Assembly: GCF_900143515.1 (NCBI RefSeq)
Contig: NZ_FSQT01000002.1
Coordinates: 248,001-312,000 of the forward strand
Source of the DNA: Micromonospora cremea
GTDB lineage: Bacteria > Actinomycetota > Actinomycetes > Mycobacteriales > Micromonosporaceae
DNA: 64,000 nt
Reading direction: 5' to 3'
This document shows positions 1 to 64,000 of this stretch, in pieces. The notes beneath the pieces were generated by a model. That model did not search any database. It had not been told where the DNA came from and was given only the letters and a program-made list of their open reading frames with translations. Every line of letters begins with the position of its first letter. The stretch's first letter is position 1. The translations under genes and the position numbers were made by a program.

Positions 1-105
1 GTGGACGACCTCGACGAGGCGTTCCTGCGGCTGATCCGGGCCGGTGAGCCAGGCCCCGCCGGCCCGGCCGAGGCGACGCGGTCGCGGACTGGAGGCATGT
101 CGTGA
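1..105 (+). CDS. ABC transporter ATP-binding protein, C-terminal end (partial)
   Basis: Only the last 34 codons are in the window, in frame 1, ending in TGA at 103-105. The visible peptide has the LDEAFLRLI-type helix usual near the C-terminus of ABC-2/DrrA-like ATPases, followed by a short polar tail. The TGA overlaps the GTG start of the next gene by four bases (GTGA at 102-105), the translational-coupling arrangement typical of ATPase-permease pairs. Family assignment rests on this short motif and on the permease next to it. The nucleotide-binding motifs lie outside the window. Confidence 0.7.
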   Translation: MDDLDEAFLRLIRAGEPGPAGPAEATRSRTGGMS

Positions 106-857
106 ACCCGCGGATCCTGGCGGCCACCACGGGCCGCATCCTGCGCCAGCTCCGGCACGACCGGCGCACCATCGCGCTGCTCGTGGTGGTGCCGTCCGCC
201 CTGCTCACCCTGGTCTACTTCATGTACGCCGACCAGCCGACCCCACCCGGTCAGCCGTCGGCGTTCGACCGGATCGCGCTGGTGATGCTCGGCATCTTCC
301 CGTTCGTCATCATGTTCCTGGTGACCAGCATCGCCATGCTCCGCGAGCGCACCTCCGGCACCCTGGAGCGGCTGCTCACCACCCCGCTGGGCAAGCTCGA
401 CCTGCTCTTCGGTTACGGCATCGCGTTCGGGCTGGCCGCCGCCGTGCAGGCCGCGGTCGCCGCCGGTGTGGCGTACTGGGTCTTCGACCTGGACACCGCT
501 GGCAGCAGCGGCCTGGTGATCGGGATCGCCGTGATCGACGCGGTGCTCGGCGTCGCCCTCGGGCTGTTCTGCAGCGCCTTCGCCCGCACCGAGTTCCAGG
601 CAGTACAGTTCCTGCCGGTCGTGGTGGTCCCCCAGCTGCTGCTCTGCGGGCTGTTCGTGGCCCGCGACCAGATGGCCGGCTGGCTCCAGGCGCTGAGCGA
701 CGCCTTCCCCCTGTCGTACGCCATCGAGGCGTTGCAGGAGGTCGGCGCCAACGCCGAGCCGACCGGCACGATGTGGCGGGACGTGGTGGTGGTGCTCGGC
801 GCGGTGGTGCTGGCACTGGTGCTCGCGGCGGCCACCCTGCGCCGGCGGAGCGGCTGA
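102..857 (+). CDS. ABC-2 type transporter permease
   Basis: A 251-residue membrane protein with about six hydrophobic segments, starting near residues 22-40, 60-78, 100-130, 138-160 and 172-188 and ending at 222-245. The motif LRERTSGTLERLLTTPLGKLD after the second segment is the conserved cytoplasmic element of ABC-2 permeases such as DrrB and NodJ. It would form the channel of an exporter with the ATPase whose end overlaps it. A TetR regulator follows 24 bp downstream on the same strand, the usual layout of a drug or lipid efflux operon with local control. The substrate cannot be told from sequence. Confidence 0.9.
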   Translation: MNPRILAATTGRILRQLRHDRRTIALLVVVPSALLTLVYFMYADQPTPPGQPSAFDRIALVMLGIFPFVIMFLVTSIAMLRERTSGTLERLLTTPLGKLDLLFGYGIAFGLAAAVQAAVAAGVAYWVFDLDTAGSSGLVIGIAVIDAVLGVALGLFCSAFARTEFQAVQFLPVVVVPQLLLCGLFVARDQMAGWLQALSDAFPLSYAIEALQEVGANAEPTGTMWRDVVVVLGAVVLALVLAAATLRRRSG

Positions 858-881
858 CCGACGGACGAACGAAGGGCGGCG

Positions 882-1478
882 ATGGCGCGGCGGACCGGCC
901 GGCGACCCGGCAACCAGGGCACCCGGGAGGCGATCCTCGACGCGGCACGGGCGGCGTTCGCCGAGCGTGGCTTCGACGCCGCCTCGATCCGCGCCATCGC
1001 CGGCACCGCCGGGGTGGACCCGGCGCTGGTGCACCACTACTTCGGCAGCAAGGACCAGCTCTTCCTGGCCGCGATGAACTTCCCCGTCGACCCGGGTGAG
1101 GTGGTGCCGAGGGTGCTCGCGGGCGGCCAGGACGGCATCGGCGAGCGGCTGGTCCGCACCTTCCTCGGCGTCTGGGACTCACCGTTCGGCAGCGCCGGGG
1201 TGGCGCTGCTGCGCTCCGCGGTGAGCAACGAGTGGACGGCGCGGCTGCTGCGCGAGTTCATCACCACGCAGGTGCTGCGCCGGGTGCTCGACCAGCTCGA
1301 CGTCGACCCGGCCGAGCTGCCACTGCGCGGCTCGCTGGTCGCCAGCCAGCTGATCGGGTTGGGCATGATGCGGCACGTGATCCGACTGGAGCCGGTGGCG
1401 TCCGCCGACCCGGAGACGCTGGTCGCGGCCATCGGCCCGACCGTGCAGCGCTACCTGACCGGGCCGCTGTCCACGTAG
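882..1478 (+). CDS. TetR/AcrR family transcriptional regulator
   Basis: A 198-residue protein. The N-terminal TetR helix-turn-helix spans about residues 14-60, with the family signature TREAILDAARAAFAERGFD and then ALVHHYFGSKDQLF, the DNA-recognition helix region. The remainder is a helical ligand-binding domain with the TetR_C pattern seen in many actinobacterial efflux regulators. The ATG is preceded by AAGGGCGGCG, a usable ribosome site. It probably co-transcribes with the ABC-2 exporter upstream and represses that operon, but its own promoter and operator are outside the window. It converges on the DUF2470 gene with only 31 bp between stop codons. Confidence 0.9.
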   Translation: MARRTGRRPGNQGTREAILDAARAAFAERGFDAASIRAIAGTAGVDPALVHHYFGSKDQLFLAAMNFPVDPGEVVPRVLAGGQDGIGERLVRTFLGVWDSPFGSAGVALLRSAVSNEWTARLLREFITTQVLRRVLDQLDVDPAELPLRGSLVASQLIGLGMMRHVIRLEPVASADPETLVAAIGPTVQRYLTGPLST

Positions 1479-1509
1479 CGCCCGCGAACCGCCGTGAATT
1501 GGCGAGCGG

Positions 1510-2259
1510 TCAGCCCGGCGGGCGGGCCTCGGCACGGCGGCGCAGCGGCGGAAGCAGCCGGACCAGGTCGTCCGGGTCGGCCGCCGGGCACGGAAAGGCG
1601 AGCCGGACCCGCCGCCGGGCGCCGGGGCGACCGAGGGCGACCACCAGCCCGTAGCGGTCGATGCGCACCACCCGGGGCGGCCCGTCCGGGGTCTGCTCGG
1701 TCAACCCGAGCTGCCGACGCAGGTACTCGGTCAGCTGGCCGGCGTCGCGCTCCGTGAGGTCGGCCAGCAGTCGCGCCTCGACCGGATGCACCGGGTCCGG
1801 CTCGGCCTCGGCGTACTCCGCCGGGTCGATGCGCCGCACGGCGCCGGCGCGCTCCCAGCGGACCTCGACCACCTCGAAGCGGAACAGCCGGAACCGGACG
1901 CCCAGGTCGAGCAGATCGCCGGTCGGCTCCACCGCGGCGAAATCGACCGCCGCGCGGCGGGCCTCGGCGCCGTGCAGCTCCGCGGCCCAGCCGGAGACCC
2001 AGGCCCGCCCGAGCCCGGGGGCGCCGGCCGCGGGTGGCAGGTCGAGCACGTCGAGCACCACCGCGACGTCGGTGCCCCCGGCGGCCGGCCGCAGCGCGGC
2101 GGCCAGGTGGCTGGCCACCGGGACCAGCAGCAGCACCCGGCCGTCCGGGTCGGTCACATGCCGGGCGTGGTGCGGGCCCGGCCGGTGGGCCAGATGCACG
2201 AGACCGGGCAGCCGGCCGGCGACGAGGGTACGAACGATCTCGGCGGGGCTGGGCCGCAT
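1510..2259 (-). CDS. DUF2470 domain protein, iron-box regulated, possible haem-related function
   Basis: A 249-residue soluble protein. The C-terminal half (about residues 160-245) carries the DUF2470 pattern HPVEARLLADLTERDAGQL, then PRVVRIDRYGLVVAL and RVRLAFPCPAADPDDLVRLL. This domain sits at the C-terminus of HugZ-type haem-degrading proteins and of a plastid glutamyl-tRNA-reductase-binding protein. The N-terminal part looks like a degenerate split-barrel, as in such proteins. The ATG at 2259 is chosen because an exceptional Shine-Dalgarno (AAAGGAGGT) lies 6 bases ahead; a longer frame upstream would run through the promoter. An IdeR/DtxR-type box covers the transcription start, so expression under iron limitation is likely. 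A role in haem-iron use is inference. Confidence 0.85.
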   Translation of the reverse strand: MRPSPAEIVRTLVAGRLPGLVHLAHRPGPHHARHVTDPDGRVLLLVPVASHLAAALRPAAGGTDVAVVLDVLDLPPAAGAPGLGRAWVSGWAAELHGAEARRAAVDFAAVEPTGDLLDLGVRFRLFRFEVVEVRWERAGAVRRIDPAEYAEAEPDPVHPVEARLLADLTERDAGQLTEYLRRQLGLTEQTPDGPPRVVRIDRYGLVVALGRPGARRRVRLAFPCPAADPDDLVRLLPPLRRRAEARPPG

Positions 2260-2273
2260 GGCGCGACCTCCTT

Positions 2274-2326
2274 TGAGGTTAGGCTTACCTAACCCGGAGC
2301 GTAGAGCACTCGGCCGGTGGCGTCCA
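2274..2326 (-). promoter_or_regulatory. Promoter with IdeR/DtxR iron box for the DUF2470 gene
   Basis: On the minus strand TGGACG (2326-2321), a 17-base spacer and TACGCT (2303-2298) form a weak -35/-10 pair. The iron box TTAGGTAAGCCTAACCTCA occupies 2292-2274. It matches the DtxR/IdeR consensus TTAGGTTAGCCTAACCTAA at 17 of 19 positions and starts five bases after the -10, covering the transcription start and abutting the ribosome site. This is classic repression geometry: iron-loaded IdeR would block the promoter. Confidence 0.85.
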
Positions 2327-2356
2327 GCCATCCCGGTGCAGGTGGACGCCGGTCCG

Positions 2357-4138
2357 TTACCGGGTCTGCTCCAGCCAGGAGGCGTAGAGCAGGCCGTAGG
2401 TCGAGCCGGCGTCGCGGACCAGCTCGTCGTGCGGACCACGCTGCACGATCCGCCCCCGATCGACCACGATCACCTCGTCGGCGGCCTGCGCCGTGGAGAG
2501 CCGGTGGGCGATGGCCAGGGTGGTGCGACCTCGGGTCACCGCGTCCAGGGTGCGTTGCAGGCGTACCTCGGTCGCCGGGTCCACCGCGCTGGTCGCCTCG
2601 TCCAGCACCAGCAGGTCCGGGTCGGCCACGTACGCCCGGGCCAGCGCGACCAGCTGCCGCTCCCCGACGCTGAGCGCCTCACCGCGCTCGCCGACCGGAG
2701 TGTCCAGGCCGGCCGGCAGGCCGTCCAGCCAGTCCGCCAGGCCCAGCTCGGTGAAGGCGGCGCCGAGCTGCTCGTCGGTCAGCTCCGGCCGGGCGAACCG
2801 GACGTTGTCCCCCACCGTCGCGTCGAAGAGGAACCCGTCCTGCGGGACCATCACCACACGGGAGCGCAGCGAGTCGAACCGGACCTCAGCCAGCGGCACC
2901 CCGGACAGCAGCACGGCACCCGCCGACGGGTCCATCAACCGGGTGAGCAGCTTGGCGAAGGTGGTCTTGCCGCTGCCCGTCTCCCCGACCACCGCCACCC
3001 GGCTCTTCGCCGGGATCTCCAGGTCGATGTCGTGCAGCACGGGAGGACCGCCAGGGTAGGCGAACCGCACCCCGGCGAAGCGGATGTCCAGCGGCCCGCC
3101 CGGCAGCTCCCGCCCCTGCTCCCCCGGATCGGCCACGTCCGGAGCGACGTCCAGCACGTCGAGCACCCGGCGCCAGCCCGCGATCGCGTTCTGCGCCTCG
3201 TTGAGCACCTCGGTGGCGATCTGCACCGGCTGGATGAAGAGCGTCACCAGGAAGAGGAACGCGGTCAGCTGGCCGATCGACAGGGTGCCGTCCACCCCAA
3301 GCGTCACCCCGAGCACCACCACGCCGGCCAGCGCCACCCCGGCGGCGAGCTCGCCGACCGAGCTGCCCACGATGCTGATCCGGATCGCCCGCTGCTGCGC
3401 CATGCGCTGGCTGTCGATGGCCTCGTCCAGCCGCCGCGCGGTGCGCCCCGCGATGCCGTACGCCCGGATCACCGGCGCGCCCACCACGCTCTCGCCGATC
3501 GCGCCGAGCAGCGTGCCGGTGCGCTGACGCACCGTCGCGTACGCCGCGCCGAGGCGGCGTTGCAGCTGCCGGATGATGAACACCGCCGGCAGGAACGCCA
3601 CCAGCACCACCAGGGTCAACTGCCAGGAGTACGCCAGCATGACGATCGTGGTGACCACCAGCTGGCCGAGGTTGACCAGCAGGATCACCCCGCCCCACTG
3701 GAGGAACTGGGTGATCTGGTCGACGTCGCTGGTCACCCGCGAGACCAGCGAGCCGCGCCGCTCCGACTGCTGGTGCAGCATCGACAGGTCGTGCACGTGC
3801 CGGAACGCCCTCGTCCGCACGTTGGCCAGCGCCGTCTCGCTGACGGTGAACAACCGGCGCATCATCAGGTAGCCGCAGAGCGTGGTGACCGTGAGGATCG
3901 CGGCGGTGATCGCCACCACCGACCAGACCACGTCCAGGTTCAGCCCACCGATGATGCCGCGGTCGATGCCCTGCTGCACGGCGACCGGCACGGCCACCCG
4001 GCCGACCATGTAGACCAGCGCCAGGGCCAGGGTGCCCGCCAGCCCGGTCCGCAGCTCCGGAGAGAGCGACAACCCTCGCCGCAGGGTCTGCCAGGTCGTC
4101 TCGGCCCTCTCGTCCCGCTCATCGGTCTTCGCGCTCAC
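2357..4138 (-). CDS. ABC exporter half-transporter (consensus-Walker-B subunit)
   Basis: A 593-residue type IV (MDR-like) half-transporter. A transmembrane domain of six predicted helices (residues 35-320) precedes a nucleotide-binding domain with Walker A GETGSGKTT near 384, signature LSVGERQ near 488 and Walker B LLVLDEATSAVD near 506. The catalytic glutamate is present but the signature is LSVGE rather than LSGGQ. With the upstream 627-residue gene, which has a canonical LSGGQ but Asp in place of the catalytic Glu, this gives one consensus and one degenerate ATP site, as in heterodimeric exporters such as TM287/288. The GTG start at 4138 has AAAGG about 10 bases ahead. Substrate unknown; multidrug or lipid export is likely. 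Confidence 0.93.
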   Translation of the reverse strand: MSAKTDERDERAETTWQTLRRGLSLSPELRTGLAGTLALALVYMVGRVAVPVAVQQGIDRGIIGGLNLDVVWSVVAITAAILTVTTLCGYLMMRRLFTVSETALANVRTRAFRHVHDLSMLHQQSERRGSLVSRVTSDVDQITQFLQWGGVILLVNLGQLVVTTIVMLAYSWQLTLVVLVAFLPAVFIIRQLQRRLGAAYATVRQRTGTLLGAIGESVVGAPVIRAYGIAGRTARRLDEAIDSQRMAQQRAIRISIVGSSVGELAAGVALAGVVVLGVTLGVDGTLSIGQLTAFLFLVTLFIQPVQIATEVLNEAQNAIAGWRRVLDVLDVAPDVADPGEQGRELPGGPLDIRFAGVRFAYPGGPPVLHDIDLEIPAKSRVAVVGETGSGKTTFAKLLTRLMDPSAGAVLLSGVPLAEVRFDSLRSRVVMVPQDGFLFDATVGDNVRFARPELTDEQLGAAFTELGLADWLDGLPAGLDTPVGERGEALSVGERQLVALARAYVADPDLLVLDEATSAVDPATEVRLQRTLDAVTRGRTTLAIAHRLSTAQAADEVIVVDRGRIVQRGPHDELVRDAGSTYGLLYASWLEQTR

Positions 4139-4193
4139 CGGGCTGGCCTTTCGTTCGCGACTGCGGGGCTCCGCTGCGCTGCACTCCTCGCGC
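4139..4193. repeat. Intergenic repeat-like GC element between the two exporter genes
   Basis: The 55 bp between the two half-transporters hold a sequence reading, on the minus strand, GCGCGAGGAGTGCAGCGCAG then CGGAGCCCCGCAGTCGCGAA. The outer CGCGA/TCGCG ends pair and GCGG/CCGC forms an inner stem. I recall near-identical gene-end sequences scattered through Micromonospora genomes, but the window holds only this copy, so the repeat status rests on memory. The stop codon of the upstream gene is its first triplet. Confidence 0.45.
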
Positions 4194-6077
4194 TCACCGG
4201 TCCACCTCGATTTCCAGGCCCGAGGGCAGCGGCGCGACCTCGTCCTCGTACGGACGCTCCTGCGCGCGGTCGACCTCCGCCTGCTCGTAGGCGGTGACCA
4301 GGTCGACGTATCCGGGCACGGTGGCCAACAGCTCGCTGTGCGTGCCCCGGGCGATCACCTTCCCCTGCTCGACGTAGATGACCTCGTCGGCGAGCGCGAT
4401 GGTGGCCCGGCGGTACGCCACCACCAGGATCGACGCGGCCGGCACCCCCGGCGCACCCGCCGAGGAGCGCAGACCGGCCAGGATGGCCGCCTCCACCCGG
4501 GGGTCGACCGCGCTCGTCGCGTCGTCGAGCACCAGCAGGCGCGGCCGGCCGGCCAGCGCGCGGGCCAGGGTGAGCCGCTGCCGCTGCCCACCGGAGAGCG
4601 AGGTGCCCCGCTCGCCGACCATCGTGTCGAGACCGTCGGGCAGCGCCGCGACGAACCCGTCCGCCTCGGCGAGCCGCAGCGCCGCCCAGACGTCCTCGTC
4701 GTCAATGCCCGGCCGGTCGAGGGCGATGTTGGCGCGGACCGTGTCGTCGAAGACGAACGGCACCTGGGCGACCAGGGCGACCGTGCCGGCGAGCGACGCG
4801 GCGGTCAGCTCGCGCATGTCCACCCCGTCCAGCTGGACGGTGCCGGCGTCCGGGTCGACCAGGCGCACGGCCAGCGAGGCGATGGTGGACTTTCCGGCGC
4901 CGGTCGACCCCACCAGGGCCACCGTCCGCCCGGCGGGCACCGTGAAGCCGACCTCGCCGAGCACCTGCGCGCCGGGCTGGTGCGCCTCGGCCGGCGGATA
5001 GGAGAAGTGCACGTCGGTGAAGGTGAGGGTGGCCGGGCCGGCGGTGGCCGGGTCGAGCACCCGCTGCCCGTACGGCATCTCGCCGGTCGCGTCGAGCACC
5101 CGGCGGACCCGGTCCCAGCCGGCGACGCTGCGCGGCAGTTCGGCCAGCACCCAGCCGATGGCCCGCACCGGAAAGGCCAGCACGGTGAAGAGGAAGGCCA
5201 CGCTGACCAGTTCGGTGACGCTGATCGCGCCCTGGCGCAGCCGGAACGCCCCGACGACCAGCACGGCCAGGGTGCCGAGGCTGGGCAGCGTCTCCAGCAG
5301 CGGGTCGAAGACGCCGCGCAGCCGGCCGACCGCGATCAGCGCGTCGCGCAGCTCGCCGGCCCGGCCGGCGAACCGGGCGGTCTCCTGTGCCTCACGGCCC
5401 ATCGTCTTGACGACCAGCGCGCCGTCGAAGCTCTCGTGGGCGATGCCGCTGACCTCGGCACGCAGCCGCTGCGCCCGGGCCTGCCGGGGCGCCATGCGAC
5501 GGGAGTAGACGACGTTGAGCGCGAACAGCGCGGGGAAGACCGCAAGTCCGACCAGTGCCAGCGCCCAGTCGGTGGCGAACAGCGAGACGATCGCGCCGAC
5601 CAGCATCACGAGGGTTCCGACCGCGAAGGGCAGCGGCGCGATCGGGTACCAGGCCGCCTCGACGTCCGAGTTGGCGTTGGAGAGCAGGGTGCCGGTGGCG
5701 TTGCGGTGGTGCCAGGACAGCGGCAGGTCCAGGTAGCGGCGGGTGACCCGGCGACGGTAGGCGGCCTGGAGGCGGTACTGCATGTAGCCGGCACCGAGCC
5801 GGCGGCCGAAGATGCCCACCACCCGCAGGACGCTGATGCCGAACAGGGCGATCGCGGCCAGCGCGAGGCTGCCGGTGGCCACCTCGCCCCGCGCGATGGC
5901 CGGCACCACCACATCGCCGACGACCCCGCCGACCACGTACGCGCTGACGATGACCATCGAGCCGAACAGCACGCTGCCGACCACCGCCACCGCGAAGATC
6001 CGTGGCTGCTCCCGGATCGCCTGCCGGAGGACCCCCAGCCCCCGGCCGAGCACATCCCGACTTGTCTTGCTCGCCAC
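4194..6077 (-). CDS. ABC exporter half-transporter (degenerate-site subunit)
   Basis: A 627-residue half-transporter with an N-terminal six-helix transmembrane domain (about residues 25-325) and a C-terminal ATPase domain: Walker A GSTGAGKST near 388, signature LSGGQRQR near 492 and Walker B LLVLDDATSAVD near 510. The residue after the Walker B aspartate is Asp, not the catalytic Glu, so this subunit's ATP site should turn over poorly. That fits pairing with the downstream 593-residue subunit, whose own signature is degenerate. The GTG start at 6077 is preceded by GGGGGAGAGC. The acidic tail after about residue 600 is unusual but compatible with the family. The two genes most likely form one bicistronic operon. 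Confidence 0.93.
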   Translation of the reverse strand: MASKTSRDVLGRGLGVLRQAIREQPRIFAVAVVGSVLFGSMVIVSAYVVGGVVGDVVVPAIARGEVATGSLALAAIALFGISVLRVVGIFGRRLGAGYMQYRLQAAYRRRVTRRYLDLPLSWHHRNATGTLLSNANSDVEAAWYPIAPLPFAVGTLVMLVGAIVSLFATDWALALVGLAVFPALFALNVVYSRRMAPRQARAQRLRAEVSGIAHESFDGALVVKTMGREAQETARFAGRAGELRDALIAVGRLRGVFDPLLETLPSLGTLAVLVVGAFRLRQGAISVTELVSVAFLFTVLAFPVRAIGWVLAELPRSVAGWDRVRRVLDATGEMPYGQRVLDPATAGPATLTFTDVHFSYPPAEAHQPGAQVLGEVGFTVPAGRTVALVGSTGAGKSTIASLAVRLVDPDAGTVQLDGVDMRELTAASLAGTVALVAQVPFVFDDTVRANIALDRPGIDDEDVWAALRLAEADGFVAALPDGLDTMVGERGTSLSGGQRQRLTLARALAGRPRLLVLDDATSAVDPRVEAAILAGLRSSAGAPGVPAASILVVAYRRATIALADEVIYVEQGKVIARGTHSELLATVPGYVDLVTAYEQAEVDRAQERPYEDEVAPLPSGLEIEVDR

Positions 6078-6238
6078 GCTCTCCCCCGCCGTAAGCCACC
6101 ATTATCCTCCTCATCCTTACCGGTCCGGACCAGCCCCGCCGACCCGGACCCATATGTCGACCATCACGTACCGGAGGGCGACGAGACCGGCCATGCCGGG
6201 CGGGCATCCACCGGCGGGCGTCGAAGGGCCCGCGGGCC

Positions 6239-6244
6239 TACGAT
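6239..6244 (+). promoter_or_regulatory. -10 hexamer for a leaderless start
   Basis: TACGAT lies six bases before the ATG at 6251 and there is no Shine-Dalgarno. TANNNT at this distance is the hallmark of leaderless transcripts in actinobacteria. No convincing -35 is visible. Confidence 0.55.
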
Positions 6245-6250
6245 CGGGCC

Positions 6251-6880
6251 ATGCCGCGGTACGCCCGAGCCGAGCGCGAGGCGCTGGCCGATCTCCTGCT
6301 GGCCCTCGGGCCGAACGCGCCAACGATCAACGAGGGCTGGGCGACCCGTGACCTCGCCGCGCATCTGGTGCTGCGGGAGCGCCGCCCGGACGCGGCCAGC
6401 GGGATCATGCTGGCGCCGCTGCGCGGGTACGCCGAACGGGTCCGTCGCCACCTTGCCGCCCGGCCCTACCCCGACCTGGTGGCGCAGGTGCGCCGGCCGC
6501 CGGTGTGGAGCCCGGTCAGCAACCCGGTGACCGACGAACTGGTCAACACGCTGGAGTTCTTCATCCACCACGAGGACGTGCGGCGGGCCGGGTCCGGCTG
6601 GCTGCCGCGCGAGCTGCCACCCGACCTGCAGGCCGCGCTCTGGAGGCGGGCCGCCCCGCTGGCCCGACTGGCCCTGCGTCGCTTTCCGGCGGACCTCTAC
6701 GTACAGGCGCCGGGGTACGGCCAGATCTCCGTCGGCCGCGGCGGCGAGCGGCTGCGGGTGGTCGGCGCCCCGGCCGAGCTGGCCCTGTTCCTCTCCGGCC
6801 GGCAACGGGTGGCCCGCGTTCAGCTGGACGGCCCGGCGGCGTCCACGCGACTGCTCCGCAACGCCAGCCTGGGAATGTGA
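6251..6880 (+). CDS. TIGR03085-type metal-binding protein (mycothiol-dependent maleylpyruvate isomerase superfamily)
   Basis: A 209-residue DinB-fold protein. The pattern WATRDLAAHLVLRERRPDAA (residues 30-49), then NPVTDELVNTLEFFIHHEDVRRA (about 95-117), is the signature of the TIGR03085 branch of the mycothiol-dependent maleylpyruvate-isomerase family. The histidines in AAHL and FFIHHED are the expected metal ligands. Such proteins are cytosolic and thought to use mycothiol or a bound metal; the reaction of this branch is not established. The start at 6251 is supported by the -10 six bases upstream and by the MPRYARAERE N-terminus usual for the family. It is transcribed away from the exporter operon. 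Confidence 0.85.
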   Translation: MPRYARAEREALADLLLALGPNAPTINEGWATRDLAAHLVLRERRPDAASGIMLAPLRGYAERVRRHLAARPYPDLVAQVRRPPVWSPVSNPVTDELVNTLEFFIHHEDVRRAGSGWLPRELPPDLQAALWRRAAPLARLALRRFPADLYVQAPGYGQISVGRGGERLRVVGAPAELALFLSGRQRVARVQLDGPAASTRLLRNASLGM

Positions 6881-6902
6881 CCGTCTGCACTTAAACGGTC
6901 AC
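6877..6902. terminator. Inverted repeat across the stop codon, terminator or operator
   Basis: GTGACCGT (6877-6884) and ACGGTCAC (6895-6902) form a perfect 8-bp stem with a 10-base AT-richer loop. The left arm includes the TGA of the upstream gene. There is no U tract, so termination would be of the actinobacterial hairpin-only type. Confidence 0.5.
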
Positions 6903-6918
6903 GGACTCGCCGTGAAGA

Positions 6919-6937
6919 GCGTCGCTCCCAGCGACGC
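6919..6937. terminator. Second perfect hairpin in the same gap
   Basis: GCGTCGCT (6919-6926) and AGCGACGC (6930-6937) form a perfect 8-bp stem with a 3-base loop, 16 bp after the previous inverted repeat. It precedes the terpene synthase and may end the upstream transcript or serve as an operator. It argues against the GTG at 6912 as the synthase start, because the hairpin would then lie inside the coding region. Confidence 0.5.
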
Positions 6938-7007
6938 AGAACGATCCCTGCTCCCGTACGCTTCACCGCGCCGTTCCGCGCCGGGGCGGCACGAGTGGGG
7001 GCGCACT

Positions 7008-7955
7008 ATGCGAACTTTCGCGATCTCGGCGCTGCGGGAGCCCCCGTTTCCCGCGGGGCGCCATGAGGCCACGGATCGGGTGGCGGGCGAGAGCGTCGAG
7101 TGGGCGCGCGCGTTCGGGCTGATCGATTCCAGCCATCGGGTCCACCGGCTGCAGCGGGCGGACGCCGCCGGGCTGGCCGGGCGGGCCTGCCCCGACGGGT
7201 CGGCGGACGGGCTGCGGCTGCTCACCGACCTGATCTCCTGGCTCTTCGTGATGGACGACGCCTGCGACGAGGACGGCCTCGGCGCCGACCCGGCTCGGCT
7301 GGCGCCGGCGATCGGCACCCTCCTCGACGTGCTGGACCGGTGCGGTGACCCGGCCGTCGTTCCGCCCGCCGCGGGGCCGCTGGGCGACGCGCTGCACGAC
7401 CTGTGCCGCCGGACCCGGCTGCACGACCGCCCGGCGCTGCTGCTGCGGTTCGTCAGCCAGATACGGGAGTATCTGCTGGCGCTGCTCTGGGAGGCGGCCA
7501 ACCGGGAGCGCCGGCGGGTGCCCGAGGTGGCGGACTACGTCCAACTGCGCCGACACATCGGCGGCGCGCGCCCCTGCCTGACCCTGACCGAGTTGGCGTC
7601 CGGGGAGCCGCCCGAGGCGGGCCGGCACGCCGACCCGGCGCTGGCGGCCCTGGACCTGCTGGCGGTGGACCTGGTCTGCTGGTGCAACGACCTCTTCTCC
7701 TACGGCAAGGAGAGCCGGGCCGACCCGGACGCGCACAACCTGGTGACGGTGATCGCCCAGGAGATCGACGCGGACGAGCCGGGCGCGCTGCGGGCGGCGG
7801 CCGACCGGTTCAACCAGGGGCTGGCGGCATACCTGAGCGCGGAGGACGCGCTGCTGGCCAGCGGGGACGACAGGTTGCGCCCGGCGCTCGCCGCCCGGCG
7901 CAACTGGATCCGGGCAACCTACGACTGGTCACTGGTGGCCGCCCGTTACGCCTGA
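7008..7955 (+). CDS. Class I terpene synthase/cyclase
   Basis: A 315-residue protein with both metal-binding motifs of bacterial class I terpene cyclases: the aspartate-rich DDACDED at residues 83-89, and the NSE triad as NDLFSYGKE at 227-235 (N227, S231, E235). RRHIGGARP upstream of the NSE triad and the all-helical composition also fit. It would ionise a prenyl diphosphate with three Mg2+ and cyclise it; the product, probably a sesquiterpene-size hydrocarbon or alcohol, cannot be predicted. The ATG at 7008 has GGGGGC 5-10 bases ahead; the frame opens earlier at GTG 6912, but that would include the hairpin at 6919-6937. No P450, prenyltransferase or methyltransferase gene is adjacent. Confidence 0.87.
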   Translation: MRTFAISALREPPFPAGRHEATDRVAGESVEWARAFGLIDSSHRVHRLQRADAAGLAGRACPDGSADGLRLLTDLISWLFVMDDACDEDGLGADPARLAPAIGTLLDVLDRCGDPAVVPPAAGPLGDALHDLCRRTRLHDRPALLLRFVSQIREYLLALLWEAANRERRRVPEVADYVQLRRHIGGARPCLTLTELASGEPPEAGRHADPALAALDLLAVDLVCWCNDLFSYGKESRADPDAHNLVTVIAQEIDADEPGALRAAADRFNQGLAAYLSAEDALLASGDDRLRPALAARRNWIRATYDWSLVAARYA

Positions 7956-8050
7956 TCCGGCCGTACCGGTTGGCGGGACGGGGCCCCGGACGATCACCAG
8001 GGCTAGCCGATGCCCGGTGACAGGCAATACCCTTCGGTAACCACTATGAC

Positions 8051-9919
<1,869 letters not shown>

Positions 9920-9938
9920 GCCGAGCCCCTGCGTCGAC

Positions 9939-9981
9939 CGCCGGCGGCCCCGCACCCTTCAAGGGTTCGGGGCCGCCGGCG
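9939..9981. terminator. Strong bidirectional hairpin terminator
   Basis: A perfect 14-bp stem, CGCCGGCGGCCCCG (9939-9952) with CGGGGCCGCCGGCG (9968-9981). Its loop itself contains the palindrome ACCCTTCAAGGGT. It lies 20 bp after the acyl-CoA ligase stop, between convergent genes, and could end transcripts from both strands. Confidence 0.8.
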
Positions 9982-10057
9982 TTGAGATGCTCGAGCCGGG
10001 GGCGCCCGGCCGGATGCCGCGCGACCACCGGAGCCCTCCGCCGCTGCCCACTTCGGC

Positions 10058-10087
10058 AGCCTGTCAGCCCGCCCGTGCGGGCAGGCT
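10058..10087. terminator. Bulged hairpin, likely terminator for the ltrA-like gene
   Basis: AGCCT(gtca)GCCCGC pairs with GCGGGC and AGGCT around a short loop, giving an 11-bp GC-rich stem interrupted by a bulge. It is the last strong structure before the ltrA-like stop on the minus strand. The other 255 bp of this convergent gap hold the 9939-9981 hairpin and nothing else I can identify. Confidence 0.5.
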
Positions 10088-10174
10088 CGATCGGCGACCT
10101 CGGCGGCCCGGTGGTGCCGCCGCCCAGCAAGGTCAGGTGCTCCGGTCGGTGGTCGCCCGCCGCGCGTGCTCCGG

Positions 10175-11425
10175 TCAGTGGCCGTCCGGCGCCGGGCTCG
10201 CGCCGTGTTCGGCGAGGAAGGAGTCGCGCAGCTCGCGGCGGGCGGCGCCGAACAGCCGCACCTCGGCGACCACCATTCCGACACAGACGGCCGCCAGCAG
10301 ACCCAGCGCGGCCAGCGCCGGCAGCCGGTCGGCCACCGGCAACAGCACCACCAGCAGCAGCACCGTCGTCGCGCGGGGCCAGTTGACCGAGCCCATGTTG
10401 CGCAGCCGAAAGCCGATGTGGCCGAGCAGGTAGAGGATCACGCCGCCGTAGAGAGCCAGCAGACCCAGCCCGTGCAGCGGGTCGGTCAGCTTGTGCTCGG
10501 TGCCGTCCCCCACGTACGCCAGCACCTTCTTGAACCCGAGGGCCAGCAGGATGATGCCGGCCACCATCGGCAGGTGCAGGTAGGTGTAGGAGTCGCGGCC
10601 CAGCGCGGCGCGGGCGGCGCCCGCGGCCCGGTGGAGCACCCGCTCGGCGGCGATCGACACCACATCGAAGTACGCCCACCAGAGCGCGGCCGTGACCGCG
10701 ATGGCCAGCACCGAGGCGACGATGATCGGCCAGGAGATGGGCAGTGCGGTGACCCCCACGCCGATGGCCACCAGCGACTCGCCGAGCGCGATGATGATGA
10801 TCAGGCCGTGCCGTTCGGTCCAGTGCGCGGCGGAGAAGATTCGCCAGCCCCGCGCGCCGATCGCCATGATCCCGCCGTAGTCGACGGCCAGCGCGAGCAC
10901 CCAGAGAGCCGTGCGGATGGTGTCGACCTGCTGCGGCGAGTCGGTCAGCCGCTGCGGCACCAGCGCGGCGGAGAAGAGCAGCAGCGCCCCGGCGAGCATC
11001 GGCAGGGCGGCGCGCAGCAGTTGGCGACGCAGCCCCGCGTCACCGCGCGCGGCGAAGAAGTAGAGGACCAGGTGCAGCACCCGGACGACCAGGTAGCAGG
11101 CGGCGAAGACCACCGGGCCGGAGAGCCCGCCGGGCAGGTCGTCGAAGGCCTCCGGGATGGTCACCGCGACCACGAACATGGTGGCCATGACGGCGAACAG
11201 CACCACCCGCACCAGACCCTCGTCGGCCCGCACGGTGTTGCTGAGCCAGGCGTAGCAGCACCAGCACCACCAGAGCAGGGCCAGCAGCAGCAGGCCCCGC
11301 AGCAGGCCGCGCCCGGTGAGGTCGTCCGCCATCAGCGCGGTCACCTGGGTGAGCGCGTAGACGAAGACCAGGTCGAAGAAGAGTTCCAGCGGGGTCACCG
11401 TGGACCCCTCGGTCATCGCCCGCAT
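10175..11425 (-). CDS. Low temperature requirement protein A (LtrA) family membrane protein
   Basis: About 416 residues with ten or more hydrophobic segments. The N-terminal motif TPLELFFDLVFVYALTQ and the later WTERHGLIIIIALGES are signatures of the LtrA family. These integral membrane proteins were named for a Listeria cold-growth mutant and have no established biochemical role. The start is uncertain: ATG 11425 (MRAMTEG) and ATG 11416 lack good ribosome sites, and GTG 11461 would add 12 residues. The open frame runs much further upstream only as a high-GC artefact against the MocR gene. Transcription converges on the acyl-CoA ligase. Confidence 0.85.
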   Translation of the reverse strand: MRAMTEGSTVTPLELFFDLVFVYALTQVTALMADDLTGRGLLRGLLLLALLWWCWCCYAWLSNTVRADEGLVRVVLFAVMATMFVVAVTIPEAFDDLPGGLSGPVVFAACYLVVRVLHLVLYFFAARGDAGLRRQLLRAALPMLAGALLLFSAALVPQRLTDSPQQVDTIRTALWVLALAVDYGGIMAIGARGWRIFSAAHWTERHGLIIIIALGESLVAIGVGVTALPISWPIIVASVLAIAVTAALWWAYFDVVSIAAERVLHRAAGAARAALGRDSYTYLHLPMVAGIILLALGFKKVLAYVGDGTEHKLTDPLHGLGLLALYGGVILYLLGHIGFRLRNMGSVNWPRATTVLLLVVLLPVADRLPALAALGLLAAVCVGMVVAEVRLFGAARRELRDSFLAEHGASPAPDGH

Positions 11426-11552
11426 CCGCGGCGTCCGCCGCGTCGTACCGCTATTCGCCACGGCGCACAGTCTCGCAGTCGGGCCGGCCCGGCGGGGCCC
11501 CTGCGACGGTGCGCCGCTGATCCGCCCGCCGCGGGTGCGCCGGGCGACGGGC

Positions 11553-13010
11553 TCAGGCGATGACGGCGGGCTCCCGCCACCGCTGCCGGCCGGTCCGGTC
11601 CAGGTCGTAGCGGACCGCGGCGATCCGCCCGACGGCCTCCACCAGGTCGGCGGCGGGCAGGGTGAACGGCAGACGCAGGAAGCGCTCCAGGGTGCCGTCC
11701 AGGCCGAACCGGGGCCCGGGCGCCAGCCGGACACCCACCTCCTCGGCGGCCCGGGCCAGCGCGCTGGAGACCGGGCCGTCCAGCTCCGCCCAGAGCGTGA
11801 CGCCGCCGCGCGGCACGGTGACCCGCCAGTCCGGCAGCCGGTGCGCCAGCGCGCCGAGCAGCGCGTCGCGCTGGGCGGCGAGCTGGGTGCGTCGGTCCGC
11901 GACGATGGCCTTCGCGTCGGCGAGCAGGTGCACGGCGACCAGTTGGTCCAGCACCGGGCTCGCCATGTCCACACCGACCCGGACGGCGGCCAGCCGCTGC
12001 ACCTGCGGCGCGGAGGCACGCACCCAGCCGATCCGCAGGCCACCCCAGTACGGCTTGCTCATCCCACCGATGCTGATCACCCGGCTGTGTCGGTCGAAGG
12101 TGGCCGTCGGCGGGGGCAGCTCGGTGCCGTCCAGCGGCAGGTCCACGAAGGACTCGTCGATGACCAGGTCGGTGCCGACGGCGTGGGCGGCGGCCACCAC
12201 CCGCTCGCGCAGCGACGCCGGCATCAGGTGCCCGGTCGGGTTCTGGAACTCCGGGATCAGGTAGGCCAGCTTGGGCCGGGTCTGCCGGAGGCTGCCCAGC
12301 AGCAGGTCGGACTCCCAGCCGCCGGCGTCGGCGGCCAGGCCGTGAGTGGTGATGCGAGCGCGCCGGCCGGCCAGCGCGGCGAGCGCGTTGGGGTAGGTCG
12401 GGGACTCGACCAGCACGCTGCCACCCGGGGCCAGGGCGAGTCGCAGCACCAGGTCCAGCGCGTGCTGTGTGCCGCTGGTGACCATGATCTGGTCGGCCGA
12501 GGTGGGCAGCCCCCGGGCGGTGTACCCGTCGGCCACCGCCTCGCGCAGCTCGATGATGCCGGTCGGGTGGTAGCCGGCCCCGCCCAGGTAGCGGGGCAGG
12601 TCCTCGGCGGCAGCGCGGGCGGCGGCCAGCAGTTGCGGCGGGGCGGCCAGTGCGGCGACGCCGAGGTCGATCATCTCCCGGTCGTCGAGCGGGGTCCACA
12701 ACCCGGTGCTGGCCACCCGGTGGTTGCCGGGCAGCATGGTCCAGCTGCCGGCGCCGCGGCGGCTGGCCAGGTGCCCGGTCTCGCGCAACTGCCGGTACGC
12801 GGCGGTGACCGTGGTCCGGCTGATCCGCAGCGCCTCGGCCAGCTCCCGTTCCGCCGGCAGGCGGACGCCCAGCGGCAGCCGGCCGTCGGCGAGCAGCCCG
12901 CGTACCGCGCCGGCCAGGGCGGCGTAGTCGGGGCTGCGGCGACGACCCGGCAGGGCGTGCCACTGCCCGAGCAGGCGGGCCAATTGGACGCCGCGCACCT
13001 GACCTGTCAT
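11553..13010 (-). CDS. MocR/GntR-type regulator with aminotransferase domain (YczR-like)
   Basis: A 485-residue fusion. An N-terminal GntR winged helix (about residues 15-85, PAERELAEALRISRTTVTAAYRQLR) is linked to a fold-type I aminotransferase domain whose PLP lysine is K319 in GGMSKPYWGGLRIGW. MocR proteins bind PLP as an effector and act as regulators rather than enzymes. The ATG at 13010 is preceded by AGGAG at a good distance. The gene diverges from a YczE-type membrane protein, the pairing for which the YczR subgroup of MocR regulators was named, so that gene is its likely target. Direct repeats in the intergenic region fit a MocR operator. Confidence 0.9.
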   Translation of the reverse strand: MTGQVRGVQLARLLGQWHALPGRRRSPDYAALAGAVRGLLADGRLPLGVRLPAERELAEALRISRTTVTAAYRQLRETGHLASRRGAGSWTMLPGNHRVASTGLWTPLDDREMIDLGVAALAAPPQLLAAARAAAEDLPRYLGGAGYHPTGIIELREAVADGYTARGLPTSADQIMVTSGTQHALDLVLRLALAPGGSVLVESPTYPNALAALAGRRARITTHGLAADAGGWESDLLLGSLRQTRPKLAYLIPEFQNPTGHLMPASLRERVVAAAHAVGTDLVIDESFVDLPLDGTELPPPTATFDRHSRVISIGGMSKPYWGGLRIGWVRASAPQVQRLAAVRVGVDMASPVLDQLVAVHLLADAKAIVADRRTQLAAQRDALLGALAHRLPDWRVTVPRGGVTLWAELDGPVSSALARAAEEVGVRLAPGPRFGLDGTLERFLRLPFTLPAADLVEAVGRIAAVRYDLDRTGRQRWREPAVIA

Positions 13011-13025
13011 GGCCACTCCTCGGAT

Positions 13026-13084
13026 ATTGGCTTCTTCCTCCGGGAGGATTGGCACCTAGGGTGGCATGCATGGCACTGATTGGC
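13026..13084. promoter_or_regulatory. Candidate MocR operator: three ATTGGC direct repeats
   Basis: ATTGGC occurs at 13026-13031, 13048-13053 and 13079-13084, all in the same orientation, spaced 22 and 31 bp (about two and three helical turns). The region spans the divergent start codons of the MocR regulator (13010) and the YczE-like gene (13070). CCTCCGGGAGG at 13037-13047 is a short palindrome between the first two copies. MocR operators are commonly direct repeats about two turns apart. Confidence 0.5.
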
Positions 13085-13774
13085 AATCTGCGGCACCGGC
13101 CGGTGCAACGGCTGACCCAGCTCTACGCCGGGCTGACCCTGTACGGGATCAGCATGGCGCTGATGGTTCGCTCCGACCTGGGCCTCGACCCGTGGGACGT
13201 GTTCCACCAGGGGTTGTCCGAGCTGACCGAGCTCTCCATCGGCATGGTCACCATCGGGGTCGGCGCGCTGGTGCTGCTGCTCTGGATCCCGCTGCGACAA
13301 CGTCCCGGGCTCGGCACGGTCAGCAACGTGGTGGTGATCGGCCTGGTGGTGGACGCCACACTGGCCCTGCTGCCGGCCGGTGGCCCACTCGGCGTCCGGA
13401 TCGGGCTGCTGATCAGCGGGATCGTCGCCAACGGCGCCGCCACCGGTCTGTATCTCGGCGCTCGGCTGGGCCCCGGCCCCCGCGACGGGCTGATGACCGG
13501 TTTCGTGGCCCGCCGACCCCGCTGGTCGATCCGGCTGGTGCGCACGGTCATCGAGGTCGTCGTGCTGGCGCTGGGCTGGCTGCTCGGCGGCACCGTCGGC
13601 CTGGGCACCGTCGCGTACGCGCTGGCCATCGGTCCGCTGGCGCAGCTCTTCATTCCGCTGTTCGCGATACCGGAAGCGCCCACCACCGGGCCCGACGCAC
13701 AGGCCGGCGTGCCCGACCCCTCGGCCACCGCGCCCGCACCGGGTGCCGTCGCGCCGGTGACCCCGGCCGGCTGA
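13070..13774 (+). CDS. YczE/YitT-type integral membrane protein
   Basis: A 234-residue protein with five predicted transmembrane helices. The motif DLGLDPWDVFHQGLS after the first helix and LGPGPRDGLM in the middle are characteristic of the YczE/YyaS/YitT family. The ATG at 13070 follows AGGGTGG at a normal distance; an in-frame TTG at 13049 is less likely because it overlaps the presumed operator. Function is unknown, with a transport role suspected. The divergent MocR gene probably controls it. A proline/alanine-rich tail of about 35 residues follows the last helix. Confidence 0.85.
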   Translation: MALIGNLRHRPVQRLTQLYAGLTLYGISMALMVRSDLGLDPWDVFHQGLSELTELSIGMVTIGVGALVLLLWIPLRQRPGLGTVSNVVVIGLVVDATLALLPAGGPLGVRIGLLISGIVANGAATGLYLGARLGPGPRDGLMTGFVARRPRWSIRLVRTVIEVVVLALGWLLGGTVGLGTVAYALAIGPLAQLFIPLFAIPEAPTTGPDAQAGVPDPSATAPAPGAVAPVTPAG

Positions 13775-13875
13775 GCGTTCACCGACGGTCACGGACCGGC
13801 ACGCGGCGGTGGTGGATGCGGGCCGGATGGCGGGTGGGTGTTCCCTTCCGCGACGCTCGCCGTCATCATCTCTGC

Positions 13876-14337
13876 ATGGGGGAGAACGGTTGGCGCTGGA
13901 CCGACGCCTGGATCTTCGTGTCGCTGGTGATCGCGAGCGGGGCCGGGCGGCACCGTCGGTCCGCGACCAGCCGTCGGCCGGAGGGCGTCCGCCTGACCGA
14001 CGTGCTCTCCACCGCCGACCACCTCAACCACGCGATCCCGCAGCGGCACGAGGTGGAGGCCGCGGTCCGTCGGCTGGTCGGCGCCGGGCTGGTCAGCGTC
14101 GCCGACGGCTGGTTCCGGATCACCGCCGAGGGCGAGCAGCTGTGGCGCTCCCGGCCGCGCGCCGGCGTGGCGACCATGGTGGACACCGTGCAGGGCGTGC
14201 TGAGCCGCCGGCCCGCGCCGGGCAGCGCCGAGTGGAGCCTGGACGAGGCCGACCACGCGGCGGCTGTCCAGGAGTACGCGGTCCGCTCGATTCCCTCACC
14301 CCGGCGTTCACCGGAGGGTCACTCCGGCGGCCACTGA
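13876..14337 (+). CDS. Small winged-helix-like hypothetical protein
   Basis: A 153-residue soluble protein starting MGENGWRWTDAWIF. Residues 45-95 (LTDVLSTADHLNHAIPQRHE, then VEAAVRRLVGAGLVSVADG and FRITAEGEQL) have the helix-helix-turn-helix-wing spacing of winged-helix domains, so DNA binding is possible. I do not recognise a named family. The ATG is preceded by CATCATCTCTGC with no clear Shine-Dalgarno. Its frame is also the 3' end of a long artefactual frame across the YczE gene, but this start and the family-like N-terminus are convincing. It converges on hisF with a strong hairpin between them. Confidence 0.7.
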   Translation: MGENGWRWTDAWIFVSLVIASGAGRHRRSATSRRPEGVRLTDVLSTADHLNHAIPQRHEVEAAVRRLVGAGLVSVADGWFRITAEGEQLWRSRPRAGVATMVDTVQGVLSRRPAPGSAEWSLDEADHAAAVQEYAVRSIPSPRRSPEGHSGGH

Positions 14338-14344
14338 TCGGCCG

Positions 14345-14366
14345 CGCCGGGCCGGTTGGCCCGGCG
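14345..14366. terminator. Hairpin between convergent genes
   Basis: CGCCGGGCC (14345-14353) and GGCCCGGCG (14358-14366) make a perfect 9-bp stem with a GGTT loop, directly after the small winged-helix gene and just before the hisF stop. Confidence 0.65.
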
Positions 14367-14370
14367 GAAC

Positions 14371-15138
14371 TCAGCGCACCGGGTGGCCGCTGCGGCGCAG
14401 TGCGTCCTTGACCTCGGCCACGGTCAGCTCGCCGAAGTGGAAGACGCTGGCGGCGAGCACCGCGTCCGCGCCGGCCCCGATGGCGGGCGCGAAGTGGGCC
14501 ACCTCGCCGGCGCCGCCGCTGGCCACGACCGGCACGTCCACCACCGCCCGCACCGCGCCGATCAGCTCCAGGTCGAAGCCCGCCTTGGTGCCGTCGGCGT
14601 CCATCGAGTTGAGCAGGATCTCCCCCGCGCCCAGCTCGGCCCCCCGCTGCGCCCAGTGCACCGCGTCGATCCCGGTGCCGCGCCGACCGCCGTGCGTGGT
14701 GACCTCGAAGCCGCTGGGCGTGCTGCCGGCCGGGGCCCGGCGCACGTCGAGGGAGAGCACCAGCACCTGCCGGCCGAACCGGTCGGCGATCTCGGTGATC
14801 AGCTCCGGCCGGGCGATGGCGGCGGTGTTCACACCCACCTTGTCCGCGCCGGCGCGCAGCAGTGTGTCCACGTCGGCGACCTGCCGGACGCCGCCGCCGA
14901 CGGTCAACGGGATGAACACCGACTCGGCGGTGCGGCGCACCACGTCGAGCATGGTGCCGCGGTCGCTGGAGGACGCGGTGACGTCGAGGAAGGTCAACTC
15001 GTCCGCGCCGGCCCGGTCGTAGGCGGCGGCCAGCTCCACCGGATCACCGGCGTCACGCAGGTCGAGGAAGTTGACCCCCTTGACCACCCGCCCGGCGTCC
15101 ACGTCCAGACAGGGGATCACCCGCACCGCCACCGTCAT
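14371..15138 (-). CDS. hisF: Imidazole glycerol phosphate synthase cyclase subunit HisF
   Basis: A 255-residue (beta/alpha)8 barrel. The N-terminus [19 protein letters not shown] carries the catalytic aspartate D12 (Asp11 of the T. maritima enzyme), and VLSLDVRR in the middle holds the second conserved aspartate. Phosphate-binding glycine motifs GGVRQVAD and [10 protein letters not shown] are present. With HisH it turns PRFAR plus ammonia into imidazole glycerol phosphate and AICAR. It is separated from hisA by about 2.5 kb of peroxide-stress genes and ridA and has its own leaderless promoter, so it is not simply the end of the main his operon. Confidence 0.97.
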
Positions 15139-15144
15139 GCCGCC

Positions 15145-15150
15145 AGCCTA
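15145..15150 (-). promoter_or_regulatory. -10 hexamer for leaderless hisF
   Basis: On the minus strand TAGGCT lies six bases before the hisF ATG with no Shine-Dalgarno. The -35 region would fall in the hairpin at 15166-15196 and shows no TTGACA-like hexamer. Confidence 0.6.
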
Positions 15151-15165
15151 TCCCTCCGTGACACG

Positions 15166-15196
15166 ACGGTGGCCGGCCTGTGTGGCCGGCCACCGT
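15166..15196. terminator. Perfect 13-bp hairpin between the oxidoreductase gene and hisF
   Basis: ACGGTGGCCGGCC (15166-15178) and GGCCGGCCACCGT (15184-15196) pair perfectly around a TGTGT loop. It sits downstream of the oxidoreductase on the minus strand and immediately upstream of the hisF promoter. It is probably a terminator insulating hisF from the ohr operon. Confidence 0.7.
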
Positions 15197-15219
15197 GGGT
15201 GCCGTGCGCCCTCGCGGGT

Positions 15220-15270
15220 CAGGAAGGGGCCCTTCCTGTACCGCAGGCGTTAACAGGGGGCCCTTGCTTA
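15220..15270. repeat. GGGGCCC palindromic intergenic element (Micromonospora-type)
   Basis: A 19-base palindrome CAGGAAGGGGCCCTTCCTG (15220-15238) is followed, after 16 bases containing GCGTTAA, by a second GGGGGCCC-centred imperfect palindrome (15254-15266). The far end supplies the TAA stop of the oxidoreductase gene. I recall closely similar paired GGGGCCC elements repeated between genes in Micromonospora; only this copy is in the window. Confidence 0.55.
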
Positions 15271-16266
15271 CACCCGGACGAGCATCTTGCCCAGGTTGTC
15301 GCCACGCAGCAGGCCGAGGAACGCCGCCGGGGCGTTCTCGATGCCGTCCACGACCGTCTCGTCGTAGGAGAGCCGGCCCTCGCGCAGCCAGCCGGCGACG
15401 TCGCGGACGAACGCCTCGCGCACGTTGCCGTGGTCGCCGACCAGGAAGCCACGCAGGGTGAGCCGCTTGCCGATGACCAGCGCCAGGTTGCGTGGCGCGG
15501 CCGGCGGCTCGGTGTCGTTGTACTGCGCGATCATGCCGCAGATGGCGGCCCGGCCGTGCAGGTTCATCGCCGAAATCGCCGCCTCCAGGTGATCGCCGCC
15601 GACGTTGTCGAAGTAGACGTCGACGCCGTCCGGGGCGGCCGCCTTCAGCGAGTCGCGGACCGACCCGTCGTGGTAGTCGAAGGCGGCGTCGAAGCCCAAT
15701 GCCCGCAGCCGCTCGACCTTGGCCGGCGAGCCGGCGCTGCCGACCACCCGGCCGGCGCCCTTGAGCTTGGCGATCTGGCCGACCAGGCTGCCGACCGCGC
15801 CGGCCGCGGCGGAGACGAAGACCGTCTCGCCGGGCTTCATCGCGGCCACCTCCAGCAGCCCGGCGTACGCGGTCAGGCCCGTCATGCCCAGCACGCTGAG
15901 GTACGCGCTGACCGGGGCCAGGCTCGGGTCGACCTTGCGGGCGGCGGTGGCGTCGAGCAGCGCGTACTCACGCCAGCCCAGCCCGTGCAGCACGGTGTCG
16001 CCGACAGCGACGTCCGCTGCCTCGCTGGCCACCACCTCGCCGATCGCGCCGCCGTCGAGCGGGGCGTCGAGCGCGAACGGCGCCACGTACGACTTGACGT
16101 CGTTCATCCGACCGCGCATGTACGGGTCGACCGACAGGTACTGGTTGCAGACCACGATCTGGCCCGGGCCGGGCGTCGGGACGTCGGTCTCGACGAGCCG
16201 GAAGTTCTCCTCGGTGGGCCAGCCCTGGGGGCGGCTGGCCAGGTGGATCTCACGGTTGCTGGTCAC
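15268..16266 (-). CDS. NADPH-dependent oxidoreductase, MDR superfamily (CurA/PTGR-like)
   Basis: A 332-residue zinc-free medium-chain dehydrogenase/reductase. SVDPYMRGRM in the N-terminal domain and the nucleotide-binding motif AAAGAVGSLVGQIAKLKGAG near residues 142-161 mark the leukotriene-B4-dehydrogenase/curcumin-reductase (YncB/CurA) branch. YFDNVGGDHLEAAI further on is also typical. These enzymes reduce double bonds of alpha,beta-unsaturated aldehydes and ketones, a fitting job beside peroxide-defence genes since such carbonyls arise from lipid peroxidation. It starts 46 bp after ohr on the same strand, so it probably belongs to the OhrR-controlled unit. Confidence 0.9.
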   Translation of the reverse strand: MTSNREIHLASRPQGWPTEENFRLVETDVPTPGPGQIVVCNQYLSVDPYMRGRMNDVKSYVAPFALDAPLDGGAIGEVVASEAADVAVGDTVLHGLGWREYALLDATAARKVDPSLAPVSAYLSVLGMTGLTAYAGLLEVAAMKPGETVFVSAAAGAVGSLVGQIAKLKGAGRVVGSAGSPAKVERLRALGFDAAFDYHDGSVRDSLKAAAPDGVDVYFDNVGGDHLEAAISAMNLHGRAAICGMIAQYNDTEPPAAPRNLALVIGKRLTLRGFLVGDHGNVREAFVRDVAGWLREGRLSYDETVVDGIENAPAAFLGLLRGDNLGKMLVRV

Positions 16267-16312
16267 GGGGTGGTCGTCCTCTCGTCCGCGGTCGGGGCCT
16301 GGGTCCGCGACG

Positions 16313-16744
16313 TCACGCGGCCAGGGACTCGCGGACGGTCAGCGCGACGTCGATGTTGCCGCGGGTGGCGTTGGAGTACGGGCAGACCTGGTGGGCCTGC
16401 TCGACCAGCTGCTCGGCGGCGTCCCGGGGAACGGCGGGCAGGTCGACGACGAGCTGCACGGTGAGCCCGAACCCGCCGCTGCCGTTCGGGCCGATGCCCA
16501 CCTCGGCGGCGACGACCGAGCCGGTCACGTCGGCCTTGGCCCGGCGGGCGACCAGCCGCAGCGCGCCGTGGAAGCAGGCCGCGTAGCCGGCGGCGAAGAG
16601 CTGCTCGGGGTTCGCGGCGCCGCCGGCGCCACCCATCTCCTTCGGCACGGCGAGGTCGAGCGTGAACGTGCCGTCGGAGGTCTCGACGTGGCCGTCCCGG
16701 CCGTCGCCGCTGGCCGTGGCGGATGCGGTGTAGAGCACCTGCAT
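16313..16744 (-). CDS. ohr: Organic hydroperoxide resistance protein Ohr
   Basis: A 143-residue OsmC/Ohr-family peroxidase with the two redox cysteines C57 (GYAACFHGALR) and C121 (HQVCPYSNATRGN). It reduces organic hydroperoxides in the cytosol through a lipoyl-protein or similar dithiol donor. The ATG at 16744 is chosen from the family N-terminus MQVLYTA, with AAGGAG 11 bases ahead. A GTG at 16753 would overlap the ohrR stop as GTGA, but its ribosome site would be only two bases away. It lies directly downstream of ohrR and should be induced with it by organic peroxides. Confidence 0.95.
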   Translation of the reverse strand: MQVLYTASATASGDGRDGHVETSDGTFTLDLAVPKEMGGAGGAANPEQLFAAGYAACFHGALRLVARRAKADVTGSVVAAEVGIGPNGSGGFGLTVQLVVDLPAVPRDAAEQLVEQAHQVCPYSNATRGNIDVALTVRESLAA

Positions 16745-16749
16745 GATGG

Positions 16750-17196
16750 TCACTGCTCCTTCTGTCGGTGGATGGTGTCGGTGACCCGGGTGAGGGTGTC
16801 GCGCAGCGCGACCAGCTCGGCGATGTCGAGCCCGGTGGCCCGGGCGATCTGCAGCGGGATCTCGTCCACCTGTTGCCGCAGCGCCCGGCCCTGCTCGGTG
16901 AGGCTCACCTCGACCCGCCGCTCGTCGCGCGCGGACCGCTGCCGCACCACCAGGCCCGCCCCCTCGAGCCGCTTGAGCAGTGGCGAGAGCGTGCCGGAGT
17001 CCAGCCGCAGCTCGGCGCCGAGCTCGGAGACCGTGGGGGCGTCGTCGGGGCGCTCCCAGAGCACCAGCAGCACCAGGTACTGCGGGTAGGTCAGCCCGAA
17101 CCGGTCGAGGATCGGCCGGTAGACGTCGGTCAGGGCGCGCGACGCGGCGTAGAGCGCGAAGCACACCTGCCGGCGCAGCACCAGGTCATCGGTCAC
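16750..17196 (-). CDS. ohrR: OhrR, MarR-family organic-peroxide-sensing repressor
   Basis: A 148-residue MarR-type regulator. The sensing cysteine is C12 in RRQVCFALYAASRALTD, the position equivalent to Cys15 of B. subtilis OhrR. The winged helix (about residues 50-100) includes SELGAELRLDSGTLSPLLKRL and the wing RSARDERRVEV. GTG 17196 is preferred over a TTG 39 bases upstream because a -10 hexamer lies six bases before it and the operator palindrome sits between that hexamer and the -35. The TTG start would place the operator inside the gene. Oxidation of C12 should release the DNA. Confidence 0.93.
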   Translation of the reverse strand: MTDDLVLRRQVCFALYAASRALTDVYRPILDRFGLTYPQYLVLLVLWERPDDAPTVSELGAELRLDSGTLSPLLKRLEGAGLVVRQRSARDERRVEVSLTEQGRALRQQVDEIPLQIARATGLDIAELVALRDTLTRVTDTIHRQKEQ

Positions 17197-17202
17197 CGCT
17201 GA

Positions 17203-17231
17203 ACCGTAGCCCACAATTAAATTGTGCACAA
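17203..17231 (-). promoter_or_regulatory. ohrR-ohr promoter with OhrR operator
   Basis: On the minus strand TTGTGC (17231-17226), a 17-base spacer and TACGGT (17208-17203) form the promoter, ending six bases before the ohrR GTG. CACAATTAAATTGTG at 17212-17226 is a perfect 15-bp palindrome equal to the B. subtilis OhrR site TACAATTAAATTGTA except at the outermost base of each arm. It overlaps the -35 and spacer. TTGTGCACAA (17222-17231) is a second overlapping palindrome. Confidence 0.9.
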
Positions 17232-17308
17232 CCAATCAGGTCGGGAATCGGCCATGACGGCGGTCACCGCCGGACCGCGCACACCGCCAGCAACGCCGAG
17301 ACCCCGCC

Positions 17309-17698
17309 TCAGCGGTCGGCGAGGTACGCCTCCAGCTCCACCTCGACCAGGTGCTCCGGATCCAGCAGGCCGGCCACCACCACCAGCGTGGCCGCCGGCC
17401 GGACCGCGCCGAAGACCGCGTTGTGCGCCCGGCCCACCTCGTCGGCGTGCAGCCGATCGGTCACGTACATCCGGGTCCGGACCACGTCGCCCGGCTCCGC
17501 ACCCACCTCGGCGAGCGCGGCCAGCCCGATCCGCAGCGCCTGCGCGGTCTGCGCGGCCGGGTCCCCGACGTGCACCACCCGGCCGTCCACGGTGGCCGTG
17601 CAGCCGGCCGTCCACGCCAGATCGCCGGCCCGGACCACGCGGGAGTAGCCGTACCGCTGCTCCCACGGGCCGCCCGACCCGAGCCGCGTGACCGTCAC
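17309..17698 (-). CDS. RidA/YjgF-family enamine/imine deaminase
   Basis: A 129-residue RidA-fold protein with the family features [15 protein letters not shown] near the start, [10 protein letters not shown] with the conserved arginine, and [26 protein letters not shown] at the end. Canonical RidA proteins hydrolyse reactive enamine/imine intermediates such as 2-aminoacrylate in the cytosol; this looks like one of the divergent Rid subgroups, so its substrate is open. The GTG start overlaps the hisA stop by four bases (GTGA), so it is translated with the his operon and is its last gene. Confidence 0.85.
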
Positions 17699-18420
17699 GC
17701 CTCGGCCAGCGTCCGCAGCGCCTCGGCCACCGTGAAGGCGCCCGCGTAGAGCGCCTTGCCGGCGATCACACCCTCAACCCCGAGCGGCTCCAGGGTGGCC
17801 AGCGCCCGCAGGTCGTCCAGCGTGGACACGCCGCCGGAGGCGATCACCGGGGCGTCGGTGTGGGCGCACACCTCACGCAGCAGGTCCAGGTTCGGCCCGC
17901 GCATGGTGCCGTCCTTGGTGATGTCGGTGACCACGTACCGGCTGGCACCCGCCTTGTCCAGCCGCTCCAGCACCTCGTACAGGTCACCGCCGTCACGGGT
18001 CCAGCCACGCGCGGAGAGGGTACGGCCGCGCACGTCCAGCCCGATGGCGACCCGGTCGCCGTACTCCCCGACCACCCGGTCGCACCAGACCGGGTCCTCC
18101 AGAGCCGCGGTGCCGATGTTCACCCGGGCCGCCCCGGTGCCCAGCGCCGCGCGCAGCGACTCGTCGTCGCGGATGCCGCCGGAGAGCTCCACCTTCACGT
18201 CGAGCTGACGCACCACCTCGGCGAGCAGGTGCGCGTTGGTGCCCCGGCCGAAAGCCGCGTCGAGGTCGACCAGGTGGATCCACTCGGCGCCGTCCTGCTG
18301 CCAGGCCAGTGCGGCGTCCAGCGGATCGCCGTAGATGCTCTCGCTACCGACGGCGCCCTGCACGAGCCGGACGGCCCGGCCGTCGGCGACATCCACGGCG
18401 GGTAACAGGGTGAGGCTCAC
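17695..18420 (-). CDS. priA: Phosphoribosyl isomerase HisA/PriA
   Basis: A 241-residue barrel enzyme. [18 protein letters not shown] at the N-terminus holds the catalytic Asp; [13 protein letters not shown] and [17 protein letters not shown] hold the phosphate loop and the second catalytic Asp. In actinobacteria this protein (PriA) usually also isomerises phosphoribosylanthranilate for tryptophan synthesis. No trpF lies in the window, but that says little. The GTG start at 18420 is preceded by AGGAGAAGAC. It follows the 107-residue membrane protein by 13 bp and overlaps ridA. Confidence 0.95.
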
Positions 18421-18433
18421 GTCTTCTCCTCGA

Positions 18434-18757
18434 TCAGGTACGACGGTCCAGGGCGATCACCACGATCGCCGGCAGTACGAGCAGCAACAGCACGATCAGC
18501 GCGATACGCAACGCCAGATTGTCGACGAACGTCCAGATCAGGATCAGCGCCGCCCCGGTGAGCAGCGCGATCGCGGCGCGCTCGCCCCGGTTGTGCCGGG
18601 CCAGCCGACCCGACCGGCCCCGCCGCAACTGCGGCGTCAACCGGCGGACCACCGCCCGGCGGCGCTGACGTCGGACCACCCGGCGCTGCCGGACCGCCCG
18701 CTCCCGGGCCTGCTCCGCCTCGCGTTCCGCCCGGCGCCGCGCCCGCTCCCTGCTCAC
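18434..18757 (-). CDS. Small two-helix membrane protein of the his operon
   Basis: A 107-residue protein with a strikingly arginine-rich first half (about residues 2-58, a likely cytosolic, nucleic-acid- or lipid-contacting region) and two hydrophobic helices at about 61-78 and 83-101. I do not recognise a family. It sits between hisH and hisA with short gaps (39 and 13 bp), so it is almost certainly co-transcribed with histidine genes. Whether it matters for histidine synthesis is unknown. Confidence 0.7.
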
Positions 18758-18796
18758 CGCGACCCCCGCCGGGCGGGCGCCGGATGGCGACGACGC

Positions 18797-19429
18797 TCAG
18801 CCACCGCTGGGCAAAGCGGCAAGCCAGTTGCGCAGCAGCGCGGCACCGGTGTCGGCGGACTTCTCCGGATGGAACTGGGCCGCCGAGAGCGGACCGCGCT
18901 CCACCGCGGCGACGAAGTCGGTGTCATGGTGGGCCGTGGTCACCGTGGCGTCGGCGGCGGCCAGCGCCGCCGGGTCGCCCATCGCGTACGAGTGGACGAA
19001 GTAGAACCTGCTCTGCGCCGGCATGCCGGCGAAGAGCACCGAATCCCGGGGCGCCCGGACCGTGTTCCAGCCCATGTGCGGCAGCCGGGTGGCGGCCAGT
19101 CGGGTCACCCCGCCGGGCAGCAGACCGAGCCCCTTGGTCACCACACCGTGCTCGTCCCCGTGCTCGAAGAGCACCTGCATGCCCACGCAGATGCCGAGCA
19201 CCGGCCGGTTGGCGGCAACCCGCTCGGCGATCACCGGGCCGGCGCCGAGCGCCTCGATCCCGGCCATGCACGCCGCGAAGGCGCCCACCCCCGGCACCAC
19301 CAGACCGTCGGCGGCGGCCGCGGCGGCGAGGTCGTCGGTCACCCGTACGTCCGCGCCGGCGGCGGCCAGCGCCCGCTCCGCGGAACGCAGGTTGCCCGAG
19401 CCGTAGTCGAGAACCACGACGCCGGTCAT
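18797..19429 (-). CDS. hisH: Imidazole glycerol phosphate synthase glutaminase subunit HisH
   Basis: A 210-residue class I glutamine amidotransferase. The nucleophilic cysteine is in PVLGICVGMQVLFE, and the catalytic His-Glu pair is in AAQFHPEKS near residues 190-196. VVLDYGSGNLRS at the start is the usual N-terminus. It feeds ammonia from glutamine to HisF. Its ATG overlaps the stop of the 57-residue membrane protein gene (ATGA), so it is translationally coupled to that small gene. Confidence 0.97.
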   Translation of the reverse strand: MTGVVVLDYGSGNLRSAERALAAAGADVRVTDDLAAAAAADGLVVPGVGAFAACMAGIEALGAGPVIAERVAANRPVLGICVGMQVLFEHGDEHGVVTKGLGLLPGGVTRLAATRLPHMGWNTVRAPRDSVLFAGMPAQSRFYFVHSYAMGDPAALAAADATVTTAHHDTDFVAAVERGPLSAAQFHPEKSADTGAALLRNWLAALPSGG

Positions 19430-19599
19430 GAGCCCGACTCCGGAAGCAGCCAGAGCACCCCGCCGACGGTGGCCAACACGGCCAGGAGCGCGGTGACCAC
19501 CACCGCGCTCCTCGGCGCGCCCTGCCGGTACAGCGACCAGACCCCGCCCACCAGCACCCCGGCCAGGATCAGCAACAGCGTCGGCAGCGCCGCACCCAT
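19426..19599 (-). CDS. 57-aa membrane protein between hisB and hisH
   Basis: A short frame of 57 codons encoding [20 protein letters not shown] (helix 1), a basic loop YRQGAPRS, helix 2 VVTALLAVLATVGGVLWLL and the tail PESGS. Its ATG shares one base with the hisB stop (TGATG) and its TGA overlaps the hisH ATG (ATGA), so it fills the hisB-hisH gap exactly. GGGAGCC precedes the start. Two hydrophobic helices, tight coupling on both sides and GC-rich third positions make it a real gene. Function unknown; a small membrane protein at this place is, as I recall, common in actinobacterial his operons. Confidence 0.85.
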   Translation of the reverse strand: MGAALPTLLLILAGVLVGGVWSLYRQGAPRSAVVVTALLAVLATVGGVLWLLPESGS

Positions 19600-20210
19600 C
19601 AGAGGGCTCCCTTCGTGCTCGGAATCGCGCCCGCCGCTTTCGGGTCGACCGCGGTGGCCTCGCGCAGCGCCCGGGAGACGGCCTTGAACTGCGCCTCCAC
19701 CACGTGGTGCGCGTCCGGGTTACCGCCCGGCCGGGCCGCCCGCAGCACGTCGACGTGCAGGGTGATCCGGGCCGCCTGGCCGAAGGACTCCCAGATGTGC
19801 CGGGTCATGCTGGTCGGGTACACCGGCCCGATGTACGGCGCCAGCGTCGGCTCGTCGTGCACCACGTACGGCCGGCCGGACAGGTCCACGGCGGCCCGGA
19901 CCAGCACCTCGTCCATCGGGACGGTCGCCGAGCCGTACCGCCGGATGCCGGCCTTGTCGCCCAGCGCCTGGTCGAACGCGGCGCCCAGCGCGAGCGCGGT
20001 GTCCTCCATGGTGTGGTGCGCGTCGATCTCCAGGTCGCCGACGGTGCGCACGGTCAGGTCGTAGCCGCCGTGCCGGGCGATTTGGTGCAGCATGTGGTCG
20101 TAGAAACCGACCCCGGTGCTGATCTCGGCCGTGCCGGTGCCGTCGAGGTCGATCTCGACGAGGACCTTGGTCTCCTTGGTGATCCGCTCCACCCGGGCGG
20201 TCCGGCTCAT
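19599..20210 (-). CDS. hisB: Imidazoleglycerol-phosphate dehydratase HisB
   Basis: A 203-residue monofunctional dehydratase with the metal-binding histidine clusters [14 protein letters not shown] (about residues 67-80) and [17 protein letters not shown] (about 160-180). [20 protein letters not shown] is the conserved N-terminal element. It converts imidazole glycerol phosphate to imidazole acetol phosphate with Mn2+. Its ATG overlaps the hisC stop. It lacks the N-terminal HisN-type phosphatase domain of the enterobacterial bifunctional enzyme, as is normal in actinobacteria. Confidence 0.97.
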
Positions 20211-21280
20211 GAGATTGTCTCCATCGCAGAAAGGAACGCGTCGGTCTCGGCGGGGGTGCCGGCGGTGACCCGTAGCCAGCCGGGCAGGCCGACGTCGCGG
20301 ACGAGCACCCCGTGCGCCAGCAGTGCGCGCCAGGCGATGGCCTGGTCGCCGCCCACCTCGAAGAGCACGAAGTTGGCGTCGCTGTCGGCCACCCGCAGCC
20401 CGCGACCACGCAGCGTCGCCACGATCCGGTCCCGCTGCGCCATGATCGCGCTAACCGTACCGAGCAGGGCGTCGCGGTGGGCCAGTGCCGCGCGGGCGGC
20501 GGCCTGGGTCAGCGCGGAGAGGTGGTACGGCAGCCGGACCAGTTGCACCGCCTGCACCACCGCCGCGTCGGCCGCCAGGTAGCCCAGTCGCCCGCCGGCG
20601 AAGCCGAACGCCTTGCTCATCGTCCGGGTCACCACCAGCCGCGGGTGCCCGGGCAGCACCGCGAGGGCGCTGACCGTGCCGGGCCGGGCGAACTCGGCGT
20701 ACGCCTCGTCGACCACCACCATGCCGGGCGCGGCGTCGAGGACCGCGGCGACCACCGTCGGGTCCAGCGCGGTGCCGGTCGGGTTGTTCGGCGAGCAGAG
20801 GAAGACCACGTCGGGCCGGTGCTCGCGGACCTGGGCCACCGCCTCGTCGGCGGTCAGCCCGAAGTCGACGCCGCGCCGCGCCGGCACCCACCGGGTGCCG
20901 GTGCCGAGCGCCAGCAGCGGGTGCATCGAGTACGCCGGCACGAAGCCGAGCGCGCTGCGACCCGGGCCACCGAACGCCTGGAGCAGCTGCTGCTGCACCT
21001 CGTTGGAGCCGTTGGCCGCCCACACCTGCTCGACGGTGAGCCCGTGCCCGAGATATCCGGCCAGGTCGGCGCGGAGCGCCACCGCGTCCCGGTCCGGGTA
21101 GCGGTTCAGCTCGCGCAGCTCGGCCGCAAGCGCCTTGCCGATCGCGTCGGCCACCGGCTCCGGCACCGGGTAGGAGTTCTCGTTCGTGTTCAACCGCACC
21201 GGCACGTCCAGCTGCGGCGCGCCGTACGGCGACAGCCCGCGCAGGTCGTCGCGGATCGGCAGGTCGTCGAGCGAGGTCAC
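20207..21280 (-). CDS. hisC: Histidinol-phosphate aminotransferase HisC
   Basis: A 357-residue fold-type I aminotransferase. [13 protein letters not shown] near the start, [12 protein letters not shown] in the middle, [10 protein letters not shown] and the PLP-lysine segment [17 protein letters not shown] are all present. It transfers the amino group from glutamate to imidazole acetol phosphate. GTG 21280 overlaps the hisD stop by four bases (GTGA), which fixes the start; the reading frame itself is open far upstream only as an artefact over hisD. Confidence 0.96.
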
Positions 21281-22599
21281 GCCGGCCCTCCCGGGAAGCG
21301 GGCCCGGACGGCCTGGCCGTGTGCGGGCAGGTCCTCCACGGTGGCCAGGGTGACCACGTGCGGGGCCACCTCGCGCAGCGCGGCATGGGAGTACTCGATC
21401 AGGTGCACGCCGCGCAGGAAGGACTGCACGGACAGCCCGGAGGAGTGCCGGGCGCAGCCGCCGGTGGGCAGCACGTGGTTGGAGCCGGCGCAGTAGTCGC
21501 CGAGCGACACCGGCGACCAGGCGCCCACGAAGATCGCTCCGGCGTTGCGCACCCGCAGCGCCCACTCGCGGGCGTCGACGGTCTGGATCTCCAGGTGCTC
21601 GGCCGCGTACGCGTCGACCACCCGCAGCCCGGCCTCGAGGTCGTCGACCAGGACCACGCCGCTCTGCTCGCCGGTCAGGGCGGTGGTCACCCGCTCGGTG
21701 TGCTTGGTCGCCGGCACCTGTCGGGCCAGCTCCCGCTCGACCGCCTCGACCAGCGCCACCGACGGGGTGACCAGCACGCTCGCGGCGAGCGGGTCGTGCT
21801 CGGCCTGGCTGATCAGGTCGGCGGCCACGTGCGCCGGGTCGGCGGTGTCGTCGGCCAGGATGGCGATCTCGGTCGGCCCGGCCTCGGCGTCGATGCCGAC
21901 GACGCCCCGCAGCAGCCGCTTGGCGGCGGTCACCCAGATGTTGCCCGGGCCGGTGACCAGGTCGACCGGCTCGCAGCGCGCGTCCCCCGCCGGGTCCACC
22001 GCCGCCCCGTACGCCAGCATCGCCACCGCCTGGGCTCCGCCCACGGCGTAGACCTCGTCGACGCCGAGCAGCGCGCACGCGGCGAGGACCCGGGGGTCGG
22101 GCAGGCCGTCGTTGTCCTTCTGCGGCGGGCTGACCACCACCAGCGAGCGCACCCCGGCCGCCTGGGCCGGCACCACGTTCATCACCACGGTGGACGGGTA
22201 CATGGCCAGCCCACCGGGGACGTAGAGGCCGACCCGGTCGACCGGCAGCCACCGCTCGGTGACCGTGCCGCCGGGCACCACCTGGGTGGTGTGCTCGGTA
22301 CGCCGCTGGTCGGCGTGCACCCGGCGGGCGCGGGCGATCGACTCCAGCAGCGCCGCGCGCACGTCCGGGTCGAGCACCCCCTCGGCCTCGGCGATCGCCT
22401 CGACCGGCACCCGCAACACCTCCGGGGAGACGCCGTCGAACCGGTCGCTGGCCTCCCGGATCGCCGGGTACCCATGCTCCCGGACCGCCTCCACGAGCGG
22501 CCGGATCCGCTCGACGGCGACCGACACGTCGAGCTGGGCACGGGGCAGCAGGCGGCGCGGGTCACCGAGACCATTGCGCAGGTCGATCCGATTCAGCAC
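21277..22599 (-). CDS. hisD: Histidinol dehydrogenase HisD
   Basis: A 440-residue zinc enzyme catalysing the last two NAD-dependent steps from histidinol to histidine. [22 protein letters not shown], the [12 protein letters not shown] loop, [16 protein letters not shown] and the C-terminal [20 protein letters not shown] with the zinc and catalytic histidines are all present. The GTG at 22599 has no Shine-Dalgarno but has TAGACT seven bases upstream, so translation is probably leaderless. It opens the his operon; no histidine-codon leader peptide or attenuator is seen in front of it. Confidence 0.96.
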
Positions 22600-22606
22600 C
22601 CTTGCG

Positions 22607-22612
22607 AGTCTA
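22607..22612 (-). promoter_or_regulatory. -10 hexamer for leaderless hisD
   Basis: On the minus strand TAGACT is followed by seven bases (CGCAAGG) and the GTG of hisD. The expected transcription start therefore coincides with the start codon. Confidence 0.65.
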
Positions 22613-22692
22613 GGCGGCCAGGCCGGAGCGCACCCGAACCGCCCGTCCGCCGGGACGGTGAGCCAGGCCACGCCGAGGGGGGCGAGATTGGC

Positions 22693-22698
22693 TAGGCT
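22693..22698 (+). promoter_or_regulatory. -10 hexamer for the leaderless Lon-domain gene
   Basis: TAGGCT lies six bases before the GTG at 22705 with no Shine-Dalgarno. With the hisD hexamer 80 bp away on the other strand it forms a compact divergent leaderless promoter pair. Confidence 0.6.
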
Positions 22699-22704
22699 CC
22701 ACCT

Positions 22705-23409
22705 GTGACCGCACGGCTGCCGGTGTTCCCGCTCGCAACGGTGCTCTTTCCCGGGTTGGTGCTGCCGCTGCACATCTTCGAGGAGCGCTACCGCGCCCTG
22801 GTGCGGCACCTGGTCGACCTGCCCGAGGGCGCCTCGCGCGAGTTCGGGGTGGTCGCCATCCAGGCCGGCTGGGAGGTCGCGCCGGCCGGTCCCGGCGCCC
22901 GGCCCACGCCCGCCGCCGGCGAGGTCACCCTGCACGAGGTGGGCTGCACCGCCGAGCTGCGCCAGGTGACCGAGCTGGCCGACGGGGGCTTCGACATCGT
23001 CACGGTCGGCCGGCGCCGGTTCCGGATCGCCGAGGTCGACGAGAGTTCCGCGCCGTACCTGACCGCGGAGGTCGAGTGGCTGCCCGAGCCGGCCGGGCCC
23101 GACGAGGTGGCCGACCTGCTGGCCGCCCGGGTGATCGCGGTGTTCCGGCAGTACCTCGGCCTGGTCCGGTCCGACCCGGAGGAGATCTCCGAGCAGCTCC
23201 CGGAGGACCCGACCGTGCTCTCCCACCTGGTGGCGGCGACCGCGGCGCTGACCGTCGACGACCGGCAGCGGCTGCTGGCGATCGACGACACCGCCGCCCG
23301 GCTCCGCGCCGAGCTGCGGCTGCTCAACCGCGAGGCGGCTCTGCTGCGCCAGGTGCGGGCGGTTCCGGTGCCGCTGGCGGAGCTGGCCTCCCCGCCGACA
23401 CCCAACTGA
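22705..23409 (+). CDS. LON peptidase substrate-binding domain protein
   Basis: A 234-residue stand-alone Lon N-terminal (PUA-like) domain. [20 protein letters not shown] at residues 4-23 with FEERYRALV, then GVVAIQAGW and TVGRRRFRI, are diagnostic. It lacks the AAA+ and protease domains of Lon, so it may be a substrate-binding adaptor; its role in actinobacteria is undefined. The last 86 bp overlap the 3' end of the convergent DUF2567 gene. Confidence 0.9.
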
Positions 23410-24124
23410 GCGCGGTCGGGTCGGGCTCCGGCTCCGGGCGCAGCGACGGCCAGCGCGACCATCCGGCGAGCAGGGTGTACGTGACCGCGGCGCCGAACGC
23501 CGGCAGCAGCAGGTTGCCGTGCGGCACCGGCAGCACACCGAGCAGCCAGTCGACGCCACCGGCCCGCAGGTCGGCCGGTTTGGTGAAGGCCTGGCCGGCC
23601 GGGGCGCTGTCCAGCAGCCGGTCGAAGGTGGCCAGGCCGACCCGCCGCCCCACCTGCCAGGCCACCGGCGCGGCGGCCAGCGCGCCCAGCACGGCGGCGA
23701 GCAGCCCGACGGGGCCGCGTCGCCGGCGCAGCACGAACCACAGGACGAGCGCCGCGAGCACCCCGAAGGCGAGCCCGAGCAGGCTGAACCAGCCGTCCGC
23801 GGCGATCGGCTGCTCCGGCTGCGGCTCGGCGTAGATCGCGCCCTCGGCGGTCTTGAGCACCGGGGTGTCGGGCGCGAGCGCGGCCCAGAGCAGCCCGAGC
23901 GGCGCACCCAGCACGGCCAGCGCGAGCACGACTCCGGCCACCGTCGCCCCGGTCCGCGCCGGCCTGCGCGGCCGATCGGCCGGGAGCGGGCCGGAGTCCG
24001 CGGCCATCTCGGGCGGCCCTCCGCCCGGACGCTGGTCCGCGACCGGGTCGGCGGGTGCCGGTGCTGCGGACGGCTCGTCGCCGGGCGGCGTGGGCCGGTC
24101 GGATTCGGGGCTGTCGGGGTTCAC
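23324..24124 (-). CDS. DUF2567-type membrane protein
   Basis: A 266-residue protein. A cytosolic proline-rich N-terminus (1-55) leads to four hydrophobic helices at about 60-85, 112-132, 138-158 and 203-222. [32 protein letters not shown] and [14 protein letters not shown] match the pattern I associate with DUF2567. The GTG at 24124 has AGAGGAT ahead. The final 28 residues, proline- and alanine-rich, are encoded antisense to the end of the Lon-domain gene, as if an original stop had been lost. Function unknown. Confidence 0.75.
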
Positions 24125-24206
24125 CCGATGATCCTCTCAGCTCGCCGCCCGGGCCGTGCACGGTCATCCGCGCTCCCGCCCGATGACGTGACCGCACCGC
24201 CTCCGG

Positions 24207-25862
24207 TCACCGGGCGAACGGCTCCACCATGACCGAGGCAGCGCGCAGCCACGCCTGCCGGGTCTCCGGCTGGAGCTGGTGATACTCGATCGACGACCCG
24301 GTCTCGAGCGCCGGGTCGTAGGGCACCACGGCCACCGCGCGGGTACGCGTGGCGAAGTGCCGCTCCAGGTCGTCCTGGAGCGCGGAGCGGCCCGGCGTGG
24401 GGCAGGAGATGAGGGTGATCGCGTTGTCGGCGAGCTCTCCCATGCCCTCCTCGTGCAGCAGGTCGAGCATCCAGTCGGCGCTGAACGCCGCGTCCTCGCG
24501 CGGCACGGTGGTCACCACCAGTTGGTCGGCGGCCTGCATCACCGTGCGCCAGTTGGCGCTCTCCACGTTGTTGCCGGTGTCCACACAGACCACGTCGTGG
24601 GTACGTCGCAGCAGCTCCAGCACCCGCCGGACGGTGAACTGGTCCAGCCGTTGGGCGAAGCGTGGGCTCTCCTCGCCGGCGAGCACGTCGTACGAGCCGT
24701 CGGAGGCGTGCCGCAGGAAGTCGTCCAGCCGCTCCAGCAGGGTCGAGCCCTCCAGGATCTCGATCTGGGCCAGCTCGCCGATCAGGTGGCGGATGGTCCG
24801 GGCGTGCCGGGCGCTGCCGGCGCGCAGCCCGAGGGTGCCGCGCAGCTCGTTGTCGTCCCAGGCCAGCACGCCCCGCCCGCGAACGCTGCCGACCGTGGCC
24901 GCGGCGAGCACGGTGGCGGTGGTCTTGTGCACCCCGCCCTTGGGGTTGGCGAACGCGAACACCCGCGGCGTGCCGAGGTCGCGGCGGAGCACCCCGGTGG
25001 CCCGCTCCAACTCCTGGTCGACGCCCTGCGGACGCCACTCGACGCGCGGCGGGAAGCCGCGCTCGGCGATGGCCGAGCTGACCGGCGGAGCGGGCGGCGG
25101 CGTGACCGGCGGGACGGCCGGCGGCGTCACCCGAGGAGCGGCCGGCGGCGCGACCCGAGCAGCCGGCGGCGGCGTGACCCGCGGAGCGGCCGGCGGCGGC
25201 GCGACCCGAGAAGCGGCCGGCGGCGGCGCGACCCGAGAAGCGGCCGGCGGCGGGTAGCCGGTCTCCGGCTGGTAACCCGTCTCCAGCAGCGCGTACCGGG
25301 ACTCGGCCGGCGGGCTGCCGTGCCGGTAGCCGTTGTCCAGCAGCGAGTAGCGCGACTCGACCGGCTCGGCCCGGCGGGACGGCCGTTCCGGCTCGGGCTC
25401 GGCCCGGTACGCCGGCTCCGCCCGATGGTCCGGCTCGGCACGGTACGCCGGCTCCGCGCGGTAATCCGGCTCGGCGCGGTAGACCGGCTCGGCCCGGTAC
25501 GCCGGCTCGCCCCGGTAACCCGGTTCACCCCGGTAGTCCGGCTCCGGCCGGTACGCCGGCTCGGCCCGGTAGGCGGGGTCGACCCGGTAGCTCGCCTCGG
25601 CCCGGTAACCCGGGTCCGCGCCGTACGACAGTTCGGCCGGATGCCCGATGGCCGACGCCCGCCCGGCGTTGCCGTTGGGGGCCGCGCGCCGCGGCAGCGG
25701 ATCCGGCGGTGGTTCGTCGGCTCGCCGGTCGGGTTCGGCCTGCTCGGGCGCGCGGGCGCCGTGCCGGGCGCGGTCCAGCAGCGCCCGCCACCTCGGCGCT
25801 GGTTCGGCCGGCCGGCCCCAGCCGGTCTCACTGCCCTCCACGGCCCGCCCTCCCAGCGCCAT
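24207..25862 (-). CDS. MinD/ParA-like ATPase with repeat-rich N-terminal region
   Basis: A 551-residue two-part protein. The C-terminal 260 residues are a MinD/ParA-type ATPase: deviant Walker A ANPKGGVHKTT at 305-315 with signature lysine K308, the switch region as VLAWDDNELRGTLG, and HDVVCVDTGNNVESANW as Walker B. Residues 80-160 are tandem YRAEP-type hexapeptides, and 200-265 are proline/alanine/valine repeats. Proteins of this shape occur with type VII secretion (EspI-like) and chromosome or polar positioning in actinobacteria, so a scaffold or ATPase role at the membrane is likely. No ESX gene is near. A polymorphic repeat length would be expected. Confidence 0.85.
   Translation of the reverse strand: MALGGRAVEGSETGWGRPAEPAPRWRALLDRARHGARAPEQAEPDRRADEPPPDPLPRRAAPNGNAGRASAIGHPAELSYGADPGYRAEASYRVDPAYRAEPAYRPEPDYRGEPGYRGEPAYRAEPVYRAEPDYRAEPAYRAEPDHRAEPAYRAEPEPERPSRRAEPVESRYSLLDNGYRHGSPPAESRYALLETGYQPETGYPPPAASRVAPPPAASRVAPPPAAPRVTPPPAARVAPPAAPRVTPPAVPPVTPPPAPPVSSAIAERGFPPRVEWRPQGVDQELERATGVLRRDLGTPRVFAFANPKGGVHKTTATVLAAATVGSVRGRGVLAWDDNELRGTLGLRAGSARHARTIRHLIGELAQIEILEGSTLLERLDDFLRHASDGSYDVLAGEESPRFAQRLDQFTVRRVLELLRRTHDVVCVDTGNNVESANWRTVMQAADQLVVTTVPREDAAFSADWMLDLLHEEGMGELADNAITLISCPTPGRSALQDDLERHFATRTRAVAVVPYDPALETGSSIEYHQLQPETRQAWLRAASVMVEPFAR
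25083..25255. repeat. Proline/alanine-coding direct repeats in the MinD-like gene
   Basis: The segment GCGGCCGGCGGCGGCGCGAC and variants recur about seven times, coding PPPAASRV, PPPAAPRV and similar blocks. Two adjacent copies at about 25190-25255 are nearly identical over 27 bp. It is part of the disordered linker before the ATPase domain. Confidence 0.7.
25392..25625. repeat. 18-bp tandem repeat coding YRAEPx in the MinD-like gene
   Basis: About thirteen imperfect 18-bp units, one copy reading GCCGGCTCGGCCCGGTAC on the plus strand, encode hexapeptides of the form Y-R-[AVGP]-[ED]-P-x (a few start with H). The array is charged and tyrosine-rich, unlike the flanking proline region. Copy number could vary by slippage. 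Confidence 0.8.
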
Positions 25863-25936
25863 CGATCTCCGTCTGACAGGCTACGAAGGAAACCCTATTC
25901 GGACCACACCACGGCACGCACACCACCCGGCACGGA

Positions 25937-26965
25937 TCACGACGGGGAGGGCACCGGCGGCCCGGTGCCGATGGCGTCCGGGGAGGTGGTGACGCTCGGC
26001 GTGGCCACCTCGGTGGGCTCGGTCGCCGACGGCTCCGGTAATGGGATCGTCACGACCGGTGCGGGTTCCGACGATTCGCCCATCGATGCCGAGGGCACCG
26101 GCGCGACCGGCGTCGACTCCACCGGCACCTCCGGGGTCGGCTCCGCGCTCGGGCCGGTGTCGGCCGGCGGGCGGACCACGTCGTGCTGCTCGGGCAGTGG
26201 CGGCGTGAAGACCGTCCGTTCCAGCCGGTACACCTCGGGGGCGGGGTCGACCGCCCGCACGTCCGCCCGGGTCGCCACGCCGCGCAGCGCCACCGGCGCC
26301 GCCCGCACCACCGCCGCGTACACGCAGGCGCAGCCGGCGCGGTACGCGGCCGCCTCGGCCACCGCCACGTCCGCACCGCTGGCGTACCGCTCGCGCAGCT
26401 CCCGCTCGTCCACACCGTCGCCGCTCACCGCGGCGGCCCTCGCCCGGTAGTCCGCGGCTTCGGTTTCCTTGCGGACGGCGACCTGCGCCATCCCGGCGAC
26501 CACGTCGTCCGGCACCCGCAGCGCGGGAATCTTGACGATCTCGGTCTGCCGGCCGGGCAGCGGCACCCGCCCGAACACCGTCGATACCGATACGTCGCCG
26601 AGCACCGCCGACAGTCGCTGTGGCGGCACGTACGCGTCCAGCGTGACCAGGGCGTAGGTCTCCTGCCCGGTGACCGGGGCCGCCGTGGGCAGCGCGGCCA
26701 GGTCGGCCGCGGCGGACCGCAGGTACCCGGGGACGGAGTCGCCGTCGACCACACCGACCCGGGTCACCTCGCCCACCGTCCGGTCGCCGACCGGAGCGTC
26801 GTCGGCGGCCCAGACCGCGGTGCCCAGCACCGCCGCCGAGGAGAGCAGCGCGGCCCAGGTGAACACCCCGGACCGCGCCGACCGGTCGCCCAGCCGGGCC
26901 ACGGCCCGGGTCAGCGGCGGCAGCAGCCGTTGGTCCAACTGCCGCAGCAGGTCGCCGGCGCGCAC
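25937..26965 (-). CDS. One-TM protein with extracytoplasmic domain, unknown function
   Basis: A 342-residue protein. The N-terminal 30 residues are amphipathic and basic, a single helix spans about 34-53 (VFTWAALLSSAAVLGTAVWA), and about 200 residues of mixed alpha/beta sequence follow. VTGQETYALVTLDAYVPPQRL resembles an extracellular binding module, and a Cys pair occurs in AAYRAGCACVYA. The last 90 residues are a Ser/Thr/Pro/Glu-rich low-complexity tail. It precedes the MinD-like gene by 74 bp on the same strand. I do not recognise the family. Confidence 0.75.
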   Translation of the reverse strand: MRAGDLLRQLDQRLLPPLTRAVARLGDRSARSGVFTWAALLSSAAVLGTAVWAADDAPVGDRTVGEVTRVGVVDGDSVPGYLRSAAADLAALPTAAPVTGQETYALVTLDAYVPPQRLSAVLGDVSVSTVFGRVPLPGRQTEIVKIPALRVPDDVVAGMAQVAVRKETEAADYRARAAAVSGDGVDERELRERYASGADVAVAEAAAYRAGCACVYAAVVRAAPVALRGVATRADVRAVDPAPEVYRLERTVFTPPLPEQHDVVRPPADTGPSAEPTPEVPVESTPVAPVPSASMGESSEPAPVVTIPLPEPSATEPTEVATPSVTTSPDAIGTGPPVPSPS

Positions 26966-27007
26966 GGGCGGGATCCCCTCGTCGGATCGGTGTCGGGCGG
27001 TCGCCGC

Positions 27008-27952
27008 TCAGTCACGCAGGATCTCAAGCGCGCGTTCCAGGTCGTCAGGGTAGTCGCTGACGAACCGGACCTCGTCCCCCGTTCGGGGGTGCAGGAAGCT
27101 CAACTCGCGGGCGTGCAGCCACTGTCGGGCCAGCCCGAGCCGGGCCGACAGGGTGGGGTCGGCGCCGTAGGTGAGGTCGCCCACACAGGGGTGCCGCAGG
27201 GTCGAGAAGTGCACCCGGATCTGGTGGGTTCGGCCGGTCTCCAGACGAACGTCGACCAGGCTGGCCGCCGGGAACGCCTCCAGCGTGTCGTAGTGGGTGA
27301 TGCTCGGTTTGCCGCCGGAGACCACGGCCCAGCGGTAGTCGTGGGTGGGGTGCCGGTCGATCGGCGCGTCGACGGTGCCCCGCAGCGGATCCAGGTGCCC
27401 CTGCACCACCGCGTGGTAGCCCTTGTCCACCTCGCGGTACTTGAAGGCCCGCTTCAGCGCGGTGTACGCCTGCTCGCTCTTGGCCACCACCATGATCCCG
27501 GTGGTGCCCACGTCGAGCCGGTGCACCACGCCCTGCCGCTCGGCGGCGCCGCTGGTGGAGATGCGGTGCCCGATCGCGGCGAGGGCGCCGATCACCGTCG
27601 GGCCGGTCCAGCCCGGGCTCGGGTGCGCGGCCACGCCGACCGGCTTGTCCACCACCACGATGTCGTCGTCGGCGTACACGACTCGCAGGCCCGGCACCGC
27701 CTGCGGCACCACGGTCGGCGGGGCGACCGCGGCGGGAAGCGTGACGTCCAGCCAGGAGCCGGCCTTGACCTTGTGCGAGTTGGGCCGCGCGGCGCCGTCG
27801 ACCAGCGCGTCACCGGCATCGATCAGGGCCGCGGCGGCGGTGCGGGAGAGCCCGAACAGCCGGGCCACCGCCTGGTCCAGCCGCATCCCGTCGAGCCCGT
27901 CCGGCACGGGCAGTGAGCGGTGGTCGCCGCCAGCGGCGAACGCGGAGGTCAC
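27008..27952 (-). CDS. 23S rRNA pseudouridine synthase, RluA/RluD family
   Basis: A 314-residue protein: an N-terminal S4 RNA-binding domain (about residues 18-75, [20 protein letters not shown]) and an RluA catalytic domain with [19 protein letters not shown], where D147 is the catalytic aspartate. [15 protein letters not shown] and [21 protein letters not shown] are the other family motifs. It probably modifies helix 69 of 23S rRNA as RluD does. GTG 27952 overlaps the lspA stop (GTGA), the common actinobacterial lspA-rluD pairing. Confidence 0.93.
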
Positions 27953-28563
27953 GCCCGCTCCCGCTGGTCGGCGCCCTGGGGGGCGCTCGCGTCGGCCGGG
28001 TCGCCGTCGCGGCCGACCCGCCGCCCGTCACGCTGGCGGCCGGTCAGCTCCAGCAGCACGGCCAGCAGCACGCCGCAGACCAGCGAGCTGTCGGCCAGGT
28101 TGAACACCGGCCAGACCTGGCCGTACGGGTCGAAGAGGCTGATCATGTCGACCACGTGGCCGTGGAAGGGCGAGGGCGCCCGGAAGATCCGGTCGACGAG
28201 GTTGCCCAGCGCGCCGCCGAGCACCAGGCCGAGGGAGATGGCCCAGGGCAGCGAACGCAGCCGCAGCGCCATCCAGACGATCCAGCCGACCACCCCGATG
28301 GTGATCAGCGGGAAGACCCAGGTGTGGTCGGCGCCGATGCTCCACGCCGCACCGCTGTTGCGGGTGAGACTCAGGTAGACCAGCCCACCGAGCAGCCGGG
28401 CCGGCTCCCGGTCGGTCAGCGTGGCCAGCGCGAGGTGCTTGGTGAGCAGGTCGGCCAGCAGGGCCACCAGGGCGACCCCGGCGAGGATCGCGACGGCCCT
28501 CGGCCGGGGTTTGTCGCCGCCCGGGTCGGTGCGGCCGGGTTCGGCGGACGGTGCTGCGGTCAT
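27949..28563 (-). CDS. lspA: Lipoprotein signal peptidase LspA
   Basis: A 204-residue integral membrane aspartyl protease with four helices. The catalytic aspartates are D124 ([13 protein letters not shown]) and D158 ([10 protein letters not shown]), and [10 protein letters not shown] is the conserved second element. It removes signal peptides from prolipoproteins after lipid modification. It follows the DksA-type gene by 64 bp and overlaps the rluD-like gene, so the three probably share a transcript. Confidence 0.96.
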
Positions 28564-28627
28564 GCGCTCCCCATCGACAGTCTCGGCGGTGATCGCTCAC
28601 CGTCTCATCGCCGCCGGGGAGCGGACC

Positions 28628-29047
28628 TCAGCGCCGCTCCTCCAGCTGCTTGCACGTCACGCACAGGGTGGCCGACGGGAAGGCGGCGAGGCGCTCGACC
28701 GGAATCGGGTTGCCGCACCGCTCGCACCAGCCGTAACCACCCTCGTCGAGGCGCTCCAGGGCGCGCTCGACCTGCGTGATCCTTTCCAGGATGCTGTTGG
28801 CGAGAGAGATCTCCTGCTCCCGCTCGAGCGTCTTGGTGCCGGTGTCGGCCTGGTCGTCCCCGGCCGAGTCGGTCAGCCGATCGCGCTGCAGCTCGGTGAT
28901 CTCACTCAGCGTCTGATCGTACTCGGCGCGAAGCTCGTCCCGCCGCGCCGCCAACGCCGCCCGGATCTTCTCGGTCTCCGCCGCGCTGCGGGTGGCCTTG
29001 GCCACCGGCTTGCGGCCGGCGGTCCTGGTGTCGGCTGGCTTCGCCAT
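28628..29047 (-). CDS. DksA/TraR-family C4 zinc-finger protein
   Basis: A 139-residue protein. A basic N-terminus and a long coiled coil (about residues 24-105) precede the C4 finger C108-x2-C111-x17-C129-x2-C132 in WCERCGNPIPVERLA and LCVTCKQ. DksA/TraR proteins bind the RNA polymerase secondary channel; actinobacterial members of this type may act in redox or developmental control. ATG 29047 is chosen because GAGGGAGCG is placed 6-8 bases ahead; a longer frame has no ribosome site. A good sigma-70-type promoter lies 130 bp upstream. Confidence 0.88.
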   Translation of the reverse strand: MAKPADTRTAGRKPVAKATRSAAETEKIRAALAARRDELRAEYDQTLSEITELQRDRLTDSAGDDQADTGTKTLEREQEISLANSILERITQVERALERLDEGGYGWCERCGNPIPVERLAAFPSATLCVTCKQLEERR

Positions 29048-29173
29048 GGGTCGCTCCCTCGGCCGCGGCACCACGTGGTCCGCGGCGCCTGGTCAGGGGG
29101 CGCCGACCAGGGCGTCCCCTATGTACGAAAAGGGGCGCGCGGCGACGATGGCCGCGCACTCCGGAGGTTGGCA

Positions 29174-29202
29174 AGAATACGGAACGTACAGGCGTCCGAC
29201 AA
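29174..29202 (-). promoter_or_regulatory. Promoter of the DksA-type gene
   Basis: On the minus strand TTGTCG (29202-29197), a 17-base spacer and TATTCT (29179-29174) form one of the better housekeeping-type promoters in the window. It leaves a 5' leader of about 120 bases before the ATG at 29047. I see no obvious structured element in the leader. Confidence 0.7.
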
Positions 29203-29272
29203 CGTGCCGCACCGTCGCACCGCTTAACAGCCCCGAGCCCTGCCTAACTGGGACAAAAGGAACGCTAGCAGA

Positions 29273-30772
29273 TCAAAGGTCCGCCTCATCCCCGTACTCA
29301 CCAAACCACCGGGCCAGCCGACCCCGCCGGCTGACCGCCCGCAGCCGACGCTCGGCGGCGTCGCGCACCCCGCCGGTGGCCACGATCAACAGGCTGTCGC
29401 CGGTCTTCAGCCGGGTGTCCGGACCGGGCACGAAGCCCACCCCGTCCCGCAGCACCAGAGTGACCGAGGCGCCCAGCGGCAGCCGCAACTCGTCGACGTG
29501 CACGCCGGCCAACCGCGAGCCCGGCGGCACCTCCAGCTGGAGCAGGTCGGCCCGCATCCGCTCCAGTGGGGCGGTCTCGACGTGGATCTCGGTGGCCTCG
29601 GCTGGCGCGGCGATCCGCAGCCGGCGGGAGAGCGGCCCGAGCGTCCCGGTCTGCACCAGCGTGAAGATCACCACCAGCACGAAGACCGCGTCGAAGAGGC
29701 GCTCCGCGCCGGGCACACGCTCGGAGAGCGGAATGGTGGCCAGCACGATCGGCACCGCCCCGCGCAACCCCGCCCAGGACAGGAACGCCTGCTCGCGCAG
29801 GCCGACCCGGAACGGCAGCGCCGACACGACCACCGACAGCGGCCGGGCCAGGAGCACCAGCGCCAGCCCGGCGACCACCGCCGGCAGCACCGCCGCGTCC
29901 AGCCGGCCCGGCGAGGCCAGCAGCCCGAGCAGCACGAACAGACCGATCTGGGCGAGCCAGGCCAGCCCGTCGGCGAAGCCGAGGATCGCCTGCCGGTGCG
30001 GCAGCCGGGCGTTGCCCAGCAGCACCCCGGCGACGTAGACGGCGAGGAACCCCGAGGCGTGCAGCACCGCCCCCGCGGCGTACGCCAGCACGGTGATCCC
30101 CACCGCGGCGATCGGGTACAGCCCGGCCGAGGGCAGCGCCGCCCGGCGCAGCGCCCAGGTGCCGGCGACGCCGGCGCCCACGCCCACCGCGGCCCCGACA
30201 CCCAGCTCGTACGTGACCAGGGCGGCCTCGTACCACCACGGGTGCGCCCAGCCCTGGTGGGACAGGAGCACCACCAGCAGCACCACCGGGGCGTCGTTCA
30301 TGCCCGACTCGGCCTCGATCGCGGCCACCAGGCGGGGTGGCAGGCGCAGCCGGCGCAGGGTCGCGAAGACGGCGGCCGCGTCGGTGGAGGACAGCACCGC
30401 GCCGTAGAGCAGCGCCAGCCGCCAGTCCAGCCCCAGCAGCAGGTGCAGGGCGACGCCGACCAGCACGATGCTGACCACCACACCCACTGTGGACAGCGCG
30501 ACGGCCAGACCGAGCACCGGCCGCAACGTGCTCCACCGGGCGGTCAGACCACCCTCCGCGATGATCACGATCAGGGCGCAGAAGCCGAGGGTCCGGGTCA
30601 GGTCGACATCGTCGAAGCGGATGCCCAGCCCGGACTCGCCGATCGCCACGCCGAGCGCCAGGTAGACCAGGAGGCTGGGCACCCCGAGTCGGGTGGAGAG
30701 CCGGACCGCGCCGACCGCCACCAGCAGCACCGCCGCGCCGAGCAGCAGCGCGATATCCAGCCCGGGCGTCAC
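29273..30772 (-). CDS. CPA1-type potassium/proton or sodium/proton antiporter (NhaP2-like)
   Basis: A 499-residue protein with 12-13 hydrophobic helices over the first 380 residues and a C-terminal RCK/TrkA-C-like cytosolic domain (about 400-480, LEVPPGSRLAGVHVDELRLP). SSTDAAAVFATLRR, ESGMNDAPVV with the ion-binding ND pair, and SWAGLRGAVPIVLA mark the NhaP/CPA1 family. The TrkA-C domain resembles NhaP2/CvrA, which exports K+ or NH4+ for protons. GTG 30772 is chosen from the family N-terminus; its ribosome site is weak. The hairpin at 30781-30822 lies just upstream. Confidence 0.9.
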   Translation of the reverse strand: MTPGLDIALLLGAAVLLVAVGAVRLSTRLGVPSLLVYLALGVAIGESGLGIRFDDVDLTRTLGFCALIVIIAEGGLTARWSTLRPVLGLAVALSTVGVVVSIVLVGVALHLLLGLDWRLALLYGAVLSSTDAAAVFATLRRLRLPPRLVAAIEAESGMNDAPVVLLVVLLSHQGWAHPWWYEAALVTYELGVGAAVGVGAGVAGTWALRRAALPSAGLYPIAAVGITVLAYAAGAVLHASGFLAVYVAGVLLGNARLPHRQAILGFADGLAWLAQIGLFVLLGLLASPGRLDAAVLPAVVAGLALVLLARPLSVVVSALPFRVGLREQAFLSWAGLRGAVPIVLATIPLSERVPGAERLFDAVFVLVVIFTLVQTGTLGPLSRRLRIAAPAEATEIHVETAPLERMRADLLQLEVPPGSRLAGVHVDELRLPLGASVTLVLRDGVGFVPGPDTRLKTGDSLLIVATGGVRDAAERRLRAVSRRGRLARWFGEYGDEADL

Positions 30773-30780
30773 GGTTGCCG

Positions 30781-30822
30781 AGGGCCTGTGTCGACGTCCT
30801 CGGTCGAGCCGGCACAGGCCCT
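30781..30822. terminator. Two-step hairpin between the DUF167 and antiporter genes
   Basis: AGGGCCTGTG (30781-30790) pairs perfectly with CACAGGCCCT (30813-30822), and TCGAC/GTCGA inside (30791-30795, 30803-30807) adds a second stem. Lying in a 64-bp gap after the DUF167 stop, it is a likely terminator. Confidence 0.65.
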
Positions 30823-30836
30823 GGCCCGGGCGTTCC

Positions 30837-31142
30837 TCACCCGGCGGATCCGTCGCGCAGCCGGCGCAGCACCTCGGACAGCGCCGGGTCGGGACGGTCG
30901 ACGAGGAAGAGCTTGTCCCGGCTGGCCGCGCCGGTACGCAGCGACACCGCAGCGGGCCGGACACCCAGCGCGCCGGCCAACGCCCGGCGGGCGGCCTCGG
31001 TGGCCCGACCGTCCACGGCCGGGGCGTGCACCGCGATCACCAGGGCCGGGCCGTGCGGGCCGTCGAACCGGCCACCGACCCGGTCCCGGGAGGCGCCGGG
31101 CTTCACCCGTACCGCCACGGTGAGCGTGTCCTGCGCGGGCAC
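30837..31142 (-). CDS. DUF167 (YggU) family protein
   Basis: A 101-residue small alpha/beta protein. AVRVKPGASRDRVGG at residues 10-24, AVHAPAVDGRATEAARRALA and VSLRTGAASRDKLFLV are the DUF167 signature. Function is unknown. In many actinobacteria it lies near the ftsZ-sepF-ylmG-divIVA cluster, as here. The GTG at 31142 begins 10 bases after the preceding stop with GAAGCGG ahead. Confidence 0.9.
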   Translation of the reverse strand: MPAQDTLTVAVRVKPGASRDRVGGRFDGPHGPALVIAVHAPAVDGRATEAARRALAGALGVRPAAVSLRTGAASRDKLFLVDRPDPALSEVLRRLRDGSAG

Positions 31143-31152
31143 CGGTGCCGCT

Positions 31153-31866
31153 TCAGATCGGCCGGGCGTCGGCGAGCAGGGCGGTGGCCGGCGCGCAGTG
31201 CGCGCACGGGGTGAAGCCGAGCTCGACGGCCTCGGCGACCGGCAGCGTCTCCGACGCCCGGCCGACGAGGTGCCGGCAGCTGGCGAGGTGGTAGCGGGGT
31301 CGACCGTCCACCACCTGGACGGGGTCGGGCAGCCGGGCCACCCGGGCCGCCTCGGCGGGGGTGACCGGCTGCGCGGCCGGCTCCTCGTCCGCCACGGCAT
31401 CGGTCGCTGGCGCACCAACGCCGGACGCCTCGTCGGCCGGCGTCGCGAAGGGCGACGCCTGACTGGCGGACGAGGCGCGGGCGGAAGCGTGATCGGCCGG
31501 GGTCTCGAACGGCGATCCCTGGTCGGCCGACGGCTCGGGTGGTTGCCGCCACCCGGTGCCGCCGGTACCGACCGTCGTGGGCACGTGCTGGACCGGCACT
31601 TCCGGCTCGACCAGCGGCGGCCCGTACGCGACACCCGGTCCGGCCTGGCTGGCCGTGCGGGGCGCTCCGGGGCTCCGCCGGCCGGTCCGGCCGGGCTCCG
31701 CCGTGGCGCGGGTGGCGGCTGCCTGGCGGGCGCCCACCACCAACGCCACGGCGGCCAGCAGACTGGCCGCGATGGAGATGATCAACATGATGCTGGAGCC
31801 ACCGGCCAGGCCGAGCACCAGTAGCACCACTGCGACGAGGATGAGCAGGAGACTCGCGACTATCAC
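31153..31866 (-). CDS. Membrane protein with a C-terminal H/C-rich metal-binding-like motif
   Basis: A 237-residue protein. Two hydrophobic helices (3-22 and 26-45) are followed by a 130-residue disordered Pro/Ser/Ala/Glu-rich linker and a compact C-terminal module (about 190-230): YHLASCRHLVGRA, then LPVAEAVELGFTPCAHCAP. The spacing Y-H-x3-C-x2-L ... A-x4-GF-x-P-C-x2-C is the small motif found at the ends of many bacterial and phage proteins, probably a zinc or Ada-like site. It is anchored in the membrane with the module in the cytosol or outside. It directly precedes the DUF167 gene. Confidence 0.75.
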   Translation of the reverse strand: MIVASLLLILVAVVLLVLGLAGGSSIMLIISIAASLLAAVALVVGARQAAATRATAEPGRTGRRSPGAPRTASQAGPGVAYGPPLVEPEVPVQHVPTTVGTGGTGWRQPPEPSADQGSPFETPADHASARASSASQASPFATPADEASGVGAPATDAVADEEPAAQPVTPAEAARVARLPDPVQVVDGRPRYHLASCRHLVGRASETLPVAEAVELGFTPCAHCAPATALLADARPI

Positions 31867-31946
31867 GGCTCACCCCCGCCGCGTCGTACCGTCCAGGCGG
31901 TGCCGGCGACTGTCACCATCTGCGGACAGCGATCGCCGGCCGGTGC

Positions 31947-32750
31947 TCAGCGTCCGGCTTCGAGGGCGCCGGAGCGCCCGCCGCCGTACGAACCGGCGAG
32001 ACCCGCGGCGGCCAGCCCGTTGCCACCGGCGACCCGGCCTGCCTCGGAGCGGGTCATCTCGGCTTCGAGGCCCTGGCCGCGACCGTCGAGGTCACGCAGC
32101 TGGCTCTCCAGGTACGCCTTGAGCCGGGTGCGGTACTCGCGCTCGAACTGCTTGAGCTCCTCGATGTGCTTCTGCAGCGCCGTGCGCTTGGCGTCCAGGC
32201 CGCCCATGGCCTCCTGGTGCCGCTGGCGGGCGTCCCGCTCCAGGGCGTCGGCCTTCGCGCGAGCCTCGCGGGTCACCTCCTCGGCCTTGCTGCGGGCCTC
32301 GGACAGGAGCTGGTCGGCCTCGCGGCGCGCGTCGGACACGTGGTCGTCGGCGGTGCGCTGGGCCATCATCAGCACTCGCAGGGCCTGCTGCTCGCCGTCA
32401 CCGGTGACCGCACCCGGGCCGCCGGTCGCGCGGACCTGCTCCAGCTCGGACTGCATGGCGCGGGCGGCCTGCTCGGCCGCCGCCTTGTCGCGCTGCACCC
32501 GGTCCAGCTGTGCCTTGACGTCGTTGAGCTCCGCCGCGAGTCGGGCGTCGCCGCCGGGGCCGGCGGGGGCACCGCCACGGCCGCCGCGCTCCACCTGGGC
32601 GCGCAGCTCGTTGTTCTCCTCGATGAGACGGGCGAGCTCGCGCTCAACCTCGTCCAGGAAGGCGTCGACCTCCTCCTCGTCATACCCCCGCTTGCCGATC
32701 GGCGGCTTTTTGAAGGCGACGTTGTGTACGTCGGCCGGGGTCAGCGGCAT
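31947..32750 (-). CDS. wag31: DivIVA-domain cell polarity protein Wag31
   Basis: A 267-residue coiled-coil protein. The N-terminal membrane-binding DivIVA module reads [20 protein letters not shown], then [21 protein letters not shown]. Long coiled coils (about 30-65 and 90-225) and a glycine/alanine tail follow. It recruits the polar elongation machinery and is a known phosphorylation target in actinobacteria. The ATG at 32750 has AGGAG six bases ahead; an earlier ATG at 32795 lacks the family N-terminus. It is the last gene of the ftsZ-side division cluster. Confidence 0.95.
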
Positions 32751-32794
32751 CGAAACTCCTCGGGTCAGTTGCGGCCGCGAAAGCGCGTCGGTCA

Positions 32795-33100
32795 TCAGGC
32801 AGATGCCCTGATCGACGGCCCTAACACGAACTCCATCAGCACGAACAGGATAACCAGGAGCACAAGGGAGGCCAGGTCGATGCTCACGGTACCAATTCGC
32901 AGCGGAGGGATCACACGCCTCAACGCGTTGAGAGGGGGATCAGTGACGCTCCACACGGATTCCAGTCCAGCCGATGCTCCACGCCCCGGCTGCCACCGGC
33001 GGCCGTACTGCAGGACGGCGCTCAGCACAAACCGGGACAGAAGAAGGAGCAGGAAGACATAAAGGATCAGGTACAACACTTGCAGCAAGATCGACAACAC
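32795..33100 (-). CDS. YggT/YlmG-family membrane protein
   Basis: A 101-residue protein with two hydrophobic regions (3-28 and 73-95) and the YGGT loop [16 protein letters not shown]. YlmG-type proteins are encoded next to sepF across Gram-positives and cyanobacteria, and their loss affects division and nucleoid distribution. The gene lies between sepF and wag31 in the standard order. Confidence 0.92.
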
Positions 33101-33128
33101 GGTCAGCGACGTCCCTCGGGTCGGGCGA

Positions 33129-33821
33129 TCAACTCAGACTGAAAAATCCGCCCTCAGCGATCTTGGCCTTGTCCTCCGCGGTGACCTGGACATTGGCCGG
33201 TGAGAGCAGGAACACCCGATTGGTCACGCGCTCGATCGTACCGCGCAGCCCGAACGCCAGACCGGCGGCGAAGTCAACCAGACGGCGGGCATCGGCCTCA
33301 TCCATCTCGGTGAGGTTGATGATCACCGGGACCCCGTCGCGGAAGTGCTCACCGATGGTGCGCGCCTCCCGGTACGTCGTCGGGTGCAGCGTGGTGATCT
33401 GGTAACGCTGCTCCTCCTCGGGCACCGCCCGTTCCCGTGCCGTGACCTGCGGCGCGAGAGCCAGGTTGTCCCGGGTGTGGTAGGTCAGCGCGCCGGAGGT
33501 CTCGCCGGCCGAGGACCGGGTGATCGACCGGACGCTGGACCGCTCGACGCGCTCCGGACGCTCGCCGTCGCCCCGGTCGGACTCGCCGACCCGCCCGTTG
33601 GAGCGCTCGGAGAGCCGAGTCCGCTCGCTGCCCCGTGGCCGGGGAGCCGGTGGCTCCTCGGCGTCCTCGTCGTCGTCGTCGGCGAACTCCTCGGCGTACC
33701 GGCTCTGCCGGTAACGCGAGTCGCGGTAGCCACCCTTGTCGTAGCCACCGTCGTCGTAGGCCCGCTCATCGTCCTCTTCGACCAGACCGAGCCAGACCCC
33801 CGCCTTGCGCAGTGCACCCAT
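33129..33821 (-). CDS. sepF: Cell division protein SepF
   Basis: A 230-residue protein. The amphipathic N-terminus [17 protein letters not shown] is the membrane anchor. An acidic/tyrosine-rich linker follows (residues 18-125), and the C-terminal SepF core (about 135-228) reads [20 protein letters not shown], then [17 protein letters not shown]. SepF tethers FtsZ to the membrane, the main such anchor in actinobacteria. ATG 33821 is chosen from the anchor sequence and GGAAGGGC ahead. Confidence 0.95.
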
Positions 33822-33918
33822 CCCGCGCCCTTCCGTCCGCCGTGCGGCACGCGCCCCCGTGCCATGTCGCCCGTCGCGAGTGGACAATCATGCCCATCGG
33901 ACCGGAACGGCAATCCCC

Positions 33919-33944
33919 TGACGCGCGATTCGCGTCGCGCGTCA
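33919..33944. promoter_or_regulatory. Perfect inverted repeat upstream of sepF
   Basis: TGACGCGCGA (33919-33928) and TCGCGCGTCA (33935-33944) are a perfect 10-bp inverted repeat with a 6-base spacer, about 100 bp before the sepF start and 70 bp after the yggS stop. It may be a terminator that reduces read-through from ftsZ-yggS, or an operator for sepF. Confidence 0.5.
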
Positions 33945-34011
33945 CGACCCCCGACTAGGAGACGCCGTTCCTGAAACAACACTGATGTAATTTGCTTCTA
34001 TCGCGGTCAGG

Positions 34012-34755
34012 CTACCGCAGCGTGGGGCGCATTCCGAGTAACGCGCTACCGACGCGGACATGTGTCGCGCCGTATTGGATCGCGATTTCCAGGTCGCCGC
34101 TCATTCCGGCGGACAACGCGACCGCTCCCGGATGGACCAAGCGAAACGCCTCGGCCACCTCGGCCAGCCGGGCGAAGGCGCGCTCCGGCGCCCAACCCAG
34201 TGGCGCCACCGCCATCAGCCCGGCCAGCCGCAGCATCGGCGAGTCGGCCACCGCCTCGGCCACCGGCTCCAACCCGACCCCGGGGTCGGCCGAGCCCGGC
34301 AACGCGCCACCCCGGGCCGGGTCGCCGTCGATGCTCACCTGGACCAGAGCGTCCAGCGGCCGCTCCCGGTCGGCCGACGCGGTGGCCAGCGCCCGGGCCA
34401 GCCGGACACTGTCGACGGAGTGCACCACGTCGGCGTACCGGACCACCGAGCGGGCCTTGTTGCGCTGCAACTGGCCGATGAAGTGCCACCGCGGGCTCAC
34501 CCCGGCCGCGCTGACCTCGGCGGCCTTGCCGGCCGCCTCCTGGTCGCGGTTCTCCCCCACGTCGGTCACCCCGAGCCCGGCCAGCGCCAACACGTCGCTG
34601 GCCGGGTAGGTCTTGGTCACCGCGATCATCGTGACCTCGGCACGATCCCGGCCGGCGACGGCGCAGGCGTCGGCGATCCGGGCCCGAACCTGGGCCAGGC
34701 CGGCCGCGAGTTCGGCGCGCCGGTCCGGTCGTACCGTGGCTGAGCTGTCGGTCAT
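34012..34755 (-). CDS. YggS-family PLP homeostasis protein
   Basis: A 247-residue alanine-racemase-like barrel. MIAVTKTYPASDV holds the PLP lysine; VTDVGENRDQEAAGKA, WHFIGQLQRNKAR, LSAGMSGDLEIAI and GATHVRVGSALLG are the YggS/PLPBP motifs. It binds PLP without known enzyme activity and tunes vitamin B6 balance. It starts 9 bp after ftsZ, the place where ylmD/pgeF is usually interposed in related genomes. Confidence 0.95.
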   Translation of the reverse strand: MTDSSATVRPDRRAELAAGLAQVRARIADACAVAGRDRAEVTMIAVTKTYPASDVLALAGLGVTDVGENRDQEAAGKAAEVSAAGVSPRWHFIGQLQRNKARSVVRYADVVHSVDSVRLARALATASADRERPLDALVQVSIDGDPARGGALPGSADPGVGLEPVAEAVADSPMLRLAGLMAVAPLGWAPERAFARLAEVAEAFRLVHPGAVALSAGMSGDLEIAIQYGATHVRVGSALLGMRPTLR

Positions 34756-34764
34756 CGGCGGTGC

Positions 34765-35880
34765 TCAGGACCCGTTCTTGAGGAAGTCGGGCACGTCCAC
34801 GTCGTCGAAGAGCACCCGGCGCGGCGACTGGGTCGGCGCGGGCATGGTGGCCGGCGCCGGGACCGGGGCGCTCTGCGCCGCCGGCTGGTTGGTGTTGGTC
34901 TTGCGGGTCGGCTCGGCCGCCTTGTACGCCGGCGCGCCCCCGTCGAAGCCCGCCGCGATGACCGTCACCCGCACCTCGTCGCCGAGCGCGTCGTCGATCA
35001 CGGCGCCGAAGATGATGTTGGCGTCCGGGTGGGCCGCGTCGGTGACCAGCTGGGCCGCGTCGTTGATCTCGAACAGGCCCAGGTCGGAGCCGCCGGCGAT
35101 GGAGAGCAGCACGCCGCGCGCGCCGTCCATGCTCTGCTCCAGCAGCGGGCTGGAGATGGCCGCCTCGGCCGCCTCGACCGCGCGGTTCTCGCCGCGGGCG
35201 CTGCCGATGCCCATCAGCGCGCTGCCGGCACCGCTCATCACGCTCTTGACGTCGGCGAAGTCCAGGTTGATCAGACCCGGGGTGGTGATCAGGTCGGTGA
35301 TGCCCTGCACACCGGAGAGCAGCACCTGGTCGGCGGTGCGGAACGCGTCCATCATGCTGATGCCACGGTCGCCCAGCGCCAGCAGCCGGTCGTTCGGGAT
35401 GACGATCAGGGTGTCGCACTGGTTGCGCAGTTCGTCTATTCCGGACTCGGCCTGCACCTGGCGGCGCTTGCCCTCGAAGGAGAACGGCCGGGTCACCACG
35501 CCGATGGTCAGCGCGCCGAGCTTGCGGGCGATGTTCGCCACCACGGGCGCGCCACCGGTGCCGGTGCCGCCGCCCTCACCGCAGGTCACGAAGACCATGT
35601 CGGCGCCCTTGAGCACCTCCTCGATCTCGTCCCGGTGGTCCTCGGCGGCGTTCTTGCCGACATCCGGGTTGGCGCCGGCGCCCAGCCCACGGGTCAGCTC
35701 CCGGCCGACGTCGAGCTTGACGTCGGCGTCACTCATCAGCAGCGCCTGGGCATCCGTGTTGATCGCGATGAACTCGACGCCCTTGAGCCCAACCTCGATC
35801 ATCCGGTTGACGGCGTTGACGCCGCCTCCCCCGATGCCGACGACCTTGATGACCGCCAGGTAGTTGTGCGGAGGTGTCAT
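34765..35880 (-). CDS. ftsZ: Cell division GTPase FtsZ
   Basis: A 371-residue tubulin homologue. The nucleotide loop [15 protein letters not shown], tubulin signature GGGTGTG at 103-109 and T7 loop [20 protein letters not shown] are intact. A 50-residue disordered linker ends in [13 protein letters not shown], the conserved C-terminal peptide that binds SepF. ATG 35880 is preceded by AAGGACCGGAG. A TTGACA-type promoter with an inverted repeat lies about 110 bp upstream. Confidence 0.98.
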
Positions 35881-35986
35881 CTCCGGTCCTTCCCTTCGAG
35901 ATTGGCTTCGGCCGACCGGGTACGGCGTGGCCAGACCGGCGGCCGACGAGAGCTGTCACCAGCGAGGATCAGAGCTGAACCCTCAC

Positions 35987-36015
35987 CCTCTACTAGAGGC
36001 TTACAGTTATGTCAA
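35987..36015 (-). promoter_or_regulatory. ftsZ promoter with an inverted repeat at the -10
   Basis: On the minus strand a consensus TTGACA (36015-36010), 17 bases and TAGAGG (35992-35987). The -10 is the second arm of the palindrome CCTCTAGTAGAGG (35999-35987), so a protein binding it would block the promoter. The remaining 255 bp between ftsZ and ftsQ hold no gene. Confidence 0.6.
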
Positions 36016-36135
36016 CCACTGATCCTCTTCGGGGCAACGTAAGCGCCGCCGCGCGATGAGCCAAGGACCCGCCCGGCGTGTCGCCGCCCGGAGCGCAACG
36101 AGTCACCTTTCCGCACCTCGCGACGCGCCCTCCGG

Positions 36136-36954
36136 TCAGCGAAAGGTCACCACATCCGGCGCGCTCACGTCGATCCGGTCGGTGTCCTCGCCGAGCAGCG
36201 CGGTGGACACCCGGGCCTTGTCCGTGCTCCGGGTCGCGTCGCCCCAGACCACCGTCCGGTCACCGCGCAACCGCAGGCTGATCCGGGCCAACCCCTCCAC
36301 GCTCACGTCCACCAGCTCGGCACGCAGTTGCGGGGTCAGCGCGACGAGCACCTCGAGCGCGGCCCGGGTGCCCGGATCGTCGACGGCCGGCCGAGCCACC
36401 TTCACCACCGGCAGCTCGTCGGGGCGTCGGGCGACCGTCCGGAACGCCACCCCGGTCCGGTCGATCAGGGCGAACGCCTCCCCCTGCGGCACCGCCGCCA
36501 CCGGAGTCCGCTCGGTCACCCGGACCACCAGCGCGCCGGGCCAGTCCCGGGACACCGTGGCCCGCTCCACCGGCGCCAACGCACCGACCCGCCGGGCGGC
36601 GGCGGCCAGGTCCACCCGGGCCAACGGCACCCCGTCCGGCACCCCGACCGCGTCGCGCACCTGCACCGGGGTGACCAGGCCGGCGCCCTCCACCCGCACC
36701 TCGCGGACCCCGAACAGCCCGGTGCCGAGGACCGTCCAGGCGACCAGCCCGACCAGCGCCAGCACCCCGGCGGCCACCGCCCACGGCAGCGCCGCGCGCA
36801 TCCGGCGCTGGCGCGCCCGGGCCATGAACCGGCGGGTCGACGGCGGCACCGCGTCGCGGCCGGCCCGGACCAGCTGCCAGCGCCGGACCGGACCACGCCG
36901 CGGGGCGCCGCCCTCGGCGGCGCTGGTCCGCCCTCGGGCCGGGCCGGGGCTCAT
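36136..36954 (-). CDS. ftsQ: Cell division protein FtsQ
   Basis: A 272-residue bitopic protein: a 56-residue cytosolic basic N-terminus, one helix at about 57-78 (LPWAVAAGVLALVGLVAWTV), a POTRA domain beginning FGVREVRVEGAGLVTPVQVR, and the FtsQ beta domain (ERATVSRDWPGALVVRVTERTPVA). It links FtsL/FtsB to the divisome. The start overlaps the end of murC by four bases. Confidence 0.94.
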   Translation of the reverse strand: MSPGPARGRTSAAEGGAPRRGPVRRWQLVRAGRDAVPPSTRRFMARARQRRMRAALPWAVAAGVLALVGLVAWTVLGTGLFGVREVRVEGAGLVTPVQVRDAVGVPDGVPLARVDLAAAARRVGALAPVERATVSRDWPGALVVRVTERTPVAAVPQGEAFALIDRTGVAFRTVARRPDELPVVKVARPAVDDPGTRAALEVLVALTPQLRAELVDVSVEGLARISLRLRGDRTVVWGDATRSTDKARVSTALLGEDTDRIDVSAPDVVTFR

Positions 36955-38513
36955 CCGGCCGTGGGCGCCGCGCCGTCCGGTGCGGCGGTGCCACCGAGGG
37001 CCGCTCCGTCGCCACCGGCGGTGGCCCCGCCGGGCACCGGACCGCCGACCGCCGGGGCGGTCGCCACCGGGTCGACGGTCGCGGTCGGCGCGGAACCGGC
37101 GCGCGCGAGCAGGCCGGACAGCAGCTCGTCACCCATCAGCGAGATCGGCGGGGCGCCCATGGTCACCACCACGTCCCCCGGGCGGGCCCGCCGGACCACC
37201 TCGACCGGCGCCTCCTCCCACGAGTCGACGAAGACCTTCCGGTCGGCGGGCAGCGCCACCGCCTCGATCAGCGCCGCCGAGCCCTCACCGGGCTGGCGCA
37301 GCTCGCCCGGCCCGAAGACCTCAAGCAGCACCAGTTCGTCGGCGATGGCCAGCGCCTCGGCGATCTCCGCCTGGGAGTCGCGGGTGCGGTACAGCCGGTA
37401 CGGCTGGAAGACCACGATCACCCGCCCCTCCCCGGCCACCTCGCGCAGCGTCTGCAACGCCAGCGTCATCGAGGTCGGGTGGTAGGCGTACTCGTCGTAG
37501 ACCAGCACGCCGTCCGCGACACCCTTGCGCTCGAAGCGCCGCCGCACGCCGGGGAAGACCGCCAGCGCGGCCTCCGCCGCCGGCAGCGGCAGATCCAGCA
37601 GATACGCGGCCAGCACCGCGGAGGCGCTGTTCAGCCCCATGTGCCGCCCCGGCACCGGCAGCCGGAACTCGCCCAGCGACCGGCCGTCGATCGCGGCCAG
37701 GTAGCGCACCCCGCGAGCGGACGAGACGATCTCGGTCAGCCGCAGGTCGGCGTCGGCTGCCTCGCCGTACGTGTGCACCTGCCGCCCCTCGGCGCGCAGG
37801 GTCTCCGCCAGCCGCCGCCCGCCCGGGTCGTCGGCGCAGGTGATGATGAACCCGTCCGGGTCGGTGAGCCGGGCGAACTCGACGAACGCGGCCTCCAGCG
37901 TCGCGTAGTCGCCGTAGGTGTTGAGGTGGTCCGCCTCGACGTTGGTGATGATCGAGACGTACGGGCGGTAGATGAGGAACGAGCGATCGCTCTCGTCCGC
38001 CTCGACCACGAAGTACTCACCGGTGCCGTGGTGGGCGCCCGAGCCGACCTCGGAGATCTCCCCGCCGATCACGAAGGACGGGTCCACCCCGGCCTGCTGG
38101 AGCACCATGGTCACCATCGACGTGGTGGTGGTCTTGCCGTGGGTGCCCGCGACGGCCACCGCCCGGCGGCCGGTCATCGCCGCGGCGAGCGCCTCGGAGC
38201 GGTGCAGTACCCGCAGTCCGCGCCGGCGCGCCTCGACCATCTCCAGGTGGTCCTGCGGAATGGCCGATGAGTAGACGACGGTGTCCACGCCATCGAGGTT
38301 GGTCGCCTCGTGGCTCATGTGGATCGTCCCGCCCAGCGCCCGCAGGCCGGCCAGCGACGGCCACTCGCGCAGCTCGCTGCCGGAGACCGGGATGCCCCGG
38401 GTGAGGAAGAGCCGGGCCAGCCCGCTCATGCCAACCCCGCCCACCCCGATCAGGTGGATGGTGCCCAGGTCCTCGGCGGTGCGCGTGCCGGCCGGGGTGA
38501 ACTGCGCGGTCAT
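36951..38513 (-). CDS. murC: UDP-N-acetylmuramate-L-alanine ligase MurC
   Basis: A 520-residue Mur ligase. The Rossmann motif IHLIGVGGVGMSGLARL, P-loop GTHGKTTTTSMV, NVEADHLNTYGD and YDEYAYHPTSM are all present. It adds L-alanine to UDP-MurNAc. The last 45 residues are a Gly/Ala/Pro-rich extension beyond the normal end of the fold. The start overlaps the murG stop by four bases. Confidence 0.97.
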   Translation of the reverse strand: MTAQFTPAGTRTAEDLGTIHLIGVGGVGMSGLARLFLTRGIPVSGSELREWPSLAGLRALGGTIHMSHEATNLDGVDTVVYSSAIPQDHLEMVEARRRGLRVLHRSEALAAAMTGRRAVAVAGTHGKTTTTSMVTMVLQQAGVDPSFVIGGEISEVGSGAHHGTGEYFVVEADESDRSFLIYRPYVSIITNVEADHLNTYGDYATLEAAFVEFARLTDPDGFIITCADDPGGRRLAETLRAEGRQVHTYGEAADADLRLTEIVSSARGVRYLAAIDGRSLGEFRLPVPGRHMGLNSASAVLAAYLLDLPLPAAEAALAVFPGVRRRFERKGVADGVLVYDEYAYHPTSMTLALQTLREVAGEGRVIVVFQPYRLYRTRDSQAEIAEALAIADELVLLEVFGPGELRQPGEGSAALIEAVALPADRKVFVDSWEEAPVEVVRRARPGDVVVTMGAPPISLMGDELLSGLLARAGSAPTATVDPVATAPAVGGPVPGGATAGGDGAALGGTAAPDGAAPTAG

Positions 38514-39616
38514 CGGGCCACCGCCTCGATGACGAACGAGCGCAGCGCCTCGTCACCGTCGCGCCGCCCGTACGCGGACGCCGCGGCGCCCATCGCGTAC
38601 AGCCGCTGCGGGTCACGGATCAGCGGGATCACGGTGCGCTCCAGCCAGTCGGGGGTCAGCTCCGCGTCGTCGACCAGCAGCCCGCCGCCGGCCTCCACCA
38701 CGGGCAGCGCGTTGCGCTTCTGCTCCTGGTTGCTGTGCGGGTACGGCACGTAGATCGTGGGCAACCCGATGGCCGCCACCTCGGCGCAGGTCATCGCCCC
38801 GCCCCGGCCCAGCATCAGGTCGGCGGCGGCGTAGCCCAGCTCCATCTCCGACAGGTACGGCAGCGTCACGTACGGCACCGGCAGGTCGCTGGGGATCGGC
38901 ACCGGCTCGTTGCGGGCGCCCATCACGTGCAGCACCTGCACGCCGTTGCGGGCCAGTTCCTTGGCCGCCCCGGAGACCGCCAGGTTGATCGAGCGGGCGC
39001 CCGACGAGCCGCCGGCGACGAAGAGCACCGGCAGGTCCGGGCGGAGCCCGAAGTGGGCGCGGGCGGCGTTGCGCAGCGCGTACCGGTCCAGCGCGGCGAT
39101 GCTGCGGCGCAGCGGCACTCCGACCACGGTGGCGTCGCGCAGCGACTCGGCCTGGCTCGGCTGGTGCGGGAACCCGACGGCGACGTTCTTGGTGAACTTC
39201 ATGCCCAGCCGGTTGGCCACCCCCGGTGGCACGTTCACCTCGTGGATCACCATGGGCAGCTCCCGGCGCCAGGCGGCGAGGTAGGCCGGCACCGAGACGT
39301 ACCCGCCGAAGCCGACCACGACGTCGGCCTGCACCTCGTCGATCACCTTGCCCGCGGCGCGCGCCGCGGTCCACATCCGGCCCGGGGTGCGGACCAGGTT
39401 CATGTTGACCGACCGGGGCAGCTGGTACGCCGGGATCTGCCGCAGGTCGTAGCCGTGCGGCGGGATCAGCTCGTTCTCCATACCGCGTGGTGTGCCGAGG
39501 CAGGTGATCCGGACGCCCGGGTCGTGTCGGCGCAGGCAGTCGGCGAAGGCGAGCAGCGGGTAGACGTGCCCCCCGGTGCCACCTCCCGCGAGCACCACCG
39601 AACGCAGCGGACCCAT
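38510..39616 (-). CDS. murG: UDP-GlcNAc lipid I transferase MurG
   Basis: A 368-residue GT28 glycosyltransferase. The N-terminal loop VVLAGGGTGGHVYPLLA and the acceptor motif VVGFGGYVSVPAYLAA identify it, and the UDP-GlcNAc site GRGGAMTCAEVAAIGLPTI with YPHSNQEQKRNA is complete. It makes lipid II on the inner membrane face. ATG 39616 shares its A with the ftsW stop (TGATG), and GAGGAGACG precedes it. Confidence 0.97.
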   Translation of the reverse strand: MGPLRSVVLAGGGTGGHVYPLLAFADCLRRHDPGVRITCLGTPRGMENELIPPHGYDLRQIPAYQLPRSVNMNLVRTPGRMWTAARAAGKVIDEVQADVVVGFGGYVSVPAYLAAWRRELPMVIHEVNVPPGVANRLGMKFTKNVAVGFPHQPSQAESLRDATVVGVPLRRSIAALDRYALRNAARAHFGLRPDLPVLFVAGGSSGARSINLAVSGAAKELARNGVQVLHVMGARNEPVPIPSDLPVPYVTLPYLSEMELGYAAADLMLGRGGAMTCAEVAAIGLPTIYVPYPHSNQEQKRNALPVVEAGGGLLVDDAELTPDWLERTVIPLIRDPQRLYAMGAAASAYGRRDGDEALRSFVIEAVAR

Positions 39617-41295
39617 CAGCGTCTCCTCTCGCTCGCCGTACCGCGGCGGCTCCGGTCCTGCCGGACCCCGCGCGGTGCGGCCTGGTCGTCCTGGCGCCGC
39701 TCGCGGGACCGGGGCACGGACCCTCGGCCAGCCGGCGGCGTCGCCGGCCGGCGACGCCGGCCGGGAAGCGGCGGCAACGGGGCCCAGAGTAGTCGGACCC
39801 ACCGGGCCGGCGGACGGGCATGCAGTGCTCTGGCCGCATCGGGTTCGGCGCGCGCGAAGGACGCCAGCATGCCGATCGCGGCCAACGTCACGACCAGGGC
39901 ACTTCCGCCGTCGGAGATGAACGGCAACGGCAGGCCGGTGATCGGCAGCAGCCCGACCACCCCACCGATATTGATCACGGCCTGGCTGACCAGCCAGGTG
40001 GTCACCGCAGCGGCGGCGAGGCGCCGGAACGGGTCGTCGACCCGTCGGGCGATCCGCAGCCCGGTGTACGCCAGGACCGCGAAGAGCGCGAGCACCACCA
40101 CGCAGCCGATCACGCCCAGTTCCTCGGCGATGATCGCGAAGATGAAGTCGTTGTGCGCCTCGGGCAGCCAGTCCCACTTGAGGCTGCTCTTGCCCAGCCC
40201 GACGCCGAACCAGCCGCCGTGCTCGATGGCCAGTCGCCCCTGGTAGAACTGGTAACAGGGGTCCCCGCACTGGTCCGGCGGCGGCGGGTTGAGAAAGAGG
40301 GTGAGTCGCGCCAGGCGGTAGTTGTCCTCGCCGCGCTCGCCCGAGCCGGCGCCCAGCGACGCCACCGCGATGAGCAGGCCGACGCCGAGCAGCCCGACCA
40401 CCGTCAGCGCGCCGAAGACCCGCATCCGCACCCCGGCGGCCCAGAGCAGGCCGACCACCAGGGCCAGCAGGCACAGCATGGTGCCCACGTCGTTGTAGCC
40501 GACCAGCACGAAGAGCAGGCCCATCACCGGGAAGAGCGGTGTGGCCAGCTCCCGCCACCAGCCCAGCGCGGCGCCCTTGCGGGCGATCAGGTGCGCGCCC
40601 CACAGCACCAGCGCGAACTTGGCCAGCTCGGAGGGCTGCACCTGGATCCCGCCGATGAACAGCCAGAGCAGCCGCGCCTCGATCGGGCCGATCCGGGCCG
40701 AGTCCTGGTCGGTCAGCCGGGCGTACGCGAGCAGCAGGTTGAGCACCAGCAGCAGCGCCACCGCGGTGATCAGCAGCGGCCGGCCCAAGGACCGGTAGGT
40801 GCTGGCGGGCAGCCGCTGGCAGGCCCAGAACACCCCGATGCCGATCACGGCGAAGATGGCCTGCTTGGTCACCGAGGCCGAGGCGTTGCCGTCCTCGGCG
40901 TAGTCGCGCACGCTGGTCGCCGAGAAGACCATGGTCAGCCCGATCAGCAGCAGCAGGCCGGCGCTGGACAGCAGCAGGTAGTAGGACGCCAGCGGCCGGT
41001 CCAGCAGGCCGCGCAGCGCCGCCAGCCCGCCGGCGGCGTCCAGTCCGCGCAGCGGCGCGACAGCGACCGGTTCCGGCTCGCGCGGAGGCGCGCCCGGCTC
41101 GGCGCCGCGCTTGTCGTCCGGGCCGCGCTTGTCGTCCGGGCCGCGTGGCGCCGCGGTACGCGACGCGCCCGGCGACCGCCGCGGCCGGCCGGCTGTCCTG
41201 TCCTCGGTGCCTGGTTCCTCCCCCACCGGGACATCATCACCGCTTCGTGCGCCGGGCACGCCCACACCGGTGCCCCCGGCGTGTCGGGCGGACAC
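39616..41295 (-). CDS. ftsW: SEDS peptidoglycan polymerase FtsW
   Basis: A 559-residue protein with ten hydrophobic helices from about residue 105. GGIQVQPSELAKFALVLW, LPEAHNDFIFAIIAEELG and GLPLPFISDGGSALV are SEDS-family signatures, including the catalytic Asp in the E/D loop region. The first 100 residues are a disordered cytosolic tail and the last 75 a basic, arginine-rich tail. The N-terminal start is uncertain: GTG 41295 abuts the 3' arm of a strong hairpin on its own strand, so a later start in the low-complexity tail is possible. Confidence 0.93.
   Translation of the reverse strand: MSARHAGGTGVGVPGARSGDDVPVGEEPGTEDRTAGRPRRSPGASRTAAPRGPDDKRGPDDKRGAEPGAPPREPEPVAVAPLRGLDAAGGLAALRGLLDRPLASYYLLLSSAGLLLLIGLTMVFSATSVRDYAEDGNASASVTKQAIFAVIGIGVFWACQRLPASTYRSLGRPLLITAVALLLVLNLLLAYARLTDQDSARIGPIEARLLWLFIGGIQVQPSELAKFALVLWGAHLIARKGAALGWWRELATPLFPVMGLLFVLVGYNDVGTMLCLLALVVGLLWAAGVRMRVFGALTVVGLLGVGLLIAVASLGAGSGERGEDNYRLARLTLFLNPPPPDQCGDPCYQFYQGRLAIEHGGWFGVGLGKSSLKWDWLPEAHNDFIFAIIAEELGVIGCVVVLALFAVLAYTGLRIARRVDDPFRRLAAAAVTTWLVSQAVINIGGVVGLLPITGLPLPFISDGGSALVVTLAAIGMLASFARAEPDAARALHARPPARWVRLLWAPLPPLPGRRRRPATPPAGRGSVPRSRERRQDDQAAPRGVRQDRSRRGTASERRR
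41105..41140. repeat. Two perfect 18-bp tandem repeats in ftsW
   Basis: CCGCGCTTGTCGTCCGGG occurs twice in a row (41105-41122 and 41123-41140), coding GPDDKR twice in the cytosolic tail of FtsW. It keeps frame, so copy-number change would only lengthen the tail. Confidence 0.9.
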
Positions 41296-41296
41296 G

Positions 41297-41341
41297 CCAC
41301 GGCCCCCGGTCGTCCGCCGCAGGCGGGACCGGGGGCCGTGG
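41297..41341. terminator. Strong hairpin in the expected murD position
   Basis: CCACGGCCCCCGGT (41297-41310) pairs perfectly with ACCGGGGGCCGTGG (41328-41341), and the loop folds further (CCGCC/GGCGG at 41314-41318 and 41322-41326). It fills the 68 bp between the mraY stop (41364) and the ftsW start (41295). It looks like an intrinsic or pausing terminator inside the dcw cluster. Confidence 0.7.
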
Positions 41342-41363
41342 TGGAATGGCCGGCGTTCGCCGG

Positions 41364-42488
41364 TCAGGTCATGTTGGCGAGGAACTCGCTGTAGAACAGG
41401 CCCAGCGCGATGGCCACGCCGATGCCGGCGATGATCCAGAACCGGACCACGATGTTGACCTCACTCCAGCCGGCCAATTCGAAGTGGTGCTGCAACGGCG
41501 ACATCCGGAACACACGTTTGCCGGTGGTCCGGAAGGAGATGATCTGGATCACCACCGACATCGTGATGATCACGAAGAGCCCGCCGATGATCGGGAGCAG
41601 CAGGATGGTCCGGGTGGACATCGCCATGCCGGCGATCAGGCCGCCCAGCCCCAACGCGCCAGTGTCACCCATGAAGATCCGCGCCGGGGACGTGTTCCAC
41701 CACAGGAAGCCGACACAGGCCCCCGCCGCCGCCCCGGCTATCAGCGCGATCTCCAACGGGTCACGGACGGCGTAGCAGTAGTCCTGGGTGTAGCTCGGGT
41801 CGGCGCACCAGTGCCGGTACTGCCAGAACGCGATCAACGCGTACGCGGCGAGCACCATCACCGAGGCGCCGGTGGCCAGACCGTCCAAGCCGTCGGTGAG
41901 GTTCACCCCGTTCGTCGCACCCATCACCACGAAGATGAAGATGATCACCGCGCCGATCTTGCTGACCTCCAGGGCGTCGATGTCCCGGATGAAGCTCAGC
42001 GTGGTGCTGCCCACCGTCTCGGTGTTCGTCACCTTGCCCGTCGCGTCGGTCATCGTGCTCGGGAAGTACAGCGCCACCACGCCGAAGACCGCGCCGACCA
42101 GGATCTGGCCGAGCAGCTTGCCGCGCTTGTTCAGCCCGGCGCTGTTGCGCTTGCGCACCTTGAGGAAGTCGTCGAGGAAGCCCACCGCGCCGGAGAACAC
42201 CATCAGCCCCAGCAGCACCAACGCGGTGATGGTCGGCTCCACCTGGGCGATCTGCGCGTCCGGCAGGGAGGTCAGGGCCAGGTGCCCGGCCACGTACGCG
42301 ATCACCGTGGCCAGGATGAAGACCACGCCGCCCATCGTCGGCGTGCCCTTCTTGGTCTGGTGCATGGCCGGGCCCTCGGCCCGGATCGGCTGGCCGGCCT
42401 TGAGCCGGGTGAACACCTTGATCGCGATCGGGGTGCAGAAGAGCGAGACGAGGAAGGCCACCCCGACGGCGACGATGACCGCCCTCAC
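41364..42488 (-). CDS. mraY: Phospho-MurNAc-pentapeptide translocase MraY
   Basis: A 374-residue polytopic transferase with ten hydrophobic helices. [13 protein letters not shown], the aspartate pair in [18 protein letters not shown] and [12 protein letters not shown] are MraY hallmarks. [17 protein letters not shown] near the end holds the conserved histidines. It makes lipid I from UDP-MurNAc-pentapeptide and undecaprenyl phosphate. GTG 42488 overlaps the murF stop by four bases. Confidence 0.97.
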
Positions 42489-43888
42489 GCGGTAGCTCCG
42501 TTCCCGGAGGTGGCGTCGGCGCGCAGGGCGTCGGCCACCTCCCACGTCCGGTACCGGGAGCCCTTGACCAGGACGACATCGCCCGGCCGTAGCTCGCCCC
42601 GCAGCACCTCGACGGCCGCCGCCTGATCGGTGAGCAGCACCGACTCTCCTCCCCAGTTCCCTACCGCTGTCGCGCCCTCATGGATCGGCGCGGCCGGCTC
42701 GCCCACCACGAGCAGCCGGTCGACACCCAGCTCGGCCGCGAGTTGGCCGACCTCAGCGTGGCCGTCCCGCTCGAACGGGCCCAGCTCGGCCATGTAGCCG
42801 AGCACCGCGACGGTACGCCGACCCTGACCGAGGCTGGCGAGCGCCTTCAGCGCCGCCGACATCGAGGCCGGGTTGGCGTTGTACGAGTCGTCGATGACAG
42901 TCACCCCGTCGGGGCGGTCGAAGACGTCCATCCGCCGGGTCGAGACCAGCCCCAGCTCGCCGAGCGCCGTGGCCAGCTCGGCCAGCGGCATGCCCAGCTC
43001 CCGGGCGACCGCCGCCGCGGCGAGGGTGTTGGAGACCTGGTGACGGCCGGTCAGCCCGAGCCGCACCGGCGCGCTCCCCTCCGGGGTGACCAGGGTGTAC
43101 GACCCACGCCCCCGGTCGTCCAGCGTGACGTCCTCGGCCCGCACGTCGGCGTCCGGCGCCTCGCCGTAGCGGACCACCCGGGCCCGGGTCCGGCTCGCCA
43201 TCGCGTCCACCCGCGGGTCGTCAGCGTTGAGCACCGCCAGCCCGTCCGGCGGCAGCGCCTCGACCAGCTCCCCCTTGGCCACGGCGATCGTCTCCTGCGA
43301 GCCGAACTCGCCGATGTGCGACGTCCCGACGTTGAGCACCACGGAGATCCGCGGCGGGACGATCTCGCACAGGTAGCGCACGTGCCCCACCCCGCGCGAG
43401 CCCTTCTCCAGCACCAGGTAGCGGGTGTCCGGCCCGGCCCGCAACGCGGTGTGCGGGTGCCCCAGCTCGTTGTTGAACGAGCCGGGCGGCGCCACCGTGG
43501 GCCCGAGCCGGGCGGTGAGCTGGCCGATCAGGTCCTTGGTGGTGGTCTTGCCGGAGGAGCCGGTCAGGCCGATCACGGTCAGCCCGGGCAGCCGGTCCAC
43601 CACCGCGCGGGCCAGCCGGCCCATCGCGGTCAACGCATCGGTGACCAGCACCATCGGCACCCCGGGCACCTCGCGGGTGCCGAGCACGGCCACCGCTCCA
43701 GCCGACATCGCCGCCGCCGCGTAGTCGTGCCCGTCGACCTTCTCCCCCGGGAAGGCCACGAAGAGCGCCCCGGGCACCACCTTGCGCGAGTCGAACTCGA
43801 CCGGGCCGGTGACGGTGGCGGCCGGGTCGGCGGCGACCAGCCGCCCGTCGACCGCCGCGGCCACCTCGGCCAGGCTCAGCGCGATCAC
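42485..43888 (-). CDS. murF: UDP-MurNAc-tripeptide-D-Ala-D-Ala ligase MurF
   Basis: A 467-residue Mur ligase with P-loop [40 protein letters not shown] and [15 protein letters not shown]. It completes the UDP-MurNAc-pentapeptide in the cytosol. The start overlaps the end of murE by four bases and the gene runs into mraY the same way. Confidence 0.97.
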
Positions 43889-45408
43889 CGCTGACCCGCC
43901 AGATCCCCGAAGCGGGCCCGCAGCGCGTCGGCCAGCTCGATGCTGTCGTCGAACGGGAACACCTCGCCCGCCACCTCCTGGCCCCGCTCGTGACCCTTGC
44001 CGAGCAGCGCGATCACGTCGCCCGGCGCGGCCAGCCGGACGGCCTCGTCGATCGCGGCCCGGCGGCCGGCCACCTCGATGATCCGGGCGGCCGTGCCGGC
44101 CCGGTACGCACCGGCGAGCACCTCGGCGCGGATCTCCGCCGGGTCCTCGGTGCGCGGATTGTCGTCGGTCACCAGCACCACGTCGGCCCCCTCCGCCGCG
44201 GCGGCGCCCATCACCGGCCGCTTGCCCCGGTCCCGGTCCCCGCCGGCGCCGATCACGCAGATCAACCGGCCGGCGCTCAGCTCACGCAGCGCGGCCAGCG
44301 CGGCCACGATCGCGTCCGACTTGTGCGCGTAGTCGACCACCCCGCGCACCGGCCCGGCGACGTCGACCAGCTCCAGGCGGCCGGGCACACCGCCGCAGGC
44401 GGCCACGCCGGCGGCCGCGGTCGACGGGTCCACCCCGGCGCCCACCAGCGCGGCGATGGCCAGCAGCGCGTTGGCCACGTTGTGCCGCCCGGGCAGCGCC
44501 ACCCCGGCGGGCAGGACCACGCCGTCCGGGCCGTGCGCGGTGAACCGCTGGGCGTACCCCTCGCCGTCCACGCCGTCGGCCCACCAGGTCGCGGCCGGGT
44601 CGCCGGCCGCCGAGTAGCTGACCGTCGCCGGCCGGTACAGCGGCTTCAGCGCCGGGTCGTCGTGGTTGAGGACCTCGACCGCGCACCGGCCGTCGAAGAG
44701 CTGCGCCTTGGCGGCGAAGTATTCGGCGCTGTCGGCGTGGAAGTCCAGGTGGTCGGAACCGAAGTTGGTGTAACCGCCGACGGCGAACCGGACACCGCCC
44801 ACCCGGCCCATGGCCAGCGCGTGGCTGGAGACCTCCATGACCACCGCGGTGACGCCCCGCTCGCGGGCGGTGGCCAGCATGGCGTGCAGGTCGGTCGCCT
44901 CTGGGGTGGTGCGAACGCTGTCGATCACCAGGTCCCCGAGCCGGGTCTCCACGGTGCCGATCAACCCGGTGGTGTGCCCGGCGGCGCGCAACCCCGACTC
45001 GATCAGGTAGGCGGTGGACGTCTTTCCGGCGGTGCCGGTCACGCCGATCACGGTGAGGTCGGCGGTCGGGTCGCCGTAGACGGCCGAGGCCAGCTCGCCG
45101 AGCACCGCGCGGGGGTCGGGCACCACCAGGACGGGCAGGCCGGTCCCCGCCGCCAGCTCGGCGCCGGCCGGGTCGGTCAGCAGGGCCACCGCGCCCGCCT
45201 CGGCGGCGCCGGCGGCGAACTCCGCGCCGTGCCGGCGGGCGCCGGGCAACGCCGCGTACAGGTCGCCGGGGCAGACCTCCTGGCTGGCGTGGGTCGCCCC
45301 GGTGATTACCACTCCGGCGTCGTCCGCCGGGAGGTCGACGACGAGCCGGACGGCGAGATCACCGAGCCGGACTCCGGTCACGGTACGTGGACGTGGATTG
45401 CCGGGCAC
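43885..45408 (-). CDS. murE: UDP-MurNAc-dipeptide meso-diaminopimelate ligase MurE
   Basis: A 507-residue Mur ligase. The P-loop VTGTAGKTSTAYLIESG, GSDHLDFH and CVIGAGGDRDRGKRPVMG are typical. VLVTDDNPRTEDP contains DNPR, the motif that selects meso-diaminopimelate rather than lysine, so the wall should be meso-DAP type. GTG 45408 is chosen because TAGGGT lies eight bases upstream, suggesting a leaderless start; a GTG at 45447 adds 13 residues and cannot be excluded. Confidence 0.95.
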   Translation of the reverse strand: MPGNPRPRTVTGVRLGDLAVRLVVDLPADDAGVVITGATHASQEVCPGDLYAALPGARRHGAEFAAGAAEAGAVALLTDPAGAELAAGTGLPVLVVPDPRAVLGELASAVYGDPTADLTVIGVTGTAGKTSTAYLIESGLRAAGHTTGLIGTVETRLGDLVIDSVRTTPEATDLHAMLATARERGVTAVVMEVSSHALAMGRVGGVRFAVGGYTNFGSDHLDFHADSAEYFAAKAQLFDGRCAVEVLNHDDPALKPLYRPATVSYSAAGDPAATWWADGVDGEGYAQRFTAHGPDGVVLPAGVALPGRHNVANALLAIAALVGAGVDPSTAAAGVAACGGVPGRLELVDVAGPVRGVVDYAHKSDAIVAALAALRELSAGRLICVIGAGGDRDRGKRPVMGAAAAEGADVVLVTDDNPRTEDPAEIRAEVLAGAYRAGTAARIIEVAGRRAAIDEAVRLAAPGDVIALLGKGHERGQEVAGEVFPFDDSIELADALRARFGDLAGQR

Positions 45409-45416
45409 GGCGTCAG

Positions 45417-45422
45417 ACCCTA
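45417..45422 (-). promoter_or_regulatory. Possible leaderless promoter -10 for murE
   Basis: On the minus strand TAGGGT is eight bases before the murE GTG at 45408 and no Shine-Dalgarno is present. It would give murE and downstream genes a promoter independent of mraZ. Confidence 0.4.
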
Positions 45423-45499
45423 CCCGGTCGCACGGTTCCGGCCGCACAGCCGCCCCGGTGGTTCTTCGGCACTCACCGATGATGTCCCGCCGTCGCTGG

Positions 45500-47707
45500 T
45501 CAGCGCGGATAGACCACGAACTTGGGCGCCGAACCGCCGGTGGACGGCGGTACGCGGTAGTGACGCAGCGTGAACTGCATCATGTCCCGGAACGCCGGCA
45601 CGGCGACCGCCGCGCCCCCGCCACCCGGCGCGTACACGAAGACCGCGATCACGTACCGGGGCTTCTCGGCGGGAGCCATGCCGATGAACGAGGACACCTC
45701 GCCGGGCTGCTTCTTGCCGTCCACCAGCCGCCAGCCGGTGCCGGTCTTGCCGGCGATCCGGTAGCCGGGGACCGCCGCGCCAACGCCGGTGGCGCCCTCG
45801 ACCGTGGTGACCGCCTCCAGCATGGTGCGCAGCGCCGCCGCGTTCTGCGGGCTGAGCACCGACCGGGTGACCGGCGCGGGCGCAGGGGTGCGCTTGCCGT
45901 CCGGGCCGATCGTCTCCTTGACCAGGTGTGGCTGCACGTACGTGCCGTCGTTGGCGATGGCGGCGTACGCGGCGGCCATCTGCAGCGGCGTGGCGTCGAC
46001 GCTGTGCCCGATCGGCACCGACCCGTACGACGACCCGCTCCACTCGTCGGCCGGCAGCAGCCGGCCGCTGGCCTCGCCGGGCACCCCCTCACCAGTGGGC
46101 TGGCCGAGCCCGAACCGCTTCTGGTAGTCGATCAGGCGGTCCCGGCCGAGCCGGTCGGCGATGGTGATGGTGCCGACGTTCGACGAGTAGGCGAGCATCC
46201 CGGGCACGCTCATCCGCCGGCCGTTGGCGTAGTGGGTGTCGGAGAACCAGGTGTCGCCCTTCTTGATGCTGTTCGCGATGGGCAGCGTGGTGTCCGGGGT
46301 GATCACCCCCTCCTGCAACGCCGCGCCGAACGTGATTGCCTTGTGCACCGAGCCGGGGTCGACCACGAAGCTGGTCGCGGCGTCCTCCCGGGCGACCGGG
46401 TCGCTCGGCACCGGCTTCGCCGCGTTGTAGGTGGGTTGGCTGGCCTGGGCCAGCACCTCGCCGGTGGGCACGTCGATGATCACGGCCGCGGCGGTGCCGC
46501 CGTGCTGCTGCGCCATCCCCGCGCTGAGGATCTGCTGCGTGCGGAACTGCAGGTCACGGTCGATGCAGAGGGTCATCGAGCTGCCCGGCTTGGCCGGGGT
46601 GGTCCGGCTGTAGCCGCCCGGGATCGGCGCGGCGAGGTCACCGAGGCCGGCCTCGTACACCCGCTTGCCGTCCTGCCCGGCGAGCTGCTCGTCGTAGCGC
46701 GCCTCCAGTCCTTCCAGCCCGACCATGTCCTGGCTGGTGAAGCCGATCAGGTTGGCCGCCAGGTCGCCGCCGGGCACCTCGCGGCGCTCGTCACGGTGCA
46801 CCCCGATGCCGGGCAGCTCGAGCGCCAGCACCTGCTTGGCGGTCGGGATCTCCACCCCCCGGGCCAGGTACTCGAACCGGGACGGGTTGCCGTTCTCCAG
46901 CTTGCGGGGCTTCATCAGCTCGGTCAGCTTCGACACCGGGATGCCGAGCAGCGGGGAGAGCGCCTTCGCGGTGGCGGCTGCGTCCTCGATCTCGGTCGGG
47001 TCGGCGAACACGTACCGCGCCTCGACGCTGTGTGCCAGCGGCTCACCGGTGCGGTCGTAGATCGCGCCGCGCGGCGCGGGCAGCTCGACCGTGCGCGTCC
47101 GGTCGGCGACGCCGCCCCCGGCGTACGCCGGGGTGTCCACCGCCTGGAGGAAGATCAGCCGGATGCCGATGGCGGCGAACAGCGTCAGGGTGAGGGCGGT
47201 GCCCAGCCGCAGCCGCAGCCGCGGGTCGGCCAGCTTCGGCGGTCGCGGCGGCTTGCGGGACGGCCGGCGGGCCGGCGGGCGGTCGGCGCGGCGCGGCGCG
47301 CGCGGCGTGGTCCGCCGGCGCGACGGCGGCTCGTCGCCGGCCGGGCCGCGCGGGGTACGGGGCGCGACGGTGCGCACGACCCCGCCGCGTCCCGCCGCCG
47401 GGGCGTCCCGCCGGCCGGAACGGGTGGCGGCCCGGCCGCCGTCGAGCACCTGCAACGCGGGCCGGAACGGATCGCCGGACCGGGTGCTGCGCGGGGTACG
47501 CCGCTGCTCGGCACCCCCGCTGCGCGGTGGCGTGCCGCGCTCCTCCCGGACGGTCCGGCCCCGCGGGGTGTACGCCCGGGCGCCGGAGATGCCCCCGATG
47601 CCCGGCTCCCCGGTACGCGGCTCCCCGTCGACGGGGCCGCCGTCACGCGAAGAGCCGCGCCGGGACCCCTTGGGATCCCGGCGCGGCTCGTCCGACCTCG
47701 GTGGCAC
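45500..47707 (-). CDS. ftsI: Division transpeptidase FtsI (class B PBP, PBP3-type)
   Basis: A 735-residue penicillin-binding protein. The active-site SxxK is S453-V-H-K456 in VDPGSVHKAITFG; SxN occurs in LAYSSNVGTI and KTG in RIAGKTGTGWRL. One helix near residues 165-190 anchors it, with the pedestal domain after it (ELPAPRGAIYDRTGEPLA). The first 160 residues form an unusually long, arginine- and proline-rich cytosolic tail. It cross-links septal peptidoglycan. It lies 3 bp after ftsL. Confidence 0.96.
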   Translation of the reverse strand: MPPRSDEPRRDPKGSRRGSSRDGGPVDGEPRTGEPGIGGISGARAYTPRGRTVREERGTPPRSGGAEQRRTPRSTRSGDPFRPALQVLDGGRAATRSGRRDAPAAGRGGVVRTVAPRTPRGPAGDEPPSRRRTTPRAPRRADRPPARRPSRKPPRPPKLADPRLRLRLGTALTLTLFAAIGIRLIFLQAVDTPAYAGGGVADRTRTVELPAPRGAIYDRTGEPLAHSVEARYVFADPTEIEDAAATAKALSPLLGIPVSKLTELMKPRKLENGNPSRFEYLARGVEIPTAKQVLALELPGIGVHRDERREVPGGDLAANLIGFTSQDMVGLEGLEARYDEQLAGQDGKRVYEAGLGDLAAPIPGGYSRTTPAKPGSSMTLCIDRDLQFRTQQILSAGMAQQHGGTAAAVIIDVPTGEVLAQASQPTYNAAKPVPSDPVAREDAATSFVVDPGSVHKAITFGAALQEGVITPDTTLPIANSIKKGDTWFSDTHYANGRRMSVPGMLAYSSNVGTITIADRLGRDRLIDYQKRFGLGQPTGEGVPGEASGRLLPADEWSGSSYGSVPIGHSVDATPLQMAAAYAAIANDGTYVQPHLVKETIGPDGKRTPAPAPVTRSVLSPQNAAALRTMLEAVTTVEGATGVGAAVPGYRIAGKTGTGWRLVDGKKQPGEVSSFIGMAPAEKPRYVIAVFVYAPGGGGAAVAVPAFRDMMQFTLRHYRVPPSTGGSAPKFVVYPR

Positions 47708-47710
47708 CGG

Positions 47711-48319
47711 TCAGCCTCCAGAGCCCTGCTGGCTGGTCACCGACGGCTCGCCGGTCGCCGGCTTCGGCACGCCGATGGTCCGGCCGTCCGGCAGCCGGAT
47801 GTACGCCGGCTCGCCGGCGTCCACCAGGCCCAGCCGTCGCGCCTCGGCGGTCAGGTTGCCCGGCGCCTTGGCCTCGGCGATCTGCTTGTCCAGCTGCTGC
47901 TTCTCCAGGTCCAGCCGGGCCTGCTGCTGCTGCAGCTTCTCCAGCCGGAACGCGTTCTCATTGATCTTGGTGTTGACCGCCAGGATGCCCAGCACCCCGC
48001 CGACCACCAGCACCACGATCAGCGCCGCGAACGGCGCGCGCGGCACCGACACCGGAGGCGGCGGCGCCACCCGCAGCCGGGGAGGGCGGGCGCTGGCGGC
48101 GACGCCGGCCCGCTCGGCCGGCCGCAGCGCGGCGGTGCCCTGCGTCGGGAACTCGCGCGCCCCCCGGGCGCGAGCCTCCCCCTGCCGGTTCACTCGATCG
48201 ATGCGTGGCGTACCGTTGCCCCCGCGCGGAGCCCGCTCCGCCGCGGTCCGGCCCCCCGACCGCGGTGTGCGCTGCCCGGCGCCGGTGACGTCCCGACGCT
48301 CGCGCTTGTCAATGTTCAT
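47711..48319 (-). CDS. ftsL: FtsL-like division protein
   Basis: A 202-residue bitopic protein: a basic cytosolic tail (1-93), one helix at about 95-117 ([19 protein letters not shown]), then a leucine-zipper coiled coil ([20 protein letters not shown]) and a short extracellular end with [17 protein letters not shown]. Position between rsmH and ftsI and topology identify it. The ATG overlaps the end of rsmH by 11 bp. Confidence 0.9.
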
Positions 48320-49421
48320 GTCCCTCCCCCTCTACATCCGTCCCTCTGTCGTCCCCCGGCGTCCCTGGATCCCCCACGGATCCCGCGGACCCCGTCCCCG
48401 GTTGGTGCATCGCCTTCACCCGTCGGCGGGACCGTTCGCGGTCGGTCCGCCCCTGCTGTGTCGCGTTCGGGTCGAGCCGCTCCGCGGCCCGCAGCCGCAC
48501 CGATGCGGCGCGCGGATTCGCGGCGACCTCCGCCTCCCCCGCCAGTTCGGCGCCCCGGCTGAGCAGCCGGAACGTCGGACCGGACCCGGGCAGTTCGACC
48601 GGGAGGTCGACCGGGCCCTTGTTGCGGACCCGGTCCGCGAGCGCCGCCTTGGTGAGCCGGTCCTCTAGCGAGTGGTAGGACAGGACCACCATGCGACCGC
48701 CCACGGTCAGTGAGTCGAGCGCGGACGGCAGCGCTGACTCCAGCGCTGCCAGCTCCTTGTTTACCTCGATCCGTAAAGCCTGAAACGTTCTCTTTGCCGG
48801 GTGTCCACCCGTTCGTCGGGCTGGTGCCGGAATCGAGTCCCGAACCAGCTCCGCCAGCCGCGCGGACGAGGTGATCCGGGCGCGTTCCCGCTCCCGGATG
48901 ATCGCCGAGGCGATCCGGCCGGCGAACTTCTCCTCGCCGTAGACCCGCAGCACCCGGGCCAGGTCCGGATGCGCGTAGGTGTTGACCACCTCCTCGGCGG
49001 TCACCCCCCGGGTCTGGTCCATCCGCATGTCCAGCGGCGCGTCCTGCGCGTAAGCGAACCCGCGGTCGGGCGCGTCCAGTTGCAACGACGAGACCCCCAG
49101 GTCGAACAGGATCCCGTCGATGCCCGGATAGCCCAGCCGGTCCAGCACCTCGGGCAGCTCGTCGTAGACGGCGTGCTCCAGGTGCACCCGGTCGGCGAAC
49201 CGGGCCAGCCGGACCCGTGCGTGGGCGAGCGCCTCGGTGTCCCGGTCGAGCCCGATCAGGACCGTCTCCGGGTGCGCCTCGAGCATCGCCTCGGCATGCC
49301 CGGCCAGGCCCAGGGTCGCGTCGACGTACACCGTCCGGCCGCCCCGACCCAGCGCGGGGGCCAACAGCTCGAGACACCGCTCGAGCAGCACCGGCACGTG
49401 CGTGCCGCGCAGCTCCCCCAT
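48309..49421 (-). CDS. rsmH: 16S rRNA (cytosine-1402-N4)-methyltransferase RsmH
   Basis: A 370-residue SAM-dependent methyltransferase. [19 protein letters not shown] at the start, [34 protein letters not shown] and [14 protein letters not shown] are RsmH motifs. ATG 49421 is chosen from the family N-terminus with GGGGGTC ahead; the frame open upstream lacks this. The last 60 residues form a charged tail. A 204-bp gap separates it from mraZ, with no further gene seen. Confidence 0.96.
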
Positions 49422-49625
49422 CTTGACCCCCACTGGTTGAAACGTCCGTTCGTTCGTGCGCCTGTCGTCGGACGGCGCCGCCGTCGTACCGCCAGATCCC
49501 CATCCGCTCCCGCCGGGCACCAGGCTTTCGCCCGATGACTGGATCGTGCGCCTGGCACCGGGGAAGGGATGCCAGGAACTCGAAAGCGGCTGGAGATCTC
49601 GCAGTACGTCGGGCGCCGTTCCGCC

Positions 49626-50057
49626 CTACAGACCGCCGGGCAGCACCCCCTCCTCGATGTCGGCGAAGTCGTCTTCGCTCTCGGCGAGGTAGGTCTCCCA
49701 GGCGACCCGGTCCCAGATCTCCACCCGCGTGCTCGCGCCGATCACGACCAGGTCGCGGTCGAGCGCGGCGTACGCCCGCAGGTGGGCCGGGATCGTCACC
49801 CGGCCCTGCTTGTCCGGCACCTCGTCGTGCGCGCTGGCGAAGAAGACCCGGCTGTAGGCCCGGGCCGCCTTGTGCGTCATCGGCTGCGCGCGCAACTGCT
49901 CCGCGATCCGCTGGAACTCCGGGGTCGGAAAGACGTAGAGGCAGCGCTCCTGCCCTTTGGTGATCACGACACCCCCCGCCAGCTCGTCCCGGAACTTGGC
50001 CGGAAGGATCAACCGGCCTTTGTCGTCCAGGCGCGGAGTGTGGGTGCCGAGAAACAC
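49626..50057 (-). CDS. mraZ: Transcriptional regulator MraZ
   Basis: A 143-residue double AbrB-like protein. Both DxxGR motifs are present: [18 protein letters not shown] and [18 protein letters not shown]. MraZ forms rings that bind direct repeats upstream of its own gene and represses the dcw operon. The GTG at 50057 follows a GGGGG-rich ribosome site. Three GTGG repeats at 10-bp spacing overlap its promoter. Confidence 0.97.
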
Positions 50058-50142
50058 GGCCCTACCCCCTCGCCCTTAAGCGGCGTTCGCGGCGCCGCTG
50101 ACCCCCCGGGCCGGTGAGCCCTCCCGGCCTCACCATTGGGCC

Positions 50143-50172
50143 CCACTCTACTCCACTTCCCTCCACCTGCAA
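50143..50172 (-). promoter_or_regulatory. mraZ promoter overlapped by three MraZ boxes
   Basis: On the minus strand TTGCAG (50172-50167), 16 bases and TAGAGT (50150-50145) form the promoter. GTGG occurs at 50166-50163, 50156-50153 and 50146-50143, exactly 10 bp apart, as GTGGAGGGAA, GTGGAGTAGA and GTGGGGCCCA. Known MraZ operators are TGG-containing direct repeats with 10-bp period, so autoregulation is likely. Confidence 0.85.
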
Positions 50173-50228
50173 CCAGAATCGACCGCGTGGCGCGCCCGAT
50201 CCGTGGGCAAAACCGCACGTCAAAAGGG

Positions 50229-50242
50229 GTGGAGCGGAGTGG
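50229..50242 (+). promoter_or_regulatory. Second pair of GTGG repeats in opposite orientation
   Basis: On the plus strand GTGGAGCGGA and GTGGAGGGCC start at 50229 and 50239, again 10 bp apart, about 60 bp from the mraZ array and pointing toward murT. They have the same core as the mraZ boxes, but only two copies are present. The other bases of this 339-bp divergent gap show only the promoters. Confidence 0.5.
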
Positions 50243-50383
50243 AGGGCCACGGCCGTCGCCCGGCGTGGTCCGCTTTCCGACATAGATCGACTCCGTCCGG
50301 TGGACGCCGACCTGGCCGCCCGCGTCCGCGCCACAACCGAACGGTTCGCCGTCGGCGGCGATCTGGTGGGGCGGGCGGTCCGG

Positions 50384-50389
50384 TAACCT
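50384..50389 (+). promoter_or_regulatory. -10 hexamer for leaderless murT
   Basis: TAACCT lies seven bases before the murT GTG at 50397 with no Shine-Dalgarno. No -35 consensus is visible. Confidence 0.65.
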
Positions 50390-50396
50390 CGCTCGC

Positions 50397-51659
50397 GTGA
50401 CGGACGCGAAAATGCCCCTACGGGCCAAGGTGGCCAGCTCCGTGTCCCGGACTGCCGCGGCGCTCTCCCGGGCGGCCGGCCGTGGCGACGGTTCGGTGAT
50501 CGGCGGGTGGATCGGCCTGAAGATCGACCCGGACCTGCTGGCCCACCTGTCGGCCGGGCGCGCCATCGCGCTCGTTTCCGGCACCAACGGCAAGACCACC
50601 ACCACCCGGCTGGCCGCCGCCGCCGTCGGCGTGCTCGGCCGGGTCGCCACCAACTCCTTCGGCGCCAACATGCCCAGCGGGCACACCTCGGCGCTGGCCA
50701 AGGCCGGCAGCACCCCGTACGCGGTGCTCGAGGTCGACGAGCACTACCTCGCCCAGGTGCTGGAGGCGACCGAGCCGCACGTGGTCGCGCTGCTGAACCT
50801 CTCCCGCGACCAGCTCGACCGGGCCAAGGAGGTCGCCATGATGGCGCAGCTCTGGCGCGCGGCGCTGGTCCGGCACACCGACGTGCGGGTGGTGGCCAAC
50901 GCCGACGACCCGCTGGTGGTGTGGGCCGCCACCCCGCCGGCCGACCCCGCCAACGGCATCCACCCGCCGCACGTGACCTGGTTCAGCGCCGGCCAGCGCT
51001 GGCACGACGACTCCTGGGTCTGCCCCGAGTGCGGCTCCACCATCCAGCGCTCCGGCGACCAGTGGTGGTGCACCGGCTGCGCGCTGCGCCGGCCGGAGCC
51101 GCAGTGGATCGTCGAGGACGAGGGCGTGCTCGACCCTACCGGCGCCTGGCACAAGGTCTCCCTCCAACTGCCCGGCAAGGTCAACCTCGGCAACGCGGCG
51201 ACCGCGCTGGCCGTGGCCGCCGAGTTCGGCGTCCGCCCGGTCGACGCGGTGTCCCGCCTCGGCATCGTCACCTCGGTGGCCGGGCGCTACGCGCAGGTGG
51301 ACAAGGACGGGCGCAACATCCGGCTGCTGCTGGCCAAGAACCCGGCCAGTTGGCTGGAGGCCTTCGACATGGCCGACGAGGCGCCCACCCTGCTCTCCAT
51401 CAACGCGCGCGACCCCGACGGGCTGGACACCTCCTGGCTCTTCGACGTCGACTTCGCCCCGCTGCGTGGCCGGCAGGTGCTGATCACCGGCGACCGGGCG
51501 TACGACCTGGCGGTCCGACTGGACGTCAACGACGTGCCGTTCCAGCACGTGCGCACGTTCGACGACGCGATCCGGTCGGTCCCGCCGGGGCGGCTGGAGG
51601 TCATCGCGAACTACACCGCGTTCCAGGACATCCGAGCGGAGTTGGACCGTGTCAACTGA
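50397..51659 (+). CDS. murT: Lipid II isoglutaminyl synthase, MurT subunit
   Basis: A 420-residue Mur-ligase-like protein. The P-loop is SGTNGKTTTT with K66; a C4 zinc ribbon C209-x2-C212 ... C225-x2-C228 interrupts the central domain, as in S. aureus and mycobacterial MurT. The C-terminal DUF1727 domain ends FQDIRAELDRV. With GatD it amidates D-Glu at position 2 of the lipid II stem peptide. It diverges from mraZ and overlaps gatD by 11 bp. Confidence 0.96.
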   Translation: MTDAKMPLRAKVASSVSRTAAALSRAAGRGDGSVIGGWIGLKIDPDLLAHLSAGRAIALVSGTNGKTTTTRLAAAAVGVLGRVATNSFGANMPSGHTSALAKAGSTPYAVLEVDEHYLAQVLEATEPHVVALLNLSRDQLDRAKEVAMMAQLWRAALVRHTDVRVVANADDPLVVWAATPPADPANGIHPPHVTWFSAGQRWHDDSWVCPECGSTIQRSGDQWWCTGCALRRPEPQWIVEDEGVLDPTGAWHKVSLQLPGKVNLGNAATALAVAAEFGVRPVDAVSRLGIVTSVAGRYAQVDKDGRNIRLLLAKNPASWLEAFDMADEAPTLLSINARDPDGLDTSWLFDVDFAPLRGRQVLITGDRAYDLAVRLDVNDVPFQHVRTFDDAIRSVPPGRLEVIANYTAFQDIRAELDRVN

Positions 51660-52368
51660 GAGCCTGCGCATCGTCTGGATCTACCCCGACCTGCTCTCCA
51701 CCTACGGCGACCGGGGCAACGCCCTGATCCTCGCCCGACGGGCGCGCCAGCGCGGCATGCCGGTCGAGGTGCTGGAGGTCCGCTCCGACCAGCGGCTGCC
51801 CGCGACCGCCGACATCTACCTGGTCGGCGGCGGCGAGGACGGTCCTCAGGCGCTGGGCGCGCAACGTCTGATCGCCGACGGCGGCCTGCACCGCGCGGTC
51901 GCCCAGGGCTCGGTGGTGTTCGGCGTCTGCGCCGGCTACCAACTGCTCGGCACCTCCTTCTTCGCCAAGGGCGTGCAGTGCCGCGGCCTGGAGCTCCTCG
52001 ACCTGCAGTCCGACCGGGGCTCGAGCCGGGCCGTCGGCGAGCTGGCCGGCGAGATCGATCCGCGGCTGGGCCTGCCCGCGCTGACCGGTTTCGAGAACCA
52101 CGGCGGCCGCACCCACCTCGGCCCGGAGGTCGCGCCGCTGGCCCGGATCACCGCCGGGGTCGGCAACGACGGCAGCACCGAGGGCGCCTGGCGCGGCAAG
52201 CTGCTCGGCACCTACTCGCACGGCCCCGCACTGGCCCGCAACCCCGCCCTGGCCGACCTGCTGCTGCGCTGGGCCACCGGCGCGCACCAGCTCCCGCCGC
52301 TGGACGACACCTGGTCGGACCGGCTCCGGAGCGAGCGCCGCGCCGCAGTGGCCGCCGCCCGGGCATGA
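51649..52368 (+). CDS. gatD: Lipid II isoglutaminyl synthase, glutaminase subunit GatD
   Basis: A 239-residue CobB/CobQ-type glutamine amidotransferase. The nucleophile is C94 in VVFGVCAGYQLLG and the catalytic histidine H191 in GTYSHGPAL. IVWIYPDLLSTYGDRGNALIL at the start is the GatD signature. It passes ammonia from glutamine to MurT. Its stop overlaps the start of the next gene (ATGA). Confidence 0.95.
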   Translation: MSTESLRIVWIYPDLLSTYGDRGNALILARRARQRGMPVEVLEVRSDQRLPATADIYLVGGGEDGPQALGAQRLIADGGLHRAVAQGSVVFGVCAGYQLLGTSFFAKGVQCRGLELLDLQSDRGSSRAVGELAGEIDPRLGLPALTGFENHGGRTHLGPEVAPLARITAGVGNDGSTEGAWRGKLLGTYSHGPALARNPALADLLLRWATGAHQLPPLDDTWSDRLRSERRAAVAAARA

Positions 52369-53054
52369 TCCGGGCCGTCCGGCGGCTGCTCCGGCAGCCG
52401 CCGGCCGCCCGGTTCGCCCTGCTCGTGCTACTGATCGGCCTCTGCGCGCTGCTGGTGCTCCTGGCACCCCGGCCGGATCCGGCGCAGTTGCCGCAGCTGG
52501 CTGACCAGCTCGGCGACCTCGCCCCGCTGACGGCGATCCTCGGCGGCGCGCTGCTGCTGGTCGCGTTGGTCCCCCGGACGTTCATCACGCTCGCCGCGGG
52601 CGCGATCTTCGGTCCGCTGGAGGGCGCCGCGTACGCCCTGGGCGCCGCGCTGGTGGCGGCGGCGGTCGGGTTCACGGTCGGCCGGCTGCTCGGCCGGGAG
52701 TTCGTCGCCGAGCGGGTCCGTGGCCGGCTGGCCCGCCTGGACGGCTGGTTCGCCCGGCAGAGCGTGCTCGGCGTGGTCACCGTCCGGCTGCTGCCGATCG
52801 CCGGCTTCGGACTGGTCAGTTACGGCTACGGCACCACCGGCGCCCGGGTGCTGCCGTTCCTCGCCGGCAGCGTGATCGCCTCCGCCCCGACCGCCTTCGG
52901 GTACGCCGCGATCGGTGCGGCGGTCACCTCCCCCGGCCACATCAACTGGTACGCCGCAGCCCCCGCCAGCCTCGGCCTGATCGCCAGCGTGGTGCTGATT
53001 TCCCAGTGGTGGCGCGCCGAGCGGCAGCGCCGCTCGGCGCTGAGCCGACCATGA
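52365..53054 (+). CDS. TVP38/TMEM64 (DedA-like, VTT domain) membrane protein
   Basis: A 229-residue membrane protein with five to six helices. GALLLVALVPRTFITLAAGA, FGPLEGAAYALGAALVAAAV and VRLLPIAGFGLVSYGYG match VTT/SNARE-associated proteins, some of which move undecaprenyl phosphate or other lipids across the membrane. Being overlapped with gatD and the next gene, it may serve cell-wall lipid carrier recycling; that is inference. Confidence 0.85.
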   Translation: MIRAVRRLLRQPPAARFALLVLLIGLCALLVLLAPRPDPAQLPQLADQLGDLAPLTAILGGALLLVALVPRTFITLAAGAIFGPLEGAAYALGAALVAAAVGFTVGRLLGREFVAERVRGRLARLDGWFARQSVLGVVTVRLLPIAGFGLVSYGYGTTGARVLPFLAGSVIASAPTAFGYAAIGAAVTSPGHINWYAAAPASLGLIASVVLISQWWRAERQRRSALSRP

Positions 53055-53842
53055 GCGGGCCCGACCTGCCCGACCTGCCCGGCGAGCAGCGGCTCGCCGG
53101 CGGCTTCGTCGCCGAGGTGGTCCGGGTCGGCGACACGGTCCGGCGTACGCCACCGGCCAACCTGGACTTCGTCGGCGCGCTGCTGCACCACCTGGACCGG
53201 GTGGGCGCGGACCTCGCGCCCCGCTACCTGGGCGTCGACGCCCACGGCCGGCAGATGCTCAGCTACGTGGCGGGTCGGGTGCCGTGGCGGGACCGGGAGG
53301 ACCCCGCCTTCTTCGCCGACCCGGCGCTGGTGCGGCTGGCCGAGCTGATCCGACGTCTGCACGACGTCTGTGCGGGCACCCCGCTGGCCGGCGACGCCGA
53401 GACCGTGTGCCACCGCGACCTGTCTCCGAAGAACACGGTGTACCGGGACTTCCCGGCCGGGCCGCTGCCGGCGACCTTCCTCGACTGGGATCTGGCCAGG
53501 CCGGGCCGACGGATCGAGGACGTGGCGTTCGCTGGCTGGCACTGGGCGGCGTTGGGCGAGGGCGCCGACCCGACCGAGCTGGGCCGACGCTGCCGCGTGC
53601 TCTGCGACGCCTACGACGCGGTGTCCACCGCACCCGTCCGGACGGCACTGCCCCGCGATGAGCTGGTGGACGTGATGCTCCGGCAGATCGAGAGCACCTG
53701 GCGGAGCATCGACGCCGGCGCCGACCGCGACGAGCCGGGCATGCGCCGGCTACGCGACCTGGGCGCGGTCGAGGGGGTACGCCGCTGGCAGGACTGGCTG
53801 CTCACCCACCGCCCCGCCGTGCTGGCGGCGTTGACCGCCTGA
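53051..53842 (+). CDS. Aminoglycoside phosphotransferase-like kinase
   Basis: A 263-residue APH/choline-kinase fold protein. The catalytic loop is VCHRDLSPKNTVY and the metal-binding DFG-equivalent is TFLDWDLARPG. No clear glycine-rich loop is seen at the N-terminus. The start at 53051 (MSGPDLPDLPGEQR) overlaps the preceding stop as ATGA. Families like this include antibiotic, sugar and small-molecule kinases; resistance should not be assumed. Confidence 0.85.
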   Translation: MSGPDLPDLPGEQRLAGGFVAEVVRVGDTVRRTPPANLDFVGALLHHLDRVGADLAPRYLGVDAHGRQMLSYVAGRVPWRDREDPAFFADPALVRLAELIRRLHDVCAGTPLAGDAETVCHRDLSPKNTVYRDFPAGPLPATFLDWDLARPGRRIEDVAFAGWHWAALGEGADPTELGRRCRVLCDAYDAVSTAPVRTALPRDELVDVMLRQIESTWRSIDAGADRDEPGMRRLRDLGAVEGVRRWQDWLLTHRPAVLAALTA

Positions 53843-53865
53843 GGCGGTGCCGCACGTCGAACGAC

Positions 53866-53935
53866 CGGCGTGCCGCGCTTGGCGACGGCGGCTCGCCGCC
53901 CGGCGGAGACGACGGCGTGCCGCGCCCGGCGACGG
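53866..53935. repeat. Imperfect 23-bp direct repeat
   Basis: CGGCGTGCCGCGC-TT-GGCGACGG at 53866-53888 recurs with CC for TT at 53913-53935 (21 of 23 identical), period 47 bp. It lies between the kinase stop and the palindrome at 53946. The intervening 24 bp read GCGGCTCGCCGCCCGG-like palindromic DNA. No gene is seen. Confidence 0.75.
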
Positions 53936-53945
53936 ATGCGCCGGA

Positions 53946-53993
53946 GAGCGTTATGACTCAGAGGTATAAATATGCCTCTGAGTCATAACGCTC
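53946..53993. terminator. Perfect AT-rich 19-bp palindrome between convergent genes
   Basis: GAGCGTTATGACTCAGAGG (53946-53964) and CCTCTGAGTCATAACGCTC (53975-53993) are exact reverse complements around TATAAATATG, which itself largely self-pairs. The 48-bp unit is far more AT-rich than its surroundings. It sits between the kinase gene and leuS, both of which read toward it, so a bidirectional terminator is the simple reading; a protein-binding site is also possible. Confidence 0.7.
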
Positions 53994-54078
53994 GTTACCG
54001 CGTCCGCCGCCGTCGACGTCACGCCGCGTAGCGCGCCCGCCGGTCACCCACCGTCGCCCCCTGATCGTCAGGGCACTG

Positions 54079-56919
<2,841 letters not shown>

Positions 56920-56981
56920 CGTCTCTCCTCGCTTCGCTTCGCTTCGTCTCGGCGCCACCGGGCCGGGCCGGCGACGGGCAC

Positions 56982-57007
56982 AAAAAAGCCCCTCGCGCAG
57001 GAGGGGC
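56982..57007 (-). terminator. Intrinsic terminator in the leuS leader (attenuator)
   Basis: On the minus strand GCCCCTC (57007-57001), loop CTGCGC, GAGGGGC (56994-56988), then TTTTTT (56987-56982). It is the only classical U-tract terminator I find in the window, and it stands 62 bp before the leuS start, after a leader peptide. Confidence 0.85.
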
Positions 57008-57008
57008 C

Positions 57009-57043
57009 GCCGTGCTGTCGCGCGTTCAGCGCATCAGCACGGC
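57009..57043 (-). promoter_or_regulatory. Leader hairpin next to the leuS attenuator
   Basis: RNA arms GCCGUGCUG (57043-57035) and CAGCACGGC (57017-57009) give a perfect 9-bp stem. The first arm is formed by the last codons and stop of the leader peptide, so a translating ribosome would disrupt it. The exact antiterminator pairing is not resolved; the hairpin abuts the terminator with one base between. Confidence 0.65.
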
Positions 57044-57072
57044 CCGGTAAGAAGCAGGAAAGCTCCGGCCAT
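57034..57072 (-). CDS. leuS leader peptide, 12 aa with three Leu codons in a row
   Basis: ATG-started frame encoding MAGAFLLLTGPC and stopping at TGA. The three leucine codons are CTG CTT CTT; CTT is rare in this GC3-rich genome, which would heighten stalling when leucyl-tRNA is scarce. It lies between a -10 hexamer and the leader hairpin/terminator in front of leuS. No Shine-Dalgarno is present, consistent with leaderless translation. Confidence 0.75.
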   Translation of the reverse strand: MAGAFLLLTGPC

Positions 57073-57079
57073 GTCCGGC

Positions 57080-57085
57080 AGTGTA
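57080..57085 (-). promoter_or_regulatory. -10 hexamer for the leuS leader transcript
   Basis: On the minus strand TACACT is followed by seven bases (GCCGGAC) and the leader-peptide ATG at 57072. The transcript would begin at or next to that ATG. Confidence 0.65.
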
Positions 57086-57133
57086 CCTCGCCGCCAGGCC
57101 CGGCGATGTGCCCGCCACCAGGCAGCGGAACGG

Positions 57134-57283
57134 TCACCCGGCGGCGGCGAGCCGGGCCCGCCGTCCACCGGCGCCGGCCGCCACATCGACGTGGTCGGCG
57201 TGCAGGCGCCACTGTGCCGCGCCGCCGCCGAGCCGTACTCCGCCGTCGTCGGTCTCCCCGTAGATGTCCCGCTCCCGCCTCAC
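57134..57283 (-). CDS. 49-aa hypothetical protein upstream of leuS
   Basis: A small frame of 49 codons (N-terminus MRRERDIYGETDDGGVRLGG, C-terminus GGRRARLAAAG) with almost all third positions G or C. The GTG at 57283 is preceded by GGGAGGGCGCT, a strong ribosome site at correct spacing, which makes it more than a chance frame. It is charged, without membrane segments. It ends 48 bp before the leuS leader -10. I do not recognise it. Between it and the moxR start (275 bp) I see only a CCGGATATCCGG palindrome (57341-57352). Confidence 0.6.
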   Translation of the reverse strand: MRRERDIYGETDDGGVRLGGGAAQWRLHADHVDVAAGAGGRRARLAAAG

Positions 57284-57558
57284 AGCGCCCTCCCGGGGTT
57301 CCTCGCCGCGCCGATCGGACTGCTCACGCGGACCGGCACGCCGGATATCCGGGGGCGAGAAGGTCACGCATCCCTCGACTTGGCGAATATCGGTGCGTAA
57401 CCGACGGACTACCTGCGGGGGTCGGCGATAACGACAAACATGGTTAGCCTGAGAGGCCAATGAGATTTCTGCGGCAAACGAGGCTCGACGTCGCGAACCC
57501 AACGGCGGGTCCAGGTGCTCTCTATAGAGCTGCCGTGACACCGACGAGGAGGAGGCCC

Positions 57559-58611
<1,053 letters not shown>

Positions 58612-58612
58612 C

Positions 58613-59911
58613 GTGCGTGCCGGGCTGCGCGGGCTGACCACCCGCGGGCGCTCGTTCCTGGCCGCCGCGGTCGCGGCGGCGATCTCGGCTGGCATCCTGG
58701 GCGAGAAGGACCTGCTCCGGGTGGCCGTGCTGCTGGGCATCCTGCCGCTGCTGGCCGCCGCCTACGTCGGGCGCAGCCGCTACAAGCTGGCCTGCAACCG
58801 GTCCCTGGATCCGCACCGAGTCCCGGTCGGGGCCAACTCCCGGGTGGTGCTGCGCCTGCAGAACCTGTCCCGGCTGCCGACCGGCACCCTGCTGCTGGAG
58901 GACCGGCTGCCCTACGCCCTGGGCAGCCGGCCCCGGGTGGTGCTGGAGCGGCTGGGAGCGCACCAGGCCAGCTCGGTGGCGTACACCGTGCGGGCCGACG
59001 TGCGGGGCCGCTACGACGTGGGCCCGCTGGTGGTCCGGATGACCGACCCGTTCGGTCTCTGCGAGCTCAGCCGGGCGTTCCCCAGCACCGACCACCTGAC
59101 GGTCATCCCGCAGGTCACTCCGCTGCCGTCGGTCCGGCTCCCCGGGGAGTACGCGGGCAGCGGCGACAGCCGGGCCCGCTCGGTGGCGGTGCACGGCGAG
59201 GACGACGCGGCGACCCGGGAGTACCGGCGCGGCGACGACCTGCGCCGGGTGCACTGGAAGTCCACCGCGCGCACCGGCGAGCTGATGGTGCGCCGCGAGG
59301 AGCAGCCCTGGGAGAGCCGGGCCACGGTCGTGCTGGACACCCGCGCGTACGGCCACCGCGGCGACGGTCCGACGGCGAGCTTCGAGTGGGCGGTCTCGGC
59401 CGCCGCGAGCATCGCGGTGCACCTGCGGCAGGCCGGCTACAAGCTGCGCCTGGTCACCGGTTCGGGGGTCGACGTGGACGCCTCGGAGGCCGGCGGCGAC
59501 GGGGCGCTGCTCGACCACCTCGCCGAGGTCCGGCTGGACCAGCGGGCCGAGGTGACCAGCCTGGTGCAGCGGGTCCGGCAGCGCTCCGACGGCGGTCTGA
59601 TCATCGGGTTGTTCGGCGCGGTGAGCGTGGCAGAGGCCGAGGTGCTGGCCGGGCTTCGGGGCAACGGCGCCACCTGCGTCGGCTTCCTGCTCAACAGCTC
59701 CACCTGGCTCAGCCTGCCCGAGAAGGCCCGGGCCGAGGCGGAGCACGCGCACGGCGCCGCCGTGCTCGCCATGCTGCACAGCGGCTGGCGGGTGGTCGGC
59801 GTCGACCACGGCAGCCGGCTGCCGGTGCTCTGGCCGCAGGCTGGCCGGGGCTCCCAGGGGTTCGCCCTGCGCGCCGCGCTGGCCGAGACGGTCGCCGGCG
59901 GCGTGCGATGA
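58613..59911 (+). CDS. DUF58 domain protein
   Basis: A 432-residue protein. Two N-terminal hydrophobic segments (about 12-28 and 36-50) precede an extracytoplasmic beta-rich part. GEDDAATREYRRGDDLRRVHWKSTARTGELMVRREEQPW is the DUF58 core, and a von Willebrand A-like region follows. It starts one base after the moxR stop. It probably works with the MoxR ATPase on envelope proteins; the mechanism is unknown. Confidence 0.92.
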   Translation: MRAGLRGLTTRGRSFLAAAVAAAISAGILGEKDLLRVAVLLGILPLLAAAYVGRSRYKLACNRSLDPHRVPVGANSRVVLRLQNLSRLPTGTLLLEDRLPYALGSRPRVVLERLGAHQASSVAYTVRADVRGRYDVGPLVVRMTDPFGLCELSRAFPSTDHLTVIPQVTPLPSVRLPGEYAGSGDSRARSVAVHGEDDAATREYRRGDDLRRVHWKSTARTGELMVRREEQPWESRATVVLDTRAYGHRGDGPTASFEWAVSAAASIAVHLRQAGYKLRLVTGSGVDVDASEAGGDGALLDHLAEVRLDQRAEVTSLVQRVRQRSDGGLIIGLFGAVSVAEAEVLAGLRGNGATCVGFLLNSSTWLSLPEKARAEAEHAHGAAVLAMLHSGWRVVGVDHGSRLPVLWPQAGRGSQGFALRAALAETVAGGVR

Positions 59912-59927
59912 ACGGAAGGTTCCCCTC

Positions 59928-62402
59928 ATGATCGCCAGTCGGAACATCGGCCCGGTGGCGGCCGCCGCCACCCTCCTCGCCGCCGCGCCGCTGTCGGCCA
60001 TCTTCGAGACCTGGACGTGGCTCATCCAGTCCACGATCGCGGTCGCGGTGGTGGCCGGGGTCGCCGCGCTGACCCGGCTGATCCGGGCGCCGCTGTGGGG
60101 TCAGGTCCTCGGCATGCTGGCCGCCCTGGTGCTCGCCCTGACCTGGCTGTTCCCCAGCGGCGGGGAGCTGCTCACCTTCCTGCCCACGCCGGGCACCTTC
60201 GGGCACTTCGCCGACCTGTTCACCGGCTCCATGCAGGACATGCGCTCGTACGGCGTGGAGGTACCGGACACCGACCCGCTGCTGTTCATCACCGTGCTGG
60301 GCGTCGGCGGGGTGGCCGTACTGGTGGATGTGCTGGCGGTGGGTCTGCGCCGGCCCGCGCTGGCCGGGCTGCCGATGCTCGCCATCTACTCGGTGCCGGT
60401 CGCCGTCTACGTCAACAGCGTCCCCCCGGTGCCGTTCGTGGTGGGCGCCGCCGGGTACCTCTGGCTGCTGGTCACTGACAACGTCGACCGGGTCCGCCGG
60501 TTCGGCCGCCGGTTCACCGGCGACGGCCGCGACGTCGACGTGTGGGAGGCCTCGCCGCTGGCCTCCGCCGGCCGCCGGCTCGCGGTGGTCGGGGTGGCCA
60601 TCGCCGTGGCGCTGCCGCTGGCCGTGCCGGGCATGACCGGCGGGCTGCTCGACACGCTCGGCGGCGGTACGGGCAACGGCAACGGCAGCGGCCGGGCGGG
60701 TGCGGGCTCAACGGGCCGGATCGACCTGTTCGCCTCGCTCGCCGGTCAGCTCAACCAGTCCGAGGTGGCGGACCTGGTCAAGGTGACCACGTCCGAGCCG
60801 AGTCCGTTCTACCTGCGCTACGCGGTCGCGGACGAGCTGCGCCCGAACGGGTTCCAGGCGCGCAACCCCAGCGGCCGGCCGGTCAACCGGGACCTGCCGG
60901 ACCCGACCGAGCGGGCCGGCCCGGGCGTCCAGCAGACCCACTACCGGGCGACCGTCGAGGTCACCAAGAGCCTGAGCATGTCCCTGATGCCGGTGTACGC
61001 CGAGCCGGTGCGCACCGAGGACCTCAACGGCAACTGGCTCTACGACCCCAACCAGCAGGTCGTCTTCTCCAACCGGGACAACTCCCGGGGCAAGAAGTAC
61101 TCCTTCGACTACATCCGTTCGACGTACACGCCGGCGGCGCTGCGGGCCGCACCGCCGCTGCCGGCCGACCACCCGGTCAGCCGGCAGCTGACCGCCACTC
61201 CCGGGCCGGTGCCCGAGGTGGAGGAGCTGGTCCAGGGTCTGGTCCAGGGCAAGCGCACCGACTACGACCGGGTGCTGGCGATCTACCGGCACTTCTCGGC
61301 GGACAACGGGTTCAGCTACCGGCTCAGCACCGAGAGCGGCAGCAGCGGCGAGGACATCGTCAACTTCCTGACCAACAAGGTCGGCTACTGCCAGCAGTAC
61401 GCCGCGGCGATGGCCTGGCTGGTGCGCAGCGCCGGCATCCCGGCCCGCGTGGCGTTCGGGTTCACCAACGGCAGCAAGCAGGACGGCAACACCTACACGC
61501 TGACCAACCTCAACCTGCACGCCTGGACCGAGGTCTACTTCGACGGGGTCGGCTGGGTGCCGTTCGACGCCACGCCGTCGTACGGTGTGCCGGGCTCCAC
61601 CCGGTCGGCCTGGGCACCGGACACCGACGTGCCGGAACCATCCACCACGAACCCCGGCGCCACGGACACCGCGCCGGGCCCCGACGCGTCCGCCGGTCCG
61701 ACCGACCGGGACAACGCCGACCGGGACACCGACTCGGGGCTCTCCCTCGCCGGCGAGGCGCCGGCCGAGCAGTCGCCGGTGTGGCCCTGGTGGACGGCGG
61801 GCCTGCTGGCCCTGCTGGCACTGCTGGCGGTGCCGGCCCTGCGTCGGCTGGCGCTGCGCCGCCGGCGGGGTGGCCGGGCGGCTGGCGCCGCGATGGCCGC
61901 CACCCGGAACGACGCCGCACCGGTGGACGGGGCGCGTGTGGTGGTGATCGCGCCGGACGCCAACCGGGCCCGCGCGGACGCGCACGCCGCCTGGGCGGAG
62001 CTGCTCGACACGCTGGTGGACTTCAAGGTCCGGGTCGACCGGACCGAGACGCCCCGGGCGACCGCGGACCGGCTGGTCCGGGAGACCTTCAGCGATGACA
62101 CCGCGGCGGTCGGCGCGGCGCGGCTGCTCGGCCGGGCTGAGGAGCGGGCCCGCTACGCGCGGGATCCGCTGACCGGTGAACCGCTGGTGCCGGCTCTGCG
62201 CGCGGTCCGCAGGGCGCTCGCCGCCCGGGCGGGCCGACGGACCCGACTGCTCGCCGCCGTGCTGCCGCCGTCGGTGCTGCTGCGCTGGCGGACCGCCCTG
62301 GCGGACACTTCCGGCCAGATGGTGGCGCTGACCGGGCGGGCCCGGTACCGGCTGCTCCGCTGGAATCCGCGTCGGCTGCTGGCCGACCGGGCGGCCCGCT
62401 GA
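59928..62402 (+). CDS. Transglutaminase-like membrane protein (TgpA-type)
   Basis: An 824-residue protein. The N-terminal helices (about five to six within residues 5-235) are the TgpA/DUF3488 region. The extracytoplasmic transglutaminase core has the C488-H531-D547 triad in GYCQQYAAAMAWLVRSAGIPAR, NLNLHAWTEVYF and WVPFDATP. A further helix near 615-640 and a cytosolic DUF4129-type tail end it. The ATG follows GGAAGG. It completes the moxR-DUF58-transglutaminase operon; the substrate is unknown, and peptidoglycan or surface protein is likely. Confidence 0.92.
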   Translation: MIASRNIGPVAAAATLLAAAPLSAIFETWTWLIQSTIAVAVVAGVAALTRLIRAPLWGQVLGMLAALVLALTWLFPSGGELLTFLPTPGTFGHFADLFTGSMQDMRSYGVEVPDTDPLLFITVLGVGGVAVLVDVLAVGLRRPALAGLPMLAIYSVPVAVYVNSVPPVPFVVGAAGYLWLLVTDNVDRVRRFGRRFTGDGRDVDVWEASPLASAGRRLAVVGVAIAVALPLAVPGMTGGLLDTLGGGTGNGNGSGRAGAGSTGRIDLFASLAGQLNQSEVADLVKVTTSEPSPFYLRYAVADELRPNGFQARNPSGRPVNRDLPDPTERAGPGVQQTHYRATVEVTKSLSMSLMPVYAEPVRTEDLNGNWLYDPNQQVVFSNRDNSRGKKYSFDYIRSTYTPAALRAAPPLPADHPVSRQLTATPGPVPEVEELVQGLVQGKRTDYDRVLAIYRHFSADNGFSYRLSTESGSSGEDIVNFLTNKVGYCQQYAAAMAWLVRSAGIPARVAFGFTNGSKQDGNTYTLTNLNLHAWTEVYFDGVGWVPFDATPSYGVPGSTRSAWAPDTDVPEPSTTNPGATDTAPGPDASAGPTDRDNADRDTDSGLSLAGEAPAEQSPVWPWWTAGLLALLALLAVPALRRLALRRRRGGRAAGAAMAATRNDAAPVDGARVVVIAPDANRARADAHAAWAELLDTLVDFKVRVDRTETPRATADRLVRETFSDDTAAVGAARLLGRAEERARYARDPLTGEPLVPALRAVRRALAARAGRRTRLLAAVLPPSVLLRWRTALADTSGQMVALTGRARYRLLRWNPRRLLADRAAR

Positions 62403-62485
62403 GCGACGTCCGTCCGGCTTGCGGGGCGGCGGTCCACGAGGCCGTCGCCCCGGGCCGATCCTGCTCTCCGCCGCGCCGCGCCCCC

Positions 62486-62545
62486 TGATCGCTTGATCCG
62501 GGTAGTCGCCAGAAGCCGCACGGACCTGCCCAGCATCAAGTGATC
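62486..62545. repeat. Near-perfect inverted repeat with TGATC ends
   Basis: TGATCGCTTGAT at 62486-62497 and ATCAAGTGATCA at 62534-62545 pair over 12 bp with one G-U, enclosing 36 bp. Being AT-richer than its surroundings and downstream of a gene, it may be a terminator or remnant of a mobile palindrome. Confidence 0.5.
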
Positions 62546-62616
62546 ATGGGCGCGAGGTGACGCGCCGCGCGAGGCGGGCGGGTGGGTGCTGGAGTCGGTG
62601 CGCGGCCTGCGGCCGT

Positions 62617-62656
62617 TGAGCGGCGGGGCAGACGGCTGAGCGGCGGGGCAGACGGC
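62617..62656. repeat. Perfect 20-bp tandem duplication
   Basis: TGAGCGGCGGGGCAGACGGC occurs twice in direct succession at 62617-62636 and 62637-62656. No gene spans it. It could expand or contract by slippage and would be a strain marker. Confidence 0.9.
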
Positions 62657-62762
62657 GTTCGCCCATCATGCGACGGGCACGCGGATACGTCAGCGGTCGC
62701 CGGGGCTGTGCCCGGCGACCCGCTCGTCGCGGCGTACGGCCCGCCTCAGCGGCGGGACCGGC

Positions 62763-63161
62763 TCAGCGGTGCCCCTCCGGGCGCTGCCGCCACCTGTCCT
62801 CCATGCGGTCCAGGATCGACGGCCGGCGACCGGATCGGCCGCCGCGTGGACGACGGCGGCTGGTCGTGCCCCCCACCACGTGCAGGTCGGGTGACTGCGC
62901 CCGCCGGTGCGACTGCACCGCGAACGCGGCCGAGGCCAGCATGACGACAAAGCCCGCCACCGCCAGCGGTGGAGTCTTGATCACCGCGCCATAGACCAGT
63001 AGAGCCAAGCCAGCGATGATCACGCCGGCGGCGACGAGCAGGCGACGCCGCGCGTGGAAGCGCGGATCGCTGGCGCGCACGGCCGAGGCGAATTTGGGGT
63101 CCTCGGCAAGCGACCGCTCGATCTGCTCGAACAGCCGCTGCTCGTGCTCCGAGAGCGGCAC
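62763..63161 (-). CDS. DUF3040 membrane protein
   Basis: A 132-residue protein starting MPLSEHEQRLFEQIERSLAE, the DUF3040 signature, with two helices at about 40-58 and 66-84 and a basic C-terminal tail. The GTG at 63161 has GGGGAGGAG ahead. These proteins are common in actinobacteria, near dinB and the mraZ/dcw region in several genera. Function unknown. Confidence 0.92.
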   Translation of the reverse strand: MPLSEHEQRLFEQIERSLAEDPKFASAVRASDPRFHARRRLLVAAGVIIAGLALLVYGAVIKTPPLAVAGFVVMLASAAFAVQSHRRAQSPDLHVVGGTTSRRRPRGGRSGRRPSILDRMEDRWRQRPEGHR

Positions 63162-63277
63162 GGCACTCCTCCCCGGTCACGTTGGTCGGGCCCACTCGGG
63201 CCGACAGACCGTGGCAGCCATCCGGCTGCTTACCCGCAAGTCTACGAGGGGGGTCGCGCGTCGGAAAGCGGGACGAC

Positions 63278-64000
63278 CTACGGGTGGGGTGGATTTTCGT
63301 TTCGACGGGGGTCACGGTCGCCCAGCAGACTGGCCGGACCTATGACGGACCGCCCGAATCGGGCAGCAGCGGCGTCCGCGGCAGCTTCCGCCTCACGCCA
63401 GCCACGCTCGGGCGCGCCGAGGGTGAGCTGTCGGGGCGCACCCTGTGCCGGGGCGAGCCCCTCCACCCGGACACCGACGAGTCGGATCCGCTCGCCCGGG
63501 TCCAGGGCGGTGTAGAGCGCCCAGACCGTGTCGAACATCTCGCGGGCCGTGTCGGTGGGCGCGCCGAGGGTGCGGGACCGGTTGACGGTGCGGAAGTCGG
63601 CCAGCCGCACCTTGAGCGTCACGGTGCGCCCCACCTGCCCGGAGCCCCGTAACCGGACGCCGACCTTCGCGCTGAGCGCCAGCAGGGCGCGGCGGATCTC
63701 CACCGGGTCGGCCACGTCGGCGTCGAAGGTCACCTCGGCGCCGATCGACTTGTCGACGTGCTCGGGGCTGACCCGGCGCGGGTCCCGCCCCGAGGCCAGC
63801 TCGTGCAGATGCGCCGCCGACGCCGCACCCACCGCACGGCGGAGCATGCCCACCGGTGCGTCGGCGAGGTCGCCGACGGTGGCCAGGCCGAGCCGGCGCA
63901 GCGTCTCGGCGGCGCGCTCCCCCACCCCCCAGAGCGCGTCCACCGGCAGGGGGTGCAGGAAGTCGAGCACCTGACCGGGGGGCACGACCAGCAGGCCGTC
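63278..64000 (-). CDS. dinB: DNA polymerase IV (DinB), C-terminal part, truncated by window edge
   Basis: The 240 visible residues begin within the palm/thumb (DGLLVVPPGQVLDFLHPLPV) and continue through the helix-hairpin-helix WGVGERAAETLRRLGLATVG to the little-finger domain (EVTFDADVADPVEIRRALLA, VTLKVRLADFRT). The Y-family catalytic acidic residues lie beyond 64000. It is an error-prone translesion polymerase. The C-terminal tail lacks an obvious QLxLF beta-clamp motif except perhaps RQLTLG near residue 207 of the visible part. Confidence 0.93.
   Translation of the reverse strand, partial: DGLLVVPPGQVLDFLHPLPVDALWGVGERAAETLRRLGLATVGDLADAPVGMLRRAVGAASAAHLHELASGRDPRRVSPEHVDKSIGAEVTFDADVADPVEIRRALLALSAKVGVRLRGSGQVGRTVTLKVRLADFRTVNRSRTLGAPTDTAREMFDTVWALYTALDPGERIRLVGVRVEGLAPAQGAPRQLTLGAPERGWREAEAAADAAAARFGRSVIGPASLLGDRDPRRNENPPHP

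Follow-up and report, generated by a model that had tools for sequence, protein, structure and literature searches.

The leuS gene of Micromonospora cremea is preceded by a leader that, in our estimate with a probability of roughly 0.9, is a ribosome-mediated transcription attenuator raising leuS when charged leucyl-tRNA is short. By gene and layout, this leader is a real and conserved member of a type already reported in Streptomyces, and on sequence grounds it is a conserved leucine attenuator of leuS in the class. An attenuator whose switch consists of two hairpins lying flush with each other (P1 and the terminator hairpin T) is probably the best explanation of the whole. The window that we analyzed is a stretch of 64,000 nucleotides (contig NZ_FSQT01000002.1, positions 248,001 to 312,000), for which a first-pass annotation had proposed a leucine leader-peptide attenuator with a leaderless peptide in front of leuS. 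All its elements and coordinates on the minus strand were correct when read against the sequence (Table 1). The observation is thus confirmed and its interpretation partly supported: conservation, start-codon geometry and covariation argue for the attenuator and its leaderless peptide, while the novelty claimed for it and the classical layout that it implied did not hold.

TABLE 1 Features of the leuS leader and its surroundings, in coordinates of the window
Feature	Position	Strand	Remarks
-10 element TACACT	57080..57085	-	read from the sequence
Leader ORF (putatively leaderless) MAGAFLLLTGPC	57034..57072	-	12 codons, ATG at 57072, TGA at 57036-57034
Control codons CTG CTT CTT	57049..57057	-	Leu run inside the leader ORF
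Spacer of 5 nt, last Leu codon to P1	57044..57048	-	
Hairpin P1	57009..57043	-	5' arm 57043-57035, 3' arm 57017-57009; covariation
Terminator hairpin T	56987..57008	-	stem plus G-U pair 57008/56987; covariation
U tract of the terminator	56982..56987	-	six T
leuS, leucyl-tRNA synthetase (proposed regulated gene)	54079..56919	-	NCBIfam leuS_bact, 6.3e-267
MoxR-type AAA ATPase gene	57460-58611	+	divergent upstream neighbor
ORF just upstream of the leader	57134-57565	-	no Pfam match
Next minus-strand ORF	57409-58248	-	antisense to the ATPase gene

On the minus strand, the leader ATG follows the TACACT hexamer after 7 nt. P1 is a 9-bp hairpin with the arms GCCGTGCTG and CAGCACGGC, the first of which contains the end of the peptide and part of its stop codon, and T has a 7-bp stem (GCCCCTC, 57007-57001, with GAGGGGC, 56994-56988). 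Counting the basal G-U pair, the T stem begins at the base directly after P1, so that the two hairpins are flush, and the U tract ends 62 nt before the leuS ATG. The window was scanned for the full combination (TANNNT, 5 to 8 nt, ATG or GTG, an ORF of 7 to 20 codons with LLL, and a GC stem with a T run), and the only match was the leuS leader; 60 first-order Markov windows contained a mean of 2.65 mini-ORFs with promoter geometry and none with LLL. Start sites below 56982, which would have spoken against the first-pass annotation, are disfavored, as no -10-like TANNNT was seen by eye between T and leuS in the window and the motif occurs there at only 2 of 142 loci. The divergent ATPase gene, the ORF without a Pfam match and the ORF opposite the ATPase gene leave no likely upstream gene for the terminator to end; most likely it serves the leuS transcript. 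No Rfam covariance model matched the leader at E ≤ 1 (searched in window positions 50000 to 64000) or any of eight leader loci at E ≤ 0.1, so that a known element such as a T-box was not encountered there; a Virus-PTE match at 51130-51184 was rejected as far below its gathering score.

The leader is widespread, if unevenly distributed, in the class. A strict pattern matched 37 of 150 genomes of the family and its reversed control none, and a covariance model built from 30 sequences with 16 pairs found leaders in 192 of 394 class genomes and 85 of 137 genera at E ≤ 0.01, with this one model covering the leuS leaders of both Micromonospora and Streptomyces. Among 80 named leuS loci, the leader ORF was present in the right geometry in 46 and absent in 34 (including Mycolicibacterium, Rhodococcus, Gordonia, Corynebacterium, Dietzia and Actinomyces), and at the same threshold the model recovered none of these 34. 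In lineages lacking the leader (L051, L053, L057, L065 and others), leuS itself often starts, by eye, some 6 to 7 nt after a TANNNT, as if its mRNA were leaderless. We assembled 154 loci from 80 regions with model matches (picked for family diversity), 18 of 30 loci, 55 earlier ones and the window, which is counted twice (also as L116); 148 of the 154 are distinct in their first 40 nt. LeuS is encoded downstream in 152 of them, the exceptions being a contig end (L161) and a cimA leader (L200). Two groups of LeuS carry the leader, with 92 loci at 60% identity or more to the LeuS of the window and 60 below 45%. Genome G356 has two divergent leuS genes (L127 and L183; 41% and 71% identity to that of the window), each with its own leader. 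Two matches of the first model (L271 and L273) were, by eye, plainly not leaders.

The position of the start codon is almost invariant. It lies 6 nt (102 loci), 7 nt (48), 8 nt (1) or 9 nt (1) after a TANNNT in 152 of the 154 loci, hence at 6 or 7 nt in 150, and is ATG in 110 leaders and GTG in 42; the two loci without this geometry are a contig end (L148) and L200. As the promoter falls outside the covariance model, the geometry constitutes independent support. The 148 distinct leaders share the upstream consensus TGCGnTANNNT without a conserved -35. Transcription would be expected to begin at or beside the leader AUG, with ribosomes loading on the leaderless end.

An LLL or LL run is found in 146 of the 148 distinct leaders; this conservation is partly conditioned, since the model by which the loci were selected includes the Leu columns. 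The run ends in CTT in 132 leaders, in CTC in 13 and in CTG in one. The earlier remark that CTT is rare in this genome is borne out, with one CTT among the 287 Leu codons of five ORFs of the window and 28 among 4,377 (0.64%) in the downstream leuS genes. CTC and CTT together make up 300 of the 429 codons of the Leu runs versus 507 of 4,377 in the leuS genes. Both are read by the GAG isoacceptor, and because of this common isoacceptor the leader may listen to a single tRNA. The Leu run with its rare final CUU would be the sensor of tRNA charging. The leader, some 100 nt long, would then be a compact switch and, with CTT closing the run in 132 of 146 leaders versus 0.64% of the Leu codons in leuS, a clean example of sensing through a rare codon. 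The starts and ends of the peptides vary among leaders.

Both hairpins are supported by covariation. In the alignment of 30 sequences, 94.0% of the P1 and T cells were paired and 22 cells were changed on both sides, values reached by none of 500 shuffles, although the count of further pair types was ordinary (reached by 140 of 500); slid controls paired at 40 to 57%. Column pairs were also ranked over 143 distinct sequences. The seven that covaried most strongly fell within P1, T or an outward extension of T; pair eight (L14 with U3) and some weaker pairs fell outside, and no stacked alternative helix covaried in this set. Of 152 leaders, 143 contain the covarying intrinsic terminator downstream of the leader ORF and ahead of the gene, and 142 contain P1. 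The lack of conservation that would have weighed against the first-pass annotation is thus not what is observed, as the Leu codons, the hairpin and the U tract are all kept in relatives. Spacing is conserved as well: the distance from the last Leu codon to P1 is 5 nt in 103 of 142 leaders and 2 to 5 nt in 140, and the gap between P1 and T is 0 nt in 66 and between -2 and 3 nt in all 142, in a search open from -2 to 8 nt. The span of P1 ranges from the 10-to-19-nt bin to the 60-to-69-nt bin, and the stop codon begins between -2 and +23 nt from the start of P1, most commonly at +7 (84 leaders). The ribosome unwinds mRNA at +11, counted from the P site. For a ribosome stalled with the last Leu codon in its A site, this point coincides with the first P1 base in 101 of 140 leaders; in 37 it is 1 to 3 nt inside P1 and in 2 upstream of it. 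Judging from this edge and the placement of the stop codon, P1 should remain wholly or almost wholly closed while a ribosome is stalled, and should be opened once the ribosome has reached the stop codon.

A classical attenuator would also contain an antiterminator that captures the 5' arm of T. Equilibrium folding from successive 5' ends was not diagnostic, since the terminator mostly won, as it also did in the E. coli trp control, and it was replaced by folding the RNA before the 3' arm of the terminator is made, with a ribosome mask placed at the last control codon. In 140 distinct leuS leaders, the capture measured in this way had a median of -0.09 kcal/mol (interquartile range, -0.57 to -0.05) and exceeded -5 kcal/mol in four (L026, L027, L029 and L039). 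The controls gave -9.3 kcal/mol at best for E. coli trp and -9.4 to -14.8 kcal/mol for all six Streptomyces trp leaders (WWW; L278 to L281, L283 and L284). These six came from a tightened pattern (15 places, 12 of them loci); a first pattern had yielded two matches in one of 15 genomes, neither a trp leader by eye. With the mask at the stop codon, the leuS median (-1.94) lay within the range of the trp controls (-1.2 to -3.0). P1 and T have no base in common in 128 of the 140 leaders, one in 9 and two in 3, whereas the Streptomyces trp antiterminator shares 7 nt with its terminator; mutual exclusion of the trp type through shared bases was accordingly not found in these 140. With the ribosome at the stall position, P1 and T form together at 0.8 or more in 131 of 140 leaders. 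When full-length RNA is folded, the terminator likewise prevails in five of the six Streptomyces trp controls, so that co-formation alone is a weak argument and it is the shared-base count and the early-transcript scan that carry it.

Other candidate pairings were rejected by eye. The Leu codons or the T arm could pair with the leuS ribosome-binding site, where CTCCT is present, but the sites vary; a helix between the 3' arm of P1 and the loop of the terminator (CRCGG/CTGYG) fails because R and Y disagree in the window and several relatives. A conserved TGYG pause site in the terminator loop became weaker in the wider set.

We propose that P1 takes the place of the antiterminator and acts by abutting the terminator rather than by sharing bases with it, a reading to which we give slightly less than an even chance. 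When leucine is short, the ribosome would stall on the Leu run, which ends about 5 nt short of P1, and P1 would stay closed; being flush with T, it would keep the base of T from zipping in the RNA exit channel and thus lead to read-through. When leucine is plentiful, the ribosome would move on to the stop codon, located within or beside the P1 5' arm, and so open P1, and T could form. In the Streptomyces trp leader, the 5' arm of the antiterminator likewise lies between control codons and stop, the same place as the P1 5' arm, and the description of Mycobacterium tuberculosis ilvB1 has the antiterminator masked when a ribosome occupies the stop codon (PMC13236596). These parallels, with a stop codon expected to open P1, make P1 best read as a stand-in for the antiterminator, and the absence of a base shared with T in most leaders points to action by abutting the base of T. 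That a closed hairpin touching a terminator can block termination is suggested by physical reasoning; a literature search for hairpins acting sterically on a terminator gave no support among the matches listed. Also counted against the proposed switch are the four leaders with capture beyond -5 kcal/mol, the eighth covarying pair, which stands alone, and codon substitutions upstream of ilvB in Streptomyces coelicolor that were reportedly without effect (PMC1262725).

That the leader instead attenuates in the classical way, with an antiterminator excluding T by a short or unusual pairing missed by the folding scan, seems unlikely to us. Such an arrangement would fit the antiterminator and terminator hairpins stated for two Streptomyces leuS genes (PMC1262725), the 1 or 2 nt common to P1 and T in 12 of 140 leaders, the four leaders with capture beyond -5 kcal/mol, and the ilvBNC operon of Corynebacterium glutamicum, which operates with a shared boundary of 3 nt (PMC11857589). 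However, an overlap of 3 nt is absent from the 140 leaders, the median capture is negligible beside that of the trp controls, no stacked alternative helix covaries, and seven Streptomyces leuS leaders keep P1 and T together at 0.97 or more. Folding, covariation and the shared-base count thus all failed to reveal the base-sharing antiterminator implied by the first-pass annotation. A further possibility, which we also consider improbable, is that P1 is a helper or pause hairpin that times the polymerase or strengthens T, and that a stalled ribosome weakens P1 and gives read-through. P1 does precede T in all 142 leaders where both were found, and the ribosome footprint, reaching about +15, would cover part of P1 during a stall; with unwinding at +11, however, the stalled ribosome would only touch P1. 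In S10, a hairpin upstream of the terminator is reportedly required for L4-mediated attenuation control, and adjacent hairpins have been treated as termination sites when they come in pairs. The latter treatment (PMC8355165), like the S10 case, favors the helper and points against the flush switch. The location of the stop codon in or next to the P1 5' arm argues the other way, since a helper would then be open just when termination is wanted. Very unlikely, in our view, is a constitutive terminator, with the leader RNA or peptide acting elsewhere and leuS without a leucine response. Trans roles have been reported for the attenuator peptide peTrpL of Sinorhizobium meliloti (PMC7298713), but here leuS has Leu codons in its leader and cimA has Ile codons (see below), rare codons end both runs, a cognate-codon logic that such a terminator would not need, and the ends of the peptides vary.

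The first-pass annotation knew of no leuS leader with a leaderless regulatory peptide in this group. Nevertheless, classical attenuators were predicted at leuS of Streptomyces avermitilis and S. coelicolor in 2005 (PMC1262725, BMC Microbiol), and the 2021 reannotation of Streptomyces lividans TK24 reports leuL2 (MRAVRLLLSEPR), a leaderless peptide of 12 residues upstream of leuS, followed by a hairpin and a uridine stretch (PMC8079986). The M. cremea leader agrees with these in the gene, the LLL peptide of about 12 residues, leaderless start, hairpin plus terminator and match to the covariance model, and it has all the features of leuL2, namely a Leu-rich leaderless peptide followed by a hairpin and a terminator immediately before leuS. 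It departs from the classical description of Streptomyces leuS in that the base-sharing antiterminator was not found, Streptomyces leaders included. The LEU element of actinobacterial leuA is different: it is described as a pseudoknot with a base stem formed between the Leu codons and the ribosome-binding site of leuA (PMC1262725), whereas here there is a terminator. The nearest experimental case that we found is C. glutamicum ilvBNC, with a start codon beside the transcript start, hairpins base to base and CUU among the control codons; it differs in having three nucleotides common to antiterminator and terminator and a third hairpin, against none in common in 128 of our 140 leaders (PMC11857589). 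The Streptomyces and E. coli trp leaders also have a peptide with control codons and an intrinsic terminator, but they differ in a strong antiterminator that uses the 5' arm of the terminator. In the sources consulted, what is known of the tuning of actinomycete leucyl-tRNA synthetase to leucine comes from a few Streptomyces, in the form of predictions and RNA-seq annotation. Further cases may be listed in a comparative paper of 2010, which reportedly deals with attenuation of amino acid and aminoacyl-tRNA operons. What this analysis adds is the reach of the leader across the class, its CTT signature, the negative outcome of the antiterminator test, the flush spacing of the hairpins and the recurrence of the layout at cimA.

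This recurrence emerged from weak second matches of the leuS model, which led to leaders of cimA (citramalate synthase) with Ile runs, for example ATC ATC ATT. At E ≤ 0.001, a cimA-leader model gave matches, leuS cross-matches among them, in 173 of 246 class genomes, with one site in the M. cremea genome outside the window (L319, G000:C2:3553911-3553990, plus strand), and CimA is encoded downstream in 73 of 82 loci examined (among them L257 to L263, L265 to L270, L272, L274 to L276 and L289 to L300). We analyzed 52 of these leaders, after 18 had failed the promoter-spacing rule and three were set aside as duplicates. The gap between P1 and T was -1 to 3 nt in 49 of 51, in loci picked by a model that contains both hairpins, and the last Ile codon lay 3 to 6 nt from P1 in 45 of 51. 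ATT was the last codon in 36 of 52 versus 66 of 1,023 Ile codons within cimA, and median capture was -0.58, with one of 52 beyond -5. A literature search on attenuation and isoleucine leaders in Actinobacteria gave no mention of citramalate synthase among the matches listed. We suggest, quite tentatively, that actinomycetes use a separate "flush-hairpin" attenuation, in which an antiterminator without common bases would lie directly against the terminator, about 5 nt behind the rare cognate codons of a leaderless mini-ORF, and which would recur at leuS (Leu), cimA (Ile) and some ilvB genes. The question raised is whether a hairpin touching a terminator, with no base in common, can stop it from working. 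Leaders with Val or Leu codons and the same layout (L330, L344, L349 and L356) were also seen before acetolactate synthase-like (ilvB-like) genes, and acetolactate synthase was confirmed by family search at two of these four loci (L330 and L356).
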